From contig NZ_ANFY01000011.1 of the NCBI RefSeq assembly GCF_000331225.1, positions 1-64,000 on the forward strand: a stretch of 64,000 nt of DNA, read 5' to 3'. Under the pieces are notes generated by a model that did not search any database, was not told the DNA's origin, and was given only the letters and a program-made list of their open reading frames with translations. A program made the translations under genes and the position numbers. This DNA is from Sandarakinorhabdus sp. AAP62. GTDB taxonomy: Bacteria > Pseudomonadota > Alphaproteobacteria > Sphingomonadales > Sphingomonadaceae. This document shows positions 1 through 64,000 of the stretch, piece after piece (positions within the stretch are counted from its first letter, which is position 1; each line of letters begins with the position of its first letter).

Positions 1-17
1 CCCTGCACGCGGCGGGT

Positions 18-42
18 CCCATCGAAACTGTGTTTCGATGGG
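18..42. terminator. perfect 10-bp hairpin
   Basis: Arms CCCATCGAAA and TTTCGATGGG enclose a five-base loop. The hairpin lies just past the 3' end of the minus-strand amidohydrolase gene and could end its transcript. No T-run follows on either strand, so a classical intrinsic terminator is not proven. Nothing else is seen in the first 64 bases. Confidence 0.4.
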
Positions 43-64
43 TGCCCTCGGAGGCCCCTCTTCC

Positions 65-1777
65 CTACTTCGAACGATCAAACACCACCCGGCCCCGGAA
101 CAGCGTCATCTCCGCCTTCATGTCCTTCACCGCGGCGGTGGGGACGGCATAGGGATCGCGGTCCCACACGGCGATGTCGGCGGCTTTGCCCACGACCAGC
201 GTGCCGGCGTTGTCGGCGCGGATGAGGGGGGCGGCCCAGGTGGTGTAGCTTTTCAGGGCGGTGTGGATGTCCACGCTTTCGGCGGTGCCGAAGGGGGCTT
301 TGCCCCATGTGCCGCCGCTGGTTTCGCGGGCGGTGGAGGCCCACAGGCCGAGGCGGGCGGGGAAGGGGGTGACGCCGGTATCGGAGCCGCCACCCCAGAG
401 GATGCCGTTCTTCACATAGGTGGCATAGGGGTTGAGGCGCAGGGAGCGGGCGGGGCCGAGGTTGGCGGCGTAGATGTCGCCGATCCACCAGGTGAAGGTG
501 GCCTGCGTTTCGGGGTAGCCGGAGCCGTAGTCAGCTTGCAGCGCCTTCATGGTGGAGATGGCGTGATCGGTGGGGGTGTTGGTGTGGATGATGGAGAGGC
601 GCAGGTCTTTCACCGGGTGGGTTTTCAGCGCGTCGGCATAGCCATCCACCACCCAGTCGATCGCCTTGTCCCCAATGGCGTGGGTGCCGATGCCGATATC
701 GGCGTTGATGAACATGGCGATCATCTGGCGATATTCGGCCGGGTCGATCTGGGGATAGCCGCTGTTGCCCTTGGCGATTTCGGTGCGGTGGTGGTTCCAG
801 TCTTCATACATCCAGGCGGTGGGGGCGGCGCCGCTGCCGTCCATGAACAGCTTGACGCCGCAGACGCTGAGGCTGCTGTTCGCGACGGGGGCGATTTCGG
901 CCTTGGCCTGCTTGATTTCGGCCAGCGCCTTGGTGGCCGTGGCCATGGAGCGGCCGCCGGAGAAGAGCACGCAGGCGTTGATCGGGAATTGCCCGGCCTT
1001 GGCGAGGCCGAGATAGGCCTCCCAATCAGTGCGGTCGATGCTCGGGTCCTTGAAGCCGGTCATGCCTTCTTCGTGGAGGCGGCGGATCATGTGGGTGAGC
1101 GCGGCCTGGCGCTGGGCGACGCTGGGTTCGGGGATGAGGCGGGTGACGAGATATTGCGCGGTTTCCTTCATCACGCCGGCGGGGCGGCCATCGGGGAGCT
1201 TCTCGATGGTGCCGGCAGTGGGGGTGGCGGTGGCGGCGGTGACGCCGGCCATTTTCAGGGCGAGGCCGTTGGCGACGCCATAGTGGCCGGTGGTGTTTTC
1301 CAGCCAGACCGGATTGTCCGGCGAGACGGCGTCAAGCTCGGCGGCGGTGGGGTAGCGGCCGTCGGCGAACTTGCCTTCATCCCAGCCGACGCCGAGCACC
1401 CATTGCCCCTTGGGCGTGGTGGCGACGCGGGCTTTCACCGCGGCGACCATGTCCGCCACCGAGCGGGCGCCGGCGAGCGGGATCTGGTTGAGTTCGCCCA
1501 GCCCAGTGGAGAGGATATGGGCGTGGGTGTCGATCAGGCCAGGCGTGGCGGCGCGGCCTTTCAGGTCGATCACCTTGGTTTTCGGGCCGACGAGTTTCTG
1601 GATGGCGGCGTCGCTGCCGACGGCGGTGATGGTGGTGCCGGTGATGGCGAGGGCCTGGGCGATGCTGTCCTTGGCGTCGGCGGTGATGATGCGGCCGTGG
1701 AGGAGGACGGTGTCAGCCGGCGCGGCGAGTGCCGGTGCGGCGAGAAGTGAGGTTGCTGCGAGGAATGTCCGGATCAT
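65..1777 (-). CDS. exported amidohydrolase (YtcJ-like, amidohydrolase family 3)
   Basis: This encodes a 570-residue metal-dependent amidohydrolase that is probably periplasmic. A signal peptide covers residues 1 to about 18 and ends at an AxA-type site. The metal-binding motif GLIDTHAHIL lies at about 80-89, and GTHAIGDKAIDW and GGGSDTGVTPF further on match the later metal and active-site segments of the YtcJ branch of the urease-like superfamily. I chose the ATG at 1777 because it is followed directly by the signal peptide and preceded by a G-rich stretch; an upstream start at 1846 adds 23 residues unlike any export signal. The substrate is unknown; relatives act on amides, formamides or carbamates. 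It is a monocistronic minus-strand gene, separated from gpmA by about 110 bases. Confidence 0.85.
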   Translation of the reverse strand: MIRTFLAATSLLAAPALAAPADTVLLHGRIITADAKDSIAQALAITGTTITAVGSDAAIQKLVGPKTKVIDLKGRAATPGLIDTHAHILSTGLGELNQIPLAGARSVADMVAAVKARVATTPKGQWVLGVGWDEGKFADGRYPTAAELDAVSPDNPVWLENTTGHYGVANGLALKMAGVTAATATPTAGTIEKLPDGRPAGVMKETAQYLVTRLIPEPSVAQRQAALTHMIRRLHEEGMTGFKDPSIDRTDWEAYLGLAKAGQFPINACVLFSGGRSMATATKALAEIKQAKAEIAPVANSSLSVCGVKLFMDGSGAAPTAWMYEDWNHHRTEIAKGNSGYPQIDPAEYRQMIAMFINADIGIGTHAIGDKAIDWVVDGYADALKTHPVKDLRLSIIHTNTPTDHAISTMKALQADYGSGYPETQATFTWWIGDIYAANLGPARSLRLNPYATYVKNGILWGGGSDTGVTPFPARLGLWASTARETSGGTWGKAPFGTAESVDIHTALKSYTTWAAPLIRADNAGTLVVGKAADIAVWDRDPYAVPTAAVKDMKAEMTLFRGRVVFDRSK

Positions 1778-1856
1778 GTCTGCCCCCTGCCCTGTGGTTG
1801 CGGGCAGTCTGGCAGCATCACCGCCTCGGTCAAGCGGGCGATCCAAAACGAACGGG

Positions 1857-1892
1857 TGCAGGGACGAGTCCCTGCCCGCCGGAGGCCCCTTC
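1857..1892. repeat. small hairpin repeat GCAGGGAC/GTCCCTGC
   Basis: An eight-base stem GCAGGGAC/GTCCCTGC with a very short loop is followed by CGCCGGAGGCCCC. A similar CGGAGGCCCCT string is present at 48-58 on the other side of the amidohydrolase gene. It resembles short intergenic REP-like elements and may end gpmA transcripts. Confidence 0.4.
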
Positions 1893-2568
1893 AGATATAC
1901 TTCCGCGAAACCGCCGTCAGGTCATCGGCCAGTTCATAGACCATCGGCTGGCCGGTCGGGATTTCCTCGTGGACGATCTCGTCGTCCGACAGGCCGGAGA
2001 GATGCTTGACGAGGGCGCGCAGCGAGTTGCCGTGGGCGGCGATGATGACGCGCTTGCCGGCCTTGAGTTCGGGGGCGATGGCCTGTTCCCAATAGGGGAG
2101 GACGCGGGCGATCGTGTCTTTCAGGCTTTCGGCGGCGGGCACGGTGATGCCTTCATAGCGGCGGTCGCCGGACAGATCGAAGGGCGAGCCCGGTTCCAGC
2201 GGTGGCGGCGGCACGTCGAAGCTGCGGCGCCAGATCTTCACCTGCTCCTCGCCGTACCTGGCGGCGGTGTCGGCCTTGTTGAGGCCGGTGAGGCCGCCAT
2301 AGTGGCGTTCGTTGAGGTGCCAGTTCTTGATGACCGGGATCCAGACGCGGTCCATGGCGGCGAGTGCGAGGTTCAGCGTCGTGATGGCGCGGCTCTGCAC
2401 GCTGGTGAAGCCGATGTCGAAATCAAGGCCGGCTTGCCTCATGCGGCGGCCGGCGTCGAGCGCTTCGGCGGTGCCCTGATCGGTGAGGCCCACGTCCCAC
2501 CAGCCGGTGAAGCGGTTTTCAAGGTTCCACTGGCTCTGGCCGTGGCGGAGAAGGACGAGTGTTGGCAT
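1891..2568 (-). CDS. gpmA: 2,3-bisphosphoglycerate-dependent phosphoglycerate mutase
   Basis: This glycolytic enzyme interconverts 3- and 2-phosphoglycerate in the cytoplasm. At 225 residues it has the usual length of bacterial dPGM. The RHG motif with phospho-accepting His9 is in [10 protein letters not shown], substrate-contacting [12 protein letters not shown] follows, [13 protein letters not shown] lies at about 86-98, and the second catalytic histidine is His179 in [14 protein letters not shown]. The ATG at 2568 places the motif at the expected distance from the N-terminus. Upstream on the same strand is the P-II gene, separated by a 15-base tandem repeat. Confidence 0.96.
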
Positions 2569-2605
2569 GGGCGCGGTTTAGGCTGCCGGGCGACAGCAAT
2601 CCAGT

Positions 2606-2657
2606 GCGAATTTGGCGAGCGCGAATTTGGCCAGCGCGAATTTGGTCAGCCCGAATC
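2606..2657. repeat. 15-bp tandem repeat, about 3.5 copies
   Basis: The units GCGAATTTGGCGAGC, GCGAATTTGGCCAGC and GCGAATTTGGTCAGC follow one another, then a partial unit CCGAATC reaches the P-II stop codon. Read on the plus strand in one frame they spell SANLASANLASANLVSPNL, the A(N/D)Lxx pattern of pentapeptide-repeat proteins. The frame is closed by a TAG at 2579 and a TGA at 2675, so it is at most a gene remnant. Confidence 0.85.
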
Positions 2658-2996
2658 TTACAGGGCAGCGTCGTTGAGTTCGCCGGTGCGGATGCGGACG
2701 GTGGTGGCGATGGTCGATACGAAGATCTTGCCGTCCCCCACGCTGCCGGTGTGAGCGGCGTGCAGGATGGCATCGACAACGCGGGCAACGTCTTCGGCTT
2801 CCACCACAACTTCGATCTGCAGCTTGGGCACGAGCTGCGGGTTGTTCTCGGCGCCGCGGTAGATGTCGTCCTGGCCGATGAGGCGGCCCTGGCCGCGCAC
2901 TTCGGTCACAGTCATGCCCTGCACATCGGCCTGCATCAGGGCCTCGCGCACTTGTTCCAGCTTGAACGGCTTGATGATGGCCGTGATCAGCTTCAT
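2658..2996 (-). CDS. P-II family nitrogen regulator with altered T-loop
   Basis: This is a 112-residue P-II signalling protein, the same length as E. coli GlnB and alignable without gaps. The ATG at 2996 gives the family's MKxIxAIIKPFKL start. The B-loop (TGSVGDGKIFV, about 83-93) and C-loop (VRIRTGE) that hold ATP/ADP are intact, and Lys58 is kept. In the T-loop, however, Gln39 is Leu, Lys40 is Ile and Tyr51 is Asn (RGAENNPQLVPK). Gln39 helps coordinate Mg-ATP and 2-oxoglutarate, and Tyr51 is the uridylylation site, so both inputs are probably lost. It does not sit next to glnA or amtB. It may be an adenylate-only sensor paralog; its partner is unknown. Confidence 0.9.
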   Translation of the reverse strand: MKLITAIIKPFKLEQVREALMQADVQGMTVTEVRGQGRLIGQDDIYRGAENNPQLVPKLQIEVVVEAEDVARVVDAILHAAHTGSVGDGKIFVSTIATTVRIRTGELNDAAL

Positions 2997-3089
2997 GGCG
3001 TGGTGAACATCCCGATAGTGACGATTTGGCAATACTGCCGCAGTGCATCTGGTTACAGTATAAGGCGTTTGCCGGTGCGCGCCCGTGGC

Positions 3090-3293
3090 TCAGAGCGGGC
3101 GGGCCAGTTCGGTGCGGGCGATGGCCAGATCGTTGGCATCCACCATGACGCGGATGCCCGATACGCCGGGCCCGATCAGGCTGGCGATGCCGGCATCGAA
3201 CAACACGCAATCAATGCCCGCGGCCTCCAGCCGGCTGCGCACGACGGCGGCTTCGACGGGAGAAAACAGCGTGTCGACGCAGGCCAGACCCAT
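3090..3293 (-). CDS. DUF2007 domain small protein
   Basis: A 67-residue protein of the DUF2007 type (putative signal-transducing protein). The pattern SPVEAAVVRSRLEAAGI followed by GVSGIRVMVDANDLAIARTEL has the ferredoxin-like helix and strand pattern of this family, whose members are small cytoplasmic proteins of unknown function. Its ATG overlaps the TGA of the upstream PNPOx-like gene by one base (TGATG), so the two are translationally coupled. No better function can be given. Confidence 0.75.
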   Translation of the reverse strand: MGLACVDTLFSPVEAAVVRSRLEAAGIDCVLFDAGIASLIGPGVSGIRVMVDANDLAIARTELARPL

Positions 3294-3850
3294 CAGCTGT
3301 AGGGCAGGTGCGATGGCGGCGTGACGGACAGCCCGTCGATGGACCGATCCCGCTCGTGATATTTGAGCAAGCGCTTGGCCGGATCGTCCTGCTTGAAATA
3401 TTTGCGCAGCGTCTCGCGTTCTTCCACCAATTGCATCTTGGGCACGGCCCAGCCGCAGCTGGTCTGGGTGGAATCCACATCGATCAGGAAGATCTGGCGG
3501 ACGCCGCGTTCGATGGTGAAATGCGCCGCCAGCGCGTCCCAGCCGCCATCCTGCGGCAGCACGGCGCGGCCACGGCCATAGATGCGGTAGATCAGCGCTG
3601 GCTGATCGAAGGCGCAGAACATGATGGTGATGCGGCCATCGGCAGCCAGATGCGCGTGGGTTTCATTGCCGCTGCCGCCGAAATCGAGATAGGCGCAGGC
3701 TTTCCCGCCGGGCAGCACGCGGAACGTGTCCATGCCCTTGGGGCTGAGGTTGATGCGGGCGCCTTCGGCTGCGGTGGCAACGAAGAAGACCGGCTGGCGG
3801 GCAATGAAGTCCGCATGATCGGGGGTGATGTGATCAAAGAATTCCGACAT
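3293..3850 (-). CDS. pyridoxamine 5'-phosphate oxidase-related flavin-binding protein
   Basis: This 185-residue protein has a split beta-barrel (PNPOx-like) fold. FFVATAAEGARINLSPKGMD near the N-terminus and a following GNETHAHLAADGRITIMFCAF segment are the FMN-contacting parts of this family. The C-terminal part has a KYFKQDDPAKRLLKYHERD segment. Members reduce or bind flavin-like cofactors; the substrate cannot be read from sequence. It is the first gene of a coupled pair with the DUF2007 gene and follows tldD on the same strand with an 11-base gap, so all three may share one transcript. Confidence 0.8.
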   Translation of the reverse strand: MSEFFDHITPDHADFIARQPVFFVATAAEGARINLSPKGMDTFRVLPGGKACAYLDFGGSGNETHAHLAADGRITIMFCAFDQPALIYRIYGRGRAVLPQDGGWDALAAHFTIERGVRQIFLIDVDSTQTSCGWAVPKMQLVEERETLRKYFKQDDPAKRLLKYHERDRSIDGLSVTPPSHLPYS

Positions 3851-3861
3851 GCAGCCCTCCT

Positions 3862-5292
3862 TCAGCCCGCGGTGCCGCCCACCGTCAATCCGTCCACCAG
3901 CAGGGTCGGCTGGCCCACACCGGCCGGCACGCTCTGCCCGGCCTTGCCGCAGATGCCAACGCCTTCATCCAGCGCCATGTCGTTGCCGATGGCGCGCACC
4001 CGGGTCAGCACGTCGGGACCATTGCCGATCAGCGTCGCGCCTTTCAGCGGGCGGCCCAGCTTGCCATTCTCGATCTCATAGGCTTCGGTGCAGGAAAACA
4101 CGAACTTGCCGCTGGTGATGTCGACCTGGCCGCCACCGAAGCTTTTGGCGAAAATGCCCTTCTTCACGCTTGAAAGGATCGTGCCCGGGTCTTCGCTGCC
4201 GCCCAGCATGAAGGTGTTGGTCATGCGCGGCATCGGCGCGTGGGCATAGGATTCGCGGCGGCCGTTGCCGGTGGGGGCAACGCCCATCAGCCGGGCGTTG
4301 AGCCGATCCTGCATGTAACCCTTCAGGATACCGTCCTCGATCAGCGTGGTGCGCCCCGTCGGCGTGCCTTCATCGTCTACGGTCAGGCTGCCGCGACGCT
4401 GATCCAGGCTGCCATCGTCAACCACGGTGACGCCGGGGGCCGCCACGCGTTCGCCGATGCGGCCCGAAAAGGCGCTGGTGCCCTTGCGGTTGAAATCGCC
4501 TTCCAGGCCGTGGCCGATGGCTTCATGCAGCAATATGCCGGGCCAGCCGGGGCCGAGCACCACGGTCATCTCGCCGGCCGGGGCATCGATGGAATCAAGA
4601 TTCACCAGGGCCTGGGCCAGCGCGATATCGATGGCGCCTTCCCAGGCGGCATCCTTGAACAGCGCGTCGTAGAGATAACGCCCGCCCAGCCCGTGAAAGC
4701 CGGTTTCGCGGCGGCCATTCTTTTCGGCGACAATCTGCACGTTCAGCCGCACCAACGGCCGCACATCACGCACGCGGGTGCCATCACCGCGCAAAATCTC
4801 CACCACGTTCCAGCTGCCGAGCAGGCTGGCCGACACCTGCACCACGCGCGGATCGCGGGCACGAGCGGCGGCATCGATCTGCTGCATCAGCGCCACCTTG
4901 GCGGAAAAATCGATGCCGGCCAGCGGATTGGCATCGGTATAGCGGCGCGCATTGGTGGGCAGCGGCGGCATCGCCATGGTGCCGCCATGGCCATCGCGCA
5001 CCACCTTGATGGTATCGGCAGCGCGGGCGATGGCAGCGTGCGACAGATCGTTGGCATGGGCAAAGGCGGTCATCTCGCCTGCCACGCCGCGCAGGCCAAA
5101 ACCCTTCACCGTATCGAAGCTGGCCGCCTTCAGCCGGCCATCGTCAAAGGCGAAACTCTCGGACACGCCATATTGCAGATACAGCTCGCCATCGTCGCAG
5201 CCATTCAGGGCATCGGCGATCTGGGCGGCGGTGCGATCGGGGTCAAGCCCGGTATCGGTATAGAACAGCTGGGTGGCGTCGGGCGTGGTCAT
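3862..5292 (-). CDS. tldD: metalloprotease TldD
   Basis: TldD is the catalytic half of the TldD/TldE zinc protease, which trims unfolded or microcin-type peptides in the cytoplasm. The 476-residue product contains the diagnostic HExxxH in LLHEAIGHGLEGDFN at about residues 255-268, preceded by VVLGPGWPGILL, and the conserved GGSEDP and GGGQVDITSGKFVFSC segments near the C-terminus. I chose the ATG at 5292; an in-frame TTG lies two codons upstream. The partner tldE (pmbA) is not in this window. It could be co-transcribed with the two downstream genes. Confidence 0.94.
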   Translation of the reverse strand: MTTPDATQLFYTDTGLDPDRTAAQIADALNGCDDGELYLQYGVSESFAFDDGRLKAASFDTVKGFGLRGVAGEMTAFAHANDLSHAAIARAADTIKVVRDGHGGTMAMPPLPTNARRYTDANPLAGIDFSAKVALMQQIDAAARARDPRVVQVSASLLGSWNVVEILRGDGTRVRDVRPLVRLNVQIVAEKNGRRETGFHGLGGRYLYDALFKDAAWEGAIDIALAQALVNLDSIDAPAGEMTVVLGPGWPGILLHEAIGHGLEGDFNRKGTSAFSGRIGERVAAPGVTVVDDGSLDQRRGSLTVDDEGTPTGRTTLIEDGILKGYMQDRLNARLMGVAPTGNGRRESYAHAPMPRMTNTFMLGGSEDPGTILSSVKKGIFAKSFGGGQVDITSGKFVFSCTEAYEIENGKLGRPLKGATLIGNGPDVLTRVRAIGNDMALDEGVGICGKAGQSVPAGVGQPTLLVDGLTVGGTAG

Positions 5293-5353
5293 GGCCAAGA
5301 TATGGGCCAGCGTTGGCCAAAGGGAAAGAGGTCTGTCGCCGCAGCCGCTGCAA

Positions 5354-6295
5354 TCAACCGAAGTTGCAGGTCAGCACCCAGCGCTCGCCAGCGCGATCAA
5401 AGCTGACGCGGCTGCAATCATCCAGCACATCGCGGCCGATCAATACCCACGGATCACGGCCACCGCGACGCTTGCGATCGGCGGAAACCGTGATCGTGTC
5501 CTCGTCGTCGCTCGCTGTCGAAGTGCCCTTGGCTGCTGCGTCGATCAGCTTGGCCTGGCGTTCAGACACGCGCACGCCCAGCTGCCGCATCGGCAGGCCG
5601 GCGATGGTGAGCCCGGCCTTGGGGGTGAGCGCCTGATAGGGCAATGCCACACCGGGGAACGGCCGCCAATAACTGACCGCGTTCGCCCGCCGCGCCAGCC
5701 CGGCCGCGACCAGCGCCTCGCCGGCGCGGGCGTTCATCACGGTCGTGGGGCTGTTCAGCTCCAGGCTGATGTCCACCTCCTCATCGCCGATGCGCGACTT
5801 GATGGCGGTTTCCCCGGTGCCCTTCTTCTTGAGGACATAGGTCTGGCTGCCCGGCGGCGTCTCGCGCAGGACAATATCGATCCGGTCCGCCTTCAGTGCG
5901 CCGACAGTCAATATCCCATCGGCATCGCTGGCCACCGGCCGGCTCACCCACACGGTGGGCACCTTCTTGGGCGGCAGCCCTTGCGGCGTGATGGTCGCCA
6001 GGTTGAAGCGGAAGGTCGCCTCCCCGCCGGGGATCATGGCATTCTTGAAGGTGCGCTTGCCGAAAAAGGGAAACGGCTTCAGCCCGGCGCTTGTGGCCGG
6101 CGCCATGTTGAGAATCAGCGCCGTATCAAAGCTGAGACCGATGCGGATATTCAACGTCGCCTGCTTCACGGCGACCGGCAGATAGGGATTGCCATTCTCG
6201 CTCACGCGAAGGGTAAACACCGGCGGCGTTGCAACCTTCGCCGCCTGCACGGGTGCCGCCAGCAGCACCGATGCCAGCAGCGCCTGCGCCCTCAT
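5354..6295 (-). CDS. periplasmic protein resembling a degenerate aspartic protease
   Basis: The 313-residue product begins with a signal peptide (MRAQALLASVLLAAPVQA). The body looks like a duplicated retropepsin-type fold: GLSFDTALILNMAPATSAGL in the first half, LELNSPTTVMNARAGEALVAAG in the second, and VLIGRDVLDDCSRVSF near the C-terminus like the end of retropepsin-like aspartic proteases. The catalytic D-(T/S)-G is NSP in the second half, so activity is doubtful. The ATG at 6295 overlaps the TGA of the upstream zinc-finger gene (ATGA), which decides the start against the longer frame from 6349. The assignment to the aspartic-protease fold is my inference; true function unknown. Confidence 0.6.
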   Translation of the reverse strand: MRAQALLASVLLAAPVQAAKVATPPVFTLRVSENGNPYLPVAVKQATLNIRIGLSFDTALILNMAPATSAGLKPFPFFGKRTFKNAMIPGGEATFRFNLATITPQGLPPKKVPTVWVSRPVASDADGILTVGALKADRIDIVLRETPPGSQTYVLKKKGTGETAIKSRIGDEEVDISLELNSPTTVMNARAGEALVAAGLARRANAVSYWRPFPGVALPYQALTPKAGLTIAGLPMRQLGVRVSERQAKLIDAAAKGTSTASDDEDTITVSADRKRRGGRDPWVLIGRDVLDDCSRVSFDRAGERWVLTCNFG

Positions 6296-6492
6296 CGACG
6301 ATCGGCCGGGCCGCCCGCCAGGATGAAACGACGGTCGCAATAGCCGCAATCTGCAAAGCCCGTCGCATCAATCTGGATCCACACGCGCGGGTGGCCATCA
6401 CCGCCATGTTCATCACCATCGCAATATACGCGGGCGACATCGGTCACATAGGATTCGGGGGCCGGACGGGCGAGAGCGCGGGGAGAAGCCAT
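6292..6492 (-). CDS. zinc-finger (zf-CHCC) domain protein
   Basis: A 66-residue protein with the CHCC zinc ligand set: Cys in VYCDGDEH, His in HPRVWIQI, and the CGYC pair in ADCGYCDRRF. This pattern is that of the zf-CHCC family, related to the zinc-binding NDUFS6 subunit of mitochondrial complex I, and is common as a free-standing protein in Alphaproteobacteria. It is the first gene of a two-gene unit with the protease-like gene. It is divergent from the TonB receptor, leaving about 160 bases for promoters of both. Confidence 0.85.
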   Translation of the reverse strand: MASPRALARPAPESYVTDVARVYCDGDEHGGDGHPRVWIQIDATGFADCGYCDRRFILAGGPADRR

Positions 6493-6650
6493 GCGCGATG
6501 ATTAGCAGCGCCGGGCCGGCAAGTCACCATGTCGCAGGTTGGTGCAACAGCTTTGTCATCTGGGCGCAACACCACTGCAATCTGCAGGCGGCAGATCGCG
6601 CTGGCTTGCCGCACTGCAACATCGCCGTGCCGCCAACATGGGGTCTTACG

Positions 6651-8969
6651 ATGCGTCGTCTTCTGCTGCTTGCCTCCGCCAGCCTGTTGCCCGCCCTGCC
6701 CGGCTTTGCCGCCGAAGCCGATCAGATGGCCGAATCGATCGGCGAGGAAATCGTGGTGACGGCCCAGAAGTCCGAGCAGAAGCTGAACGATGTGCCGATC
6801 ACCATCACCGCCTACACCGGGCGCAGCTTGCGTGAAATCGGCGTCACCCAGTTCGATCAACTCGCCGCCTATGTGCCCGGCCTCAACGTGCAGGAACAGT
6901 CCCCCAACAACCCGGGCTTCGTCATTCGCGGCATCACCTCGGACACCGGCTCCTCGCAAGGTTCGCCCGCCGTCACCGTCTATCTGAACGGCGTCGATGT
7001 CTCGCGGTCGCGCGGTTCCTATTTCGATCTCTATGACCTGGAGCGTGTCGAGGTCGTGAAGGGCCCGCAGTCCACCCTGTTCGGCACTGCGGCGGCGGTG
7101 GGTGTGGTCAGCGTCATCACCGCCAAGCCCAAGCCCGGCCTGTCGGGCGAACTGCGTGTGGGTTACGGCAATTATGACCAGCGCCGCATCGATGGGCACG
7201 TCAACATCGGCAACGACATCATCGCCCTGCGCGTCGCTGGCGCCATCAAGCTGCGTGACGGCGTGGTGGAAAATATCGCCGGTCGTCCCGGCTCGCAGAC
7301 GCCAAATGGCCCGCGTGTGGATGATCTCAATGGCCAGGGCCAGTATGGCGCCCGCGTCTCGCTGCGCTTCACGCCAACCCCGGACCTCACCGCCGATCTG
7401 GTTGCCACCTATGACGGCCAGCGCGCGCCGGGCACCGCCTTCTCGTCGGGCACATTCGCGCCCACCGGTGGCACCACCAGCCCCTACAGCTTCAAGGAAG
7501 CCGCCGGTTCGCCGTTCAGCGCTGCCGTACTGGGCGCCGATCAGCCCAGCCTGACGCGCAATGTGTATGACGTGAACCTGACGGTGAACGCGAAGATCAG
7601 CGACGCCTGGAGCATCACCACCATCGCCGGCTATCGCAATTTCGACAGCAACGAAGTGTTCGACGCCGATGGCACCCAGGCCTGGTATCTCGAATTTGCC
7701 GAAGACGCACGCGGCGAACAGATGAGCTTTGAAGCCCGCGCCAATTTCGACAGCGAGAAGGTCCGCGGCTTCTTCGGCGCCAATTATTTCGCCGAAACCG
7801 GCTTCCAGGCCGTGCCGTTCAGTTCGGAAGAAGGCATTTTCCTGCAGTGCGCGGCGCGGCTGGTGCCGGGTCTCGCCTGCATCAACAACACCACAGGCGT
7901 GGTGGAAGCCGCCCGCGCCACCGCGATCCTGACCGGTGGCGCTGCGACCGTGCTGCCCTATTCGGCCGAACTGTTCCGCAACTCGGCTGATATCACCACT
8001 TTCAGCTTGTTTGGGGACATCACGGTGATCCCCACCCCGCGCCTGGAAATCAACCTGGGCGGCCGCTGGCTGACCGAAGACCGTGACAGCGGCATTTCCA
8101 CCCGCATCCCCAACACGGTGATCACCCGCGCGCCGCTGATCCCCGGCGGCATCAACACCAATGGCGAAGTGCTCAGCGCGTCGGGGCGTTTCGATGCCTT
8201 CCTGCCGCGCGCCAACATCCTGTTCCGCGCCACCGACAGCGTGAACCTTTATGCCACCTATTCGCGTGGCCGCCGTTCGCCGGTGGTGCAGGTGAATGCT
8301 GGCCGGGTTGGCGGCGTGCTGGCCCCGGCGGTCCGCGTGTTCCCGGCCGAACTGCTCGACAATTTCGAAGCCGGCGTGAAGGGCACCATCGGCAAGCTAA
8401 ACTTCAGCGTGGGCGCCTATATCATCAAGTACAAGGATTTCCAGATTTCGGTGCCGCAGCAGGGTGCGCCGGCGCTGATCGTCAATGCCGATGCCACCAA
8501 CAAGGGCATTGAAGCCGAATTCGCGCTCAACCTGTCGGAAAATGTCCGGCTGTTCGCCAACGGCGCCTATATCGATGCGCGCGTGAACAATGAACCGCGC
8601 TTCGGCAATTTCGCGGGCGATCGATTCCGCCTGCAATCGGAATGGCAGGGTTCGGCTGGTGCCAATTTCCGCCTGCCGCTGGGTGACAGGATCGAACTGT
8701 TTGCCAACCCGAATGTGACCCATCGTTCGAGCGTGTTCTTCGAACTGCCCAACAACCCGGTGACCTCGCAAGGCCCCGTCACGCTGGTCAACCTGCGCGC
8801 CGGCGTGCGTGACCAGAAGGGCAAGTGGGAAGTCATCGGCTTTGCCAACAACCTGTTCGATCAGGAATATCTGCTCGACGCCGGCAACACTGGCGGCGCC
8901 TTCGGCATCCCCACCTTCATTCGCGGCCTGCCGCGCCTGTTTGGCGTGGAAGCGGTGGTGCGCTTCTGA
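6651..8969 (+). CDS. TonB-dependent outer-membrane receptor
   Basis: A 772-residue outer-membrane transporter powered by TonB. The signal peptide (MRRLLLLASASLLPALPGFA) is followed by EEIVVTAQKSEQKLNDVPI, the TonB-box and plug start usual in sphingomonad receptors. The plug contains VRGITSDTG-like and FGTAAAVGVVSV segments; a 22-stranded barrel follows and ends in the aromatic residue of VVRF, as required for outer-membrane assembly. A Cys pair in the segment around FLQCAARLVPGLAC probably forms a disulfide in a loop. I chose the ATG at 6651 for the signal peptide, 51 codons inside the open frame. The substrate is unknown. No cobalamin riboswitch or Fur box was recognised in the 158-base leader. 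Confidence 0.93.
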   Translation: MRRLLLLASASLLPALPGFAAEADQMAESIGEEIVVTAQKSEQKLNDVPITITAYTGRSLREIGVTQFDQLAAYVPGLNVQEQSPNNPGFVIRGITSDTGSSQGSPAVTVYLNGVDVSRSRGSYFDLYDLERVEVVKGPQSTLFGTAAAVGVVSVITAKPKPGLSGELRVGYGNYDQRRIDGHVNIGNDIIALRVAGAIKLRDGVVENIAGRPGSQTPNGPRVDDLNGQGQYGARVSLRFTPTPDLTADLVATYDGQRAPGTAFSSGTFAPTGGTTSPYSFKEAAGSPFSAAVLGADQPSLTRNVYDVNLTVNAKISDAWSITTIAGYRNFDSNEVFDADGTQAWYLEFAEDARGEQMSFEARANFDSEKVRGFFGANYFAETGFQAVPFSSEEGIFLQCAARLVPGLACINNTTGVVEAARATAILTGGAATVLPYSAELFRNSADITTFSLFGDITVIPTPRLEINLGGRWLTEDRDSGISTRIPNTVITRAPLIPGGINTNGEVLSASGRFDAFLPRANILFRATDSVNLYATYSRGRRSPVVQVNAGRVGGVLAPAVRVFPAELLDNFEAGVKGTIGKLNFSVGAYIIKYKDFQISVPQQGAPALIVNADATNKGIEAEFALNLSENVRLFANGAYIDARVNNEPRFGNFAGDRFRLQSEWQGSAGANFRLPLGDRIELFANPNVTHRSSVFFELPNNPVTSQGPVTLVNLRAGVRDQKGKWEVIGFANNLFDQEYLLDAGNTGGAFGIPTFIRGLPRLFGVEAVVRF

Positions 8970-8976
8970 GGGCTTG

Positions 8977-9006
8977 ACCGGTCCCGGGCTCAGGCCTGGG
9001 ACCGGC
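8977..9006. terminator. hairpin between convergent genes
   Basis: Arms CCGGTCCC and GGGACCGG form a strong stem just after the TonB-receptor stop codon, and the stop codon of the opposing minus-strand gene lies in the loop region. It probably limits transcription from both sides, although no T-run is present. Confidence 0.45.
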
Positions 9007-9481
9007 GCCGCACGCGGACCGTGCTGCCAATCAGGCCGAAGCCGATCATCATCTGCATCCACTGCCCAAGATCGGGCGCACCGGACAGCGGCAGCAAATC
9101 CGACATGGCGGGCGGCGCCGGCGCAAAGGATGTCAATCCGCCAAGCGGTGCGAGGTCGAGGCTCAGGCCAGGCGGCAGGGCATTGCTGGCCCCGAGAACC
9201 GAATTGGCCAGTGCCGCGGCCGGCAGGCTGGTCACGTCATCCATGGGCACAGCCAGCGCGGCGAGCCGGGGCAAATTCTCGCAGCCCCCGTTCAGCGGCG
9301 TGCTCGAAACCACCCCCGGCGCCGCTGGTGCGGGCGGCGGCGGCGGCGTCCGACGCAGGGCGTGGCGCACGGCCTTGACAGCATGGGAGCGGGCCGGCGG
9401 TGACGTGGCGACCATGGCGGTCATCACGGCGGGCGGGCAAATGCACAGGGCAACCAGTGCCTTGGCGACAATTGGCGTCAT
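8990..9481 (-). CDS. exported protein with PEP-CTERM-like sorting tail
   Basis: A 163-residue proline- and alanine-rich protein. It has an N-terminal hydrophobic export signal (MTPIVAKALVALCICPPAV), a low-complexity PPPPPAPAAPG linker, no recognisable domain, and a C-terminus with a degenerate motif (APDLGQW), a hydrophobic helix MMIGFGLIGSTV and an arginine cluster RVRRRSQ. This three-part tail matches PEPxxWA-CTERM proteins of sphingomonads, which are cleaved by an exosortase. The ATG at 9481 is preceded by AGGG; an upstream TTG start is less likely. Convergent with the TonB receptor. Confidence 0.65.
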   Translation of the reverse strand: MTPIVAKALVALCICPPAVMTAMVATSPPARSHAVKAVRHALRRTPPPPPAPAAPGVVSSTPLNGGCENLPRLAALAVPMDDVTSLPAAALANSVLGASNALPPGLSLDLAPLGGLTSFAPAPPAMSDLLPLSGAPDLGQWMQMMIGFGLIGSTVRVRRRSQA

Positions 9482-9540
9482 CGAAAGCAACCCTCACACG
9501 GCGGGATACACCCCCGCCTACGCAACATTCACAAATCTTT

Positions 9541-9562
9541 TGTCCGAATAACGGATCGGACA
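9541..9562. promoter_or_regulatory. inverted repeat, candidate operator
   Basis: Perfect seven-base arms TGTCCGA and TCGGACA are separated by eight bases in the 199-base gap between the divergent surface-protein gene and the ABC ATPase gene. The size and spacing suit a dimeric regulator. No regulator can be named. Confidence 0.35.
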
Positions 9563-9680
9563 TGTTCTGTTACCCAGCAGCTCTCTGTCGCGCAAGTAAA
9601 ATTTGTATTAACACGGTCCCCTTGGCCGCTTGCTGCTGCGGCCGCACTTGCCGGCGTGCATCCGCTATTCTATCGCTGCC

Positions 9681-10613
9681 ATGATGACCGAGCCCGCTAT
9701 TCGCCTCACTGGCCTCACCAAGACCTATGCCGGCGGCAAGCAGGCGCTGAAGGGCATTGATCTCGACATCCCGCGCGGTTCGATCTTTGGCCTGCTGGGG
9801 CCCAACGGTGCCGGCAAATCGACGACCATCAACATCCTCGCCGGCCTGGTGAACAAGACCGCTGGCAGCGCCCGCATCTGGGGCTTCGACATCGACGAGC
9901 ATCCCCGCAACGCCAAGGCCAGCATCGGCATCGTGCCGCAGGAACTGGTGTTCGATGCCTTCTTCACGCCGTTTGAAACGCTGGAACTGCAGGCCGGCCT
10001 GTTCGGCGTGCCCAAGGCACAGCGCCGCAGCATGGAATTGCTGAAGGCCGTGCGGCTGGATGACAAGGCGCATGTCTATTCGCGCACCCTTTCGGGCGGC
10101 ATGAAGCGTCGGCTGCTGGTGGCAAAGGCGCTGGTGCACAATCCGCCGGTGCTGGTGCTGGATGAACCGACCGCGGGCGTGGATATCGAACTGCGGCAAT
10201 TGCTGTGGGATTATGTGCGCGAACTGCACAGCATGGGCACCACCATCGTGCTGACCACCCATTATCTCGAAGAAGCCGAAAGCCTGTGCGACCGCATCGC
10301 CATCATCAACCATGGCCAGGTCGTCGCCAACGACGAAACCTCGAAGCTGCTGAGCACCACGGGTGACAAGGTGCTGGAAGTGGTGGTGGACCGCGAGCTG
10401 GCCGCCGTGCCACCGGTGCTGACTGGCTGCAAGGCGGTGGAGCTGAAAGGCCCGCGCACGCTGGTCATCACCTATGACAAGCGCACCAACAATGCCGGCG
10501 CCGTGCTGGCGATGGTGGGCGCCGCCGGGCTGGGCGTGGTGGAGGTTTCCACCCGCGAAGCCGATCTGGAAGATGTGTTCCTGGAGCTGACAAGTGGCAA
10601 GACTGCCGCCTGA
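9681..10613 (+). CDS. ABC transporter ATP-binding protein (ABC-2 / YadG type)
   Basis: A 310-residue ABC ATPase. Walker A is LLGPNGAGKST, the signature LSGGMKRRLLVAKAL, Walker B VLVLDEPTAGVD and the H-loop TTHYLEEAE; all are complete. A C-terminal domain of about 80 residues follows the ATPase core, as in drug or polysaccharide exporters of the CcmA/YadG group. I chose the ATG pair at 9681/9684; the frame open further upstream has no sensible start. The expected membrane permease is not adjacent: the next gene, nadB, overlaps by 20 bases. The partner must be elsewhere. Confidence 0.88.
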   Translation: MMTEPAIRLTGLTKTYAGGKQALKGIDLDIPRGSIFGLLGPNGAGKSTTINILAGLVNKTAGSARIWGFDIDEHPRNAKASIGIVPQELVFDAFFTPFETLELQAGLFGVPKAQRRSMELLKAVRLDDKAHVYSRTLSGGMKRRLLVAKALVHNPPVLVLDEPTAGVDIELRQLLWDYVRELHSMGTTIVLTTHYLEEAESLCDRIAIINHGQVVANDETSKLLSTTGDKVLEVVVDRELAAVPPVLTGCKAVELKGPRTLVITYDKRTNNAGAVLAMVGAAGLGVVEVSTREADLEDVFLELTSGKTAA

Positions 10614-12216
10614 GGCGCGCCATTTCGATGCCATCGTGGTGGGATCGGGTGCGGCCGGGCTGACCGCCGCGCTGCATCTGGCCGAGAAGGGCACGGTAGC
10701 GGTGCTGGCCAAGGGCGATCTGGCCGATGGCTCCACCGCCTGGGCGCAGGGCGGCATCGCTGCGGTGCTGGATGCCGGCGACACGGTGGCGGCCCATGTG
10801 GACGACACGATGGTCGCGGGCGCAGGGCTCAACCATCCCGCTACGGTGGAATATGTCGCCGGCAATGCCAGCGCCGCGATCGATCGTCTGGCGGCGCTGG
10901 GCGTGCCGTTCAACCCCGGCGAGACGGTTTCGGAACGCTGGCACCTCACCCGCGAAGGCGGCCACAGCCATCGGCGCATCGTGCATGTCGATGATGCCAC
11001 CGGCTGGGCCGTATCGCAGGCACTGATCAAGGCGGCGCAGGCGCATCCCAACATCACGCTGGTGCCGCACATGGCCGCGGTCGATCTGATCACCCATCGC
11101 CACGTGCTGCACGAACGCTTCCCGCAGCGGCGCTGTCACGGCGTCTATGCGCTGGATGTGAAGAAACGCCATGTCGCGCGCTTTGTCGCCCCGGCCACAG
11201 TGCTGGCCACCGGCGGAGCGAGCCGGGTCTATCTCTATTCCACCAATCCCGATGGCGCGACCGGCGACGGCATTGCCATGGCCTGGCGGGCGGGTTGCCG
11301 GGTATCGAACATGGAATTCAACCAGTTCCACCCGACCTGCCTCTATCACCCCAAGGTCCGCAATTTCCTGATCACGGAAGCCGCGCGCGGCGAAGGCGGC
11401 CATCTGAAATTGCCCGACGGCAGCCGCTTCATGGCGCGCTATGACGACCGGCTCGAACTCGCCCCGCGCGATGTGGTGGCCCGCGCCATCGATGCCGAAA
11501 TGAAGCGGCTGGGGCTGGAACATGTGCTGCTCGATCTCACCCACCTGGGTGCCGATTTCATCAAGGCGCATTTCCCTACCATCCATGCCCGGCTGCTCGA
11601 GCTGGATATCGATTGCACGCTGCAGGCCATCCCGGTGGTGCCGGCGGCGCATTACAGCTGCGGCGGCGTGATGGTCACGCTGGATGGCCGCACCGATCTG
11701 GCGGGCCTGTGGGCGGCCGGCGAAGTGACGCAGAGCGGCCTGCACGGCGCCAACCGGCTGGCCTCCAATTCCCTGCTGGAATGCCTGGTGTTCGGCCAGG
11801 CCGTGGCCGACGACATCAGCGCATCAGGCTCACCCGCGCCAGCACCGGAGGTGAAACCCTGGGATGAAAGCCGGGTGACCGACAGTGACGAGGAAGTGGT
11901 GATCGCCCACAACTGGGACGAACTACGCCGCACCATGTGGGATTATGTCGGCATCGTGCGCACCGACAAGCGCCTGGAGCGCGCCGCCCACCGGGTGAAG
12001 AATCTGCGCAAGGAAGTGCAGGATTACTACGGCAATTTCCGCATCACCGCCGATCTGATCGAGCTTCGCAACCTGGTGACGGTGGCCGATCTGATCGTGC
12101 GCTCTGCCCGCCGACGCCGCGAAAGCCGCGGCCTGCATTACAGCACCGATTATCCGGCCATGGCGGCCGAAGCGGTGGATACCATCCTCGATCCGGTGAT
12201 GACCCGCGAAGCCTAG
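10594..12216 (+). CDS. nadB: L-aspartate oxidase
   Basis: NadB oxidises L-aspartate to iminoaspartate with FAD, the first step of bacterial NAD synthesis. The 540-residue protein has the Rossmann motif VVGSGAAGLTAALHLAEKG at about 14-32, the NadB signature REGGHSHRRIVH at about 119-130, HPTCLYHP at about 249-256 and NRLASNSLLECLVFG near 387-401, then the C-terminal helical fumarate-reductase-like domain. The only usable start is a GTG at 10594, which lies inside the end of the ABC ATPase gene (20-base overlap), so nadB is probably coupled to it. nadA and nadC are not in the window. Confidence 0.95.
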   Translation: MARLPPEARHFDAIVVGSGAAGLTAALHLAEKGTVAVLAKGDLADGSTAWAQGGIAAVLDAGDTVAAHVDDTMVAGAGLNHPATVEYVAGNASAAIDRLAALGVPFNPGETVSERWHLTREGGHSHRRIVHVDDATGWAVSQALIKAAQAHPNITLVPHMAAVDLITHRHVLHERFPQRRCHGVYALDVKKRHVARFVAPATVLATGGASRVYLYSTNPDGATGDGIAMAWRAGCRVSNMEFNQFHPTCLYHPKVRNFLITEAARGEGGHLKLPDGSRFMARYDDRLELAPRDVVARAIDAEMKRLGLEHVLLDLTHLGADFIKAHFPTIHARLLELDIDCTLQAIPVVPAAHYSCGGVMVTLDGRTDLAGLWAAGEVTQSGLHGANRLASNSLLECLVFGQAVADDISASGSPAPAPEVKPWDESRVTDSDEEVVIAHNWDELRRTMWDYVGIVRTDKRLERAAHRVKNLRKEVQDYYGNFRITADLIELRNLVTVADLIVRSARRRRESRGLHYSTDYPAMAAEAVDTILDPVMTREA

Positions 12217-14699
12217 GCCGCCGCCCGCCGGGTCAGCGGAAACGGCTGCGGCTGACCGAACAGCCAGCCCTGCGCCAGGTCACAGCCCAGGCGGGTGAGC
12301 AACTGGCGCTGGGCGTCATTCTCCACCCCTTCGGCCACTACCTGCTTGCCCATCGAATGGGCCAGATCGATGGTGGCCCGCACCACCTGCTGGTTGCCGG
12401 CCGATTCCGACAGGCGCGCGATGAAGCTGCTGTCGATCTTGACGATATTGGCCGGCACGTCCCGCAGCTGGATCAGGCTGGCGTGGCCGGTGCCGAAATC
12501 ATCCAGTGCCACGCTCACACCGGCATCGCGCAGGCATTCCAGCGCCTCGATCAGCGCACCGCCCAGCCCGCTCATCACCACCGATTCGGTCACTTCCACG
12601 ACCAGCGCATGCGGCGGCACCCGGTGGCGGGCAAGTTCATCAAGAATGGCAACCGCCGCCGCCGTGCCCTGCAGCTGGCTGCCGACGAAGTTGACCGCCA
12701 TGGTCAGATCGCGGCCGTCGCTGCGCAGCGTCGCCAGCTGTTCCAGCGCCAGTTTCAGCACATGGGCCTGAAGCTGCGGCAGCAGGGTGGATTCGCGCAG
12801 CACATCGGGGAAATCACCCGGGGCCAGCAGGCCCAGGCGCGGATGCTGCCAGCGCAGCAGCGCCTCATAGCCGACCAGCGTGTCGTCCAGCTGCACAACG
12901 CGCTGATAATGCAGCAGGAACTGATTGCCGGCCAGGCCAACACGGGCTTCCGACAGCAGGCGGGTGCGGGCTTCGGCTTCATCGGCCATGCTGCTGTCAT
13001 AACTGCGCCAGCAGCCTCTGCCGGCGGCCTTGGCGCGGTACAGGGCCAGATCGGCCTGCTTGCAGATGCGGGCCAGCGACAGGCTCTTGTCTTCCGACGC
13101 GCTGTGGCCGGCGCAGATCGAGATGGTGAGATTATGGCCCGAATGGCGCAGCGGCACGCCCGAAGACAGGGCGATCATCTGGCGCACCGCCGACAGGCGC
13201 TCGCGGGCGGCGCCGGTCAAGAGGATGACGAATTCGTCGCCGCCAACACGGGCGATATTGGCTTCGGGCCCGGCCGCCGCCGTCAATCTTTCCGCCACCG
13301 CCACAATCAGCGCATCGCCCGCATCATGGCCGGCCATGTCGTTCGTCTGTTTCAGGAAGTCGATGTCGATGGCGATCACGTCGATGCCGGAATTGCGGGC
13401 CAGCGGCTGTTCCAGCATGTTCTGGAACAGGGCGCGATTGCCCAGGCCAGTCAGCGGATCGGTGGTCGCCACGCGGAACAGGGTTTCGCGTTCGGCATCG
13501 GCGGCATCGGCATCGCGGCGCAGCTGGCGGAAGCGATCGGCAATGGCCAGTGACAGCAGCAGCGATTCCCAGCCGATCGCGGCAAAGCCGGCCAGATCGA
13601 CCATGTCATCCTGCGGCAGCAGTTCGAAATTGCGGAAGATGCGCAGCACCAGCACCGCCAGCGCCGGCAGCCAGCCCGCCAGATAATACCAGATGGCCCG
13701 GCTGCCGCGCAGCGCCGCATAGCCCGACGCGATGGTGAGCGTGACCGTGATGATGACCAGCCAGACGTTGAGGAGCAGGTCCCCCAGCGAGGCCAGGAAC
13801 AACGTGTCGAACGCGGCCAGCACCGAGGTGAGCGCAACGCCCATGCCGGCGAGCTGGCCAAAATCGATCAGCCGCTGGGGCAGCTTGTCCTTCTCGATCA
13901 GCGAGAAGAAGAAGGCGGCGCCAGACACCACCATCAGGCCGATGAGCAGATAGAAGGTGCGCACCGAAGCCGGCCCGGCCAGGAACGGGAAAACGTTGAG
14001 GATGGCGCCGGACCAGACCAGCAGATAGCCCAGGCTGCCTGCCAGCCACACCACATACCAGCGCTGGAACCCGGTACGCAGCCAGGTAAGCAGGAACATG
14101 TTGTACACAAAAGCCGAAAACAGCATGCCGAGCACGAGGGCGACCTGCACGGTCCAGCGCAGCACATGCGCTTCATGGCCGGCGGCATCCATCGCCTTCA
14201 TGGAACGCAGCAGGCCCGGCGCATCCATGTCGCGATAGCCGATCTGGATGGCCGACACGTCGGGCCCCGGCACCGGGATCTGGAAACGCAGATTATTGCC
14301 CATCGACCAGTTGCGGCCGAGATCGAACTGGCCGCGGTAGATCACGGCGGCGCCGCCGGCATGCACCACCCGGATTTCAACGGCGGTGAAGCGGACATTG
14401 TCGATCACCAGGTTCCAGTCCGTCGGCATGCGCTGCAGCCGCACCGGATCAACGGCGAACCAGGTCCATTTGGCGGGGGGATCCTTGGCCGCACCGGGCG
14501 ACATGGGGGTGATGCAGTTGCTGCCCTGGCAGGTCGGAACCTGCTTGTACGCGAGTTGCACGGTCTCGGCTCGCGCCGGTGCCACCCAAAGCGCGAAGAA
14601 CAGCCCCACCACCAATACGATCAGACCCCAAGATCGTCTGGTAAAGGGGGCCAGGCGACCCATCAGAGCCGATGTCGGTCTGCTGCCTTGTCGCAACAT
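12213..14699 (-). CDS. membrane-bound GGDEF-EAL cyclic-di-GMP enzyme with 7TMR-DISM sensor
   Basis: An 828-residue protein. Residues 1-44 form a signal anchor, about 45-175 a periplasmic DISM-type sensor with two cysteines (TCQGSNC), and about 180-390 a seven-helix membrane region. GGDEF (residues 486-490) follows TDPLTGLGNRALF, and the EAL domain starts near 590 with YEALLRW at 611-617. EAL catalytic elements are intact: VEVTESVV, ALDDFGTGHASL, IVKIDSSFI and VVAEGVEN. The GGDEF site is also intact, but there is no RxxD inhibitory site before it. Both synthesis and breakdown of c-di-GMP are possible. The ATG at 14699 is preceded by AAAGGACGG. Its stop codon shares the bases CTAG with the convergent nadB stop. 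Confidence 0.93.
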   Translation of the reverse strand: MLRQGSRPTSALMGRLAPFTRRSWGLIVLVVGLFFALWVAPARAETVQLAYKQVPTCQGSNCITPMSPGAAKDPPAKWTWFAVDPVRLQRMPTDWNLVIDNVRFTAVEIRVVHAGGAAVIYRGQFDLGRNWSMGNNLRFQIPVPGPDVSAIQIGYRDMDAPGLLRSMKAMDAAGHEAHVLRWTVQVALVLGMLFSAFVYNMFLLTWLRTGFQRWYVVWLAGSLGYLLVWSGAILNVFPFLAGPASVRTFYLLIGLMVVSGAAFFFSLIEKDKLPQRLIDFGQLAGMGVALTSVLAAFDTLFLASLGDLLLNVWLVIITVTLTIASGYAALRGSRAIWYYLAGWLPALAVLVLRIFRNFELLPQDDMVDLAGFAAIGWESLLLSLAIADRFRQLRRDADAADAERETLFRVATTDPLTGLGNRALFQNMLEQPLARNSGIDVIAIDIDFLKQTNDMAGHDAGDALIVAVAERLTAAAGPEANIARVGGDEFVILLTGAARERLSAVRQMIALSSGVPLRHSGHNLTISICAGHSASEDKSLSLARICKQADLALYRAKAAGRGCWRSYDSSMADEAEARTRLLSEARVGLAGNQFLLHYQRVVQLDDTLVGYEALLRWQHPRLGLLAPGDFPDVLRESTLLPQLQAHVLKLALEQLATLRSDGRDLTMAVNFVGSQLQGTAAAVAILDELARHRVPPHALVVEVTESVVMSGLGGALIEALECLRDAGVSVALDDFGTGHASLIQLRDVPANIVKIDSSFIARLSESAGNQQVVRATIDLAHSMGKQVVAEGVENDAQRQLLTRLGCDLAQGWLFGQPQPFPLTRRAAA

Positions 14700-14818
14700 T
14701 CCGTCCTTTGCCTATCCCTCGTAAGAGACAAACATAAGGGACAAGCTCTTTAGGAACCATTACCGCCTGCTTCTGCAGGCATTTTTCCAAGGTAAAAGTG
14801 CCGGAAACAGCGTCCGAA

Positions 14819-16234
14819 TCAGCGCATCAACTGCCGCACATCAACCAAATGCCCCGAAATGGCCGCCGCTGCCGCCATCGCGGGCGACAGCAGATGGGTG
14901 CGGGCGCCGGGGCCCTGGCGGCCAACGAAATTGCGATTCGACGTGCTGGCGCAGCGCTCGCCGGCCGGCACCTGATCGGGGTTCATGCCCAGGCACATGG
15001 AACAGCCCGGTTCCCGCCATTCAAAGCCGGCCGCGATGAAGATGCGGTCCAGCCCTTCGGCTTCGGCCTGGCGCTTGACGAGGCCAGAGCCCGGCACCAC
15101 CAGCGCCTGCCGCACATTGCCGGCAACCTTGCGGCCCTTCACCACGTCGGCCGCCACGCGCAGATCCTCGATGCGGCTGTTGGTGCAGCTGCCGATGAAG
15201 ATATTCTCCACGGCCACATCTTCCATCCGGGTGCCGGGGGCGAGCCCCATGTAATCCAGGCTCTTGGCGGCGGCCGCGCGCTTGCCGGCATCGGCAAAGC
15301 TGGCCGGATCGGGCACGGCGCCGGTGATCGCCACCACATCGTCCGGGCTGGTGCCCCAGGTGACGAGCGGCGCGATGGCGCTGCCGTCGATCTCGATGCG
15401 CTTGTCATAAGCGGCGCCGGCGTCGGTCTTCAGCGTTTTCCACCAGGCCAGGGCCGCATCCCACGCCGCACCGGTTGGCGCGCGCGGCCGGCCCCGCACA
15501 TAGGCGAAGGTCTTTTCATCCGGCGCAATCAGGCCAGCCCGCGCCCCGGCTTCGATGGCCATGTTGCACAAGGTCATGCGGCCTTCCATCGACAGCGCCT
15601 CGATCACCGGGCCGGTATATTCGATGACATGGCCAGCGCCGCCGCCCGAGCCCAGCGCACCACACACGGCGAGCGCCACATCCTTGGCCGAAACCGAGAA
15701 GCCCAGTTCGCCGGTCACATGCACTTCCAGCGTCTTGGACTGGCGCAGCAGCAGCGTCTGTGTCGCAAACACATGTTCCACTTCCGACGTGCCGATGCCG
15801 AAGGCCAATGCCCCGAAGGCACCGTGCGTGGCCGTGTGGCTGTCGCCACAAACCAGGGTGACGCCCGGCAGGGTGAAGCCCTGTTCCGGGCCGATGACAT
15901 GGACAATGCCCTGTTCCGGCGCGTCGATGCTGTAAAGCTCCACGCCGAAATCGGTGCAGTTGGTCACCAACGCTTCCAGCTGCGCCTTCGACATCGGATC
16001 GAGGATGGGCAGCCGGCGATCGGTCGTCGGCACATTGTGATCGGGCACGGCCAGGGTCAGATCGGGCCGGCGCAGCTTGCGGCCCGCCAGGCGCAGCGAT
16101 TCGAAGGCCTGCGGGGTCGTCACCTCATGGATGAGGTGGCGATCGATGAAGATCAGCGCGGTGCCGTCGTCCAGCGTCTCGACGACATGATCATCCCAGA
16201 TCTTTTGATAGAGGGTGCGGGGCGTGCTGCTCAT
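14819..16234 (-). CDS. leuC: 3-isopropylmalate dehydratase large subunit
   Basis: LeuC isomerises 2- to 3-isopropylmalate in leucine synthesis with a [4Fe-4S] cluster. The 471-residue protein begins [18 protein letters not shown], has the substrate motif [20 protein letters not shown] and the cluster ligands in [12 protein letters not shown] and [10 protein letters not shown], and ends with the [25 protein letters not shown] segment region typical of LeuC. I chose the ATG at 16234; an in-frame TTG lies six codons upstream. The small subunit leuD and leuB are not next to it here, unlike many bacteria; beyond the stop at 14819 comes the GGDEF-EAL gene. Confidence 0.96.
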
Positions 16235-16285
16235 GGCGTGAGGCTGTGCCAAGCCCGCGCGCCAAAATCCAGTGGCAAATGCGGT

Positions 16286-17533
16286 TCAGCCCGCGATGCT
16301 CCGCAGCGCAGAGATCAGCAAATCCACCTCGTCCTGGTTGTTATAGTGGGTGAAACCGACCCGGACCGCACCGCGATCCCGCAGGCCAAGGACACCGGCC
16401 GGTTCCCACGCGTAATAATAGCCGTTCCACACGAAGATGTTGCGCGCCGCCAGCGCTTCGGCAATCGCATCGGCGCTGTGGCCGGCGATTTCAAAGGTGA
16501 AGGTGGCGACCCGTTCGTGCAGCCGATTGGCATTGGCGATGCCGTGCAACGTCACGCCCGGCACCGTGGCGATCCGGTCAAGGAAACGCCGCATCAGTTC
16601 CGTCTCATGCGCCTGCGCCGCCGCCAGCCCGGCCACCAGCCGTTGCCGCAGCGGCGCGCTGGCGCTGACCGTGCCGGCGGCCTCGCCCAGCCAGGCCAGA
16701 TGCTCGATGGCTGCCGTGGTGCCCGCCATCGCCTCGAAACTCGGCGTGCCGGGCATCAACCGGGTCGGCATCGTGTCAACGGAGGGGCGGACTTTCAGCG
16801 GCTGGATCAGGCCCTGCAGCCGGTGCGAGACATGCATCACCCCCAGGTGCGGCCCGAAGAATTTATAGGCCGAAGCCGCCATCAGGTCGCAGCCGATGGC
16901 CTGCACATCCAGCACGATGTGCGGCGCGGACTGCACGGCATCGACGATGCTCACCGCACCCACGGCGCGCGCCGCAGCACAGACGGCAGCGACATCGTTG
17001 ATGGTGCCAAGGAAATTGCTGGCATGGCCCACGGCAACGGCACGGGTACGGCTGTCGATCAGATCGGGCAGGGTTTCCAGTTTCAGCGCAAAAGTCTGGC
17101 GATCCCATTCGATGAAGCGCACCTCCACCCCGCGCGCCTGCGCCGACTGCAGCCAGGGCGAGACATTGGCATCATGATCCATGCGGGTGAGCAGGATATT
17201 GTCGCCAGCCCGCCAATCAGCCGCGATCAGCGGCGCCATCTGGAAGAACAGGCTGGTGGTGTTGAGGCCGAAGATCACCTCATCCTCGGCGCAGTTGAAC
17301 AGCGCAGCAGCAGCAGCCAGCGCCGCCTCGACGATGGCGCCGGTGGCCACGCTGGTGCGGAAGGTGCCGCCATCGTTGGCGCAGGCGGCGATCATGGTGT
17401 GGCTCATGGCCTCGACCACCCGGCCCGCGACCTGGGTACCGGCCGGCGCATCGAGATAGAGGCGCGGGCGCCCATCATCGACCAGCGCCAGCGCCGGAAA
17501 GGCCGCGCGAACATCGTGCATCGGCAATGTCAT
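16286..17533 (-). CDS. cysteine desulfurase-like PLP enzyme (class V aminotransferase)
   Basis: A 415-residue PLP-dependent enzyme of the class-V aminotransferase fold. The PLP lysine is in AASAYKFFGPHLG, preceded by VDAVQSAPH with the cofactor aspartate, and the motif LYLDAPAGTQV near the N-terminus is typical of the cysteine-desulfurase-like VC1184 group. No conserved SufS-type cysteine loop was recognised near the C-terminus, so true desulfurase activity is uncertain. The ATG at 17533 gives MTLPMHDVRAAFPAL. It is followed by leuC on the same strand after about 50 bases and starts just before the end of the thioredoxin-fold gene upstream. Confidence 0.82.
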   Translation of the reverse strand: MTLPMHDVRAAFPALALVDDGRPRLYLDAPAGTQVAGRVVEAMSHTMIAACANDGGTFRTSVATGAIVEAALAAAAALFNCAEDEVIFGLNTTSLFFQMAPLIAADWRAGDNILLTRMDHDANVSPWLQSAQARGVEVRFIEWDRQTFALKLETLPDLIDSRTRAVAVGHASNFLGTINDVAAVCAAARAVGAVSIVDAVQSAPHIVLDVQAIGCDLMAASAYKFFGPHLGVMHVSHRLQGLIQPLKVRPSVDTMPTRLMPGTPSFEAMAGTTAAIEHLAWLGEAAGTVSASAPLRQRLVAGLAAAQAHETELMRRFLDRIATVPGVTLHGIANANRLHERVATFTFEIAGHSADAIAEALAARNIFVWNGYYYAWEPAGVLGLRDRGAVRVGFTHYNNQDEVDLLISALRSIAG

Positions 17534-17558
17534 TTCAGTCCCCCCAATTGCGGGGGAC

Positions 17559-18101
17559 TTATTGGCCCAGCGCGTCCACGGCGGCAAGCACGGCTTCGGG
17601 CTGTGGGCGCACGCGATAATTGGCCTCCATCAGCCGGGCGCGAATGATGCCTTTCCTGTCAATCACATAGACCGAGGCCAACGGCACGCCATAGGCCTTG
17701 TTGCCCAGCGGATAGGCCGGATCGCGCAGCTGCCAGCCATCGATAACCTTCGATTGCGGGTCCGACAGCAGCGGCCAGTTCACCTTGCGCTCGGCCGCGA
17801 ACTTGGCCAGCACTTCGAAGCTGTCATAGGACAGGCCGACCAGCGCATAACCGCGCTGCGCCAGGCCATCAGCGGCCTTGTCGTTCATGGCGATCAGCTG
17901 CGCCTTGCAGAACGGGCACCACGACGCCGAACGAAAGAACATCAGCACCGTGCCCTTGCGGCCAGCCACCTGCTTCAGCGTGCGGGTCTTGCCGGTGATA
18001 TCGGTGCCGGCCACGGCGGGCGCCTTGTCCCCCACCGCCGGGAAGGCCGCAGCCGGCGCGGCGATGACGGATAGGGCGATGAGGGCGGGGATGATGCGCA
18101 T
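17559..18101 (-). CDS. exported peroxiredoxin/thioredoxin-fold protein (AhpC/TSA-like)
   Basis: A 180-residue protein with a signal peptide (MRIIPALIALSVIAAPAAAFP) and a thioredoxin-fold redoxin domain. The active site is FFRSASWCPFCKAQL (CxxC at about 62-65), followed by GLSYDSFEVLAKFA and the cis-proline region YGVPLASVYVIDRKG. It should act in the periplasm as a thiol peroxidase or disulfide reductase. It lies between ruvB and the class-V aminotransferase on the same strand; no obvious functional link is visible. Confidence 0.82.
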   Translation of the reverse strand: MRIIPALIALSVIAAPAAAFPAVGDKAPAVAGTDITGKTRTLKQVAGRKGTVLMFFRSASWCPFCKAQLIAMNDKAADGLAQRGYALVGLSYDSFEVLAKFAAERKVNWPLLSDPQSKVIDGWQLRDPAYPLGNKAYGVPLASVYVIDRKGIIRARLMEANYRVRPQPEAVLAAVDALGQ

Positions 18102-18139
18102 GAAGGGCCTTTCGCGCCGGTGCCGGCAATGGTTGCAGC

Positions 18140-19153
18140 TTACTCTTCATCAAGCAGTGGCAGTTGCACCTGATTGGCTGGCGGCACCAGCCCGAGATGT
18201 TTCCACGCCGGGCCGTTCAGCATGCGGCCGCGCGCGGTGCGGGCGATCAGGCCCTGCTGGATCAGGAAGGGTTCGATCACGTCTTCCACCGTGTCGCGCG
18301 CTTCCGACAGGCCGGCGGCAATCGTCTCGATCCCCACCGGCCCGCCGCGATAAATGTCGGCGATCATCATCAGATAGCGCCGGTCCATGGCGTCGAGACC
18401 GAGGCGGTCAACCTCCAGCCGGCTGAGCGAGGCATCGGCGAGTTTCTGATCCACCGGCTTGCCGCCGGCAAAATCGCGTACCCGCCGAAGCAGCCGGCCG
18501 GCGATGCGCGGCGTGCCCCGCGCCCGCGCCGCAATCTCGCGCGCGCCATCGGCGGTGAGTGGCAGATCGAGCAGCCGCGCGGCGCGGGTGACCACCTGTT
18601 CCAGTTCATCGACGGAATAGAAGTTCAGCCGTAGCGGGATGCCGAAGCGGTCACGCAGCGGCGTCGTCAGCAGCCCGGCACGGGTGGTGGCGCCCACCAG
18701 CGTGAACGCCGGCAGATCGATGCGGACCGAGCGCGCCGATGGGCCTTCGCCGATCATGATGTCGAGCACCCGGTCTTCCATCGCCGGATAGAGGATCTCC
18801 TCCACGGCTGGCGACATGCGGTGGATTTCATCGATGAACAGCACATCGTGCGGTTCAAGATTGGTGAGGATGGCGGCCAGATCGCCGGCCTTGGCAATCA
18901 CCGGGCCGGAGGTGGCGCGGAACCCCACGCCCAATTCGCGCGCCACGATCTGCGCCAGCGTCGTCTTGCCCAGGCCCGGCGGGCCGTGCAGCAGCACATG
19001 GTCCATCGCTTCGCCACGCCCGCGGGCGGCGGCGATGAACACGCCAAGATTCTCGCGCAGCGCCTGCTGGCCGATGAACTCGTCCAGCCCCTTGGGCCGC
19101 AGCGCGGCGTCGATGTCGTCCGGGCGACGCTGGGGGGAGAGATCGGCGGTCAT
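18140..19153 (-). CDS. ruvB: Holliday junction branch migration helicase RuvB
   Basis: RuvB is the AAA+ motor that drives branch migration on Holliday junctions with RuvA. In the 337-residue product Walker A is [13 protein letters not shown], Walker [10 protein letters not shown], sensor 1 LVGATTRAG and the arginine-finger region [10 protein letters not shown], followed by the winged-helix C-domain with [19 protein letters not shown]. It is the last gene of the minus-strand series yebC, SnoaL-like, DUF559-ruvC, ruvA, ruvB, and is separated from ruvA by a palindromic repeat in a 142-base gap. Confidence 0.97.
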
Positions 19154-19209
19154 GGTGCGTGGCTAGGCCAAGGCGCGCATTGCAACAAGAGGTGGCGCAT
19201 GCGGCTAGA

Positions 19210-19288
19210 ACCCTCCCCCAACCCCTCCCTTGCAGGGAGGGGAGTCACGTTCGCCCCCCTCCCTGCAAGGGAGGGGTTGGGGGAGGGT
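19210..19288. repeat. palindromic repeat family A, copy 1 (between ruvA and ruvB)
   Basis: A large inverted repeat: the left arm ACCCTCCCCCAACCCCTCCC and the right arm GGGAGGGGTTGGGGGAGGGT are exact complements, and each arm also folds on itself (CCCTCCCTTGCAGGGAGGGG). The same unit recurs at 20411, 20900 (half), 26643 and 30797. It could form a cruciform or a strong RNA hairpin between ruvA and ruvB. Confidence 0.9.
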
Positions 19289-19295
19289 GCGAGCC

Positions 19296-19892
19296 TCACC
19301 GCGCGCTCTTCTTCAGCGCCACACGCACCACGTCATTCAGCCCGGCGCCCTCGCCCAGTTCGGCCAGCGCTTCGGAGACGGCGCGGCTGGCGTCCATCGG
19401 CTTGAAGCCGAGTGCGGCGAGGGCCGCCACCGCATCCTCGACAATGCGGGCGCCGGCCTGCACCGGCAACGGCGCACCGGCCGAAAGCGCGACGCCGCCC
19501 ATCTTGCCCTTCAACTCATTGGCGATGCGGGCGGCGAGCTTGGGGCCGACGCCATTGGCGCGCGCCAGCGAGGCGGCATCACCGGCCGCCACGGCATGCG
19601 CCACCTGATCGGGCGTCAGCACCGAAAGGATATTGAGCGCCACGCGGCCGCCCACGCCCTGCACGGTGATCAGCGCCCGGAACGCCGCCAGTTCGGCCTC
19701 GGACGGGCATCCGAACAGGGTGATGGCATCCTCGCGCACCTGCGTCTCGATGTGCATGGCAATGGGCTGGCCGACGGACAGGTTGGCCAGCGCGCGGGTG
19801 GAGGCCTGCACAAGATAGCCCACCCCGTTCACGTCGATCACCAGCGCGTCGGCCGACACGCTGTCCACCAGGCCTCTCAGTCGCGCGATCAT
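19296..19892 (-). CDS. ruvA: Holliday junction branch migration protein RuvA
   Basis: RuvA binds the four-way junction and loads RuvB. The 198-residue protein starts MIARLRGLVDSV with the OB-fold domain I, then has the helix-hairpin-helix segments ITVQGVGGRVALNILSVL and ANGVGPKLAARIANELKGK, and a C-terminal domain III (AVAALAALGFKPMDASRAV) that contacts RuvB. Its ATG overlaps the TGA of the DUF559-ruvC gene (ATGA), so the two are translationally coupled. Confidence 0.97.
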   Translation of the reverse strand: MIARLRGLVDSVSADALVIDVNGVGYLVQASTRALANLSVGQPIAMHIETQVREDAITLFGCPSEAELAAFRALITVQGVGGRVALNILSVLTPDQVAHAVAAGDAASLARANGVGPKLAARIANELKGKMGGVALSAGAPLPVQAGARIVEDAVAALAALGFKPMDASRAVSEALAELGEGAGLNDVVRVALKKSAR

Positions 19893-20845
19893 CCCATCAA
19901 CTCACGCATGTTTTTCACCAGGTGCGCATGGGCGATTGCCACCGCCAACGCGTCAGAGGCATCGCTGCCAGCAATCTGCGCGCCCGGCAACAGCCGTTCC
20001 ACCATTGCCTGCACCTGGGGCTTTTCGGCGGCACCGGTGCCGGTAAGCGCCTTCTTGACGGCCCGGGTCGAATGTTCGGCCACCATCAGCCGCGCGCGGC
20101 CCACACACAGCAGCGCCACGCCGCGCGCCTGCACCAGCTTGATCGCCGATTGCGGGTTGGAATTGACGAACACCTCCTCCACCGCCGCCTCCGTGGGCTG
20201 GTGGGCGGCGATCACCGCCATCAGTTCGTCGTGCAGCAGCCGCAGCCGCTCCACCATCGGTTCGGTGACGCGGGTCTTGATGGTGCCATTGGCGACGTGC
20301 CGCAGCCGGTTGCCCTCGGCCACGATCACCCCCCAGCCGGTGGCGGCCAGGCCGGGATCAAGGCCGATGATGGTGCGCCCGCTGGTAGCACGGGCCTCGC
20401 GGCGCTCGGCACCCTCCCCCGGCCCCTCCCTGCGAGCAGGGAGGGGAGCTGCTTCTCCCCTCCCTTGCAAAGGGAGGGGTTGGGGGAGGGTCTGCGGGCC
20501 GCGCGCTGCACGCAGGATCGTCTGCAAGACGCCTTCCAGATCAAGTCCAACCTGCTGATTGGAAAAGCGGACCACCTGCAATCCGCGCAGCGCCAACAGC
20601 CTCGCATCGCGGCGCGCATCGCGGTCGGGATCGTCGTGCGTGCGGCCATCGAGTTCCACCACCAGCCTGGCCTCCGGGCAGTAGAAATCGACAATCACCC
20701 CTTCGATGACCGCCTGGCGTCGAAACTTGAGCCCATCGAGCCTTCGCGCCGAAAGCGCACGCCAGAGCGCCTGCTCCGGCGGCGTCGGCTCGGCCCGCAT
20801 CGCGCGGGCAAAACCGCCAAGACGGGGATCGATACGACGGGCCAT
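19889..20845 (-). CDS. ruvC: DUF559 nuclease-like domain fused to RuvC resolvase
   Basis: This 318-residue frame joins two domains. Residues about 15-112 are a DUF559 domain of the Vsr-like PD-(D/E)xK fold (VDFYCPEARLVVELDGRTH, with D53 and E64). Residues about 119-145 are the translation of palindromic repeat A2 (TLPQPLPLQGRG and following). Residues about 157-318 are a complete RuvC, which cuts Holliday junctions: D163 in IIGLDPG, E223 in AVEEVF, D295 and D298 in GSDASDAL. No ATG or GTG lies between the domains; the only other start would be a TTG inside the repeat. The ATG at 20845 therefore predicts a fusion. The order yebC, ruvC, ruvA, ruvB shows that this is the cell's normal ruvC locus. 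Confidence 0.85.
   Translation of the reverse strand: MARRIDPRLGGFARAMRAEPTPPEQALWRALSARRLDGLKFRRQAVIEGVIVDFYCPEARLVVELDGRTHDDPDRDARRDARLLALRGLQVVRFSNQQVGLDLEGVLQTILRAARGPQTLPQPLPLQGRGEAAPLPARREGPGEGAERREARATSGRTIIGLDPGLAATGWGVIVAEGNRLRHVANGTIKTRVTEPMVERLRLLHDELMAVIAAHQPTEAAVEEVFVNSNPQSAIKLVQARGVALLCVGRARLMVAEHSTRAVKKALTGTGAAEKPQVQAMVERLLPGAQIAGSDASDALAVAIAHAHLVKNMRELMG
20411..20491. repeat. palindromic repeat family A, copy 2 (inside the DUF559-ruvC frame)
   Basis: The same inverted repeat as at 19210, with slight changes (arms ACCCTCCCCCGGCCCCTCCC and GGGAGGGGTTGGGGGAGGGT). It is 81 bases, a multiple of three, carries no in-frame stop on the minus strand and forms the linker between the two protein domains. 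Confidence 0.9.
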
Positions 20846-20899
20846 GGTGCAACGGTTAGCGGGCGAACGGGTGAGGAACAAGCGGCTCGCTGCGCTCGC

Positions 20900-20937
20900 A
20901 CCCTCCCCCGACCCCTCCCTGCACGCAGGGAGGGGAG
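20900..20937. repeat. palindromic repeat family A, copy 3 (half unit)
   Basis: A single arm of the family (ACCCTCCCCCGACCCCTCCC then GCACGCAGGGAGGGGAG), which itself folds back. It sits just upstream of the DUF559 start, so the DUF559 segment is bracketed by copy 3 and copy 2. Confidence 0.85.
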
Positions 20938-20938
20938 A

Positions 20939-21379
20939 TCATCTCGCCTGGCCCAGTGTCACGCCAAGAGTCACAAACGTTTCGCTGCGCAGCTTCCAGC
21001 CCTGCGAGGTTGGCACCCACACCGCCAGATATTCGCCGCTGAACCGGCCATTGAGGCTGCCGCCCGACCAGTGGCCGCGCTCCATGGCGCGTTGTGGCGG
21101 GTTGGCGACGGTCACCACGTCGGGTGTGCGCACGAAGCCGAGAAAGCCCGGCGTCTTGAAGGCGCGGGCGAAATAATCGGTCATGGCTTCAGCGCCGATG
21201 ATGGCTTCGCCGCCGGTGCCGGCAATGCCGACATAGGCTTCTCCCAGCGCGGCGCGCACGCCAGCGGCATCGCGGGCAGCGATGGCGGCGTTGTAGGCGG
21301 CGCGCGCGGCCTTGATCTCGGCAACCGGATCAGCAGCAGCGGGCGTCGCCATGATCATCAGCAGCGCCCCCAGCCTCAC
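20939..21379 (-). CDS. exported SnoaL/DUF4440-like (NTF2-fold) protein
   Basis: A 146-residue protein with a signal peptide ([18 protein letters not shown]) and an NTF2-like fold: [21 protein letters not shown], then [24 protein letters not shown] and the closing [20 protein letters not shown]. It matches the SnoaL/DUF4440 group in shape; the ligand is unknown. The start is a GTG at 21379 overlapping the yebC stop (GTGA), which also gives the best signal peptide. It is inserted between yebC and ruvC, normally neighbours. Confidence 0.75.
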
Positions 21380-22116
21380 AGACTGGCCATCACGTCGTCG
21401 GGCACATCGTAATTGCCCCACACCGTCTGCACGTCGTCATCATCGTCCAGCACGTCGATCAGCTTCATCAGCTGCGCGGCATCCTCGGCGCCCACCGTCA
21501 CCATCGTGCCCGGCTTCCACGCCAGCCTGGCCTGGCCGCTGTCGCCCAGCACCGGTTCCAGCGCGCGGGCAACTTCGTGCAGATTTTCGATGCCGACCCA
21601 GATTTCGTGGCCGTCCTCGCTCGATTCCACATCGTCGGCGCCGGCTTCCAGTGCGGCTTCGAACACGGCATCGGCGCTGCCGGCACTGGCCGGATAGGAA
21701 ATCAGGCCCAATCGCTCGAAACCGTGAGAGACGCTGCCCGACGCGCCGAGGTTGCCGCCATTCTTGGCCATGGCGGTGCGCACGTTGGTGGCAGTGCGGT
21801 TCCGGTTGTCGGTGAGGGTCTCGATGATCAGGCTCACACCGCCGGGGCCGAAGCCTTCGTAGCGCACCTCTTCATAGTTCGCCGTGTCACCACCCTGCGA
21901 CTTGTCGATGGCGCGCTGGATATTGTCTTTCGGCATGCCTTCCACCCGCGCGGCGAGCACGGCGGCGCGCAGGCGCGGATTGTTGGCCGGATCGGGCATG
22001 CCCATCTTGGCCGCCACGGTGATTTCGCGGGAAAGCTTTGAAAACAGGGCGCTGCGCTTCTTGTCCTGCGCGCCCTTCCTGTGCATGATGTTCTTGAATT
22101 TGCTGTGGCCGGCCAT
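21376..22116 (-). CDS. yebC: YebC/TACO1 family protein
   Basis: A 246-residue cytoplasmic protein of the YebC/PmpR family, members of which act as DNA-binding regulators or as translation factors easing ribosome stalls at proline stretches. It starts with the family signature [20 protein letters not shown] and carries [16 protein letters not shown] and [19 protein letters not shown]; the full length is normal. It heads the ruv gene series, the common arrangement in Proteobacteria. Confidence 0.95.
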
Positions 22117-22189
22117 GATCGTTCGTTCGTTGCTGCGGGATGAGCAGCGGCCTTAGCAACCAAGGCGCGAAACGGCAATCAGGCCAGCT

Positions 22190-22513
22190 TCACCCCCCAA
22201 GCTTCACGGCCGTGCCGCTGGCTGTCACCATCAACATCGAATCCGACGCGCCGAGCGCATTGAAGGTGAGTTGCACGCCGATCACCGCATCGGCGTCCAG
22301 CCGGGCCGCATGGTCCTGCATTTCCAGCAGCGCTTCCTTGCGGGCCTGCTGCATCACCTCTTCCCATGCGCCGGAGCGGCCACCCACGATATCGCGGATT
22401 CCCGCCAGGATATCGCGGAAGATGTTGGCGCCCATGATGGTCTCACCCGAAACGATGCCCAGATAATGGGTGGCCGGGCGGCCTTCGATGGTAGGCGTGG
22501 TGGTGACGATCAT
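22190..22513 (-). CDS. YbjQ/UPF0145 family protein
   Basis: A 107-residue protein of the YbjQ family (putative heavy-metal-binding domain). It shows the family pattern [42 protein letters not shown] and [13 protein letters not shown]; the family forms beta-rich pentamers of unknown role. The ATG at 22513 fits the domain start better than an upstream frame at 22567 that would run into the coxM stop. It follows coxM with a short gap and may be co-transcribed. Confidence 0.88.
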
Positions 22514-22524
22514 GTCCGTCTCCT

Positions 22525-23301
22525 TCAGGCCAGTGTGGCCAGCGCCTGTTTGAGCATCACGCCGCACAGATGGGCGCGATAGTCGGCACTGGCGTGGATA
22601 TCGCTGTTGAGATCATCCGCCGCCAGCACCAGCCCGGCGGTATCGCGGCCGGCGTCCAGCGCGGCTTCAGCGTCCGTCCAGCGGAACACGCCAGGCCCGG
22701 CCCCGGTCACCGCGACGCGCCAGCCGGATGCATGGCGGGCGACATAGACGCCAACCATGGCATAGCGCGATGCCGGGTGGCGGAACTTGGCATAGGATGA
22801 TTGCTGCGGCAGCGCGAAGCCGACGCGCGTGATGATCTCACCATCGCCCAGCGCGGTGCTGAACATGCCTTGGAAGAAATCATCCGCAGCGTGGGCACCG
22901 CGATCCGTCTCGATCACCGCGTCCAGCGCCAGCGCGGCGGCAGGATAATCGGCAGCCGGGTCATTGTTGGCCAGGCTGCCACCGATGGTGCCGCGATTGC
23001 GCACCTGCGCGTCGCCGATGCCGGCAGCCAGGCAGGCCAGGCCCGGAATGGCGGAGGCCTTGGCAGCCACATCGGCATGGGTGGTCATCGCGCCGATCCA
23101 CAGCCGGTTACCATCCACGGCCAGGCCCGACAGGCCCAACCCCGACAGATCAACCAGCGCATCGGGCATGCGCAGGCGGGATTTCATCGCCGGGATCAGC
23201 GTGTGGCCACCGGCGATGAAGGCGGCTTCGCCCTGTGCGCCGGAAAAGGCCGCAGCAGCGGCCGCCACACTGGTCGGGCGGTGCAGGGCAAAATCACGCA
23301 T
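22525..23301 (-). CDS. FAD-binding subunit of a molybdenum hydroxylase (CoxM/XdhB-like)
   Basis: A 258-residue FAD subunit of the xanthine dehydrogenase/CO dehydrogenase family. [19 protein letters not shown] begins the FAD_binding_5 domain, [18 protein letters not shown] is the first FAD loop, and [21 protein letters not shown] is the second (consensus TIGGNxxxxxPxxD). The C-terminal CO_deh_flav_C domain follows from about 165. The gene overlaps coxS by eight bases and passes electrons from its 2Fe-2S clusters to an acceptor. The catalytic molybdenum subunit (coxL) is not adjacent. Confidence 0.9.
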
Positions 23302-23782
23302 GGGGTGCCTCCCCAAGGCTTTCCATTGCGGCTGCGCCGGCAACGATTGCCTTCACGATATTGATGTAACCGGTGCAGCGGCAGAGATTGCCTTCCAGTT
23401 CGTGGGTGACCAGTTCCGGCGTCAGCTTCGTGCCGTGCTTGCGCACCATCTCCATGCCCGCCATCACCATGCCCGGCGTGCAGAAACCGCATTGCAGGCC
23501 GTGGGCTTCGCGGAAGGCCTGCTGCATCGGGTGCAGCGCTTCGGGCGTGCCCAGCCCTTCGATCGTGGTGATGCGGGCGCCCTGTGCCTGCGCGGCCAGC
23601 ATGGTGCAGGCCTTCACCGCAGCGCCATCGATCAGCACGTTGCAGGCCCCGCACTGGCTGGTGTCGCAGCCGATATGGGTGCCGGTCAGGCCCAGATCGT
23701 CGCGCAGCACTTCCACCAGCAGCGCGGCCGCCGGGGCGTCCACGCTGTGGCCTTGGCCATTGATGGTCAGCGTCATCTGCAT
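23294..23782 (-). CDS. 2Fe-2S subunit of a molybdenum hydroxylase (CoxS/XdhA-like)
   Basis: A 162-residue iron-sulfur protein with two 2Fe-2S clusters. The plant-type ferredoxin motif is THIGCDTSQCGACNVLIDG followed by a cysteine in VKACTML; the second, helical domain has QCGFCTPGMVMAG and EGNLCRCTGYINIVKAI. All eight cysteines are present. The ATG at 23782 (MQMTLTINGQ) is preferred over the longer frame. It is the first gene of the coxS-coxM pair; about 63 bases separate it from the GST gene upstream on the same strand. Confidence 0.93.
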   Translation of the reverse strand: MQMTLTINGQGHSVDAPAAALLVEVLRDDLGLTGTHIGCDTSQCGACNVLIDGAAVKACTMLAAQAQGARITTIEGLGTPEALHPMQQAFREAHGLQCGFCTPGMVMAGMEMVRKHGTKLTPELVTHELEGNLCRCTGYINIVKAIVAGAAAMESLGEAPHA

Positions 23783-23845
23783 CGGCTTCTCCCCCCCGTC
23801 TGATCCGGCCCCGGCCAATCTATCGCGCCAATTGGCGCCCGGCAA

Positions 23846-24487
23846 TCAGCCTGCGCGGCTGGCCATCATCTGCTTCAGGCCCTCGGCCTGTTCGGCAACC
23901 GCCTGCGCCCCCAGCGGGCTGGCCTTGGCGCGGGCCCACCAGGCGGCAAGGCCCGGCTGCGCCGCCACCAGTGCCTTGGTCGGCATCGGGCCATCCAGGG
24001 CATCAAGGAAGAAGAACAGCGGGATCAGCGCCGCATCTGCCTGGGTGAAGCTGTCGCCATAAGCGAACGCGTCACCGGCGTTGCGGTAATGTTCGATATA
24101 ACCAAGCGCCTCGCCCATGCCCTTCAGCGCATCCGGCACGCCAGCCGGGTTCTCGCGGCCGCGGAACAGGCCACCCAGTTGCGGCACGACATAGCTATCA
24201 GCCAGCCGCACCAGCAACCGCACCTTGGTGGCGCCCACGATGTCGGCCGGGATCAGCCTGGGCCCGGGCAGCGCCAGATCGAGATAATCGGCGATGACCT
24301 GGCTTTCCGGCAGCGCCAGATCGCCATCAACCAGCAGCGGCATTTTCCCCGTCGGGCAGAGCGCCAGATATTCCGGGCACTTGATGCCGCCTTCGAACGA
24401 CGCCAGCGTGACTTCCGCGCCCTTGGCCCGGCTGACCAGCAGCGGCCGCATCACGAAGGGCGAAAGCTTGCCACCATAGAGGATCAT
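23846..24487 (-). CDS. glutathione S-transferase family protein
   Basis: A 213-residue GST. The N-terminal thioredoxin-like domain starts MILYGGKLSPFVMRPLL with a probable catalytic serine in SPF, has the cis-proline segment GKMPLLVDGDLALPESQVIADYL, and is followed by an all-helical C-domain (DSFTQADAALIPLFFF). The class is uncertain. It lies upstream of coxS on the same strand; a role in detoxification is inferred only from the family. Confidence 0.88.
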   Translation of the reverse strand: MILYGGKLSPFVMRPLLVSRAKGAEVTLASFEGGIKCPEYLALCPTGKMPLLVDGDLALPESQVIADYLDLALPGPRLIPADIVGATKVRLLVRLADSYVVPQLGGLFRGRENPAGVPDALKGMGEALGYIEHYRNAGDAFAYGDSFTQADAALIPLFFFLDALDGPMPTKALVAAQPGLAAWWARAKASPLGAQAVAEQAEGLKQMMASRAG

Positions 24488-24503
24488 CGCGTTTTTCCTT
24501 GTC

Positions 24504-24743
24504 TTACAGGCCGATGGCGGCGCGATAGGTTTCCAGCAGCGCTTCGGCTTCCTGCCGTGCGGCTGTCTCCATCTTGCGCAGGCGCACCAGCGTCTTCATC
24601 GTCTTGATGTCGAACCCGGTGCCCTTGGCTTCGGCATAGACGTCCTTGATGTCGTCGGCGATGCCCTTCTTTTCCTCTTCCAGCGTCTCGATGCGCTCGA
24701 TGAACAGGCGCAGCTGGGTGGCGGACACATTTTCTTCGCTCAT
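24504..24743 (-). CDS. gapR: GapR-family DNA-binding protein (DUF2312)
   Basis: A 79-residue, highly charged helical protein. It matches the DUF2312 family, whose Caulobacter member GapR is a nucleoid-associated protein that binds overtwisted, AT-rich DNA ahead of replication forks. The core pattern [19 protein letters not shown] and [20 protein letters not shown] is characteristic, with a long N-terminal coiled coil expected for the tetramer. It lies between DUF1244 and GST genes on the minus strand, with short gaps. Confidence 0.9.
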
Positions 24744-24777
24744 GGTGGTCCCTGCAGTGAATGGAGATGCGCTGCGG

Positions 24778-25098
24778 TTATCTGACCGCCTCGTTCTTCG
24801 CCAGCGATTCGGCCATGCGGTCCAGCTGTTCCTGGGAGGCCGGCTGCTGATGCAGTGCCTTCCACGCGGCTTGCGTCATGCCATGGACATGGGTGCGGCC
24901 CTCGTCCTTGCTCAACGTCAGGCCACGGCGCTCGGCTTCCTCGTGCAGCCAGTCGCCCAGGCAGTTGCGGCAGAAACCGCTCCAGCCCATCAGGTCGATA
25001 TTCTGCACGTCGCTGCGCTGGCGCAGATGCTGCATCAGCCGGCGAAAGGCTGCGGCTTCAAGTTGTTCCCGCACTGCGTCATCGCTCAGGATTGTCAT
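24778..25098 (-). CDS. DUF1244 family protein
   Basis: A 106-residue protein of the DUF1244 (SMc04008-like) family of unknown function. [22 protein letters not shown] and [15 protein letters not shown] with a CxxC pair are the family's conserved parts, and a metal or redox role of the cysteines is possible. The ATG at 25098 gives the usual N-terminus. It is divergent from pyk, with about 78 bases between the starts holding both promoters. Confidence 0.9.
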
Positions 25099-25176
25099 TG
25101 ACCTGTCTCTCTCCTGTGGCAATGCGCCGCATCAGCCGCTAGGGTGCGGCCAAATTCGCACATATTGGGACGCATC

Positions 25177-26628
25177 ATGAGCCGACATCTTCAACCACGC
25201 GGCCGCCGGGTCAAGGTGCTTGCCACGCTGGGCCCGGCTTCGGCCAGCGAGGAGATGATTGGCAAGCTGCACGCCGCCGGTGCCGATGCCTTTCGCGTGA
25301 ACATGAGCCACGGCAGCCACGAAAGCCAGGGCAAGCTGATCCAGGCCGTGCGCGCCGTGGAAAAGGCCAATGGCCGCCCGATCGCCATCCTCGCCGATCT
25401 GCAGGGGCCGAAACTGCGCGTCGGCCGCGTGGCCGGCAGTGGCGCCGAGCTGGTGAAGGGCCAGGCCTTCCGCTTTGATCGCAGCTCGGCGCCGGGCGAC
25501 GCCACCCGCGTGTGCCTGCCGCACAAGGAGATTTTCGCCGCGCTCACCCCCGGCGCCCGCCTGCTGGTGGACGATGGCAAGGTGGTGCTGCGGGCCACGG
25601 CGGTTTCGGCCGAAGCCATTGATTGCATCGTGGAAGTGCCCGGCCTCATCAAGGACAACAAGGGCGTCAACGTGCCCGACGTGGTGGTGCCGCTGCCGGC
25701 GCTGACCCCCAAGGACCGGGCCGATCTCGCCTTCGCGCTCGATTGCGGCGTGGACTGGGTGGCGCTGAGCTTTGTGCAGCGCCCGGAAGACGTTGCCGAA
25801 GCCCGTCGCCTGATCGGTGGCAAGGCGCTGCTGCTGGCCAAGATCGAGAAGCCGGCAGCGCTGGAGCGGCTGGAGGAAATTTTGGAAATCGCCGATGCGG
25901 TGATGGTGGCGCGTGGCGATCTGGGCGTGGAACTGCCGCCACAGAATGTGCCGCCGGCGCAAAAGCGTATCGTCGCCATGGCGCGCAGCCAGGGCAAGCC
26001 GGTGGTGGTGGCGACACAGATGCTGGAATCGATGATCACCAGCCCGTCCCCCACCCGCGCCGAAGTATCGGACGTGGCGACTGCCATCTATGACGGGGCC
26101 GATGCCGTGATGCTGTCGGCCGAAAGCGCCGCCGGGTCGTGGCCGGTGGAGGCCGTGAGCATGATGGACGCCATCGCCGCCCAGGTGGAGGCCGATCCCA
26201 GCTATCACGGCCGGGTGCATTTCACCGAAGTCGCCGCCGGCCGCTCGACGCCGGCCGCCATCACCGCTGCTGCCGCCGATATCAGCCGCACCATCGGGGC
26301 GCGGGCCATCGTGTGCTTCACCATTTCCGGCTCCACCGCCAGCAGAGCCGCCCGGGAACGGCCGTCGGTGCCGGTGCTGTGCCTCACCCCCAGCCAGACG
26401 ACGGCGCGGCGCATGGGGCTGGTGTGGGGCGTTCATGCCGTCACCACCCGCGACGTTGGCAGCTTTGAAGAGATGGTCGCCAAATCCAAGCGCATGGCGC
26501 TGCGCACCGGCCTGGCGCGCGGTGGTGACCCGCTGGTGCTGATTGCCGGCGTGCCGTTTTCAACGCCGGGCACCACCAATGTGGTGCATGTCGTGCGGCT
26601 GACCGGCGACGAGCTGAAGAATTATTGA
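25177..26628 (+). CDS. pyk: pyruvate kinase
   Basis: Pyruvate kinase makes pyruvate and ATP from phosphoenolpyruvate. The 483-residue protein has KVLATLGPAS and DAFRVNMSHGSHE at the N-terminus, the B domain, the active-site lysine segment LLAKIEKPAALERLEEI, the metal-binding VMVARGDLGVELP, ATQMLESMI and a C-terminal allosteric domain ending VVHVVRLTGDELKNY. The ATG at 25177 is chosen over an upstream GTG at 25144. A family A palindrome follows the stop and may end transcription toward the convergent HAD gene. Confidence 0.97.
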   Translation: MSRHLQPRGRRVKVLATLGPASASEEMIGKLHAAGADAFRVNMSHGSHESQGKLIQAVRAVEKANGRPIAILADLQGPKLRVGRVAGSGAELVKGQAFRFDRSSAPGDATRVCLPHKEIFAALTPGARLLVDDGKVVLRATAVSAEAIDCIVEVPGLIKDNKGVNVPDVVVPLPALTPKDRADLAFALDCGVDWVALSFVQRPEDVAEARRLIGGKALLLAKIEKPAALERLEEILEIADAVMVARGDLGVELPPQNVPPAQKRIVAMARSQGKPVVVATQMLESMITSPSPTRAEVSDVATAIYDGADAVMLSAESAAGSWPVEAVSMMDAIAAQVEADPSYHGRVHFTEVAAGRSTPAAITAAAADISRTIGARAIVCFTISGSTASRAARERPSVPVLCLTPSQTTARRMGLVWGVHAVTTRDVGSFEEMVAKSKRMALRTGLARGGDPLVLIAGVPFSTPGTTNVVHVVRLTGDELKNY

Positions 26629-26642
26629 GGGGGCAGAGCATT

Positions 26643-26721
26643 ACCCTCCCCCAACCCCTCCCTGGCAGGGAGGGGTGAAGTGGTGCTCCCCTCCCTGTCC
26701 AGGGAGGGGTTGGGGGAGGGT
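26643..26721. repeat. palindromic repeat family A, copy 4 (between convergent genes)
   Basis: A full unit with arms ACCCTCCCCCAACCCCTCCC and GGGAGGGGTTGGGGGAGGGT, between the 3' ends of pyk and the HAD hydrolase gene. In RNA it would form a very stable hairpin from either strand and could serve as a bidirectional terminator or mRNA 3'-end protector. Confidence 0.9.
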
Positions 26722-26738
26722 GCCGAGCGCAGCGAGAC

Positions 26739-27347
26739 TCACGCCAGCAGGCCGAGCCGCGCCAATTCCGCCGCCAGCGGTTCTCGGCCGGTGAACAGGT
26801 GACCGAGGAAGCCATTGGCCTGCGCCGCCATCACATTGTCGGCGCGGTCATCGATGAAGATGGCGTCACCTGGCTCCAGACCAAAGCGGCGCAGCGCCAG
26901 CTGATAGATGGCGGGATCGGGCTTTGCCAGACGCTCCGTGCCGGACACGACAATATCGATGAAATGATCGAACACCGGCCATTCGGGCCGGAATTGCGCC
27001 CAGAATTCATGGCTGAAATTGGTGATGGCAAACAGCGGCACACCGCGCGCGGCCAGCCGTTCCACCAGTTCCACCATGCCGGGAATCGGGCCAGGCACGG
27101 TTTCGTTGAAGCGCGGGCCATAGAGGCGGATCAGATCGGCTTCGGCCGGAAAGCGGTCGATCAGTTCGGCGCTGGTTTCGGCAAATGGCCGGCCCATGTC
27201 GTGCTGGAAATGCCATTCCGGCGTGACGACATTGGCAAGGAACCAATCCAGCCGCGCCGGATCAGCGATGAAGCGGGCATAGAAGGCGCGCACATCCCAA
27301 TCGACGATGACATTGCCGATATCGAAGACGACCGCACGCAGCATCAT
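26739..27347 (-). CDS. HAD-superfamily hydrolase (haloacid-dehalogenase-like, YihX type)
   Basis: A 202-residue HAD phosphatase or dehalogenase. Motif I is VVFDIGNVIVDWD with the DxG variant typical of YihX-like enzymes, motif II FAITNFSHEFW, motif III lysine in RLAKPDPAIYQLAL and motif IV IFIDDRADNV. Asp in motif I position +2 is replaced by Gly (DIG), known for phosphatases such as YihX acting on sugar phosphates. The start is one of two ATGs at 27347/27344. It shares its direction with rpmJ but lies beyond the rpmJ terminator. Confidence 0.86.
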   Translation of the reverse strand: MMLRAVVFDIGNVIVDWDVRAFYARFIADPARLDWFLANVVTPEWHFQHDMGRPFAETSAELIDRFPAEADLIRLYGPRFNETVPGPIPGMVELVERLAARGVPLFAITNFSHEFWAQFRPEWPVFDHFIDIVVSGTERLAKPDPAIYQLALRRFGLEPGDAIFIDDRADNVMAAQANGFLGHLFTGREPLAAELARLGLLA

Positions 27348-27364
27348 GAGGGCCCAGAAACAGC

Positions 27365-27393
27365 AAAACCCCCGCCGGATGGCAGGGGTTTGC
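27365..27393 (-). terminator. intrinsic terminator of rpmJ
   Basis: On the minus strand AAACCCC, TGCC, a short loop, GGCG and GGGGTTTT form a stem-loop ending in a run of T. It lies about 40 bases after the rpmJ stop and just upstream of the HAD gene start. Confidence 0.7.
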
Positions 27394-27432
27394 AAGGCAA
27401 CGCGCCAGCCACAATGGCTGGCAGCGGCAACA

Positions 27433-27558
27433 TCAGCCCTGGCGGGCCTTGAAGCGGCGGTTGGTCTTGTTGATCACATAGGTGCGGCCACGGCGGCGCA
27501 CGACCTGGCAATCACGGTGGCGGCCCTTGAGGCTCTTGAGGCTGTTGCGGATCTTCAT
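27433..27558 (-). CDS. rpmJ: 50S ribosomal protein L36 (zinc-free type)
   Basis: A 41-residue ribosomal protein of the large subunit, too short for usual ORF cut-offs. The sequence runs [20 protein letters not shown], then [20 protein letters not shown], then G. This is the alphaproteobacterial, YkgO-like form that keeps one cysteine and lacks the CxxC...C/H zinc site. A stop codon (TGA) and a good hairpin terminator follow. It is divergent from the RidA gene. Confidence 0.95.
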
Positions 27559-27705
27559 GATCAATCCCGGCAAGTGAATCGGTGGTCGAAAGGAACCGGC
27601 GAGCTAAGGGAGGCAGCCGGCTTTGTCAACCGATGGCGACATTTGCCAGCGTCTCCTGTGTATGAGACGCTTTCGCTATTCCACATTGAATGGGGAGACT
27701 CCACC

Positions 27706-28101
27706 ATGGAACGCCGTGCGATCAATCCCACACCCTGGCTTGCCAATTTCAGTGTGAGTCACGCCATCGAGGTGAAGGGCGGAAGCCGAACGCTCTATCT
27801 TTCCGGGCAAACGTCCACCGCTGCCGACGGATCCTCCCTCCATGCCGGCGACCTGGTGGCCCAGTTTGCCACTGCCTGGGCCAATCTCAAGGAGGCACTG
27901 GCCGCGGCTGACATGACGCCGACCAACGTGGTGCGCCTCAACTTCTATACCACCGATGTCGAGCAATTCATGGCCAAGGCCGGTGAAATCGTGCCGATCT
28001 ATGCGGCCGATGGCGTGCAGCCGACGTGCACGCTGCTGGGCGTGACACGTCTGTTCGATCCCGCCTTGATGATCGAACTGGAAGCGACGGCGGTCGCCTG
28101 A
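27706..28101 (+). CDS. RidA family protein
   Basis: A 131-residue protein of the RidA/YjgF family, trimeric enzymes that hydrolyse reactive enamine/imine intermediates. The parts LYLSGQTSTAADG, GDLVAQFATAWANLKEALAAA and VVRLNFYTTDVEQF match the family, and TCTLLGVTRLFDPALMIELEATAV gives the C-terminal strand. The usual substrate arginine of RidA (about position 105) seems to be the R of VTRLFD; this is unsure. The ATG at 27706 follows GGGGAG. Confidence 0.88.
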   Translation: MERRAINPTPWLANFSVSHAIEVKGGSRTLYLSGQTSTAADGSSLHAGDLVAQFATAWANLKEALAAADMTPTNVVRLNFYTTDVEQFMAKAGEIVPIYAADGVQPTCTLLGVTRLFDPALMIELEATAVA

Positions 28102-28171
28102 ACCACCCTTGCTTGGCCGCAGCTGAAGTGCGACCAGACGGGTACTGATGCGCGCCAGTTGAGTGAAGCCA

Positions 28172-28777
28172 ATGACCCGCCACATGATTTTCCCTGCCCT
28201 TATGGCCGCCCTGCTGGTGCCGGTTAAGGCCCATGCCGCCACCGTGAAGGTGGAGTTGGCACGCTTCCATATCCTGGCGCCGCCGGCTCCGTCGCTGGCG
28301 GGCAGCAGCATCATGGTGGAGCCGGCCGATCCGGCGGCGGTATCCTCGCTTCAGTTCGGCGCACTGGCGGCAGCGGCCAATGCGGAACTGGCGCGCGCCG
28401 GTTTCAAGCTGATGGCCGCTGGCCAACCGGCCGATCATGTTGCCCGCATCAGCCTGACCGGCACCAGCGAGGTGGTGCGCAAACGTTCCCCCATCTCCAT
28501 TGGCGTGGGCGGCAGTACCGGTGGCTGGAACGGCGGCGTGGGCGGCGGTGTGTCCTTCCCGATCGGCGGCGGCACCCGCATGGTGACCGCCGCGCAGCTG
28601 ACCATGCAGATCCGCCGGGTGCGCGACAACAGCGTGCTGTGGGAAGGCCGGGCCAGTGCCATTGCGCCCGGCCCGGATGCGCTCAGCGCCGCGCCGGTGC
28701 TGCTGCAGGCCTTGCTCAAGGGCTTTCCCGGCGGCAATGGCCAAAGCGAGACGGTAAAGGTGAAGACGACCCCATGA
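28172..28777 (+). CDS. exported DUF4136-like protein
   Basis: A 201-residue protein with a signal peptide (MTRHMIFPALMAALLVPVKA). The body resembles DUF4136 lipoprotein-like proteins: VKVELARFHIL near the mature start, a central glycine-rich SIGVGGSTGGWNGGVGGGV, and VLWEGRASAIA near the end. No lipobox cysteine is visible, so it is probably a soluble periplasmic protein. A GTG lies nine bases upstream of the chosen ATG. Its stop overlaps the start of the M14 carboxypeptidase gene (ATGA). Function unknown. Confidence 0.65.
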   Translation: MTRHMIFPALMAALLVPVKAHAATVKVELARFHILAPPAPSLAGSSIMVEPADPAAVSSLQFGALAAAANAELARAGFKLMAAGQPADHVARISLTGTSEVVRKRSPISIGVGGSTGGWNGGVGGGVSFPIGGGTRMVTAAQLTMQIRRVRDNSVLWEGRASAIAPGPDALSAAPVLLQALLKGFPGGNGQSETVKVKTTP

Positions 28778-29904
28778 TCAGTATCGACAGCGCGTTCGAC
28801 TCCGGCAACATCAGAATCGAGCGCATCAGCGGCCCGCACGACATCGTGCTGAGCATCCCAAAGGACGCGCACAGCGACTTCTACCAATGGTTCCATTTCC
28901 GCCTGTCGGGCGCCAGGGGCCAGCGCTGCCTGATCCGCATCATCGATCTGAAGGGCAGCGCCTATCCCGATGGCTGGCCGGGCTATCGCGCCGCCATGTC
29001 GGCCGATCGCCAGCGCTGGACGCGAGCGAAGACCAGTTACGACCCGTCATCAGCCAACGGCACGCTGACCATCGAAGTGACACCCGAGGTGGACCAACTC
29101 TGGTTTGCCTATTTCGCGCCCTACAGCCTGGAACGGCACCATGATCTGATCGCCCGCATGGCGGCGGCGCCGGGCGTTGCTGCCGATGTGCTGGGCCACA
29201 GCCTAGATGGCCGGCCGATTGATCGACTGGTCATGGGCACGGGTGCAAAGACCATCTGGCTCTATGCCCGCCAGCATCCGGGCGAAAGCATGGCGCAATG
29301 GTGGATGGAAGGTGCGTTGGAGCGACTGACCGATCCCCATGACCCGGTGGCACGAAAGCTCCGCCAACTGGCCACGTTCCACATCGTGCCCAACATGAAT
29401 CCGGATGGCAGTATCCGCGGCCATTTGCGCTGCAACGCGGCCGGCGTGAACCTCAACCGCGAATGGGCCGCGCCATCGGCGGAAAAATCGCCGGAAGTGT
29501 TGTGCGTGCTGGGTGCGATGGACAAGACCGGCTGTGACCTTGCCATGGATGTGCACGGCGACGAGGCCATCCCGCAGGTGTTCATCGCCGGCTTTGAAGG
29601 CATCCCGTCGATCACCAACAAGCAACTGGCGCTGCTGGCCGATTACAAGATGCGGCTGGCGCGGATCACGCCGGATTTCCAGACAGCCAAGGGCTATCCC
29701 ATCGCCCGCCCCGGCACTGCCAACCTTGCGATGAGCACCAACCAGTTGGCCGAACGCTTCGGCTGCGTGGCGATGACGCTGGAAATGCCGTTCAAGGACA
29801 ATGACGATCTGCCCTGCCCCGACCATGGCTGGTCGCCGGAACGATCGAAGCTGCTGGGCCGCGATTGCCTGGCCGCCATGTTGGAGATCATGCCCGATCT
29901 GTGA
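28774..29904 (+). CDS. M14-family zinc carboxypeptidase (cytosolic carboxypeptidase-like)
   Basis: A 376-residue protein. Residues 1 to about 120 form the beta-sandwich N-domain of cytosolic carboxypeptidases (starting FDSGNIRIERI), then the M14 domain has the zinc ligands HPGESMAQWWMEG (HxxE) and a later His in DLAMDVHGDE, with the substrate segment NREWAAPSAEKSPEVLC and catalytic Glu in VAMTLEMPFKDN. No signal peptide is seen, so it works in the cytoplasm, probably trimming acidic or C-terminal residues. It is coupled to the upstream DUF4136-like gene by ATGA. Confidence 0.9.
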   Translation: MISIDSAFDSGNIRIERISGPHDIVLSIPKDAHSDFYQWFHFRLSGARGQRCLIRIIDLKGSAYPDGWPGYRAAMSADRQRWTRAKTSYDPSSANGTLTIEVTPEVDQLWFAYFAPYSLERHHDLIARMAAAPGVAADVLGHSLDGRPIDRLVMGTGAKTIWLYARQHPGESMAQWWMEGALERLTDPHDPVARKLRQLATFHIVPNMNPDGSIRGHLRCNAAGVNLNREWAAPSAEKSPEVLCVLGAMDKTGCDLAMDVHGDEAIPQVFIAGFEGIPSITNKQLALLADYKMRLARITPDFQTAKGYPIARPGTANLAMSTNQLAERFGCVAMTLEMPFKDNDDLPCPDHGWSPERSKLLGRDCLAAMLEIMPDL

Positions 29905-29977
29905 ACGACCTTGGCGCTTTGGTGGGGTGACGGGCGCTGGCGACGGCCCCTATCGTGCCGGCCAAAGGGAGAGCGCC

Positions 29978-30778
29978 ATGACCTATACCCATATCCTGTT
30001 CGACGAAGCCGAAGGCATCGCCACCATCACCCTCAACCGTCCGCAGGTGATGAACGCGCTCCATATCGGCGTGATCAGCGAAATGATCGACGCGGTGGAT
30101 CGGGTGCGGGATGAAGGCAGCGCCCGCGTGCTGGTGCTCACCGGCGCGGGCCGGGCCTTCTGTTCGGGTGCCGATCTGGCCGGGGGCGGCGCCGGGGGCG
30201 GCGCGCAACGCTCTGGCCCGCCCGACGCCGGCGCCGTGCTGGAAACCCATTTCAACCCGTTGCTGGAGCGGCTGTTCGCGCTGCCGGTGCCGTTCATCAC
30301 CTCGGTCAATGGCGCCGCGGCGGGTGCCGGCTGTTCCTATGCGCTGGCCGGCGACATCGTGATTGCCGGCAAATCCGCCTATTTTCTGCAGGCTTTCGTC
30401 AACATCGGGCTGGTGCCCGACGTTGGTTCGACCTGGCTGTTGCCGCGCCTCGCTGGCCGCGCGCGGGCGCAGGCGATGATGATGCTGGGCGAACGGATCC
30501 CAGCTGAAACCGCGCTGGATTGGGGCATGGTGTACAAGGTGGTCGACGATGCCGATCTCGCCGCCGCCACCCGCGCCGTGGCCGAGAAACTGGCGAAAGG
30601 GCCGACCAGATCCTATGCGCTGATCCGTCAGGGCATCCGCGATTGCCTGGATGTATCGCTGTCCGAAGGCCTGATGGTCGAGCGCCGCAATCAGCTGAAA
30701 GCTGGCCGCAGCGCCGATTTCATCGAAGGGGTGAGCGCCTTCCTGCAGAAGCGGCCCGCCGCGTTCACAGGGAAGTAG
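29978..30778 (+). CDS. enoyl-CoA hydratase/isomerase family protein (PaaG-like)
   Basis: A 266-residue crotonase-fold enzyme. The oxyanion-hole segments are GAGRAFCSGADLAGG and SVNGAAAGAGCSYALAGDIV, and the catalytic position is Asp in IGLVPDVGSTWLLPRL, as in PaaG-type isomerases and unlike the Glu of true hydratases. The insertion GGGAGGGAQRSGPPDAG lengthens the active-site loop. The ATG at 29978 follows AAAGGGAGAG. It stands alone, with a family A palindrome after it and the convergent alcohol dehydrogenase gene. Confidence 0.88.
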   Translation: MTYTHILFDEAEGIATITLNRPQVMNALHIGVISEMIDAVDRVRDEGSARVLVLTGAGRAFCSGADLAGGGAGGGAQRSGPPDAGAVLETHFNPLLERLFALPVPFITSVNGAAAGAGCSYALAGDIVIAGKSAYFLQAFVNIGLVPDVGSTWLLPRLAGRARAQAMMMLGERIPAETALDWGMVYKVVDDADLAAATRAVAEKLAKGPTRSYALIRQGIRDCLDVSLSEGLMVERRNQLKAGRSADFIEGVSAFLQKRPAAFTGK

Positions 30779-30796
30779 GGGGTTCGCTCCGCTCAC

Positions 30797-30876
30797 ACCC
30801 TCCCCCAGCCCCTCCCTTGCAGGGAGGGGAGCAGAAGAAGCCTCCCCTCCCTGCAAGGGAGGGGCTGGGGGAGGGT
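30797..30876. repeat. palindromic repeat family A, copy 5 (between convergent genes)
   Basis: A full unit with arms ACCCTCCCCCAGCCCCTCCC and GGGAGGGGCTGGGGGAGGGT: the one-base difference in the left arm is matched by a compensating change in the right arm, so pairing is preserved. It lies between the 3' ends of the enoyl-CoA hydratase and alcohol dehydrogenase genes. Confidence 0.9.
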
Positions 30877-30897
30877 GCCGAGCAGCGCGAGGCCTTC

Positions 30898-32001
30898 TTA
30901 CCTCATCACCAGCACCGGCTTCACCGCCTTGCCACTGGCCATGTCGGCCACGGCCTCGTTGATCGCCTCCAGCGGATATTCCCGCACCAGCGGCGCGTGA
31001 TTGAAGCGGCCGGCGCGGTGGCGGTCGATCAGCCACGGGATGAAGCTCTGCGGATCGGCATCGCCTTCCACCGCGCCCTTCAGCGATCGGCCGCCGAGCA
31101 GCGTGTTGGGATTGAAGGTGATTTCCGTGCCCGGCGCCGTGACGGCCAGCATGGCCAGCTCGCCGCGGCTGGCCAGAGCCTCCAGCCCGGCGCGGATCAC
31201 CGGCGACGCGCCGGTGGTATCGACAATACGATCGATACCGATGGCCACGATCGCACGCAGGGCCGCCATGACATCGCGTCCGTCCGCCAGGATCGTGTGG
31301 GTCGCGCCCAATTGCCGGGCAAGCTCCAGTCGCTCCGCCACCCGGTCGATGGCGATGATGCTGTGGCAGCCGCGATCAACCGCCGCCAGCATCGCCGCCA
31401 GGCCCACCGAGCCGGCGCCCATCACGGCAAAGCTGTGTTCCGCCTGCACGTTGAGGGTATTATAGGCCGTGCCTGCGCCGGTCTGCAGGCCACAACCAAA
31501 GGGCGCCGCCAGGGCGAACGGCACATCGTCGGCCAGTTTCACCGTATTGCGGGCATAGGCGATGGCGTGATCGGCAAAGCTGGATTGGCCGAAGAAGCCG
31601 CCATAGACCGGCTGGCCATTCTGGCGCATCGGCACCCGGCCATCGGGCAGCACGCCGGCATAGTTGAGTGCCATGAAGTTGCTGCAATATTGCGGATGAT
31701 CATGGCCGCAGTTGGCGCAGGCACCGCAACTGGCATAGCTGAGCACCACCCGGTCACCGACCGCCACATGGCGGACACCCGCGCCCACCGCCAGCACCGT
31801 GCCGGCACCTTCATGGCCCAGAACCTGCGGCAGCGGCGTGCCCTGCTCATAACGCTGCACGCCCACATCGGTGAAGCAGATACCGCACGCCGCCAGCTTG
31901 ATCAGCAATTGCCCCGGCCCCGGATCGACCAGTTCCACCTGCTCGATGGCATAGGGGCCACCACGCTGTCGCAATACGGCGGCACGAACGGGCATCGGCA
32001 T
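30898..32001 (-). CDS. zinc-dependent alcohol dehydrogenase (aryl-alcohol type)
   Basis: A 367-residue medium-chain alcohol dehydrogenase. Catalytic zinc ligands are Cys in LAACGICFTDVG, His in LGHEGAGTVLAVG and Cys in PFGCGLQTGAGTAYN; the structural zinc site is CGACANCGHDHPQYC with four cysteines. The nucleotide-binding motif is VMGAGSVGLAAMLAA and the Asp of IIAIDRVAERL selects NAD. The ATG at 32001 follows GGGGAG. It is divergent from the GST gene at 32101. The relatives oxidise aryl or fatty alcohols; the substrate is not shown by sequence. Confidence 0.88.
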   Translation of the reverse strand: MPMPVRAAVLRQRGGPYAIEQVELVDPGPGQLLIKLAACGICFTDVGVQRYEQGTPLPQVLGHEGAGTVLAVGAGVRHVAVGDRVVLSYASCGACANCGHDHPQYCSNFMALNYAGVLPDGRVPMRQNGQPVYGGFFGQSSFADHAIAYARNTVKLADDVPFALAAPFGCGLQTGAGTAYNTLNVQAEHSFAVMGAGSVGLAAMLAAVDRGCHSIIAIDRVAERLELARQLGATHTILADGRDVMAALRAIVAIGIDRIVDTTGASPVIRAGLEALASRGELAMLAVTAPGTEITFNPNTLLGGRSLKGAVEGDADPQSFIPWLIDRHRAGRFNHAPLVREYPLEAINEAVADMASGKAVKPVLVMR

Positions 32002-32100
32002 GGCAAACTCCCCAAATTCCCCAAGATAGTGTCGCGCTTGCAGCTTCGACCCGCAAGCGCCAGATTGCGCATCAGAGCAATATTTTGGGACCAGAACGAC

Positions 32101-32757
32101 ATGATCATTTATGGTGCCGGACTTTCGCCCTTCGTGCGCAAGGTTCTGGCTGTGGCTGCTGAAAAGGGCCTGTCCGTCGAGCTGAAGAACGTTGGCCTGG
32201 GCGATCCCGATCCGGAATTCCGCGCTGCCAGCCCATTCGGCAAGATGCCGGCGCTGCGCGATGGCGACTTCACCCTGGCCGACAGTTCGGCCACCGCCCA
32301 TTATCTGGATGCCAAGGTGCCGGAACCGGCGCTGATCCCGGCCGATCCGCAGCAGCGCGGCCGGGTGGTGTGGTTTGACGAATTTGCCGACACCATTTTC
32401 CAGCCGCCAGCTGCCAAGATCTTCTTCAACCGTGTCGTCGCCCCCATCCTGCAAAAGCGGCCCGGCGACGAAGCCGCCGCCGAGTCTGGCGCGCGAGAGC
32501 TGGAACCGATCCTCGACTGGCTGAACGCGGCGATTCCCGGCGATGGCCATCTTGTCGGCGGGCGCTTCACCCTGGCCGATATTTCGGTGGCCAGCGTGTT
32601 CGTGAATCTGGCCCACGCCGGCTGGCACATCGATGCCGATCGCTGGCCGCGATTGGCGGCTTATGTGGCTGATATTCTTGCCCGCCCCTGCCTTGCCGGG
32701 CTGGTGGCGCGGGAGAATGGCTTCATGGCCCGGCTGACGGCCCCGCGCACCGCTTGA
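32101..32757 (+). CDS. glutathione S-transferase family protein
   Basis: A 218-residue GST. The N-terminal domain MIIYGAGLSPFVRKVLAVAA has the serine of SPF at the likely active site, cis-proline in GKMPALRDGDFTLADSSAT, and a helical C-domain with GRFTLADISVASVFVNLAHAG. It differs clearly from the GST at 23846. It is divergent from the alcohol dehydrogenase, with about 100 bases between, and is followed after 33 bases by xseB. Confidence 0.88.
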   Translation: MIIYGAGLSPFVRKVLAVAAEKGLSVELKNVGLGDPDPEFRAASPFGKMPALRDGDFTLADSSATAHYLDAKVPEPALIPADPQQRGRVVWFDEFADTIFQPPAAKIFFNRVVAPILQKRPGDEAAAESGARELEPILDWLNAAIPGDGHLVGGRFTLADISVASVFVNLAHAGWHIDADRWPRLAAYVADILARPCLAGLVARENGFMARLTAPRTA

Positions 32758-32790
32758 CCACGCGCCCGCGCCCGTCCAGATACGGCGACC

Positions 32791-33033
32791 ATGGAACCGC
32801 CTGCCGCCACCCCGCCCAGTTTCGAGGAAGCTCTGCGCGAACTGGAAGATATCGTGCGCAAGCTGGAATCGGGCGATCTCAGCCTGGATGACAGTATCCG
32901 CCTCTATGAACGCGGACAGGCGCTCAAGTCATTGTGCGAGGCGCGGCTCAATGATGCCCGCATGCGTATCGAACAGATCCAGCAGAGTGCCGCCGGTGAA
33001 GCCGTCGCCACCCGCCCCTTCGACGCGCAATAA
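32791..33033 (+). CDS. xseB: exodeoxyribonuclease VII small subunit
   Basis: XseB is the small subunit of the single-strand-specific exonuclease VII. The 80-residue protein shows the family core SFEEALRELEDIVRKLESGD, LSLDDSIRLYERGQALKSLC and EARLNDARMRIEQI. It is followed after 12 bases by ispA, the same pair seen in many Proteobacteria. The large subunit XseA is not in the window. Confidence 0.95.
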   Translation: MEPPAATPPSFEEALRELEDIVRKLESGDLSLDDSIRLYERGQALKSLCEARLNDARMRIEQIQQSAAGEAVATRPFDAQ

Positions 33034-33045
33034 GGGGGAACGACG

Positions 33046-33945
33046 ATGGTGCAGCCCTCGCTCAGCCTGAAACCCGCCCTTGATGCCATCGGCAAGGCCA
33101 TTGATCAGCGCTTTGACCGGCTGCTGGCTGTGCCGGATGATCCGCGCGCGCGCCTGTATGAAGCCATGCGCCATTCGGTGATCGGCGGCGGCAAGCGCAT
33201 GCGGCCGCTGCTGGTGGTGGCGGCCTGCGACATCTTTCAGGTCAATCGCGAGCAGGCGCTGCGCGTCGCGCTCGCGATCGAATGTATCCACCGCTATAGC
33301 CTGATTCACGATGATCTTCCGTGCATGGACAATGACGACATGCGCCACGGCAAGCCCACCGTGCACAAGGCCTTTGACGAAGCCACTGCCGTGCTGGCCG
33401 GCGATTGCCTGCATGATCTGGCGTTCGGTATCCTCGCCGATCCGGCCACCCATGAAGACCCGGCGGTGCGGCTCGAACTGGTGACCGAACTGGCGATCCA
33501 CAGCGGCCCGGCCGGCATGGCCGGCGGCCAGATGATGGACATGGTGGCCGGCGACGTGGCCTATGATCTGGCCGGCATCACCCGCCTGCAACAATTGAAG
33601 ACCGGCGCGCTGATACAGTGGTGCCTGGAAGCCGGCGCCATCATGGGCCGCGCATCGGAAGCCAGCCGCAAATCGCTGCGTGGCTATGCCCGCGATCTCG
33701 GACTGGCGTTCCAGATTGCCGATGATCTGCTCGATGTCGAAGGCGAATCCGCCAAGACCGGCAAGGCCGTGCAGAAGGATGCCGCCGCCGGCAAGGCGAC
33801 CTTCGTTTCGCTGATGGGCGTTGAACGCGCCCGCACCCAGGCCAACATGCTGATCGATCAGGCCATCGCCCACCTATCTGCGTTCGGGCCAGAGGCCGAC
33901 CTGTTGCGTGCCATCGCCCGCTTTGCCGTAGAGCGTGACCGGTAA
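33046..33945 (+). CDS. ispA: polyprenyl synthetase (farnesyl diphosphate synthase)
   Basis: IspA condenses isopentenyl and dimethylallyl diphosphates to farnesyl diphosphate. In the 299-residue protein the first aspartate-rich motif is LIHDDLPCMDNDDMRHGKPT and the second is IADDLLDVEG, with GGKRMRPLL before and KTGAL between. The length and motif spacing fit short-chain (FPP-type) synthases. The unit xseB-ispA continues with coaD after a short gap. GPP or GGPP synthase activity cannot be excluded by eye. Confidence 0.93.
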   Translation: MVQPSLSLKPALDAIGKAIDQRFDRLLAVPDDPRARLYEAMRHSVIGGGKRMRPLLVVAACDIFQVNREQALRVALAIECIHRYSLIHDDLPCMDNDDMRHGKPTVHKAFDEATAVLAGDCLHDLAFGILADPATHEDPAVRLELVTELAIHSGPAGMAGGQMMDMVAGDVAYDLAGITRLQQLKTGALIQWCLEAGAIMGRASEASRKSLRGYARDLGLAFQIADDLLDVEGESAKTGKAVQKDAAAGKATFVSLMGVERARTQANMLIDQAIAHLSAFGPEADLLRAIARFAVERDR

Positions 33946-33956
33946 GGAACCCGCCC

Positions 33957-34469
33957 ATGACCACGATTGGCCCGCGTATCGGCGTCTATCCCGGCACTTT
34001 CGATCCAATGACGCTTGGGCATATGGACATCATCCGTCGCGGCGCGCGGCTGGTGGACCTGCTGGTGATCGGCGTCGCCACCAACCCGTCGAAATCGCCG
34101 ATGTTCACGCTCGCTGAGCGGAAGGCGCAGATTGCCCGGGAATGCGCCGAAATCGGCAATGTCGAGGTGGTGGAATTCGACGAACTGCTGATGTCGTTTG
34201 CCGAACGGCTCGGCGCCACGGTGATCGTGCGCGGCCTGCGCGGTGCCGGCGATTTTGAGTATGAGTTCCAGATGACCGGCATGAACCGTGCCCTGAACGA
34301 CGATATCGAACAGGTCTTCCTGATGGCCGATGTCGCCTTGCAGCCGATCGCTTCACGCCTGGTCAAGGAAATCGCTGTCTATGGTGGCGACATCCACAAG
34401 TTCGTTCCGCCCCGCATCGCCGACGACGTGATGGCCCGGGTGACGGAAATGGGCATGAAAGGCCAATGA
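33957..34469 (+). CDS. coaD: phosphopantetheine adenylyltransferase
   Basis: CoaD catalyses the fourth step of coenzyme A synthesis, transferring AMP to 4'-phosphopantetheine. The 170-residue protein has the nucleotidyltransferase motif GVYPGTFDPMTLGHMDIIRRG (T/HxGH), the substrate segment VEFDELLMSFAERLGATVIVRGLRG and ISSxxV-like region ASRLVKEIAVYGGD. The stop overlaps the start of the isomerase gene by ATGA, so both are coupled. Confidence 0.96.
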   Translation: MTTIGPRIGVYPGTFDPMTLGHMDIIRRGARLVDLLVIGVATNPSKSPMFTLAERKAQIARECAEIGNVEVVEFDELLMSFAERLGATVIVRGLRGAGDFEYEFQMTGMNRALNDDIEQVFLMADVALQPIASRLVKEIAVYGGDIHKFVPPRIADDVMARVTEMGMKGQ

Positions 34470-35197
34470 TGCGATTTTCGTTGTTGATTGCTGCAGTTCT
34501 TGCGCTGGCCACCGGCCCGGCCCTTACCGGCGCCCTGGCCCAGCCGGCGCGTCCGGACCCCAAGGATTTGAAGGCCCCGCCCAAGCTGCCGGAAATGGCG
34601 GCGCCGTCCAATATTGCCGGCATGATCGCCCAGGTGGATCCGGAAAATGTGCTGGTGCTCGATCTGTCGTCGGGCGGCCGCGTGAAGATCGTCATGCGCC
34701 CCGATGTGGCGCCCAAGCATGTCGAGCGCATCAAGACGCTGGCGCGCCAGGGCTTTTACGATGGCACCATCTTCCACCGCGTCATCGATGGCTTCATGGC
34801 GCAGGGCGGTGATCCGACCGGCACCGGCACCGGCGGTTCCAAGCTGGACGATCTGAAAGCCGAGTTCAACGATCTGCCGCACGTGCGGGGCGCCGCCGCC
34901 ATGGCGCGTTCGCAAAGCGACGACAGCGCCAACAGCCAGTTCTACATCGTGCTGATGCCAGCGCTGAAGCTGGATCGCACCTACACCGTGTGGGGCCGCG
35001 TCGTGGAAGGCATGGCGTTTGTCGATGGCATCGAAAAGGGAGAGCCGCCGGAAAACCCGTCGCGCATCATCAAGGCCAGCATCGCGGCCGACAAGGTGCC
35101 CCCGCCCGATTTCGCCGCGCTCAAGGCCGCCGCAACGCCGATTCCAGCCGGCGTGCTCAATCTGCCGCCGCCGACGGGGCCGCAGCCGCCGCGCTGA
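34466..35197 (+). CDS. periplasmic cyclophilin-type peptidyl-prolyl isomerase
   Basis: A 243-residue cyclophilin. A signal peptide (MMRFSLLIAAVLALATGPA) and a proline-rich stretch precede the catalytic domain, where GFYDGTIFHRVIDGFMAQGGD, NSQFYIVL and YTVWGRVVEGMAFVDGI are the active-site parts; the catalytic Arg is in FHRV. The protein should speed proline isomerisation of exported proteins. C-terminal PPPTGPQPPR is disordered. Coupled to coaD by ATGA and followed by queA after 40 bases. Confidence 0.92.
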   Translation: MMRFSLLIAAVLALATGPALTGALAQPARPDPKDLKAPPKLPEMAAPSNIAGMIAQVDPENVLVLDLSSGGRVKIVMRPDVAPKHVERIKTLARQGFYDGTIFHRVIDGFMAQGGDPTGTGTGGSKLDDLKAEFNDLPHVRGAAAMARSQSDDSANSQFYIVLMPALKLDRTYTVWGRVVEGMAFVDGIEKGEPPENPSRIIKASIAADKVPPPDFAALKAAATPIPAGVLNLPPPTGPQPPR

Positions 35198-35237
35198 TTC
35201 CGCCGCTTCCAGTTTCCACCAAAGGGCTGTTCCCCCG

Positions 35238-36311
35238 ATGCTGCCAGAGATGCTTGTCTCTGATTTCGATTTCCACTTGCCTGAAGACCGCATCGCGCTG
35301 CGGCCGGTGAGCCCGCGTGACAGCGCCCGGCTGCTGACCGTGCGCGGCAGGAATGTCGGCGCATTGGATGATCTCCTCTTCACCGATCTGCCCGGCCAGC
35401 TGCGCGCCGGCGACGTGCTGGTGGTGAACGATACCCGCGTCATCCCGGCGCAATTGTTTGCAACCGTGGGTGAAGCCGCCATCGGCGTGACGCTGCACAA
35501 GCGCGAATCCGACAACCGCTGGTGGAGCTTCGTCAAGAACGCCCGCCGCCTGAAGCCGGGCATCCGCGTGGATTTCAGCCAGGGCGGCCGTGCCGTGCTG
35601 ATCGGCGAGGTAATCGAAAAGGCCGACGAGGGCGGCGTGCTCTGGCAGTTCGAAACCGCTGGCCAGCCGCTGGAATCAGCGCTGCACAGCGTGGGCGAGA
35701 TGCCACTTCCGCCCTATATCGCGCGCCGACGCAACATCGATGCCCAGGATTTCAGCGATTACCAGACGCTACACGCCGCCAGGGATGGCGCTGTCGCGGC
35801 CCCCACCGCCGGCCTGCATTTCACGCCGCGCCTGTGGTCGGCCCTGCATGCAGCCGGCATCAGCCGCGAGACCGTGACCCTGCATGTGGGGGCTGGCACC
35901 TTCCTGCCCGTAAAGGCCGACAAGGTCGAGGATCACCAGATGCACGCCGAATGGGGCAGCATCGACGATCAGACCGCGCTGCGCCTCAACGCCGCCCGCG
36001 CCACTGGCGGCCGCATCATTGCCGTGGGCACCACCAGCTTGCGCCTGCTCGAATCCGCGGCCGACAGCGAGGCCAATGGGAGCGGCGCCATACGGGCTTT
36101 CTCCGGCGATACGTCGATCTTCATCACCCCCGGCTATCGCTGGAAGGCCGTCGACGGCCTGATCACCAATTTCCATCTGCCGCGCTCGACCCTGTTCATG
36201 CTGGTCAGCGCGCTGATGGGGTTGGACGTGATGCGATCGGCCTATGCCCACGCCATCGAGAAGGACTATCGTTTCTACAGCTATGGTGACGGCAGCCTGT
36301 TGCTGCCTTGA
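35238..36311 (+). CDS. queA: S-adenosylmethionine:tRNA ribosyltransferase-isomerase
   Basis: QueA adds the cyclopentene-diol precursor to queuosine in tRNA, using SAM as ribose donor. The 357-residue product begins FDFHLPEDRIALRPVSPRDSAR, has LVVNDTRVIPAQLF, the segment GEMPLPPYIARR, AAPTAGLHFTPRL, HVGAGTFLPVKA and GTTSLRLLESA. The start is either the ATG at 35238 or the one four codons later, and both give complete proteins. tgt is not adjacent in the window. Confidence 0.95.
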   Translation: MLPEMLVSDFDFHLPEDRIALRPVSPRDSARLLTVRGRNVGALDDLLFTDLPGQLRAGDVLVVNDTRVIPAQLFATVGEAAIGVTLHKRESDNRWWSFVKNARRLKPGIRVDFSQGGRAVLIGEVIEKADEGGVLWQFETAGQPLESALHSVGEMPLPPYIARRRNIDAQDFSDYQTLHAARDGAVAAPTAGLHFTPRLWSALHAAGISRETVTLHVGAGTFLPVKADKVEDHQMHAEWGSIDDQTALRLNAARATGGRIIAVGTTSLRLLESAADSEANGSGAIRAFSGDTSIFITPGYRWKAVDGLITNFHLPRSTLFMLVSALMGLDVMRSAYAHAIEKDYRFYSYGDGSLLLP

Positions 36312-36418
36312 GCCACCAATCGGCCCAGCAGAGGCAGGACGAGCTGTTTCGTTCACATTTCTTTCGTTTTGATAAATAGCTGTTGTCGAATCAATCCGGT
36401 GCGTCCTAGGGTGGCGGC

Positions 36419-36766
36419 ATGGCTGAGTATCATGTGTCCAAAATCGAAGTGCTGCCTGGCAGCGATGGTTATGTGGCGGAGCGGCTGGGCGGCGCCGGCT
36501 GGTCAGACATGGCAGTCAACATCATGTCCTATGTCCGCCGCAATCAGCACAGCTTCGTGATGGCCACGTCGGATGGCGATGCCCGGTTCGTGGTGATGCG
36601 CGATGCCGCTGGCGCGGATTGCCTCGTGGCCGTCGACGGCAACGGTCAGCTGGTGCAGCTCAGCCGACTCGTGGCGCCCGCTCCGGCCCCGGCGGCCACG
36701 CAGCGGCCGGCCTGGTCCCTGCGCAGTCGTTTGAACCGCCTGCTCGGAACCACCGCCCGCGCCTGA
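36419..36766 (+). CDS. DUF3892-like small protein (paralog 1)
   Basis: A 115-residue protein of unknown function. YHVSKIEVLPGSDGYV, then GGAGWSDMAVNIMSYVRRNQHSF and DARFVVMRDAAGADCLVAVDG follow the order of DUF3892: strand, W-containing helix that ends in a (H/N)xF, strands, then a VDG-type end. This is my alignment by eye. The gene at 49668 encodes a similar protein. A proline/alanine-rich tail ends in basic RSRLNRLL. The 107-base gap before it holds no recognised feature. Confidence 0.55.
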   Translation: MAEYHVSKIEVLPGSDGYVAERLGGAGWSDMAVNIMSYVRRNQHSFVMATSDGDARFVVMRDAAGADCLVAVDGNGQLVQLSRLVAPAPAPAATQRPAWSLRSRLNRLLGTTARA

Positions 36767-36803
36767 AGCGACGGCGTGCAGCTTTCCTTCTGAGGGCCAG
36801 ACC

Positions 36804-37283
36804 ATGAGTGTTGCCTTCACCAGGGAATCAGACGCGGAAGCCGTTGCCGCCGATCTGCCGGACCGGCCGATCCCGGCGCACCCGAATCTCGTCACCGCTA
36901 CGGGTCTGGCCCAGATCGAGATGGCATTGACTGCCGCCCGCGCCGCCTATGCCGAGGCCCAGGCCAGCGACCAGATCAGCAGCGACCGCACCGCCATGGC
37001 CCGCGCCACCCGCGATCTGCGCTATTGGTCCGCCCGGCGCACCTCGGCGCAGCTGGTGGAGGCCCGGCCCAGTGATGGCAGCGTCGGCTTTGGCAGCCGC
37101 GTGTCGTTCGAGCGTGCCGACGGCCGCATCCAGCGCTATGCCATCGTTGGCGACGATGAAGCCGATCCGGCCCAGGGCAGTGTCAGCTATGTCTCGCCGC
37201 TGGCGCGCGCCATGATTGGCAAGATGGCTGGCGATGTGGTGATCCTCGCCGGGCAGGACGTGGAGATCGTTGCGGTCGACTAA
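36804..37283 (+). CDS. GreA/GreB-family transcription factor
   Basis: A 159-residue protein: an N-terminal helical hairpin (VTATGLAQIEMALTAARAAYAEA to about residue 90) and a C-terminal FKBP-like domain (VGFGSRVSFERADGRIQRYA, then SYVSPLARAMIGKMAGDVV), as in transcript cleavage factors. The acidic pair at the coiled-coil tip that activates RNA polymerase in GreA is not obvious (DQISSDRTAMA), so it may compete with Gre factors instead of cleaving. Its stop overlaps the convergent membrane-protein gene's stop by three bases. Confidence 0.82.
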   Translation: MSVAFTRESDAEAVAADLPDRPIPAHPNLVTATGLAQIEMALTAARAAYAEAQASDQISSDRTAMARATRDLRYWSARRTSAQLVEARPSDGSVGFGSRVSFERADGRIQRYAIVGDDEADPAQGSVSYVSPLARAMIGKMAGDVVILAGQDVEIVAVD

Positions 37284-37645
37284 CCCGCAGCGTTCATCGC
37301 CCAGTTGGCCAGCACCAGGAACGCCGTGCCGCCGGCAAGCCCATGCGCGGCCAGGATCGTGCCCATGTTGGCGGGGTGCGATTTGGCCATGATCCCGGCA
37401 AACAGGCCGACCACCGCCGTGATGCCCAGCAAGACCAGCGCGATGGTGGCATTCTGCTTCAGATCGGGGCTGCCGCCCACCTTTGTGGTGGTCAGCATCA
37501 CGGCTTCCAGGCCGCCAAACCCCAGGATGAGATGCAGGGCCTGCAGGGCGCGCGGCGGGCGCTTCTCGCTCAGGAAATACCAGCCCAGCGCCAGCCCCAA
37601 CGCAACGGTGGTTCCATAGATCATGATCGGCAACCAGATCAGCAT
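37280..37645 (-). CDS. small four-helix membrane protein, unknown function
   Basis: A 121-residue hydrophobic protein with four probable membrane helices: about 2-25 (MLIWLPIMIYGTTVALGLAL), 37-55 (LHLILGFGGLEAVML), 67-90 (IALVLLGITAVVGLFAGIMA) and 97-119 (GTILAAHGLAGGTAFLVLAN). No family is recognised by eye. The ATG at 37645 is preceded by AGGGGAGG and is preferred to the one at 37666. It lies between a Gre-family gene and another membrane-protein gene. Confidence 0.6.
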   Translation of the reverse strand: MLIWLPIMIYGTTVALGLALGWYFLSEKRPPRALQALHLILGFGGLEAVMLTTTKVGGSPDLKQNATIALVLLGITAVVGLFAGIMAKSHPANMGTILAAHGLAGGTAFLVLANWAMNAAG

Positions 37646-37693
37646 TGCTGCGCCTCCCCTGCCCATCCGCTTATAGCAGTTGTCATCCCCGCG

Positions 37694-38245
37694 TCACGCC
37701 TCGAGCGCGGCACAGCTGACCGGTTCGCGCCGCACCACCACCGGCCACCACCAGCCAGGCCGCCAGCGCAACGCCATGCAGCCGCCGATCTGATAATCGT
37801 TGTAACTGCCCGAACTGGCAAACAGCCCGCCCACCTTGTGATCGGTGCGGTCATTGTCACCCGGCACCGGTGTCGTCACCACGTGATAGCTGCGCCGCCC
37901 GCGCCGGCCGCGACTGACATATTTTTCGGTCACGGCCACCACGATTTCCTGTGAACCGCCGGGCGGCAGGATGGCATTGCCCAGGTGCAGCAGGGTCACT
38001 GCCACCAGCATGCCGGCAAAGATCGCGGCAATCAACGCGCCGATCCCCGATTTGCCATCGGCCATGGCATCGATCTGCGCGGCGCGCCAGAAGGGCAGGC
38101 TGAACAGCACACCCACCGCGGCCGCCAGCAGCGATGCCCACTCCCATCCCCCAGCCAGCGGCTCCGGCCAGCTGGTGATGATCGCGCCAACCGACAGGCC
38201 GGCGGCAATGAACAGCGGCATGGCGGACGGCAGATTGAGGCGCAT
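37694..38245 (-). CDS. membrane protein with C-terminal soluble domain, unknown function
   Basis: A 183-residue protein with three hydrophobic segments (residues about 7-25, 33-52 and 71-96, the latter ending LLHLGNAILPPGG), then a basic stretch YVSRGRRGRRSYHVVTTPVP and a C-terminal region with a GGCMALRWRPGWWW segment. The arrangement recalls DUF3592-type membrane proteins with a beta-rich extracytoplasmic part, but this is uncertain. It is divergent from mgtE, with about 110 bases between. Confidence 0.5.
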   Translation of the reverse strand: MRLNLPSAMPLFIAAGLSVGAIITSWPEPLAGGWEWASLLAAAVGVLFSLPFWRAAQIDAMADGKSGIGALIAAIFAGMLVAVTLLHLGNAILPPGGSQEIVVAVTEKYVSRGRRGRRSYHVVTTPVPGDNDRTDHKVGGLFASSGSYNDYQIGGCMALRWRPGWWWPVVVRREPVSCAALEA

Positions 38246-38356
38246 GCAGGCCAGCATATCGGTTGCATGGACCTCGACAAGCCCCGGCTGCGGCGCTTTT
38301 TCCCGTCGCGCTGGCAAGGCTGGCGCTCCCGGCAAAGGCGCGTATAACCCGTCGCC

Positions 38357-39766
38357 GTGAACGACGATCTGCGTCTTGATCCGCGGGCCGACGAGGCCCC
38401 GGATGCGCTGGAAGAAGGCCGGCTGAGCCGCGCCTTTGTCAGCGACGTTGCTGCTGCCGTGGAGGCCGGCGACGATGATGGCGTTCGCGCGCTGGTCAGC
38501 CCGTTGCACCCGGCCGATATCGCCGATCTGTTTGCTGCGCTGGCTGCCGATATGCGTGCGCCGCTGGCCGATGCGCTGGGCGAACTGCTGGGCGCCGAAG
38601 TCATCGCCGAGCTCGACGATTATGTGCGCGAAGACGTGCTGGACGCACTCTCGCCCGGCGAGGTGGCCGAAGTCGTCACCCAGCTCGATACCGATGATGC
38701 CGTGGCGGTCATCGAGGATCTGGAGGCCGACGAACAGCGCGAGGTGCTGCGCGCGCTGGCGCCGGAAGACCGCGCCGACATCGAAGCCGCGCTGAACTAC
38801 CCGGAAGAATCCGCCGGCCGCCTGATGCAGCGCGACCTGGTGGCGGTGACTGAAACGATGAGCGTGGTCGGCGTCATCGATCGCATCCGCGCCAGCATCG
38901 ATCCGGCGACGGACTTCTGGGAAATCTTCGTTGTCGATATCGCCGGGCGCCCCATTGGTACCATGCGGCTTTCCTGGCTGCTCACCGCGCCACCCGACCT
39001 GATGGTAGCTGACGTGATGAAGCGCGAGCAGACGCTGATCCCGGTCACCATGGACCAGGAGGAAGTGGCGCTGCAGTTCCAGAAATATGCGCTGATTTCC
39101 GCCGCCGTCGTGGATGATGCCGGCAAGCTGGTCGGCGTCATCACCGTAGACGACGTGGTGCACATCATCCAGGCCGAAGCCGGCGAGGACGTGCTGAAAC
39201 TGTCGGGCGCCGGCGATGGCGACATCAACGAGCCGGTGCTGAGCACCTATCGCACCCGCTCGCGCTGGCTGGTCGCCAACCTGATCACCGGGCTCGTTTC
39301 GGCCAGCGTCATCGGCGCCTTTTCGGCCAGCATCGAGGCGCTGGTGGCCCTCGCCGCGCTGTCGCCCATCGTCGCCAGCGTCGGCGGCAATGCCGGCAAC
39401 CAGACGATGGCCGTCACGGTACGCGCGCTTGCCACCAACCAGCTGACCGACAGCAACACGCGCCGCACCATCTGGCGCGAGATCCGCGTGGCGTTCCTGA
39501 ATGGCCTCACGCTGGCGGCGCTGATGGCGGCCGGCGTCATGCTGGTGTTCGGCAATGCCAATCTGGGCCTGGTGATCGCGGCGGCCATGCTGTTCAACAT
39601 CGTGGTGGCCGGCCTCGCTGGGGTGATGGTGCCGCTCACCCTCGACCGGCTGGAGGCCGACCCGGCGGTGGCGTCGTCGGTGTTCGTGACGATGATCACC
39701 GATTCGATGGGCTTCTTCGCCTTCCTCGGCCTCGCCACGCTGGTGGGCGTGCAGTACCTGGGCTGA
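38357..39766 (+). CDS. mgtE: magnesium transporter MgtE
   Basis: MgtE is a Mg2+ channel of the inner membrane. The 469-residue protein has an N-domain (LHPADIADLFAAL and LSPGEVAEVVTQLDTDDAVAV), a pair of CBS domains (RLMQRDLVAVTETMSVVGV and VADVMKREQTLIPVTMD, to VITVDDVVHIIQAEAGED), a plug helix and five membrane helices with the pore signature VGGNAGNQTMAV. All parts are complete. The start is a GTG at 38357. No magnesium riboswitch was recognised in the short leader. The TGA overlaps the next ATG (TGATG). Confidence 0.96.
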   Translation: MNDDLRLDPRADEAPDALEEGRLSRAFVSDVAAAVEAGDDDGVRALVSPLHPADIADLFAALAADMRAPLADALGELLGAEVIAELDDYVREDVLDALSPGEVAEVVTQLDTDDAVAVIEDLEADEQREVLRALAPEDRADIEAALNYPEESAGRLMQRDLVAVTETMSVVGVIDRIRASIDPATDFWEIFVVDIAGRPIGTMRLSWLLTAPPDLMVADVMKREQTLIPVTMDQEEVALQFQKYALISAAVVDDAGKLVGVITVDDVVHIIQAEAGEDVLKLSGAGDGDINEPVLSTYRTRSRWLVANLITGLVSASVIGAFSASIEALVALAALSPIVASVGGNAGNQTMAVTVRALATNQLTDSNTRRTIWREIRVAFLNGLTLAALMAAGVMLVFGNANLGLVIAAAMLFNIVVAGLAGVMVPLTLDRLEADPAVASSVFVTMITDSMGFFAFLGLATLVGVQYLG

Positions 39767-40176
39767 TGCTGCATCTCACCAAGGTGGCCGCCGGCTGCCC
39801 CGATATCGAGACATTGGCCGCCCGGCAGGCGCACTGGTGGGGCGCGAGCCGCGCCGGGGCGCACACCCGCTTCATGCCGAAACGTGCCGAGGAACTGATC
39901 GGCGGCTCGATCTTCTGGATCATCGGCCACCGGCTGGTGGCGCGGCAGACCATCCTTGCCATCGAAATGGCCAACACCGACTGGGGCCCGAAATGCGCCA
40001 TCGCGCTGCAGCCCGGCCCGGTGCGGGTGGCACCGCGCCCGTGCCGCGCCCACCAGGGCTGGCGCTATCTGGCCGCCGAGGACGCGCCGCCGGACCTGGG
40101 GGAAGGCCCCGGCGACGGCATCGACGCCCTGCCTGCCGGCCTGGTGCGCGAACTGCAAAGCCTGTGGCTGATCTGA
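39766..40176 (+). CDS. DUF1489 family protein
   Basis: A 136-residue protein of the DUF1489 family, found in Alphaproteobacteria and of unknown function. MLHLTKVAAGCPDIETLAAR opens the domain, ELIGGSIFWIIGHRLVARQTIL follows, and RAHQGWRYLAAEDAPPDLG ends it. It is translationally coupled to mgtE by TGATG. A link to magnesium transport is suggested only by position. Confidence 0.88.
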   Translation: MLHLTKVAAGCPDIETLAARQAHWWGASRAGAHTRFMPKRAEELIGGSIFWIIGHRLVARQTILAIEMANTDWGPKCAIALQPGPVRVAPRPCRAHQGWRYLAAEDAPPDLGEGPGDGIDALPAGLVRELQSLWLI

Positions 40177-40194
40177 ACCGCTTACCCCCCAACG

Positions 40195-40214
40195 TGAGTT
40201 ACGCATTTAACACA
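40195..40214. promoter_or_regulatory. inverted repeat upstream of GntR gene, candidate operator
   Basis: TGAGTTA and TAACACA (six of seven bases complementary) lie six bases apart, just before a TTGACC at 40218. A dimeric GntR protein could bind here to regulate its own promoter. Confidence 0.45.
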
Positions 40215-40217
40215 GAG

Positions 40218-40246
40218 TTGACCTTTGGCTGTGCTGGCGGCATACA
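40218..40246 (+). promoter_or_regulatory. possible promoter of the GntR gene
   Basis: TTGACC is followed, after 17 bases, by CATACA, a weak -10 match. The ATG of the GntR gene lies only eight bases beyond, so the message may be leaderless. This is low-confidence reading by eye. Confidence 0.3.
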
Positions 40247-40253
40247 ACAGTCC

Positions 40254-40589
40254 ATGTTTGCCACTGATCGTCCCATCTATCGCCAGATCCGCGATCTGAT
40301 CATCGATCGCATCCTCACACTAGGGGATGGCGCCATGCTGCCTTCCGTGCGGGCGCTGGCCGCCGAAGCAGGCGTGAACCCGCTTACTGTCGCCAAGGCC
40401 TATCAGGACCTGCAGAGCAGCGGACTGGTGCGAGCGAAGAAGGGCGTCGGCCTGTTTGCCGCCGATGGCGCACTGAACAATCTGCTCGCTCAGGAACGCA
40501 ACCAGTTCCTCACCGAGGAATGGCCGCGCGTGCAGGCCCGCATCAGCCAGCTCGGGCTGGACGTGGCAGACCTGTTCGAACAGGCCTGA
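40254..40589 (+). CDS. short GntR-family regulator (YtrA type)
   Basis: A 111-residue transcription factor: a winged helix-turn-helix of the GntR type (IYRQIRDLIIDRILTLGDGA, then LPSVRALAAEAGVNPLTVAKAYQDLQ) followed by only about 40 residues (LLAQERNQFLTEEWPRVQAR), as in the YtrA subfamily. YtrA regulators usually sit in front of ABC transporter genes they control, but here the next gene is a minus-strand enoyl-CoA hydratase, so the target is unknown. A promoter and a candidate operator lie directly upstream. ATG at 40254. Confidence 0.88.
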   Translation: MFATDRPIYRQIRDLIIDRILTLGDGAMLPSVRALAAEAGVNPLTVAKAYQDLQSSGLVRAKKGVGLFAADGALNNLLAQERNQFLTEEWPRVQARISQLGLDVADLFEQA

Positions 40590-40606
40590 GGCTTACCAGC
40601 GCTCTG

Positions 40607-41506
40607 TTACCACTCTTCTTCTGGCCACCACGGGAACACATTCTCCGGCATGTGCTGGCTCACCGTGTCGGGATAGGTCGGCTTGCGCTTCTCGAGGAAG
40701 CTGACCACGCCCTCCTTCGCATCCCCTGAGCGCCCGCGCATGTAGACCATGCGGCTGTCGAGCCGGTGCGCGTCCCACGGGCTGGCGGCACCCGCCATGC
40801 GCCACAGCATCTGGCGGGTGAGCGCGACCGATACCGGCGCGGTGTTCTCGGCAATTTCCAGCGCCAGCGCGCGGGCGGCGGGCAGCAGATCATCGGGCGC
40901 GTGGGTGGAGCGGGTGAGGCCGCCCTTCTCGGCTTCGGTCGCGTCGAACACCCGGCCGGTCATGCACCATTCCAGCGCCTGCGGCAGGCCGACGAGCTTG
41001 GACAGGAACCAGCTCGACCCCGCCTCCGGCACGATGCCGCGCCGGGCAAAGACGAAACCGAAGCGGGCGGTGTCGCTGGCCAGCCGCATGTCCATCGCCA
41101 GCTGCATGGTCGCGCCAATGCCGACGGCCGGGCCATTCACGGCCGCAATCACCGGTTTCAAGCTGCGGAAGATGCGCATCGTCACCTGGCCGCCGCCGTC
41201 GCGGGTGGCCGGGTGGCGCCAATCGATGCTGCCATCCTCGCGCACCGGGTTGGCGCTGCGCGCACCGCCCAGTTTCTCGTAATCGAAGGTGGCGGCACCG
41301 GCGCTGAGGTCCGCCCCGGCACAGAAGGCGCGGCCACGGCCGGTGACGATGACGGCCTTCACCGCGTCATTGGCGTCGGTCTCGTCAAACGCTGCGATCA
41401 TCTCGGCCATCATCACGCCCGTGAAGGCGTTCAGCTTGTCCGGCCGATCAAGGGTGATGGTGGCAATGGGGCCGTCGATATCGAGGGCGATCTGGGTATA
41501 GGTCAT
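40607..41506 (-). CDS. enoyl-CoA hydratase/isomerase family protein
   Basis: A 299-residue crotonase-fold enzyme. Oxyanion-hole parts are GRGRAFCAGADLSAGA and VNGPAVGIGATMQLAMDMRLA; the second catalytic position is Glu in GIVPEAGSSWFLSKL, as in hydratases or epoxide-forming relatives. The C-terminal WWPEEEW tail is longer than usual. It is probably in one unit with the thiolase gene upstream on the same strand, separated by the family B repeat, so a beta-oxidation role is likely. The substrate chain length is unknown. Confidence 0.87.
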   Translation of the reverse strand: MTYTQIALDIDGPIATITLDRPDKLNAFTGVMMAEMIAAFDETDANDAVKAVIVTGRGRAFCAGADLSAGAATFDYEKLGGARSANPVREDGSIDWRHPATRDGGGQVTMRIFRSLKPVIAAVNGPAVGIGATMQLAMDMRLASDTARFGFVFARRGIVPEAGSSWFLSKLVGLPQALEWCMTGRVFDATEAEKGGLTRSTHAPDDLLPAARALALEIAENTAPVSVALTRQMLWRMAGAASPWDAHRLDSRMVYMRGRSGDAKEGVVSFLEKRKPTYPDTVSQHMPENVFPWWPEEEW

Positions 41507-41519
41507 GGTCTGCTCCTTT

Positions 41520-41658
41520 ACCCCTCTCCCCTTGCGGGAGAGGGCGAGAGACGCCGAAGGCGGCCCGGGGTGAGGGGTTCATGAAGCGCCCCGTGAGCCG
41601 CCCCTCACCCCGCCGCGCCTGCGGCGCGAGTCGACCCTCTCCCGCAAGGGGAGAGGGT
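41520..41658. repeat. palindromic repeat family B
   Basis: A 139-base compound inverted repeat. Outer arms ACCCCTCTCCCCTTGCGGGA and CCCGCAAGGGGAGAGGGT pair, and inner arms CCCCGGGGTGAGGGG and CCCCTCACCCC pair. Sequence is unlike family A but built in the same way (C-rich arm, self-folding core). It separates the enoyl-CoA hydratase and thiolase genes. Confidence 0.85.
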
Positions 41659-41663
41659 ATTTG

Positions 41664-42839
41664 TCACAACGCCTCGATGATCGTCACGTTGGCCAAGCCG
41701 CCGCCTTCGCACATCGTCTGCAGGCCCCAGCGCTTGCCGCGGGCGTGCAGGGCGTGCACCAGCGTCGTCATCAGCTTGGTGCCCGACGCGCCGAGCGGAT
41801 GGCCGAGCGCAATCGCACCGCCGTTGACGTTCAGGCGGGCATGATCGGCTTCCAGCACCTGCATCCACGCCATCGGGATCGAGGCAAAGGCCTCGTTCAC
41901 TTCATACAGATCGATGTCGCCGATGTTCATGCCGGCGCGCTGCAGCGCCTTCTTGGTCGCGCCGATCGGGGCTTCCAGCATGATCACCGGGTCTTCGCCC
42001 ACCACGGTCATGGTGTGGATGCGGGCCAGCGGCTTGACGCCCAGCGCCTTCAGCCCACGCTCGTTGACGATCATCACGCCCGAAGCGCCGTCGCAGATCT
42101 GGCTGCTGGTCGCCGCCGTCAGCCGGCCGCCGTCGGGGTTGATCAGCTTTACGCCCTTCACGCCTTCCAGGCTGACGTCGAAGCGGATGCCTTCGTCCTG
42201 TCGGTGCACCAGCGGGTTGCCGTCATGATCGGTCACATCGATGGGCACGATTTCGGCATCGAAGGCGCCAGCCTTGGCCGCCGCGCCGCCGCGAACCTGG
42301 CTTTCATAGCCAAATTCATCGAGCATGTCCTTGGTCAGCCCATATTTGGCGGCGATCAACTCGGCGCCGGTGAACTGGCTGAACTGGATGCCTGGATAGC
42401 GCGCCGCCATCGCCTCGCCATAGGGCATGCCCATGCCAGCCTTGGCCGGCAGTGCCACCGTCATGCCCATCGGCACGCGCGTCATCGATTCGACACCGGC
42501 GGCGATCACCACGTCCATCTGGCCGCTCATCACCGTGGCGGCGGCGAAATGCACCGCCTGCTGGCTGGAACCGCACTGGCGGTCGACGCTTGTGCCCGGC
42601 ACCGATTCCGGCAGTTTGGAGCTGAGCACGGCGTTGCGCGCGACGTTGGTGCTCTGCTGGCCGCCCTGGCCCACGCATCCCATGATCACATCCTCGATCA
42701 GGGCCGGATCAACGCCCGTCTTGTCCACCAGTGCATCCAGCACCTTGCCGGCCAGATCGGCCGGATGCCAATCGCGCAGCAGGCCGCCACGACGGCCACC
42801 TGCGGTGCGCTGGGCGGCAACGATATAGGCTTCGCTCAT
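41664..42839 (-). CDS. acetyl-CoA C-acetyltransferase (thiolase)
   Basis: A 391-residue thiolase that cleaves or forms beta-ketoacyl-CoA. The nucleophile cysteine is in SVDRQCGSSQQAVHFAA, the catalytic His in GGAIALGHPLGASG and the second cysteine in TMCEGGGLANVT. LYEVNEAFASIP is also present (consensus NEAFA). The ATG at 42839 gives MSEAYIVAAQRTAGG. It precedes the enoyl-CoA hydratase gene on the minus strand; beta-oxidation of unknown substrates is likely. Confidence 0.93.
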   Translation of the reverse strand: MSEAYIVAAQRTAGGRRGGLLRDWHPADLAGKVLDALVDKTGVDPALIEDVIMGCVGQGGQQSTNVARNAVLSSKLPESVPGTSVDRQCGSSQQAVHFAAATVMSGQMDVVIAAGVESMTRVPMGMTVALPAKAGMGMPYGEAMAARYPGIQFSQFTGAELIAAKYGLTKDMLDEFGYESQVRGGAAAKAGAFDAEIVPIDVTDHDGNPLVHRQDEGIRFDVSLEGVKGVKLINPDGGRLTAATSSQICDGASGVMIVNERGLKALGVKPLARIHTMTVVGEDPVIMLEAPIGATKKALQRAGMNIGDIDLYEVNEAFASIPMAWMQVLEADHARLNVNGGAIALGHPLGASGTKLMTTLVHALHARGKRWGLQTMCEGGGLANVTIIEAL

Positions 42840-42932
42840 TCTTCCCACTCCTGATCGAGAGATTCGCAACGCAGCACTTTACGCCGCTCACCCCCTTGGG
42901 CATTGACGGACGAAATAATCAGGGAGAGGCGA

Positions 42933-44375
42933 ATGCGCCGCCATTGGGGAATCGTCGCTGTCGCATTGGCCTTGGCAACTCAGCCGGGGGATGCCGCGCC
43001 CGCCAGCGCGCCAGCGAAGAAGGCTGCACCCGCCAAGCCGGTTGCCAAACCGGCGCCAGCAAAGCCCGCTGCCAAACCGGCAGCGGCGGCTATCATCACC
43101 CCCGCCCCCCTACCCGACACGCCGGAAATCCAGGCGCTGCGCCGCGCCTTTCGCTTTGGTTTTGCGCCCTACGAAATGCTGCGCACCCGCCAGATGCAGA
43201 TCAGCCGGGTGAGCGCTGCCGGCATGGGCACTGGGATCAACGCGCTGGTCCCGCGCCTCACGCTGGCCGATGCCAACACGAGGGACGTGACGACACCCAA
43301 CAATGACACGCTCTATGGCTCAGCCTGGCTCGATCTGGCCCAGGGGCCGGTGTTCTTCTCGATCCCCGGCCTCAATCGCTATCACTCGGCGGCACTGATG
43401 AGCATCACCGGCGATGTGGTCGCCCTGCTCGGCACGCGCACCAATGGCCGCACTGGCGGGCGCTATGCCATCGTGGGCCCCAATTGGCGCGGCGATCTGC
43501 CAGCGGGCGTTGAAATGGTGCGCTCACAGTCGAACGATGCCTGGCTGCTGGTGCGGGTGGTGGTGAACGGCGAGGAGGATCTGGCCGCGGCTGCCGATGG
43601 GCTCACCCGCTTCACCCTGTCGGCTGTGGCCGGCGACACCCCGCTTGATCTGAAGGTGCCGACGCGGCCCGACGGGCAGGCCTTCCTCACCACGGTCAAC
43701 ACCGCGATCGAGCGTTCGGGTGATGCGCTGCTGGCCAATCGCGCCACGCAATTTGCCGATCAGGGCCTTGGCAGGACGTGGGACTCGCTGACACCGGAAC
43801 AGCAGAAACTGTGGAATGACAGCCTGCCAGCGTTGATCCACGAACTGCGCGCCGGGCTGTTCGATGGCGACGGTATTGATGGCTGGGTCTATCCGCCTTT
43901 CAACATGGCGCTGTATGGCGAGGATGACGATCTGCGCGCCCGCGTCGCACTCGGCGGCCTGGCCGCCCTGCCGCGCATCGAGGCGGTCTATGTTTCGGCC
44001 AGCAAGGATGGCCAGGGCCGCCGGCTGACCGGCGACAAGAGCTGGCGGGTGAAGATTCCGGCCAATGTGCCAGTGGGCGGTTTCTGGTCGCTGACCATGT
44101 ATGAGCAGACACAGGATGGCCGGCTGTTCTTCGTGCCGAACGAACTGAACCGCTTCGCTGTGGGTGATCGTTCGCAGCATCTGCGCCCGGAACGCGACGG
44201 CAGCATCGAATTGTTCGTGCAGGCAACCAAGCCGTCGGGCGAGCGTGTGGTAAACTGGCTGCCAGCACCCAAGGGCAATTTCATCCTGATGTTCCGCGCC
44301 TATCTGCCCGGCGCGCCGTTGCTTGATGGCTCGTTCCGCCTGCCGCCGGTGACCGAAGACGAGATGATCCCATGA
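42933..44375 (+). CDS. exported DUF1254/DUF1214 family protein
   Basis: A 480-residue exported protein. A signal peptide (MRRHWGIVAVALALATQP) is followed by a low-complexity A/K/P linker (PAKPVAKPAPAKPAAKPA), then DUF1254 (TPNNDTLYGSAWLDLAQGPV, about residues 113-230) and DUF1214 (GFWSLTMYEQTQDGRLF) near the C-terminus. Such proteins are common next to degradation genes but their role is unknown. A good ribosome site (AGGGAGAGG) precedes the ATG at 42933. It is coupled to the TPP enzyme gene by ATGA. Confidence 0.85.
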   Translation: MRRHWGIVAVALALATQPGDAAPASAPAKKAAPAKPVAKPAPAKPAAKPAAAAIITPAPLPDTPEIQALRRAFRFGFAPYEMLRTRQMQISRVSAAGMGTGINALVPRLTLADANTRDVTTPNNDTLYGSAWLDLAQGPVFFSIPGLNRYHSAALMSITGDVVALLGTRTNGRTGGRYAIVGPNWRGDLPAGVEMVRSQSNDAWLLVRVVVNGEEDLAAAADGLTRFTLSAVAGDTPLDLKVPTRPDGQAFLTTVNTAIERSGDALLANRATQFADQGLGRTWDSLTPEQQKLWNDSLPALIHELRAGLFDGDGIDGWVYPPFNMALYGEDDDLRARVALGGLAALPRIEAVYVSASKDGQGRRLTGDKSWRVKIPANVPVGGFWSLTMYEQTQDGRLFFVPNELNRFAVGDRSQHLRPERDGSIELFVQATKPSGERVVNWLPAPKGNFILMFRAYLPGAPLLDGSFRLPPVTEDEMIP

Positions 44376-46033
44376 ACGCAAACACGCGACAAGCCGGCAA
44401 GCACCTGTTCCTCGACATCCTGCATAGCGAGGGCGTGGAGATCATCTTCGGCAATCCCGGCACCACCGAATTGCCGCTGCTCGATGCCTTCGTGGTGGAA
44501 GACCGGTTGCGCTATGTGCTCGGCCTGAACGAAGTGGTGGTGATGGGCATGGCCGATGGCTGGGCCCAGGCCACCGGCAAGCTGGCCGTGTGCAACCTCC
44601 ATGCCGCACCCGGTTTGGGCAACGCGATGGGCATGCTCTACAACGCGGCCAAGGCCGGCGCGCCGGTTCTGGTGACCGCCGGCCAGCAGGACATGAGCAT
44701 CCGCCTGACGGAGCCGTTGCTGTGGGACGATCTGGCCACCATGGCGCGCCCGCTGTGCAAATGGTCGTTTGAAGTGAACAGCATCGAGGAACTGCCGCGC
44801 GCCGTACGCCGGGCGGCCAAGGTAGCCTTGACGGCGCCGACGGGCCCGGTGTTCCTCTCCATCCCCGGCGACGTGCTGACCGCCATGGCGCCCGAGGGCC
44901 TCGACATCGGCGCGCCGACCCGCATCGGTGGCGGCATCCGCGGTGATGCAAACGAGATCGCCAAGGCCGCTGCGTTGATCAGCCAGGCCGAAACTCCGGT
45001 GATCTTCGCCGGCGATTGCGTGGCCAACCGCGATGCCTTTGCCGAAATTGTCGCCTTCGCCGAAGCCGTGGGCGCGCCAGTGTACATGGAAGGCATGGCC
45101 AACCGCGCCGCCTTCCCGTCGAACCATCCGCTCTACGCCGGCACCGTGCCGCGCATGACGCCGGCCTTGCGCGCTGCCATGCAGAACCATGACCTGCTGA
45201 TCAGCATCGGCGCTGACCTGCTTACGCAAAGCCAGGCCACGGGGGTCGAGGCGCTCGCGCCCGGCACCAGGGTGGTCCACCTCGATGATGAACCGTGGCA
45301 GATCGGCAAGAATTTCGCCGCCACCGCCGCCATTCAGGGCTGCCCGAAGGCGACGTTGCCGGAATTGACGACGTTGGTGCAGGGCTGCGGCGTGGGCCGC
45401 CGCGTCGGCGTCGAGGCGAAGATTGCCGGGGCCAGGGCGGCGTTGCATGCCAAGGCCGAAGCCGCGATGGGTGCGAGCCCGATGGACCCAATGGCCGTGC
45501 TGAAGCGGCTGGGCGAAGTGATGCCCGATGATGCCATCATCATCGAGGAATTGCTGTCCTCCGGCATGAACACCGTCCGCCAATTGCTGCCCGCCACCCG
45601 GCCTGACTCATGGTTCGGTATGCGCGGCGGCGGCATTGGCGTCGCCCTGCCGCAGGCCGCCGCCATGCAACTGGCCAACCCCGGCCGGCCGGTGGTGGCG
45701 CTGACCGGCGATGGCAGCCTGATGTATTCCGCCGCCGCGCTGTGGACCTGCGCGCACTACAAGCTGCCGGTCGTCACCATCGTGTTCAACAACAGCAGCT
45801 ACCGCATCCTCAAGCAGCGCACCCGCGCCATCGGCGACCACAGCGCCCGTGAAGGGGTGTTCGTGGCGATGGACCTGGAAAACCCGCCCATCGACTTCAT
45901 GGCGCTGGCGACAGCACATGGCGTGCAGGGCGTGCGGGTGGAGAGCATCCCGGCGCTGATCGATGCGTTCAAGGCCGCGCTGGCCAGCGATGCACCAACG
46001 CTGATCGAAGTGCCGGTGGCGCGAGCACCGTGA
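44372..46033 (+). CDS. thiamine diphosphate-dependent decarboxylase (benzoylformate decarboxylase-like)
   Basis: A 553-residue ThDP enzyme. The start FGNPGTTELPLLDAF and the catalytic glutamate in GLNEVVVMGMADGWAQATG match benzoylformate decarboxylase, as does HAAPGLGNAMGMLYNA with its catalytic histidine. The ThDP-binding motif is ALTGDGSLMYSAAALWTCAH to NN in IVFNNSSYRIL. A 2-oxo acid such as benzoylformate or an acetolactate-type substrate is likely, but is not proven. Coupled to the DUF1254 gene; a hairpin and the convergent fghA follow. Confidence 0.85.
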   Translation: MNANTRQAGKHLFLDILHSEGVEIIFGNPGTTELPLLDAFVVEDRLRYVLGLNEVVVMGMADGWAQATGKLAVCNLHAAPGLGNAMGMLYNAAKAGAPVLVTAGQQDMSIRLTEPLLWDDLATMARPLCKWSFEVNSIEELPRAVRRAAKVALTAPTGPVFLSIPGDVLTAMAPEGLDIGAPTRIGGGIRGDANEIAKAAALISQAETPVIFAGDCVANRDAFAEIVAFAEAVGAPVYMEGMANRAAFPSNHPLYAGTVPRMTPALRAAMQNHDLLISIGADLLTQSQATGVEALAPGTRVVHLDDEPWQIGKNFAATAAIQGCPKATLPELTTLVQGCGVGRRVGVEAKIAGARAALHAKAEAAMGASPMDPMAVLKRLGEVMPDDAIIIEELLSSGMNTVRQLLPATRPDSWFGMRGGGIGVALPQAAAMQLANPGRPVVALTGDGSLMYSAAALWTCAHYKLPVVTIVFNNSSYRILKQRTRAIGDHSAREGVFVAMDLENPPIDFMALATAHGVQGVRVESIPALIDAFKAALASDAPTLIEVPVARAP

Positions 46034-46079
46034 ACCCACCCCCAAGCCCTCCTGCCGGCGGGAAGGGATGGGGGTGGGA
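46034..46079. terminator. palindrome between convergent genes
   Basis: CCCACCCCCA and TGGGGGTGGG form a ten-base outer stem around a GC-rich core (CCCTCCTGCCGGCGGGAAGGGA). It fills the space between the stop codons of the TPP enzyme and fghA and can end transcription from both sides. It resembles families A and B in design. Confidence 0.6.
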
Positions 46080-46084
46080 ATGGC

Positions 46085-46930
46085 CTAGGCGAGCCGCGCC
46101 GCATGCCATTTCAGGTGATCAGCAACAAAACTCTGCACGAACCAATAGCCATGGTCGTAGCCGGCATGGCGGCGCAGCGTCAGCGGAACGCCGGCGCGCG
46201 CGCAAGCGGCTTCCAGCAGTTCCGGGCGCAACTGATCAGCGAGGAAGGCATCCGCCTCGCCTTGATCAACCAGCAGTTCCGTCACGCGCGCCCCAGCGTC
46301 GATCAGCGCACAGGCATCATGCGCTGCCCACGCGCCGCGATTATCGCCCAGATAGGCCGGCAGCGCCTTCTGGCCCCATGGCACCTGGGTTGGCGCGACG
46401 ATCGGCGCAAAGGCTGACACGCTACGGAACACGCCCGGATGCTTCAGCGCCAGCGTCAGCGCACCGTGCCCGCCCATGCTGTGCCCGGTGATGCCTTGCC
46501 GGCCCATGTCTGCCGGGAAATGCGCCGCGATCAAGTGCGGAAGTTCGTCCATCAGCCACGTCCGCATCTGATAATGCGACGCCCAGGGTGCGGCGGTCGC
46601 ATCCAGATAGAAGCTTGCGGCCTGCCCCATGTCCCATGCCGGATCGTCGGCCACAGCCTCGCCGCGCGGACTTGTATCGGGCGTCACCAGCATCAGGCCC
46701 AGCTCCGCCGCCAGCCTTTGCGCGCCAGCCTTGATGGCGAAAGTCTCTTCCGTGCAGGTCAGCCCGGCCAGGCACCAGAGCACGGGAAACGGCCCCTGGC
46801 GCAGCTCGGACCTGGGCGGCACGAACACGCCATAGCGCATCGCCGTGCCGCAGGCGCTGCTCTGGTGGCTGTGGAAACTCTGCACGCCGCCATGGGCAGC
46901 GGCGCGCGCAAGCGTTTCAATCTGGGTCAT
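46085..46930 (-). CDS. fghA: S-formylglutathione hydrolase
   Basis: FghA hydrolyses S-formylglutathione to formate and glutathione in the glutathione-dependent formaldehyde pathway. The 281-residue esterase-D-type protein has VLWCLAGLTCTEETFAIKAGAQ, the nucleophile in GITGHSMGGHGALTLALK, and acid and base in DQGEADAFL and GYDHGYWF. The partner adhC lies about 1 kb upstream on the same strand with two small unknown genes between. Confidence 0.95.
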   Translation of the reverse strand: MTQIETLARAAAHGGVQSFHSHQSSACGTAMRYGVFVPPRSELRQGPFPVLWCLAGLTCTEETFAIKAGAQRLAAELGLMLVTPDTSPRGEAVADDPAWDMGQAASFYLDATAAPWASHYQMRTWLMDELPHLIAAHFPADMGRQGITGHSMGGHGALTLALKHPGVFRSVSAFAPIVAPTQVPWGQKALPAYLGDNRGAWAAHDACALIDAGARVTELLVDQGEADAFLADQLRPELLEAACARAGVPLTLRRHAGYDHGYWFVQSFVADHLKWHAARLA

Positions 46931-46947
46931 GATGCCTTGCGCCTGGA

Positions 46948-47478
46948 TCAGCCCGATGCGTGCTGCGCCGGGCCAGCCGGCTTTATGGTATAGACGTCCT
47001 TCACGTAAAGGTAGAAAAATCCAAACGAAATGATAAGGATAACGAGCCCGATTACCGGCGAGCTGATCTTGGCAAGCCCCACGATCTCCACATCACTGTT
47101 CCGGATACCGGCCTTGCCAAAGCCGAAGAATTGCAGCCCGGCAAATACCAGGCCGGAAAAGGTGAGCAGGTAGACCGCCACCGCCGCAGCCTCTGTCCAG
47201 AATTGGTGGCGGCGATACATGTTGGCGTTATAGCGATGCACCTCGACATTGAAGCGCATGGCTTCGGTGGCGGCATCCAGCGCCGATTCACACAGGGCTT
47301 CGCCTTTCCGGCCAAGATCGGGCGGGGCCGGGCAAACGCCGGAAGGCAAGAGTTCCGCTGCAACGGGGGGACGCGCCGCCTGCTGCTTCACCAATCCGGC
47401 GGCAATCTCCTCGGCGGTCGCCGCCGCCGCCGGCACTGCCAGCACCAGCCAAAGCACGGCCAGCAGCCAGCGGATCAT
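46948..47478 (-). CDS. exported/membrane protein with two C-terminal helices, unknown
   Basis: A 176-residue protein: signal peptide (MIRWLLAVLWLVLAVPAAAA), a soluble domain of about 75 residues with two cysteines (SGVCPAPPDLGRKGEALC), and two hydrophobic helices at about 97-115 and 139-162 (SSPVIGLVILIISFGFFYLY). No family is recognised. Its ATG overlaps the stop of the upstream unknown gene (ATGA), so the two proteins are made together and may form one complex. Confidence 0.6.
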   Translation of the reverse strand: MIRWLLAVLWLVLAVPAAAATAEEIAAGLVKQQAARPPVAAELLPSGVCPAPPDLGRKGEALCESALDAATEAMRFNVEVHRYNANMYRRHQFWTEAAAVAVYLLTFSGLVFAGLQFFGFGKAGIRNSDVEIVGLAKISSPVIGLVILIISFGFFYLYVKDVYTIKPAGPAQHASG

Positions 47479-47942
47479 GGCTTCTTGGCGATGCTGATAT
47501 CGTCCCCCAGCACGATCTGCGCGAAACTGATGGCGAGCGCGACGTTGGGGCAGCTTTCCCTCGCAGCGCCCTGTTCGAGCAGCTTCACGGTCGGTGCGCC
47601 GATCAGACTGGCCAGGCGCGCTTTCATCGCCGTCGTCTGCGCAGCATCAAGCCCTGCCGGGCAGGCGGCGGCGCCAAAAGGATTGCCCTTCGTCTGCATG
47701 ATGACCATCTGGCCACCAGCGCCCGGTTTCATCTGAAAGGTGCCGGTGGGCGTCGCGATTGTCTGGCAGGCCGGGCAAGTGGCAAGCAGATCGGCCAGCG
47801 GCTTGGCCGGTTGCGCGACCATTGGTGGCGGCAGCGTCTTGATGATCGCCGGATTGAGCTTGATCGCTGTTGCCGGTGCCTGCTGGGCGGCGACAGAGGT
47901 TGCCAACGCGCCGGCCAGCAACAGTGCAGAAAACGCACGCAT
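47475..47942 (-). CDS. exported protein, unknown function
   Basis: A 155-residue protein with a signal peptide (MRAFSALLLAGALATSVAAQ) and four cysteines in the mature part, two of them in LLATCPACQTIATPTG. No domain is recognised; the cysteine pair suggests disulfides or metal binding. It is the first of a coupled pair and lies about 48 bases after adhC on the same strand. A link to formaldehyde metabolism rests only on position. Confidence 0.6.
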   Translation of the reverse strand: MRAFSALLLAGALATSVAAQQAPATAIKLNPAIIKTLPPPMVAQPAKPLADLLATCPACQTIATPTGTFQMKPGAGGQMVIMQTKGNPFGAAACPAGLDAAQTTAMKARLASLIGAPTVKLLEQGAARESCPNVALAISFAQIVLGDDISIAKKP

Positions 47943-47990
47943 GATGATCTCCCCCCAAGAGAGAGGAAGAATATCATGATGACTGGCCTT

Positions 47991-49100
<1,110 letters not shown>

Positions 49101-49281
49101 GACAAGTTCCCCTGATGAATGTGGGCCACACCTGCCGCCAAAGCTGCGCCTTGCCAAGGTGGCAGGCTTGCATTTTTCGGCTGCTCGGGCCATGGGGCAG
49201 GCCGGTCGCCGTGGAAAGCCACAGGCGGGGCACTCAACACAGGATCATTCATGCAGTTTGCCAGCGGATATCAGGCGTAAA

Positions 49282-49542
49282 ATGCCGAAAGAGGAAATCA
49301 TCCGGATCGAAGGTGAAATCACCGAAATCCTGCCCGACGGGCGTTTCCGCGTGAAGCTGGAGAACGAGCACGAGATCATCGCCTACACCGCTGGCAAGAT
49401 GCGCAAGAACCGCATCCGCTCCATCGTGGGTGACAGGGTGCATGTCGAAATGACGCCCTATGATCTGGACAAGGGCCGCATCGTCTTCCGCGAGAAGACG
49501 ACCCCGATGCCCATGAACCAGCGGCGCTTCTTCCGCCGCTGA
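49282..49542 (+). CDS. infA: translation initiation factor IF-1 paralog
   Basis: An 86-residue S1/OB-fold protein of the IF-1 family, which binds the A site of the 30S subunit during initiation. The core ([60 protein letters not shown]) is intact. It has about 14 extra residues at the C-terminus ([14 protein letters not shown]) and the PDGRFR form seen in second IF-1 copies of Proteobacteria, so it may be the accessory paralog, not the main infA. ATG at 49282 in a 180-base gap after the adhC start. Confidence 0.85.
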
Positions 49543-49667
49543 CAGGGGGGCATTGCTCCGGCCGGGCTGACCAGCTTGGAACCGGGCGTTGCTTGCGACG
49601 TTCTGGCCAGTCCGCTAACGCAGCAACTTGGACCTCGCGTCGCAACATTTGTGTGTTACGGTGGCTC

Positions 49668-50000
49668 ATGGCTCGTTACATTGTTTCTGCGTTCAAGGCT
49701 GTTTCGACCCCGGCGGGTGCGGTGCTCGATCGCATCATTGGGCCCGGGTGGATGGCCACCCCGTCCTCCCTGCTCGATCTGATGGCCGACGGACAGCATG
49801 AATTCGTGCTGGATGGCAGCAGTCACACACTGACGGCGCGGCGCGATCCGGCCGGCAATATCGCCATCCTGGTAGTGGATGATCAGGGCCGCGAAGTGGC
49901 ACCCAGCAGCCTGCCGCACTGGCAGATGGAAATGCACCGTGGTTCCCAGGTCAAGGCGCAACGTTGGTGGCAGCGCCTGCTTGATCCCGACGCGCGCTGA
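49668..50000 (+). CDS. DUF3892-like small protein (paralog 2)
   Basis: A 110-residue protein similar in layout to the one at 36419: YIVSAFKAVSTPAGAV, then GPGWMATPSSLLDLMADGQHEF, then strands (SHTLTARRDPAGNIAILVVD) and a tail with HWQMEMHRGSQVKAQRWWQRL. Both share a helix ending in Q-H-(S/E)-F. Function unknown. The gene is convergent with the DUF192 gene; the stop codons abut (50000/50001). Only its N-terminal promoter region of 125 bases precedes it. Confidence 0.5.
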   Translation: MARYIVSAFKAVSTPAGAVLDRIIGPGWMATPSSLLDLMADGQHEFVLDGSSHTLTARRDPAGNIAILVVDDQGREVAPSSLPHWQMEMHRGSQVKAQRWWQRLLDPDAR

Positions 50001-50477
50001 TCAGCGTGATTTCGCGGGTGGGCGCTGCACGCGGTCGCCCGGTTTCAGCCCGATCCGATCTGCTTCACCGGCCAGAAGTTCGATCACTTCAGCGGTGACA
50101 CCGGCCGAATTCAGCACCTCGCGCGAATATGGCTGGCCGCGCCGCACATTCAGCACGCGCCCGGCCGGCGAGACATAGATGATGTCGAGCGGCAGCGGCG
50201 TGTTTTCCATCCAGAACCCGGTGGCGCGCGGCGGCTGCATCGGAAAGGCCATGCCGGTGCCCGGCGCCATGCGATCGCGAAACATCATGCCGCAGGCCTG
50301 CTCTTCGGCCGTCGCCGCAACCTCGAGCTTGTAGGTGAAACGCCCCTTGGCCGTGTGAAAGGCCACGCTGGACGTGCGCAGGCCGCTGTTGGGGCAAGTG
50401 GCGGCAGCCGCCGGTGCTGCCAATGGCACCAGCAGGGCAATGCCGAACAGGAAAGCTGCGGTGCGTCGGGCGGTCAT
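50001..50477 (-). CDS. DUF192 family exported protein
   Basis: A 158-residue protein with a signal peptide (MTARRTAAFLFGIALLVPLA) and the DUF192 domain: YKLEVAATAEEQACGMMFRD, then MAFPMQPPRATGFWMENTPL and AEVIELLAGEADRIGLKPGD. Members are periplasmic and may bind small molecules, but the function is unknown. Start is the ATG at 50477, or the GTG at 50480 that overlaps the cold-shock gene's TGA (GTGA/TGATG), which shows coupling with that gene. Confidence 0.88.
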   Translation of the reverse strand: MTARRTAAFLFGIALLVPLAAPAAAATCPNSGLRTSSVAFHTAKGRFTYKLEVAATAEEQACGMMFRDRMAPGTGMAFPMQPPRATGFWMENTPLPLDIIYVSPAGRVLNVRRGQPYSREVLNSAGVTAEVIELLAGEADRIGLKPGDRVQRPPAKSR

Positions 50478-51037
50478 CACCCCGGCGTATTAGCCGCTTG
50501 TGCCGCAACCGCCAATGGGCCCTTGTGCCCCGGTGCCACCCGAACTTCCAGCGCCTGCCCCGGCTGCAATTCGGCCAACCCGGCCCGGCGCACGGTTTCC
50601 ATGTGGATGAAGATATCTTCCGTGGAACCCGGCCGCACCACGAAACCATAGCCTTTCAAGCGGTTGAACCACTTGACCAGCGCTGGTTCGAACGGCCCGG
50701 CCGCCGCCAGCATGGCCTGCGGATTGACCCGATCGGCCGCGCGTGCGGCAGCGGTTTCCGGATCCGGACCAACAGCAGTGGTGAGATCGAGATCGATGAT
50801 GCGGCGCGCCTGGCGACCGCGATCGCGCGCGACCACGACGCAGGTGAGCGTGGCCCCTTCCGGCAAGGTGCGACGACCCAGTTCGCGTACCAGGCTGAAA
50901 TGCACCAGCACATCCGTCCCATCGCCGGCCGATGGCACCATGAATCCATAACCCCGAACAGGGTCGAACCACTTCATCGTGCCACGCACGATCACTTCAT
51001 CAGCGGCAAGCTGCGTCGCTTCCTCGGCGCCCTTCAT
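50477..51037 (-). CDS. double cold-shock-domain protein
   Basis: A 186-residue protein with two cold-shock (OB-fold) domains. The first (about 15-85) has MKWFDPVRGYGFMVP and DVLVHFSLV; the second (about 115-182) has VKWFNRLKGYGFVVR and DIFIHMETV, giving both RNP1 and RNP2 RNA-binding motifs in each. Domains are joined by an alanine-rich linker. Such double-CSD proteins in Alphaproteobacteria bind single-stranded nucleic acids and affect stress responses. It is coupled to the DUF192 gene and diverges from coxG over about 180 bases, where nothing else is recognised. Confidence 0.92.
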   Translation of the reverse strand: MKGAEEATQLAADEVIVRGTMKWFDPVRGYGFMVPSAGDGTDVLVHFSLVRELGRRTLPEGATLTCVVVARDRGRQARRIIDLDLTTAVGPDPETAAARAADRVNPQAMLAAAGPFEPALVKWFNRLKGYGFVVRPGSTEDIFIHMETVRRAGLAELQPGQALEVRVAPGHKGPLAVAAQAANTPG

Positions 51038-51220
51038 CTAACCCCCCAAACCCTACAACGCACGTCGCACACCCCGCAGCACATAAGTCTGAAACGGATT
51101 ATTAACGGAAAGTTTTTAAATCGCAATGATGCTTTTCGGCTCATGATTGACTTGTCATGCAAAACTGGCATCGAAAGAGCACGGCCCTACCCCCACCGCC
51201 TTGAACCGGAAAGAGAGTTT

Positions 51221-51823
51221 ATGGACCTTGCAGGATCGGTGGAGATTGCCAGCCCGCGCCAAATCCTGTGGGCGGCGCTGAATGACCCCGACATGCTGGC
51301 CCGCTGCATCGAAGGCGTGGAAAGCCTGACTCGCACCGAAGCCGATGTGCCGGTGTTCGATGGAGTCATGCAGGCCAAGGTTGGCCCGGTGCGGGCGCGC
51401 TTTGCCGGAACCGTGCGTCTGGAAGAGATTGTGGCGCCTGTCAGCTATCGCCTGGTCGGCGAAGGCAAGGGTGGAGTCGCCGGTTTTGCCAAGGGCAGCG
51501 CCGATGTCGTGCTCACCGAACTGAGCCCGACCAAGACGCAGCTGGATTATGTGGTGAAGGCCCAAGTGGGCGGCAAACTCGCCCAGCTTGGGGCGCGGCT
51601 GGTGGAAGGTGCGGCCAGGCAATATGCCGAAGCCTTCTTCGCCAAACTGAAGTCTGAAGTGGAAACGCCGCAGCTCGATATCGTGGCGCTGGCCGCCGCT
51701 TCCGACGAGGCCACGGCCGCCGGACCGGAACCCGCCACCGGCGGCCTGTCGGCGATGATCTGGGGCTCTGGCCTGATCATCGTCACCCTGCTCTTCCTGC
51801 TCTGGCAATGGTCAGGCAGGTGA
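51221..51823 (+). CDS. coxG: CoxG-like SRPBCC membrane-anchored protein
   Basis: A 200-residue SRPBCC-fold protein of the CoxG family (carbon monoxide dehydrogenase subunit G), which tethers or delivers small molecules to the molybdenum hydroxylase at the inner membrane. It starts MDLAGSVEIASPRQILWAALN, has VRARFAGTVRLEEIVAPVSY and GSADVVLTELSPTKTQL, and ends with a transmembrane helix MIWGSGLIIVTLLFLLWQW. The start follows AAGAGAG. It overlaps xdhC by 16 bases, so they form one operon with the next genes. Confidence 0.88.
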   Translation: MDLAGSVEIASPRQILWAALNDPDMLARCIEGVESLTRTEADVPVFDGVMQAKVGPVRARFAGTVRLEEIVAPVSYRLVGEGKGGVAGFAKGSADVVLTELSPTKTQLDYVVKAQVGGKLAQLGARLVEGAARQYAEAFFAKLKSEVETPQLDIVALAAASDEATAAGPEPATGGLSAMIWGSGLIIVTLLFLLWQWSGR

Positions 51824-52779
51824 ACCAGCCGGCGGATCTGACCGGCGTTGGCCGCGATGAGGATCTGACCACCCTGGCCACAGCGCTGGCATGGGCGCAG
51901 ACCGGCCACGGCGTGGCGATCGCCACGGTCATCACCACCTGGGGTTCGGCGCCGCGCCGCGAAGGCAGCCACCTCGCCATCCGCGCTGATGGCCTGTTTG
52001 CTGGCAGCGTGTCGGGCGGCTGCGTCGAAGCCGATGTGATCCTGGCCGCGCAGGACATGATCGCAGCACAAGCTGGCCACGCCGTGCTGGATTATGGCGT
52101 CGCCGATACGGTGGCGTGGACCGCGGGTCTGGCCTGCGGCGGGCGCATTTCGATCCTGGTGCAACGCCTCGCCGATGATGCGCTGCCGCCGGTGCTCGTT
52201 GGCCAAGTGCTGGCCGCCACCGCTGCCGGACGCACGATGGCGATCAGCAGCGATCCCGCCACCGGGCGCGCCGTGCCGGGCGACGATGGCCCATTCGTAC
52301 GTCGCTATCCGCCGCCGCGCCGGCTGTTCATCATCGGCGCCGTCCATATCGCGCAGGCGCTGGTGCCGCTGGCGGATGCGCTGGGCGTGGTGCCCGCCGT
52401 CATCGATCCGCGCGGCCTGTTTGCGGCCGATGCGCGCTTTGCCGGGCTGGCGCTGGATCGACGCTGGCCGGATGAGGCTCTGGAGGGTGCACTCAATGCG
52501 GCGTCTGCCGTGGTGGCGCTCACCCATGATCCCAAGATCGATGACGTGGCGCTGGCCGCGGCGCTGCGCTCGCCGGCCCATTATATCGCCGCGCTGGGTA
52601 GCCGGAAAAATCATGCCAGCCGGCTTGAAAGGCTGGCTGCACAGGGCTTTGGCCCCGCTGATCTGGCCCGTGTCCACGGCCCGGCCGGCCTTGCCATCGG
52701 CGCCACCGGCCCGGCCGAAATCGCCCTCGCCATTGCCGCGCAGATGACCGCGGCCTGGCGAGGCGCGCTTGCGCCATGA
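51808..52779 (+). CDS. xdhC: XdhC/CoxI family molybdenum-cofactor accessory protein
   Basis: A 323-residue protein that binds and sulfurates or inserts molybdenum cofactor into xanthine dehydrogenase-type enzymes. Its N-part has the XdhC motif TTWGSAPRREGSHLAIRADG and GSVSGGCVEADV, and its C-part is a Rossmann-like domain with IIGAVHIAQALVPLADALG. ALGSRKNHASRLERL is the family's C-terminal signature. It lies between coxG and the cofactor gene with overlaps on both sides. Confidence 0.92.
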   Translation: MVRQVNQPADLTGVGRDEDLTTLATALAWAQTGHGVAIATVITTWGSAPRREGSHLAIRADGLFAGSVSGGCVEADVILAAQDMIAAQAGHAVLDYGVADTVAWTAGLACGGRISILVQRLADDALPPVLVGQVLAATAAGRTMAISSDPATGRAVPGDDGPFVRRYPPPRRLFIIGAVHIAQALVPLADALGVVPAVIDPRGLFAADARFAGLALDRRWPDEALEGALNAASAVVALTHDPKIDDVALAAALRSPAHYIAALGSRKNHASRLERLAAQGFGPADLARVHGPAGLAIGATGPAEIALAIAAQMTAAWRGALAP

Positions 52780-54344
52780 AGTTCGGGCCAGTTCCGCTGG
52801 CACAGGCCGAAGGTGCCTTGCTGGCGCACGGACTGCAGATCGGCCAGCGGCGCCTGCCCAAGGGTCATGTGCTCGGCGCGGCCGATCTGGCCGAAGCGGC
52901 GGCATCAGGCCTTGCCGAACTGGTCGTCGCCCGGCTTGAAACCGGCGATGTCGCTGAAGACGAGGCGGCCGCCGCCCTGGCGGCTGCGCTGGCCGGGCCG
53001 GGATTGACGGCGCTGTCGCCGGTGCATGGCCGCGTCAATCTCGCTGCCACTGCCGCCGGCCTGTTCACCGCCCCGCCCGGCATGGTGGCGGCCGTGAACG
53101 CTGTCGATGAAGCCCAGACCCTCGCCACGCTGCCCATCGGCACCCGAGTGGCGGCAGGGGCCATTGTCGCCACCATCAAGACGATCAACTATGCGGTCTC
53201 TGGCGACGCATTGCGCACCGCCATCGCCGCCGCGCGTCCACTGGCGGTGGCAGCCTTCCGGCCCTTGTCCGTCGGATTGATCGCGACCACCCTGCCCGGC
53301 ACCAGTGCCAAGGCGCTCGCCAAGCTGGAACGGGTAACGGCGGCGCGGATCACGGCGCTCGGCAGCCGGCTGGAGATGTTGCCACACTGCCCGCACGATG
53401 TGGCCGCGCTGGCCTTGCAGCTGGCGGCGTGCAGTGCCGATCTGTTGCTGCTTGCCGGTGCTTCGGCCACGGTCGATCGTGGTGACGTGATCCCGCAAGC
53501 CATCATTGCCGCAGGCGGCACGGTAGAGCGGCTGGGCATGCCGGTGGACCCGGGCAATCTGCTGGTGCTGGGCAGGCTCGCTGGCCGGCCGGTAATCGGC
53601 CTGCCCGGTTGCGCCAAGAGCCCCAAGCGCAACGGTCTCGATCTGGTGCTGGAACGCCTCGCCGCGGGCTTGGCGGTGACCGCCGCGACAATCGGCGCCA
53701 TGGGTGACGGTGGCCTGCTTCCGGAAGCCGAACGGCCGGAGCCGCGCGCCGTGGCCAGCGCGCCAGGCCGGGTCGGCGCGGTGCTGCTCGCCGCCGGCCG
53801 CTCCAGCCGCTTTGGTGCCGGCCACAAATTGCTGGCGCCCTGGCGCGGCAAGCCGCTGGTGGCACATGCGGTGGACGCCATTGTCGCCGCCGGGTTACCG
53901 CCGCCGATCGTGGTGCTGGGCCATGATGAAGCGGCCGTTCGCGCCGCCCTGGCCGGATATGATGTGCAGTTCGTGGCAGCGCCCGACTGGGCAGAGGGCA
54001 TGGGGCGCAGCCTGGCCGCCGGCATCGCGGCCGTGCCCGCCGATTGGGATGCGGCGCTGATCTGCCTGGGCGACATGCCGGCTGTGGAACCGGCGCTGAT
54101 CACCGCGCTGGCAACCACGCCGGGCGAGCTTGTGGTGCCGCTGTGGGACGGCCGCCGCGGCCACCCCGTCCGCTGGCCGCGCTCTGCCTTTGCCCGGCTG
54201 CTGGCCCTGACCGGTGATACCGGCGGCAAGGCGGCGATGGCGGATTTCGCTGTCACCGAAATTGCGGCACCATCAGCCGCATGCCTTGTCGATATCGACA
54301 CCCCCGCCGCACTGGCCCAATTGGCCGCAGGAGAAGCAGGATGA
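52776..54344 (+). CDS. MoeA/MocA-type molybdopterin-binding and cytidylyltransferase fusion
   Basis: A 522-residue protein with two parts. Residues 1 to about 330 are a MoCF_biosynth (MoeA/MogA-like) molybdopterin-binding domain (VSGDALRTAIAAARPLAVAA, LLAGASATVDRGDVIPQAI). Residues about 335-522 are a MobA/MocA-like nucleotidyltransferase: GAVLLAAGRSSRFGAGHKLL has the Walker-like loop and ICLGDMPAVEPALI the acidic pair. This arrangement supplies cytosine dinucleotide to molybdopterin for xanthine-oxidase-type enzymes, matching coxG and xdhC next to it. Overlaps xdhC by ATGA. Confidence 0.88.
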   Translation: MKFGPVPLAQAEGALLAHGLQIGQRRLPKGHVLGAADLAEAAASGLAELVVARLETGDVAEDEAAAALAAALAGPGLTALSPVHGRVNLAATAAGLFTAPPGMVAAVNAVDEAQTLATLPIGTRVAAGAIVATIKTINYAVSGDALRTAIAAARPLAVAAFRPLSVGLIATTLPGTSAKALAKLERVTAARITALGSRLEMLPHCPHDVAALALQLAACSADLLLLAGASATVDRGDVIPQAIIAAGGTVERLGMPVDPGNLLVLGRLAGRPVIGLPGCAKSPKRNGLDLVLERLAAGLAVTAATIGAMGDGGLLPEAERPEPRAVASAPGRVGAVLLAAGRSSRFGAGHKLLAPWRGKPLVAHAVDAIVAAGLPPPIVVLGHDEAAVRAALAGYDVQFVAAPDWAEGMGRSLAAGIAAVPADWDAALICLGDMPAVEPALITALATTPGELVVPLWDGRRGHPVRWPRSAFARLLALTGDTGGKAAMADFAVTEIAAPSAACLVDIDTPAALAQLAAGEAG

Positions 54345-55750
54345 CGGACAAGCAACCGACCCAGGCCATGATCGCGCTTTATGATCGCTTCACCCATGTC
54401 GGCGACCTCAGCCGACGGGAGATGGTCGCGCAGATGGCCAGGCTGGCCGGCGGCATGGCGGCAGCCAATGCCCTGCTTGGGCTGATTGCGGCGCGGACCG
54501 ATGCAGCGCCCCTGGTGGCAGCCGATGACGCGCGCATCACGGTGGGCAACGTCCGTTTTCCCGTGGGCGGTGGCCGGGAAATGGCCGGATATCTCGCGCA
54601 GCCGGCCAAAGGCGCCGCCATGGCGCCGCGCGTGCTGGTCATCCACGAAAACCGCGGGCTCAACGATCATATCCGCGATGTCGCCCGCCGCCTCGCCGCC
54701 GAAGGCCTGGTGGCGTTGGCCGCCGATTTCCTGGCACCCGCCGGCGGCACGCCAACACTGGGCGACGGCGCGACCAGCGCCGAGGACAAGGCGCGCAGCA
54801 TGATTGGCGCGCTCGATCGCCAGCAGACGGTGGCCGATGGCGTCGCCACCCTGCAGTGGCTGGCCACAGTCGCGCCGGGCAAGGGTGCGCCCGGAGCGGT
54901 TGGCTTCTGCTGGGGTGGCGGCATGGTCAATGCGCTGGCGGTGGCGGCAGGCCCGGCCCTGCGCGCCGGCGCGGCTTACTATGGTGCAGCGCCGCAGGAT
55001 GTTACCGGTGCGGCGCGAGTGAAGGCGCGGCTGTTGCTGCATTATGCCGGCCTGGATGAGCGGATCAACGCCATGGGCCCGGCCTGGCAGGCAGCGCTGA
55101 CCGCGGCAGGCGTGCAGTTCGAGGCCCACACCTATCCCGGAGTCAATCATGCCTTCAACAACGACAGCTCACCCGCCCGTTACGACGAGGCCGCGGCGGA
55201 TCTGGCCTGGCAGCGCACGCTGACTCTGCTGAAATCCGTCAGTTCATTATCTGCAATTGCATCTTATTCTGCGGGCATGAGCACAAGCCCGCCCGAGTCG
55301 CCTGCCGCCGCACTGCCGCCCGGTCCGGCGGCGCTGTGCACGGCAGCCAAAGTGCGACGGCTGTCGCGACAGGTCAGCCAGATCTATGATGATGCGCTCA
55401 ATCTTCACGGACTGACCATTGGCCAGTTCGGTCTGCTCGCCTGCCTGTCGCGGCGGCGCGGACTGGCCATCGGCGCGCTGGCTGAGCGGCTGGCAGCGGA
55501 TGCATCCACTGTTTCGCGTCTGGTGAAACCCCTGGCCGGTGACGGCCTGCTGCGCATCGAGATTGACCCTGAAGACCGGCGGGGCCGCCTGGTCTGGCTT
55601 ACCGATGCCGGCCATCAGCGCCGCGCCGCCGCGCAGGCCGGCTGGCAGGCGGCGCAGGACGTGATGGAGGCGCGGCTGGGCAACGGCCGGCTGGCAGCGC
55701 TGCGCTTCCTTCTGGATGAAAGCTACGAACGCCTGGAGATCGCAGAATGA
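54341..55750 (+). CDS. dienelactone hydrolase fused in frame to a MarR regulator
   Basis: This 469-residue frame joins two proteins. Residues 1 to about 300 are a dienelactone hydrolase: GFCWGGGMVNA holds the nucleophilic cysteine, HYAGLDERI the Asp and YPGVNHAFNND the His. This ends where such enzymes normally end (LLKSV). About 15 more residues (SSLSAIASYSAG) lead to a MarR-type winged helix (about 312-469). There is no stop between, and a TGCAATTGCA palindrome at 55252 lies in the joint. It is coupled to the molybdopterin gene by ATGA. It may be one fusion or two genes with a lost stop; the MarR part has its own start (see 55277). Confidence 0.65.
   Translation: MTDKQPTQAMIALYDRFTHVGDLSRREMVAQMARLAGGMAAANALLGLIAARTDAAPLVAADDARITVGNVRFPVGGGREMAGYLAQPAKGAAMAPRVLVIHENRGLNDHIRDVARRLAAEGLVALAADFLAPAGGTPTLGDGATSAEDKARSMIGALDRQQTVADGVATLQWLATVAPGKGAPGAVGFCWGGGMVNALAVAAGPALRAGAAYYGAAPQDVTGAARVKARLLLHYAGLDERINAMGPAWQAALTAAGVQFEAHTYPGVNHAFNNDSSPARYDEAAADLAWQRTLTLLKSVSSLSAIASYSAGMSTSPPESPAAALPPGPAALCTAAKVRRLSRQVSQIYDDALNLHGLTIGQFGLLACLSRRRGLAIGALAERLAADASTVSRLVKPLAGDGLLRIEIDPEDRRGRLVWLTDAGHQRRAAAQAGWQAAQDVMEARLGNGRLAALRFLLDESYERLEIAE
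55252..55261. promoter_or_regulatory. palindrome TGCAATTGCA, candidate MarR operator (site 1)
   Basis: A perfect ten-base palindrome (CTGCAATTGCA shared with site 2) lies 16 bases before the internal ATG of the MarR segment, where an autoregulatory operator would sit. It lies inside the open frame that joins the hydrolase and MarR parts. Confidence 0.55.
55277..55750 (+). CDS. MarR-family regulator, alternative separate gene
   Basis: If the hydrolase/MarR fusion is not real, the MarR gene starts at this ATG (MSTSPPESPAAALP), giving 157 residues. The winged helix is LTIGQFGLLACLSRRRGLAI, GALAERLAADASTVSRLVKP, then the wing LRIEIDPEDRRGRLVWLTDAG; the N- and C-terminal helices form the dimer. 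Coding is identical to the last third of the 54341 frame. It overlaps the thioesterase gene by ATGA, so it probably controls that gene and the SDR. Confidence 0.6.
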   Translation: MSTSPPESPAAALPPGPAALCTAAKVRRLSRQVSQIYDDALNLHGLTIGQFGLLACLSRRRGLAIGALAERLAADASTVSRLVKPLAGDGLLRIEIDPEDRRGRLVWLTDAGHQRRAAAQAGWQAAQDVMEARLGNGRLAALRFLLDESYERLEIAE

Positions 55751-56193
55751 CTGCAATTGCACAGAAAATCGACGGCCTCACCCAGATGCGCGCGCTCGCG
55801 GCCAGCAAGGGCGGCAGCGGCATGGGGGCGCTGATGGCGATGGATGGCGGCGAGGCGGGCGAAGGCAGCATGATCATGCACGCCATCCCCGGCAGCCAGC
55901 ATGGCAACCCCATCGGCATTACCCACGGCGGTTTTGCCGCCACCCTGCTCGACAGCGCGATGAGCTGCGCCGTCCACACCACGCTCTCCGCCGAAGAGAC
56001 TTATGTGACCACCGATCTGCATGTCAGTTTCGTGCGGACCATCACGCCGGCCACCGGCCAGGTGACCGCGCGTGGCGAAGTGGTGTCGCGCGGGCGCCGG
56101 CTGGCGACGGCGCGGGGCACTTTGGTGGACGCAAACGGCAAATTGCTGGCCACCGGCATCGCCACCTGCATGATCATGGGCGTCGGCGCATGA
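55747..56193 (+). CDS. PaaI-type hotdog thioesterase
   Basis: A 148-residue hotdog-fold protein. The segment GNPIGITHGGFAATLLDSAM carries the catalytic-type HGG and following acidic residue of PaaI-like acyl-CoA thioesterases, and YVTTDLHVSFVRTITPATG and VVSRGRRLATARGTLVDANG complete the fold. Its ATG overlaps the MarR stop codon (ATGA). A second TGCAATTGCA palindrome lies five bases inside the gene. The thioester substrate is unknown, and the SDR gene follows with overlap. Confidence 0.85.
   Translation: MTAIAQKIDGLTQMRALAASKGGSGMGALMAMDGGEAGEGSMIMHAIPGSQHGNPIGITHGGFAATLLDSAMSCAVHTTLSAEETYVTTDLHVSFVRTITPATGQVTARGEVVSRGRRLATARGTLVDANGKLLATGIATCMIMGVGA
55752..55761. promoter_or_regulatory. 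palindrome TGCAATTGCA, candidate MarR operator (site 2)
   Basis: The same palindrome as at 55252, exactly 500 bases away, at the start of the thioesterase gene. Binding of MarR here would block transcription into the thioesterase and SDR genes. Confidence 0.5.
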
Positions 56194-56912
56194 GCGGCGC
56201 CGCCGTGGTGATCGGGGCCGGCGATGCCACCGGGGGCGCCGTTGCGGCGGCCTTTGCCCGTGACGGGCTGGTGGCGGTGCCGGTGCGGCGCACGGCCGAC
56301 GGGCTGACGCCATTGGCCGCGCGCATTGCCAGCGAAGGCGGGCGCTGCGTGCCGATCGGTGCCGATGCCCGCGACGAAGAAGCGATGATCGCCCTGTTCG
56401 ACCGGGTCGAGCGCGAGATTGGCCCCGTCGAGGTGCTGGTGTTCAACATCGGCGCCAATTCGCCGATGGGCATATTGGACGAGACGGTGCGGCGCTATCG
56501 CAAGATCTGGGAGATGTGCGCGCTGGCCGGCTTCATCACCGGGCGCGAGGCCGCGCGCCGCATGGCACCACGCGGCCGCGGCACCATCATCTTTACCGGC
56601 GCCACCGCCTCGCTGCGCGGCTCAGCTGGCTTTGCCGGCTTTTCCGGCGGCAAGTTCGCCCTGCGCAGCCTGGCCCAGGCCATGGCGCGCGAACTGGGGC
56701 CAAGGGGCATCCATGTCGTGCACAGCATCATCGATGGCGCCATCGACACCGAATTCATCCGCAGCAATTTCCCCGACCGCTATGCCCTGAAGAGCGAGGA
56801 CGGCATTCTCGACCCGGAGGCGATTGCGGCGGAATATGTGCGCCTGCACCACCAGCCCCGCTCCGCCTGGACGCACGAGTATGACCTGCGGCCCTGGATG
56901 GAACGCTGGTAA
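56190..56912 (+). CDS. short-chain dehydrogenase/reductase family protein lacking the catalytic tyrosine
   Basis: A 240-residue protein with the SDR fold: cofactor loop VVIGAGDATGGAVAAAFARD, strand GPVEVLVFNIGANSP, and helix FITGREAARRMAPRGRG. The catalytic YxxxK is FSGGK in AGFSGGKFALRSLAQAMA, so the tyrosine is phenylalanine. The substrate loop is AIDTEFIRSNFPD. A dehydrogenase without its Tyr may be inactive or do a different reaction, as is seen in a branch of SDRs. It overlaps the thioesterase by ATGA and ends near a strong hairpin. Confidence 0.8.
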   Translation: MSGAAVVIGAGDATGGAVAAAFARDGLVAVPVRRTADGLTPLAARIASEGGRCVPIGADARDEEAMIALFDRVEREIGPVEVLVFNIGANSPMGILDETVRRYRKIWEMCALAGFITGREAARRMAPRGRGTIIFTGATASLRGSAGFAGFSGGKFALRSLAQAMARELGPRGIHVVHSIIDGAIDTEFIRSNFPDRYALKSEDGILDPEAIAAEYVRLHHQPRSAWTHEYDLRPWMERW

Positions 56913-56931
56913 TCCGCAATCCCGGCACAGA

Positions 56932-56966
56932 AAAAGGCCCGGCAGCTTTCCCTGCCGGGCCTTCTT
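56932..56966. terminator. bidirectional intrinsic terminator
   Basis: AAGGCCCGGCAG and CTGCCGGGCCTT form a perfect 12-base stem with a six-base loop. A T-rich run (CTTCTTG) follows on the plus strand and TTTTTC on the minus strand. It ends the SDR unit and the convergent yccA gene. Confidence 0.8.
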
Positions 56967-56988
56967 GCCTTGGCCAAAGCCTGCCCGC

Positions 56989-57726
56989 TCAGTCGCGATT
57001 GCCCATGAAGCTGAGCAGGAACTGGAACAGGTTGATGAAGTTCAGATACAGGGTCAGCGCGCCCATCACGGCGGCCTTGCCAGCGAAATCGCTGCCCTGC
57101 AGCTGGTAATACATGTCGCGCAGGCGCTGCGTGTCATAGGCGGTCAGACCAGCGAAGATCAGCACACCCAGAATGTTGACCGCCAGCTGCAAGCCGCTCG
57201 ACTTGATGAAGATATTGGCGATCATCGCGATGATGATGCCGATCAGGCCCATCATCAGGAAGCGGCCCATGGCGCTCAGATCCTTCTTGGTGGTGTAACC
57301 AAACAGGCTGAGGCCGCCGAAGGACGCTGCCGTGATGAAGAAAGTCTGCGCGATCGACGCGCCGGTGTAGCGAGCGAAGATCGTGCTCATCGACACGCCC
57401 ATCAGCGCGGCAAAGGCCCAGAACATCATCTTGAGCGTGGCTTCGCTCATGCGGTGGATGCCGAAGTTCATCGCCAGGATCATCACCAGCGGGCTGGCAA
57501 TGGCGATCCAGCCCAGGATGGTGGGCGAACCGATCTGATTGAAGAACACGGCAAACAGCGCCGGGGTCGAATAGACCAGCAGCGCGACGATGCCGGTGAG
57601 CAGCACGCCCGACGCCATATAGTTGTAGATCGACAGCATGTAGCTGCGCAGACCGGCGTCATAACCGGCGTCGGCTGGGGCCCGGGCCCCAAAAGCACCT
57701 AGCCGGGGGTCCATATTATTGGCCAT
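56989..57726 (-). CDS. yccA: Bax inhibitor-1/YccA family membrane protein
   Basis: A 245-residue inner-membrane protein of the Bax inhibitor-1 (BI-1)/YccA family, which in E. coli modulates the FtsH protease. Seven hydrophobic segments are visible, including LSIYNYMASGVLLTGIVALL, ILGWIAIASPLVMILAMNFG and LMMGLIGIIIAMIANIFI; the conserved LTAYDTQRLRDMYY lies near residue 190-205. The ATG at 57726 is preceded by AGGAGGAATTTT, a strong ribosome site that decides the start. It is monocistronic; the terminator follows. Confidence 0.92.
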   Translation of the reverse strand: MANNMDPRLGAFGARAPADAGYDAGLRSYMLSIYNYMASGVLLTGIVALLVYSTPALFAVFFNQIGSPTILGWIAIASPLVMILAMNFGIHRMSEATLKMMFWAFAALMGVSMSTIFARYTGASIAQTFFITAASFGGLSLFGYTTKKDLSAMGRFLMMGLIGIIIAMIANIFIKSSGLQLAVNILGVLIFAGLTAYDTQRLRDMYYQLQGSDFAGKAAVMGALTLYLNFINLFQFLLSFMGNRD

Positions 57727-57822
57727 GCAAAATTCCTCCTGTGTCCGGCGATTGGCCGGCAACACCCCCAATATCGGGCATCCCGTCTGAATTTTCAATG
57801 ACCGTTGCGGCGAAACGCCGGT

Positions 57823-60303
57823 TCACAACTGTCGCAGCACCGTGGCCGGCCGCGCCGACAGCGCCCGCCAGTTGCCGGCCAGGCCCAGCACCACCGTCAC
57901 CACTGCGCCAACGCCCACGGTGAGCAGCACGCGCGGCCAGTCGGGCGTCCAGTCCAGCGTGAACACCTGCGTGACGACAAACCAGCCAGCCAGACTGCCC
58001 AGCACCAGCGCCAGCCCCGACACGATGGCGGCGAGCAGGCCATATTCAGCCAGCGTCGCCGCTGCCACCTGGCCGCGCGTGGCGCCCAGCAGTTTCAGCA
58101 GCACCGCATCATAGGTGCGCGCCCGCGCCCCGGCGGCAAGGGCGCCCACCAGCACGGCAATGCCGGCCGCCACGGTCACACTCGCCGCGGCGCGGATGGC
58201 GGCGGAAAGCTGGCCCAGCAGCGTTTGCACCTGGCCGATCACATCCTTCACGCGCACCACGGAGGCGGTGGGGAACTGGGCCGAAAGCGCCCGGGCGACC
58301 GCACGTTCCTTGGCGGGCGCCACCTGCACGGTGGCCATCCAGCCGTGCGGCGCGGCTTCCAGCGCACCCGGCGCGAACAATATGGCGAAGTTGAAGCCCA
58401 GCGACTGCCAGTCGATCTTCCGCGTGTTGGCGATGCGGGCGGTGATATCCACGCCCAGCACGGACACGGAGAGCGTGTCGCCCACCTTCAGGCCCAACGC
58501 CTGCGCTGCCTGATCATCAAGGCTGATCAGCGGCGGGCCGCTATAATCGCGCGGCCACCATGTACCGGAAACCAGCGTGTTGGCCTCCGGAAAATCGGCC
58601 GTGTACGAAAGCCCGCGGTCGCCGCGCAGGATCCAGCCTTCGGCGCCAGCCTTGATCTGCTGCGCCGGCACGCCGTTCACCGCTGTCACCGGCCCGCGCA
58701 GCGACGGCACGATCACCGTGCGCCCGCCCGGCGCCGTGCGTTCGACCAGCGCCGAAAATTCCTCTTTCTGATCATTGGGGATATCCAGCACGAAGAAGCT
58801 GGGCGCGCGTGTCGGGATGGTGCGGTTGATCTGGCTGGCCAGATTGCCCTCGATCGTGGCCAGCGTGGCAAACAGCGAGAGGCCCAGGCCCAGCGCCACC
58901 ACCAGATTGCGGGTGGGCGCGCCGGGACGGTGCAGATTGGCCAGCGCCAGCCGGGCCAGCGTGCCCCTTGGCCTGGGTGCCCGCGCCGCCAGCCACTTCA
59001 CGGCTTCGGCCAGCAGCCACAGCACGACAATCAGGCCAAGCGCACCGGCCAGGAAGCCCATCACGAACAAGCGTTCATCGGCCAGCAGCACGACCAGCAC
59101 CAGCACCGACAGAGCCGCGCCGGCGATGATCACCAGGGTCGCGGCACCCGGCCGGGCCCGCTGCTCGGTCAGGCTGCGCAGCAGGCGTGCGGCCGGCATG
59201 GCGGCGCCTTGCGCCAGCGGCCACAGCGCAAAGGACAGGGCAATGGCCAGGCCATACCAGGCTGCCTGCGCCAGCGCGCCCCACTGCAATCCGCTGGCCG
59301 GCGGCACTGGCAGGCTGGCGGCGGCGATCTGGGCGACGGCGGCCGGTGTCGCGGCACCAATGGCAAGGCCGATCACGATGGCGCCTGCCGAGACCAGCGC
59401 CAGCTGCCATAAATAGATGGCGCGCACCGTGGCACTGTCGGCTCCCAGCACTTTCAGCGTGGCGATGGTGCGCGTGCGCGCACCCAGATAGGCCGATACC
59501 CCGCCAGCAACGCCAACGCCCGCCACCACCAGCGCGGTGAGGCCGACAAGGCTGAGGAACTGGCCCAGTTGGTTGACGAAATTGCGGGTCCCCGGCGCGC
59601 CGTTGCTGCGATCGCGCACGCGGCCCCCTTCACCGGCAACGGCCTCCAGACGGTCGCGCGCGGCCTCCACCGACACGCCGGGCTTCAGCTTCACGCGCAG
59701 TTCGCTGGTGTAGAGGCTGCCCAATGTGATCAGTTCAGCCCGCTGGAGATCCTTGATGTCGACCACCAGCCCGGGGCCGAAGCCAAAGCCATCACCGGCC
59801 CGATCCGGCTCTTCGACCAGCGTGCCGGCATAGGTGAGCGTCACCTGCCCCAACTGCAGCCGATCGCCCGGCTTCAGGCCCAGTTTGTCGGCCAGCACGG
59901 GCTGCGCTGCGGCCATGCCGGGGCCAACCCGCCCGCCGCTGTCAAGCTTGACCGTGCCATAGTGCGGCCAGGTGCCATCGACGGCCTTCACCTCGGCCAG
60001 CAGCGAGTCACCGCCATCGGCGCGGCTGACCATTCCGCGCAACTTCATCACATCGCCCACGGCGCCCAGAGCAGCGGCGGCTGTGCGCTGTTCCGGCGTG
60101 GGGTTCCGGCCCGAAACGCGCAGCGCGACATCGCCGCCCATCAGAAACTGGCCACGTTCGGCCAGCCCGGCATTGATGGCGCTGGCAAGGCTGCCAACAC
60201 CCGCCAGTGCGGCGACGCCGAGCACCAGACAGACGGCCAGGATGCGCAGGCCGGCAAGCCCGCCACGCAGTTCCCGCAGGGCCAGGCGCAGCGCGAGGCT
60301 CAG
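57823..60303 (-). CDS. ybbP: FtsX-like ABC permease (YbbP type) with probable CTG start
   Basis: An 826-residue permease with an N-terminal membrane helix, a periplasmic MacB-like domain, and two FtsX domains (about 255-400 and 710-820) with several helices each, including [20 protein letters not shown]. It is the YbbP of the YbbA-YbbP-TesA module, thought to move lipophilic molecules. The N-terminus [15 protein letters not shown] is typical of the family. No ATG, GTG or TTG lies near it in frame; the CTG at 60303 overlaps the upstream TGA as CTGA and starts this segment one codon before. An upstream start inside the hydrolase gene is the alternative. Confidence 0.85.
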
Positions 60304-60998
60304 AGCACTTCTGCCAGCAGGCCGGTCATCGCCGCCCAGCTGCGCCGATCGGCATCCATGCTGTACATCGCGGTGCCGGGCGCATTGGCATGTTCGTTGG
60401 TGAAGCTGTGATAGGTGCCGCCATAGGCGTGGATCTGCCAATCGGCGCCGGCCGCGGTCATTTCGGCGGCGAGCGCATGATGGTCCTGCGGCGGCGTGTA
60501 CGGGTCTTCCCAGCCATGCAGCGCCATCACCTTGGCGGTGATCGGGCCAGCAGCACCAAGGCCCGGATTGTAGATGCCGTGGAAGCTCACTGCCGCCTTC
60601 ACCCGCGGATCGCAGGCGCGCGCGACGTCGAGCGCGCACAGGCCGCCGAAACAATAGCCGATGATGGCGAGGCGATTGGCGTCCACTTGGCTCAGGCCGG
60701 CAGCGGCATCGACAGCGGCAAGCAGGCGCTGGCGCAGCGCGGCGCGATCACCCACCCACGGGCCCATCAGCGCGCTGTTGTCGCCCGCCGGATCACCGCG
60801 CCGGCCCTTGCCATACACGTCGATGGCCATGGCGGCGTAGCCGAGCCCTGCAAGCTTGTCGGCAACGTTGTTGTCCCACGCCGTCTGGCCCACCCAATTG
60901 GGGGCGATCAGCACGCACGGGAACGGGCCGTCACCGGCCGGCAGCGCCAGATAGGCTTCCAGTTCGTCGGTGCCGTCGAAATAACTGAACAATGTCAT
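60300..60998 (-). CDS. dienelactone hydrolase family protein
   Basis: A 232-residue alpha/beta hydrolase. [15 protein letters not shown] holds the nucleophilic cysteine of the dienelactone hydrolase family, [11 protein letters not shown] the acid and [15 protein letters not shown] the His region. It is a different protein from the one at 54341. It is inserted between ybbA and ybbP in the same operon, 11 bases after ybbA and overlapping ybbP by CTGA. No function in the transport module is known. Confidence 0.85.
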
Positions 60999-61009
60999 GG
61001 TGTTTCCCC

Positions 61010-61714
61010 TTACTCGGCCGCTTGGGCCAGATTCATCCGATCATCCACGATCAGCCCGTCGCGCATGGTGATGATGCGGTCACACAGCGGCGCCAGATCG
61101 GCATCATGGGTGATCAGCACCAGCGTTGCGCCGGTTTCGGCGAGACGGCCAAACAACAGCTCGATGATGGCCGCGCCGGTGGCGGCATCGAGATTGCCGG
61201 TCGGTTCGTCGGCAAAGATCAGCGCCGGGCGGCCCACCAAGGCCCGCGCGATGGCAACACGCTGCTGCTCCCCACCCGAAAGCTGGGTGGGATAATGCTG
61301 CAGGCGATGGCCAAGGCCGACGGCTTCCAGTTCGGCGCGTGCCCGGCCTTGCGCATCGGCCTCGCCCGCCAGTTCCAGCGGCACGGCGACATTTTCCAGC
61401 GCGGTCATGGTGGGGATCAGGTGGAAGGCCTGCAGCACGATGCCGATACGGCCGCGGCGGGCGCGCGCCAGACCGTCTTCATCCATCCGGGTGAAATCGG
61501 CGCCGGCCACGATGACATGGCCGCCCGACGCCCGCTCCATGCCCGACAGCACCGCCATGGCGGATGACTTGCCGGAACCCGAAGGGCCGAGAATGGCGAT
61601 GCGCTGGCCAGCCGGGACGGACAATGACACGCCGCGCAATACATCGACTGCGGCATCGCCGCTGCCCAGGCGCAGGGTGACATCGCGGGCTTCAATGACC
61701 ATATGGCTGTTCAT
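61010..61714 (-). CDS. ybbA: ABC transporter ATP-binding protein (YbbA type)
   Basis: A 234-residue ATPase of the LolD/MacB group. Walker A is [13 protein letters not shown], the Q-loop [19 protein letters not shown], the signature [16 protein letters not shown], Walker [14 protein letters not shown] and the H-loop LITHDADL. It provides energy for the YbbP permease encoded downstream. The start is the ATG at 61714 ([16 protein letters not shown]) or the one four codons on. It is divergent from tesA, with 83 bases between. Confidence 0.92.
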
Positions 61715-61797
61715 CCGTGTCCCGCTTGGCTGAAAGGATTCGAGTCTTGCCCGAATTAGGTGTTCGCCCATTGTTTTACCAGAGGGCGCTTTACCAG

Positions 61798-62412
61798 ATG
61801 GCGTTGCTGTTTGGCGCGCTGTTCATGTCGCAGGCAGCCGCAGCACGGCCACTGGTGGTGCTGGCTTATGGCGACAGCCTCACCGCTGGCTATCAGCTGC
61901 CGCCCGGCCAGGGCTTTGCCCCGCAACTGGAAAAGGCCTTGAAGGCAAAAGGCCGCGACGTGACCGTGGTGGGCGCCGGCGTGTCGGGCGATACCAGCAC
62001 GCAGGGGCGCGCGCGGGTGAACTGGGTGCTGGCCGGGATGAAGCAGAAGCCGGACCTGGTTGTGCTGGAACTGGGCGCCAACGACATGCTGCGCGGCCAA
62101 AGCCCCAAGACGGCGCGCGACAATCTCGATGCGATGGTGAAGATGTTCAAGGCGAAGGGCGCGCGCGTGCTGGTGGCCGGGATGCGCGCCAATCCGACTC
62201 TGGGGAAAGCCTATGTAACCGAATTCGAAGGGATGTTCCCTGCGGTGGCCAAGGCCAATGGCGTTTCGCTCTATCCCTTCTTCCTGGATGGCGTCGCCGC
62301 GCAGCCCGGCCTGCAACTGGCCGATGGCATGCACCCCAATGGCAAGGGCGTTCAGGTCATGGTGAAGCGCATCCTGCCGGCGGTGGAGAAGGAGCTGGCG
62401 CAGGTGAAATGA
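61798..62412 (+). CDS. tesA: arylesterase/multifunctional acyl-CoA thioesterase TesA
   Basis: A 204-residue periplasmic SGNH/GDSL hydrolase. A signal peptide (MALLFGALFMSQAAAARP) is followed by the block I motif VVLAYGDSLTAGYQLPPG, block II Gly in VVGAGVSGDTSTQ, block III ELGANDMLRG and block V DGMHPNGKG; Ser, Asp and His are present. It hydrolyses fatty acyl esters and thioesters. The ATG at 61798 is preferred because of the signal peptide and AGAGGG upstream; a GTG frame opens further up at 61717. Divergent from ybbA. Confidence 0.93.
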   Translation: MALLFGALFMSQAAAARPLVVLAYGDSLTAGYQLPPGQGFAPQLEKALKAKGRDVTVVGAGVSGDTSTQGRARVNWVLAGMKQKPDLVVLELGANDMLRGQSPKTARDNLDAMVKMFKAKGARVLVAGMRANPTLGKAYVTEFEGMFPAVAKANGVSLYPFFLDGVAAQPGLQLADGMHPNGKGVQVMVKRILPAVEKELAQVK

Positions 62413-62927
62413 TGCGCCTCTTCGTCGGCCTCGATCTGCCGGAGGAGGTAAAGGCGGCCCTGCTGGCCAGCATGGGCGGCGTCGCCAATGCGCGGTGGCA
62501 GACGGCGGCACAGCTCCACCTCACCCTGCGCTTCATCGGCGAGGTGGACCGGCACACCGCCGCCGATATTGCCGCCGCGCTGGGCCGGGTAAATGTGCGG
62601 CCGTTCACCGCCGAACTGGCCGAACCCGGCCTGTTCGATCATCGCGGCCGCATCGACACGCTGTGGGTGGGTGTGCGCCCGGCCGAAGCGCTGGCGGGGC
62701 TGGCCAAATCCGTGAATGCGGCGCTGGCCAGCATCGGCCTGCCACCCGACAGCCGCGCCTTCCTGCCCCACATCACGGTCGCGCGCGGGCGCAGCATGAT
62801 TGGCGCGACCTTCTGGCCGCAATCACCCATCCCGCGCCTGACGTGGCCCGTCGATGGCTTTGCCCTGTTCGAAAGCCGGATGGGCAAGGATGGCAGCGAT
62901 TACACCATCCTTGCCCGCTGGCCCTAG
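62409..62927 (+). CDS. thpR: RNA 2',3'-cyclic phosphodiesterase
   Basis: ThpR (LigT) of the 2H phosphoesterase family opens 2',3'-cyclic phosphates in RNA. The 172-residue protein carries both HxTx motifs: HLTLRFIG (about 38-45) and HITVARG (about 118-124). It is coupled to tesA by ATGA. Its stop shares the bases CTAG with the convergent gcvPB stop. Confidence 0.92.
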   Translation: MMRLFVGLDLPEEVKAALLASMGGVANARWQTAAQLHLTLRFIGEVDRHTAADIAAALGRVNVRPFTAELAEPGLFDHRGRIDTLWVGVRPAEALAGLAKSVNAALASIGLPPDSRAFLPHITVARGRSMIGATFWPQSPIPRLTWPVDGFALFESRMGKDGSDYTILARWP

Positions 62928-64000
62928 GCCGCCTCGCTGTCCTTGAACCCCAGCACCGGCTTGCGGGCGGCCAGCGTTTCATCGAGGCGGCGACGCGGCG
63001 CGAAGTGCGGGGCGGCGCGCCAGGCGTCGGGATCGGCCAGCATCTGCGTCGCGACGTGGCGCATCGCGCCGATCAGCTGATCGAGATTGGCCTTGCTCTC
63101 CGTCTCGGTCGGTTCGACCAGCATGGCGCCGTGGACGACCAGCGGGAAATACATCGTCATCGGGTGGAAGCCCTCGTCGATCAGCGCCTTGGCCAGATCG
63201 ATGGTGGAAAGGCCGGTGCCATCGAGGAAATCATCCGAGAACAGGGCTTCGTGCATGCACGGGCCGCTGCTGGCAAAGGGCGCGGTGTAAAGGTCCTTCA
63301 GGCTGGCGAGGATGTAATTGGCGTTGAGCACCGCATCTTCCGCCACCTGGCGCAGGCCATCGGCGCCGTGGCTCATCATGTAGGCAAGCGCGCGCACGAA
63401 CATGCCCATCTGGCCGTGGAAGGCGACCATGCGGCCGAAACTGTCGGCAGCGTGGGTGCCGGCGGTGTCTTCCTCGACCAGTTCAAGACCGTTCGCCGTC
63501 TTCCGCACGAAGGGGATCGGCGCGAACGGGGCCAGCGCTGCCGACAGCACCACCGGGCCGGAGCCGGGGCCACCGCCACCATGGGGCGTGCTGAACGTCT
63601 TGTGCAGGTTGATGTGCATGGCATCCACGCCCAGATCGCCGGGGCGGACGCGGCCAACGATGGCGTTGAAATTGGCGCCGTCGCAATAGACATAGCCGCC
63701 CACGGCATGCACCGCATCGGAAATGGTTTTCAGGTCGGGCTCGAACAGTCCGCAGGTATTGGGGTTGGTGATCATCACCGCAGCCACATCCGGGCCAAGC
63801 CGGGCGAGCATGGCATCGAGATCGACACGGCCGCGGGCGTTGGCCGGGATATTTTCGACCGTGAAACCGCAGAAGGCCGCCGTCGCCGGGTTGGTGCCAT
63901 GGGCCGATTCCGGCACCAGCACGACGCGGCGCGGATCGTTCCTGGCATCAAGCGCCGCGCGGATCGCCAGCATGCCGCACAGTTCGCCGTGGGCGCCGGC
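62924..64000 (-). CDS. gcvPB: glycine dehydrogenase subunit 2, partial (start beyond the window)
   Basis: The C-terminal part of the P-protein beta subunit of the glycine cleavage system, which decarboxylates glycine with PLP. About 358 residues are in the window. The PLP lysine is in MHINLHKTFSTPHGGGGPGS, with AHGTNPATA (as AHGTNP), TNPNTCG and YCDGANFNAIVG in front of it. The coding frame continues past position 64000, where it is read as ...GAHGELCG, so the missing N-terminal part and gcvPA lie beyond the edge. Confidence 0.94.
   Translation of the reverse strand, partial: AGAHGELCGMLAIRAALDARNDPRRVVLVPESAHGTNPATAAFCGFTVENIPANARGRVDLDAMLARLGPDVAAVMITNPNTCGLFEPDLKTISDAVHAVGGYVYCDGANFNAIVGRVRPGDLGVDAMHINLHKTFSTPHGGGGPGSGPVVLSAALAPFAPIPFVRKTANGLELVEEDTAGTHAADSFGRMVAFHGQMGMFVRALAYMMSHGADGLRQVAEDAVLNANYILASLKDLYTAPFASSGPCMHEALFSDDFLDGTGLSTIDLAKALIDEGFHPMTMYFPLVVHGAMLVEPTETESKANLDQLIGAMRHVATQMLADPDAWRAAPHFAPRRRLDETLAARKPVLGFKDSEAA

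Follow-up and report, generated by a model that had tools for sequence, protein, structure and literature searches.

The window analysed here is a stretch of 64,000 nucleotides from Sandarakinorhabdus sp. AAP62 (contig NZ_ANFY01000011.1), whose own genome, G000, is 3.13 Mb in size. According to Pfam, its ruv region is ordered as yebC, a DUF4440 gene, a DUF559-ruvC frame, ruvA and ruvB. The features, numbered by position in the window, are as follows:

21376–22116, minus strand: yebC, the upstream neighbour (Pfam)
20939–21421, minus strand: DUF4440/SnoaL-like gene, upstream of the element
20898–20937, no strand: 5' palindrome of the element, with a hairpin at 20913–20934, upstream of the DUF559 ATG
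19889–20845, minus strand: DUF559-RuvC fusion frame, 318 amino acids plus stop, ATG at 20845 (open frame and Pfam)
20507–20812, minus strand: DUF559 nuclease domain (Pfam), residues 12–113, with E24, D53, E64, D66, H70 and D76 invariant in 42 rows
20411–20491, no strand: 3' palindrome doublet of the element, with hairpins at 20424–20445 and 20458–20478, translated as residues 119–145
19928–20371, minus strand: RuvC domain (Pfam), residues 159–306, with D163, E223, D295 and D298
19296–19892, minus strand: ruvA (Pfam)
19208–19290, no strand: REPIN-like, gene-less unit of two palindromes in the ruvA/ruvB gap, present in none of six relatives compared (the comparison left out G009, where the gap is ~590 nt)
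18140–19153, minus strand: ruvB (Pfam)

Both domains of the fusion frame score far above their Pfam cut-offs and are the only Pfam domains in it. DUF559 (PF04480) reaches 106 bits against a cut-off of 20.6, and RuvC (PF02075) reaches 153.1 bits against 22.2 with its profile matched from position 1 to 148 of 148. The initial annotation had described one open frame that joins DUF559 to a complete RuvC with four acidic residues, through a linker translated from a repeat and devoid of ATG and GTG codons. All of this was reproduced. The frame runs for 318 codons from 20845 to 19889 on the minus strand, and D163, E223, D295 and D298, which we take from E. coli RuvC to be the catalytic acidic residues, are found at the positions given. 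Linker residues 119–145, TLPQPLPLQGRGEAAPLPARREGPGEG, are the codons of the palindrome doublet, and going upstream in frame from RTIIG (residue 157), the first codons that resemble starts are TTG at -31, TTG at -50 within the DUF559 domain, and GTG at -66 codons. The computed masses are 34.4 kDa for the fusion and 17.1 kDa for RuvC taken from RTIIG.

An AlphaFold model of the fusion (77 rows) had both domains predicted with confidence (mean pLDDT = 85.6). The pLDDT drops below 50 at linker residues 118–136 and 141–153, and with a pTM of 0.56 the relative placement of the two domains is left undefined. The RuvC part resembles Pseudomonas aeruginosa RuvC (6lw3, TM = 0.93 of target). A search of G000 with the fusion identified three matches, namely the fusion frame and two other DUF559 genes, and found no second RuvC. 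The DUF559-RuvC product is predicted to be made as one polypeptide.

The surroundings of ruvC were compared across a genus sample of 24 genomes (G000 and 23 others). A RuvC match was obtained in 21 of them, and G005, G016 and G023 had DUF559 matches only; the ruvC match of G015 starts at a contig end, which places its upstream side outside the data and leaves 20 genomes. In five of the 20, DUF559 lies directly 5' of ruvC, as one frame in G000, G008 and G018 and as two frames in G010 (MAG REEB437) and G019. The site is empty in Sandarakinorhabdus oryzae NM-18 (G002), whose RuvC is 98% identical to that of G000 and whose ruvC starts with a GTG that overlaps the TGA of DUF4440. An insert is likewise missing in S. 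cyanobacteriorum TH057 (G009), where ruvC starts with an ATG that overlaps the DUF4440 stop. In G000, this DUF4440-ruvC junction is occupied by the element; the ATGA at 20942–20939 forms the end of the DUF4440 gene and may be the former ruvC start.

These comparisons agree with the earlier proposals that a DUF559 element was inserted before ruvC and that the ruvC start codon was lost, as G002 keeps its GTG at an uninterrupted junction, and G000 has a palindrome-bounded DUF559 unit and a linker without ATG or GTG. The initial annotation had also suggested a search for further DUF559-RuvC fusions, and two more species of the genus were found to have one (G008, 320 codons; G018, 310 codons), with no stops and with no other RuvC match found by genome search in either. 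A unique accident is ruled out by these two species. As for the two-nuclease protein that had been put forward, both sets of active-site residues are kept, while a single active product of 34 kDa is a prediction. Among 69 matched plasmid records, none covered 80% of the fusion query, and PADLOC returned weak DpdF matches only.

Between G008 and G018, dN/dS is 0.115 for DUF559 (110 codons), 0.418 for the linker (37 codons) and 0.16 for RuvC (162 codons) at a dS of 0.5–0.7, and both fusion domains are evidently under purifying selection in this comparison. The corresponding value for RuvC between G000 and G002 is 0.057. The linkers of G008 and G018 differ by gaps of 27, 3 and 6 nt; since the lengths of three gaps would all be divisible by three by chance about once in 27, they are modest evidence on their own. 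Similarly, the openness of the frame is in itself weak evidence, since in this genus, with its high GC content, the region before ruvC often stays open over a long distance (for 150 codons in the unfused G002). The case for the predicted fusion rests on the missing start codon and on the relatives. While G000 is a draft of 22 contigs, an assembly artefact is highly improbable, as the genome is given as 100% complete and 0.05% contaminated, and stop-free fusions occur in two other assemblies with purifying selection between them.

A more serious alternative, though still a rather unlikely one, is that RuvC is made separately, either from a start inside the linker (the repeat TTG in G000, or a linker GTG in G008 and G018) or from a rare ATT or ATC at the core, with read-through from DUF559 being minor. 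Shine-Dalgarno sequences were scored as duplex energies, the reference being random 17-mers of the window with a median of -2.6. A palindrome arm that resembles a strong Shine-Dalgarno sequence precedes the ATT at the RuvC start of G018 (-10.5) and the ATC at that of G008 (-9.2), and the linker GTG of G018 scores -6.7; as a result, RuvC alone is possible in these two species. A palindrome arm also precedes the ruvC start in the unfused G010, G019, L100 and L251 (-10.5 or stronger), and the DUF559 ATG of G000 has no Shine-Dalgarno sequence (+0.7), with values of -9.2 and -8.6 for those of G008 and G018, respectively. Against separate synthesis, the linker TTG of G000 at -31 lies inside a hairpin without a Shine-Dalgarno sequence (+3.5), the ATC at the RuvC start of G000 has a weak one (-3.1), and the frame between G008 and G018 is held across the three linker gaps at the linker dN/dS given above. 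With its start codon cut off and the DUF559 frame running into ruvC, RuvC is most likely the C-terminal domain of a DUF559 protein.

The arrangement at ruvC is found more widely in an unfused form. Among 110 ruvC loci, nine genomes have DUF559 directly upstream of ruvC (L076 would make ten but is a second entry for G010), and a search with DUF559 only yielded 28 further DUF559 loci, seven of them at ruvC. All 16 ruvC-linked copies, three of which are fused, are co-directional with ruvC and immediately upstream of it. In the unfused unit, a palindrome lies on either side of DUF559, and the right arm of the second one stands just before the ruvC start, as seen in G010, G019, L083, L086, L100, L250, L251 and L261, and the DUF559 frame of unfused copies reads PHPNPSPEGEGL or similar across the palindrome. 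In L251 and L261, the stop of DUF559 and the start of ruvC overlap, and longer or altered spacers are present in L085, L236, L240, L254 and L258.

Beyond ruvC, the DUF559 frame reads through the whole first 3' hairpin in 93 of the 127 loci that have one, and it continues into a recognised complete downstream protein in three of 148 loci, all of them RuvC. The L203 frame enters Lpd in frame for about its first 100 codons and then meets a stop, and that of L185 extends past the end of the fetched stretch.

The window contains nine palindromes of the element's type against 0.01 expected, and G000 as a whole contains 68, often as inverted pairs, against two for a reversed control pattern. The palindromes that bound DUF559 genes are 20–28 nt long. 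Hairpins were counted when perfect arms of at least 8 nt and a loop of 2–14 nt fell within 200 nt of DUF559, and windows 400–600 nt away served as controls. The first set of 120 DUF559 loci was made up of the 30 top-scoring from the family search, 46 from further down that list, 33 from the genus, two from G000 itself and nine linked to ruvC (L188, which duplicates L177, was excluded). A hairpin was present on the 5' side in 101, on the 3' side in 105 and on both sides in 90 (controls 3/98 and 10/113). Without the nine ruvC-linked loci, the counts are 96, 97 and 85 of 111. In the second set of 28 loci they are 25, 22 and 21 (controls 1/28 and 4/28), and in a class-wide set of 30 loci they are 21, 24 and 15 (controls 3/29 and 1/29).

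The palindrome type also follows the nuclease. On the DUF559 tree, arm type changes 16 times compared to a minimum of 48 in 200 shuffles, although the tree is built on few columns, many of its forks are open and kin cluster anyway; the count covers 139 typed loci of 148, with nine untyped loci left out and L001 and L002 typed by hand. Across 298 genomes of the family, of which 260 contain DUF559, the number of CCCTCCC palindromes rises with DUF559 copy number (Spearman 0.57), the median being 2.5 in genomes without DUF559 (n = 38) and 22 in those with at least three copies (n = 114). Within genera, the sign was 38 to 11 when genomes were split by DUF559 copy number (p = 1.4e-4) and 25 to 11 when split by a close match to the DUF559 of the window (p = 0.03).

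The palindromes might instead be REPs that are mobilised by a RAYT (Y1 transposase) or by another agent, with DUF559 merely located in REP-rich intergenic spaces. This explanation would accommodate the 30 of 120 loci without a hairpin on one or both sides, the exceptional G095 with 78 palindromes and no DUF559 match, and the higher median of palindromes in genomes with Y1_Tnp (18 vs 5). Y1_Tnp (PF01797) is present in 39 of the 298 genomes; however, it has no matches in G000 or in G019, which has 97 palindromes. Among the 90 genomes with at least 20 palindromes, DUF559 occurs in 89 and Y1_Tnp in 18, so that 72 have no Y1_Tnp. RAYT as a necessary mobiliser was rejected on these grounds, and the wider explanation is distinctly unlikely, given that hairpins abut DUF559 far above the controls and that their type tracks the DUF559 tree. 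The literature on DUF559/PF04480 and on REP, RAYT, REPIN, Vsr, Sphingomonas and Caulobacter contained no link between DUF559 and palindromic repeats among the matches listed.

The nearest solved structure to the nuclease is NGO0050 (3hrl), with a TM of target of 0.86 for a model of DUF559 only. The catalytic domain of I-Bth0305I (3r3p) gave a TM of target of 0.76 and 0.73, the latter with the DUF559-only model (rmsd 2.9). A profile search agrees with both (3hrl, 7e-35; 3r3p, 2.4e-4) and returned no others at an E of 0.01. Vsr (1vsr) ranks eighth against the DUF559-only model (TM = 0.43/0.39, E = 0.05). In the available part of PMC9403480, a cyanobacterial DUF559 gene is assigned to the EDxHD homing family, and in that of PMC12907096, Caulobacter VsrA is a Vsr-like DUF559 protein that a methyltransferase mutant requires for its SOS response.

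The locations of the DUF559 units were grouped by clustering the downstream flanks of 147 sequences. In total, 106 fell into 17 clusters (24, 18, 16, 8, 6, 5, 4, 4, 3, 3 and 3 members, and six pairs) and 41 were single; L252, a near copy of L244, was included here and omitted from one reading of the neighbours. Sites were identified by Pfam analysis of one member from each of eight clusters (two for dnaG), and neighbours were read by eye. The largest shared sites lie just upstream of lpd, dnaG, ruvC and aroC, which excludes ruvC as the sole target; the ruvC cluster of 16 is inflated, since nine of its members were found by queries containing RuvC. The lpd site precedes a pyridine nucleotide-disulphide oxidoreductase gene behind pdhC, and the aroC site precedes a chorismate synthase gene behind fabI. 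Further sites correspond by Pfam to DnaG, NAD+ DNA ligase (ligA), CarB, nitronate monooxygenase, TrpA and an ABC ATPase read as sufC, and an unclustered copy is located just ahead of an mfd-like gene. Not every copy faces its neighbour, as the adjoining genes of L045 and L158/L161 are on the opposite strand.

From these data it may be asked if DUF559 serves the host in repair, as a Vsr-like enzyme of the kind proposed for Caulobacter VsrA, and is kept for its function in the ruvC operon, in which case the palindromes would be regulatory hairpins and the fusion would join cooperating repair enzymes. The agreement with the residues given for VsrA in the available text of PMC12907096, the uniform orientation and position of the 16 ruvC-linked copies, and the sites at DNA-metabolism genes (dnaG, ligA and the mfd-like gene) would all fit. 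Nevertheless, this explanation is unlikely. DUF559 presence is patchy, many sites are at genes unrelated to repair (lpd 24, aroC 8, sufC 5 and carB 3 of 147), gene-less palindrome pairs exist, and the nearest solved folds are NGO0050 and I-Bth0305I, with Vsr in eighth place. Moreover, the identities of DUF559 and RuvC disagree in some pairs (53% and 84% for G000-G010; 59% and 89% for L250-L254).

In other pairs the identities do agree (85% and 87% for G008-G018), and over the 120 pairs among the 16 ruvC-linked copies they correlate with r = 0.61. Considering these values together, occupation of the ruvC site probably reflects vertical residence combined with new arrivals or replacement. An exclusive ruvC clade was considered and rejected: nine copies formed one clade in a DUF559 tree of 120 rows, but 28 more rows broke it, and the enlarged tree places the 16 copies linked to ruvC in a 33-member clade (SH-aLRT = 94) that also includes 17 others. 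The ruvC label changes seven times on the tree, compared to a shuffled mean of 15.4. The dnaG site is occupied by at least two DUF559 groups. Long vertical residence would explain the shared sites no less well than repeated insertion. The junctions of the G000 element are diverged, and no target-site duplication was delimited.

Taken together, it is probable, with some reservation, that the fused DUF559-RuvC arose from an inserted, palindrome-bounded element, and that this element is part of a widespread system that resembles REPs but has an EDxHD/Vsr-type nuclease instead of the RAYT (Y1) transposase. Related bacteria have the same unit of DUF559 plus repeats, which looks like a type of repeat system that has not been described. 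In such a system, the palindromes of the element itself or particular target junctions would be the substrate of the DUF559 nuclease, whose action would copy or relocate the element as well as derivatives of it that lack the gene. At ruvC, the element would have entered the junction with the upstream gene, which is empty in G002, and cut ruvC off from its start codon. The usual state would be two genes, with a palindrome arm that often serves as the ribosome-binding site and, in some cases, with overlapping stop and start codons. The fusion would be a later step in which the intervening stop and start were lost, and the DUF559 frame, normally stopping after its own 3' palindrome, would run on into ruvC. 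The only RuvC found would then be a C-terminal domain that follows a DUF559 nuclease and a presumably disordered, repeat-encoded linker. Cutting of palindromes or targets and movement of the unit by DUF559 are inferred, as are the production of the fused protein and its action as a junction resolvase.

A more specific proposal can be offered tentatively, as it is somewhat more doubtful than probable. Alphaproteobacteria may possess a second, RAYT-free REP system in which DUF559 (EDxHD) recognises and mobilises its cognate palindromes and prefers a limited number of junctions, many of them before housekeeping genes. At ruvC, where it is fused to the resolvase in at least three species, one protein could nick a palindrome and resolve its cruciform or branched intermediate. 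DUF559 is widespread in the family, as counted above, yet little studied, and its position between cognate palindromes suggests a role that can be tested and makes it a candidate partner of palindromes mostly found in genomes without RAYT. In the available part of PMC3733652, the mobiliser of another alphaproteobacterial REP class without a transposase is left open. If the proposal is true, a dedicated REP partner need not be a transposase gene. The predicted fusion ties a nuclease of this kind to the sole RuvC detected in G000.

Among known systems, the REP/RAYT system (REPtron, REPIN), compared here from the REPtron description in the available part of PMC3733652, shares several properties with the DUF559 unit. 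In both, short palindromes are abundant and frequently form inverted pairs, cognate palindromes flank a gene of low copy number, and the palindrome type tracks the tree of that gene. They differ in that the bounded gene encodes a DUF559/EDxHD nuclease instead of a Y1 transposase, with no PF01797 in G000, and in that the hairpins flanking DUF559 are not GTAG-tagged (10 of 253 vs 2.2% expected at random places). Membership of the GTAG REPs was rejected. With neither a Y1 transposase nor the GTAG tag, the DUF559 unit is not a member of REP/RAYT, though on present evidence it appears to work like one.

The same available text describes CGTC-tagged REPs as abundant in Alphaproteobacteria, including sphingomonads, and as having no dedicated transposase, and it notes that REPs inside genes are often in replication and repair genes. 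CGTC or GACG falls within 8 nt of seven of the 253 DUF559-flanking hairpins as opposed to 12.6% expected. Membership of the CGTC REPs was rejected, and by this tag test the DUF559 palindromes form a separate class. Their common tail is TTGGG/CCCAA.

The EDxHD homing endonuclease I-Bth0305I is similar in its catalytic fold (3r3p), profile match and recurrent sites. The DUF559 unit differs from this type of homing in that no intron or intein was seen and in that it is bounded by palindromes; any homing here is putative. The fusion has only DUF559 and RuvC by Pfam, in contrast to I-Bth0305I, which has further DNA-binding parts according to the available text of PMC3943268. For VsrA, residues E73, D102, D115, H119 and D124 in PMC12907096 correspond to E24, D53, D66, H70 and D76 with an offset of 49 (48 for the last), as a mapping of positions without an alignment to VsrA. 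No fusion is reported for the Caulobacter protein in the available part of that paper, and its text has no occurrence of "palindrom".

Canonical RuvC has in common with the RuvC of the window its fold, the four acidic residues and the ruvC-ruvA-ruvB order. The latter differs by its N-terminal DUF559, its repeat-encoded linker and the lack of an ATG or GTG of its own. Finally, the palindromic elements of Rickettsia are palindromic repeats that are read in frame inside proteins. They differ from the present case, in which the palindrome links two nuclease domains and is part of a gene-bearing unit.

Besides the palindromes around ruvC, two further pairs are found in the window, and these share the core of the ruvC palindromes.

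26656-26708, palindrome pair
30810-30863, palindrome pair

At the ruv locus of a genus relative (G009), the gap between ruvA and ruvB extends to approximately 590 nt versus a few bases in several genus members.

At one lpd locus (L203), a DUF559 frame continues through a palindrome and into the N-terminal part of Lpd, all in frame, before reaching a stop after approximately 100 codons. This frame is possibly a second fusion or possibly the product of a frameshift; the source genome is listed as 86% complete. A translated palindrome pair (SPLPFRGGVGGGG...PHPNPSPKGEGL) is also contained within the LigA frame of another locus (L249), where the NAD+ DNA ligase gene lies 3' of DUF559. At the corresponding position, the LigA protein of L244 has a short stretch while those of L246 and L260 have different insertions. 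Replication and repair genes with internal REPs are reported in a published study (PMC3733652).

In G095, a genome of the 298-genome set, 78 CCCTCCC palindromes were counted with no DUF559 match. The nuclease may have been lost from this genome, or another mobiliser may be present.

Four loci (L168, L178, L185 and L186) form a DUF559 clade that has lower scores and a different palindrome core, of the CCTCCCC type. Among the 253 hairpins examined, TTGGG/CCCAA was a common tail adjoining the DUF559-flanking hairpins, supplying the commonest 5-mers on the right (34) and on the left (35). This common tail takes the place of the GTAG or CGTC tags that described REPs carry.
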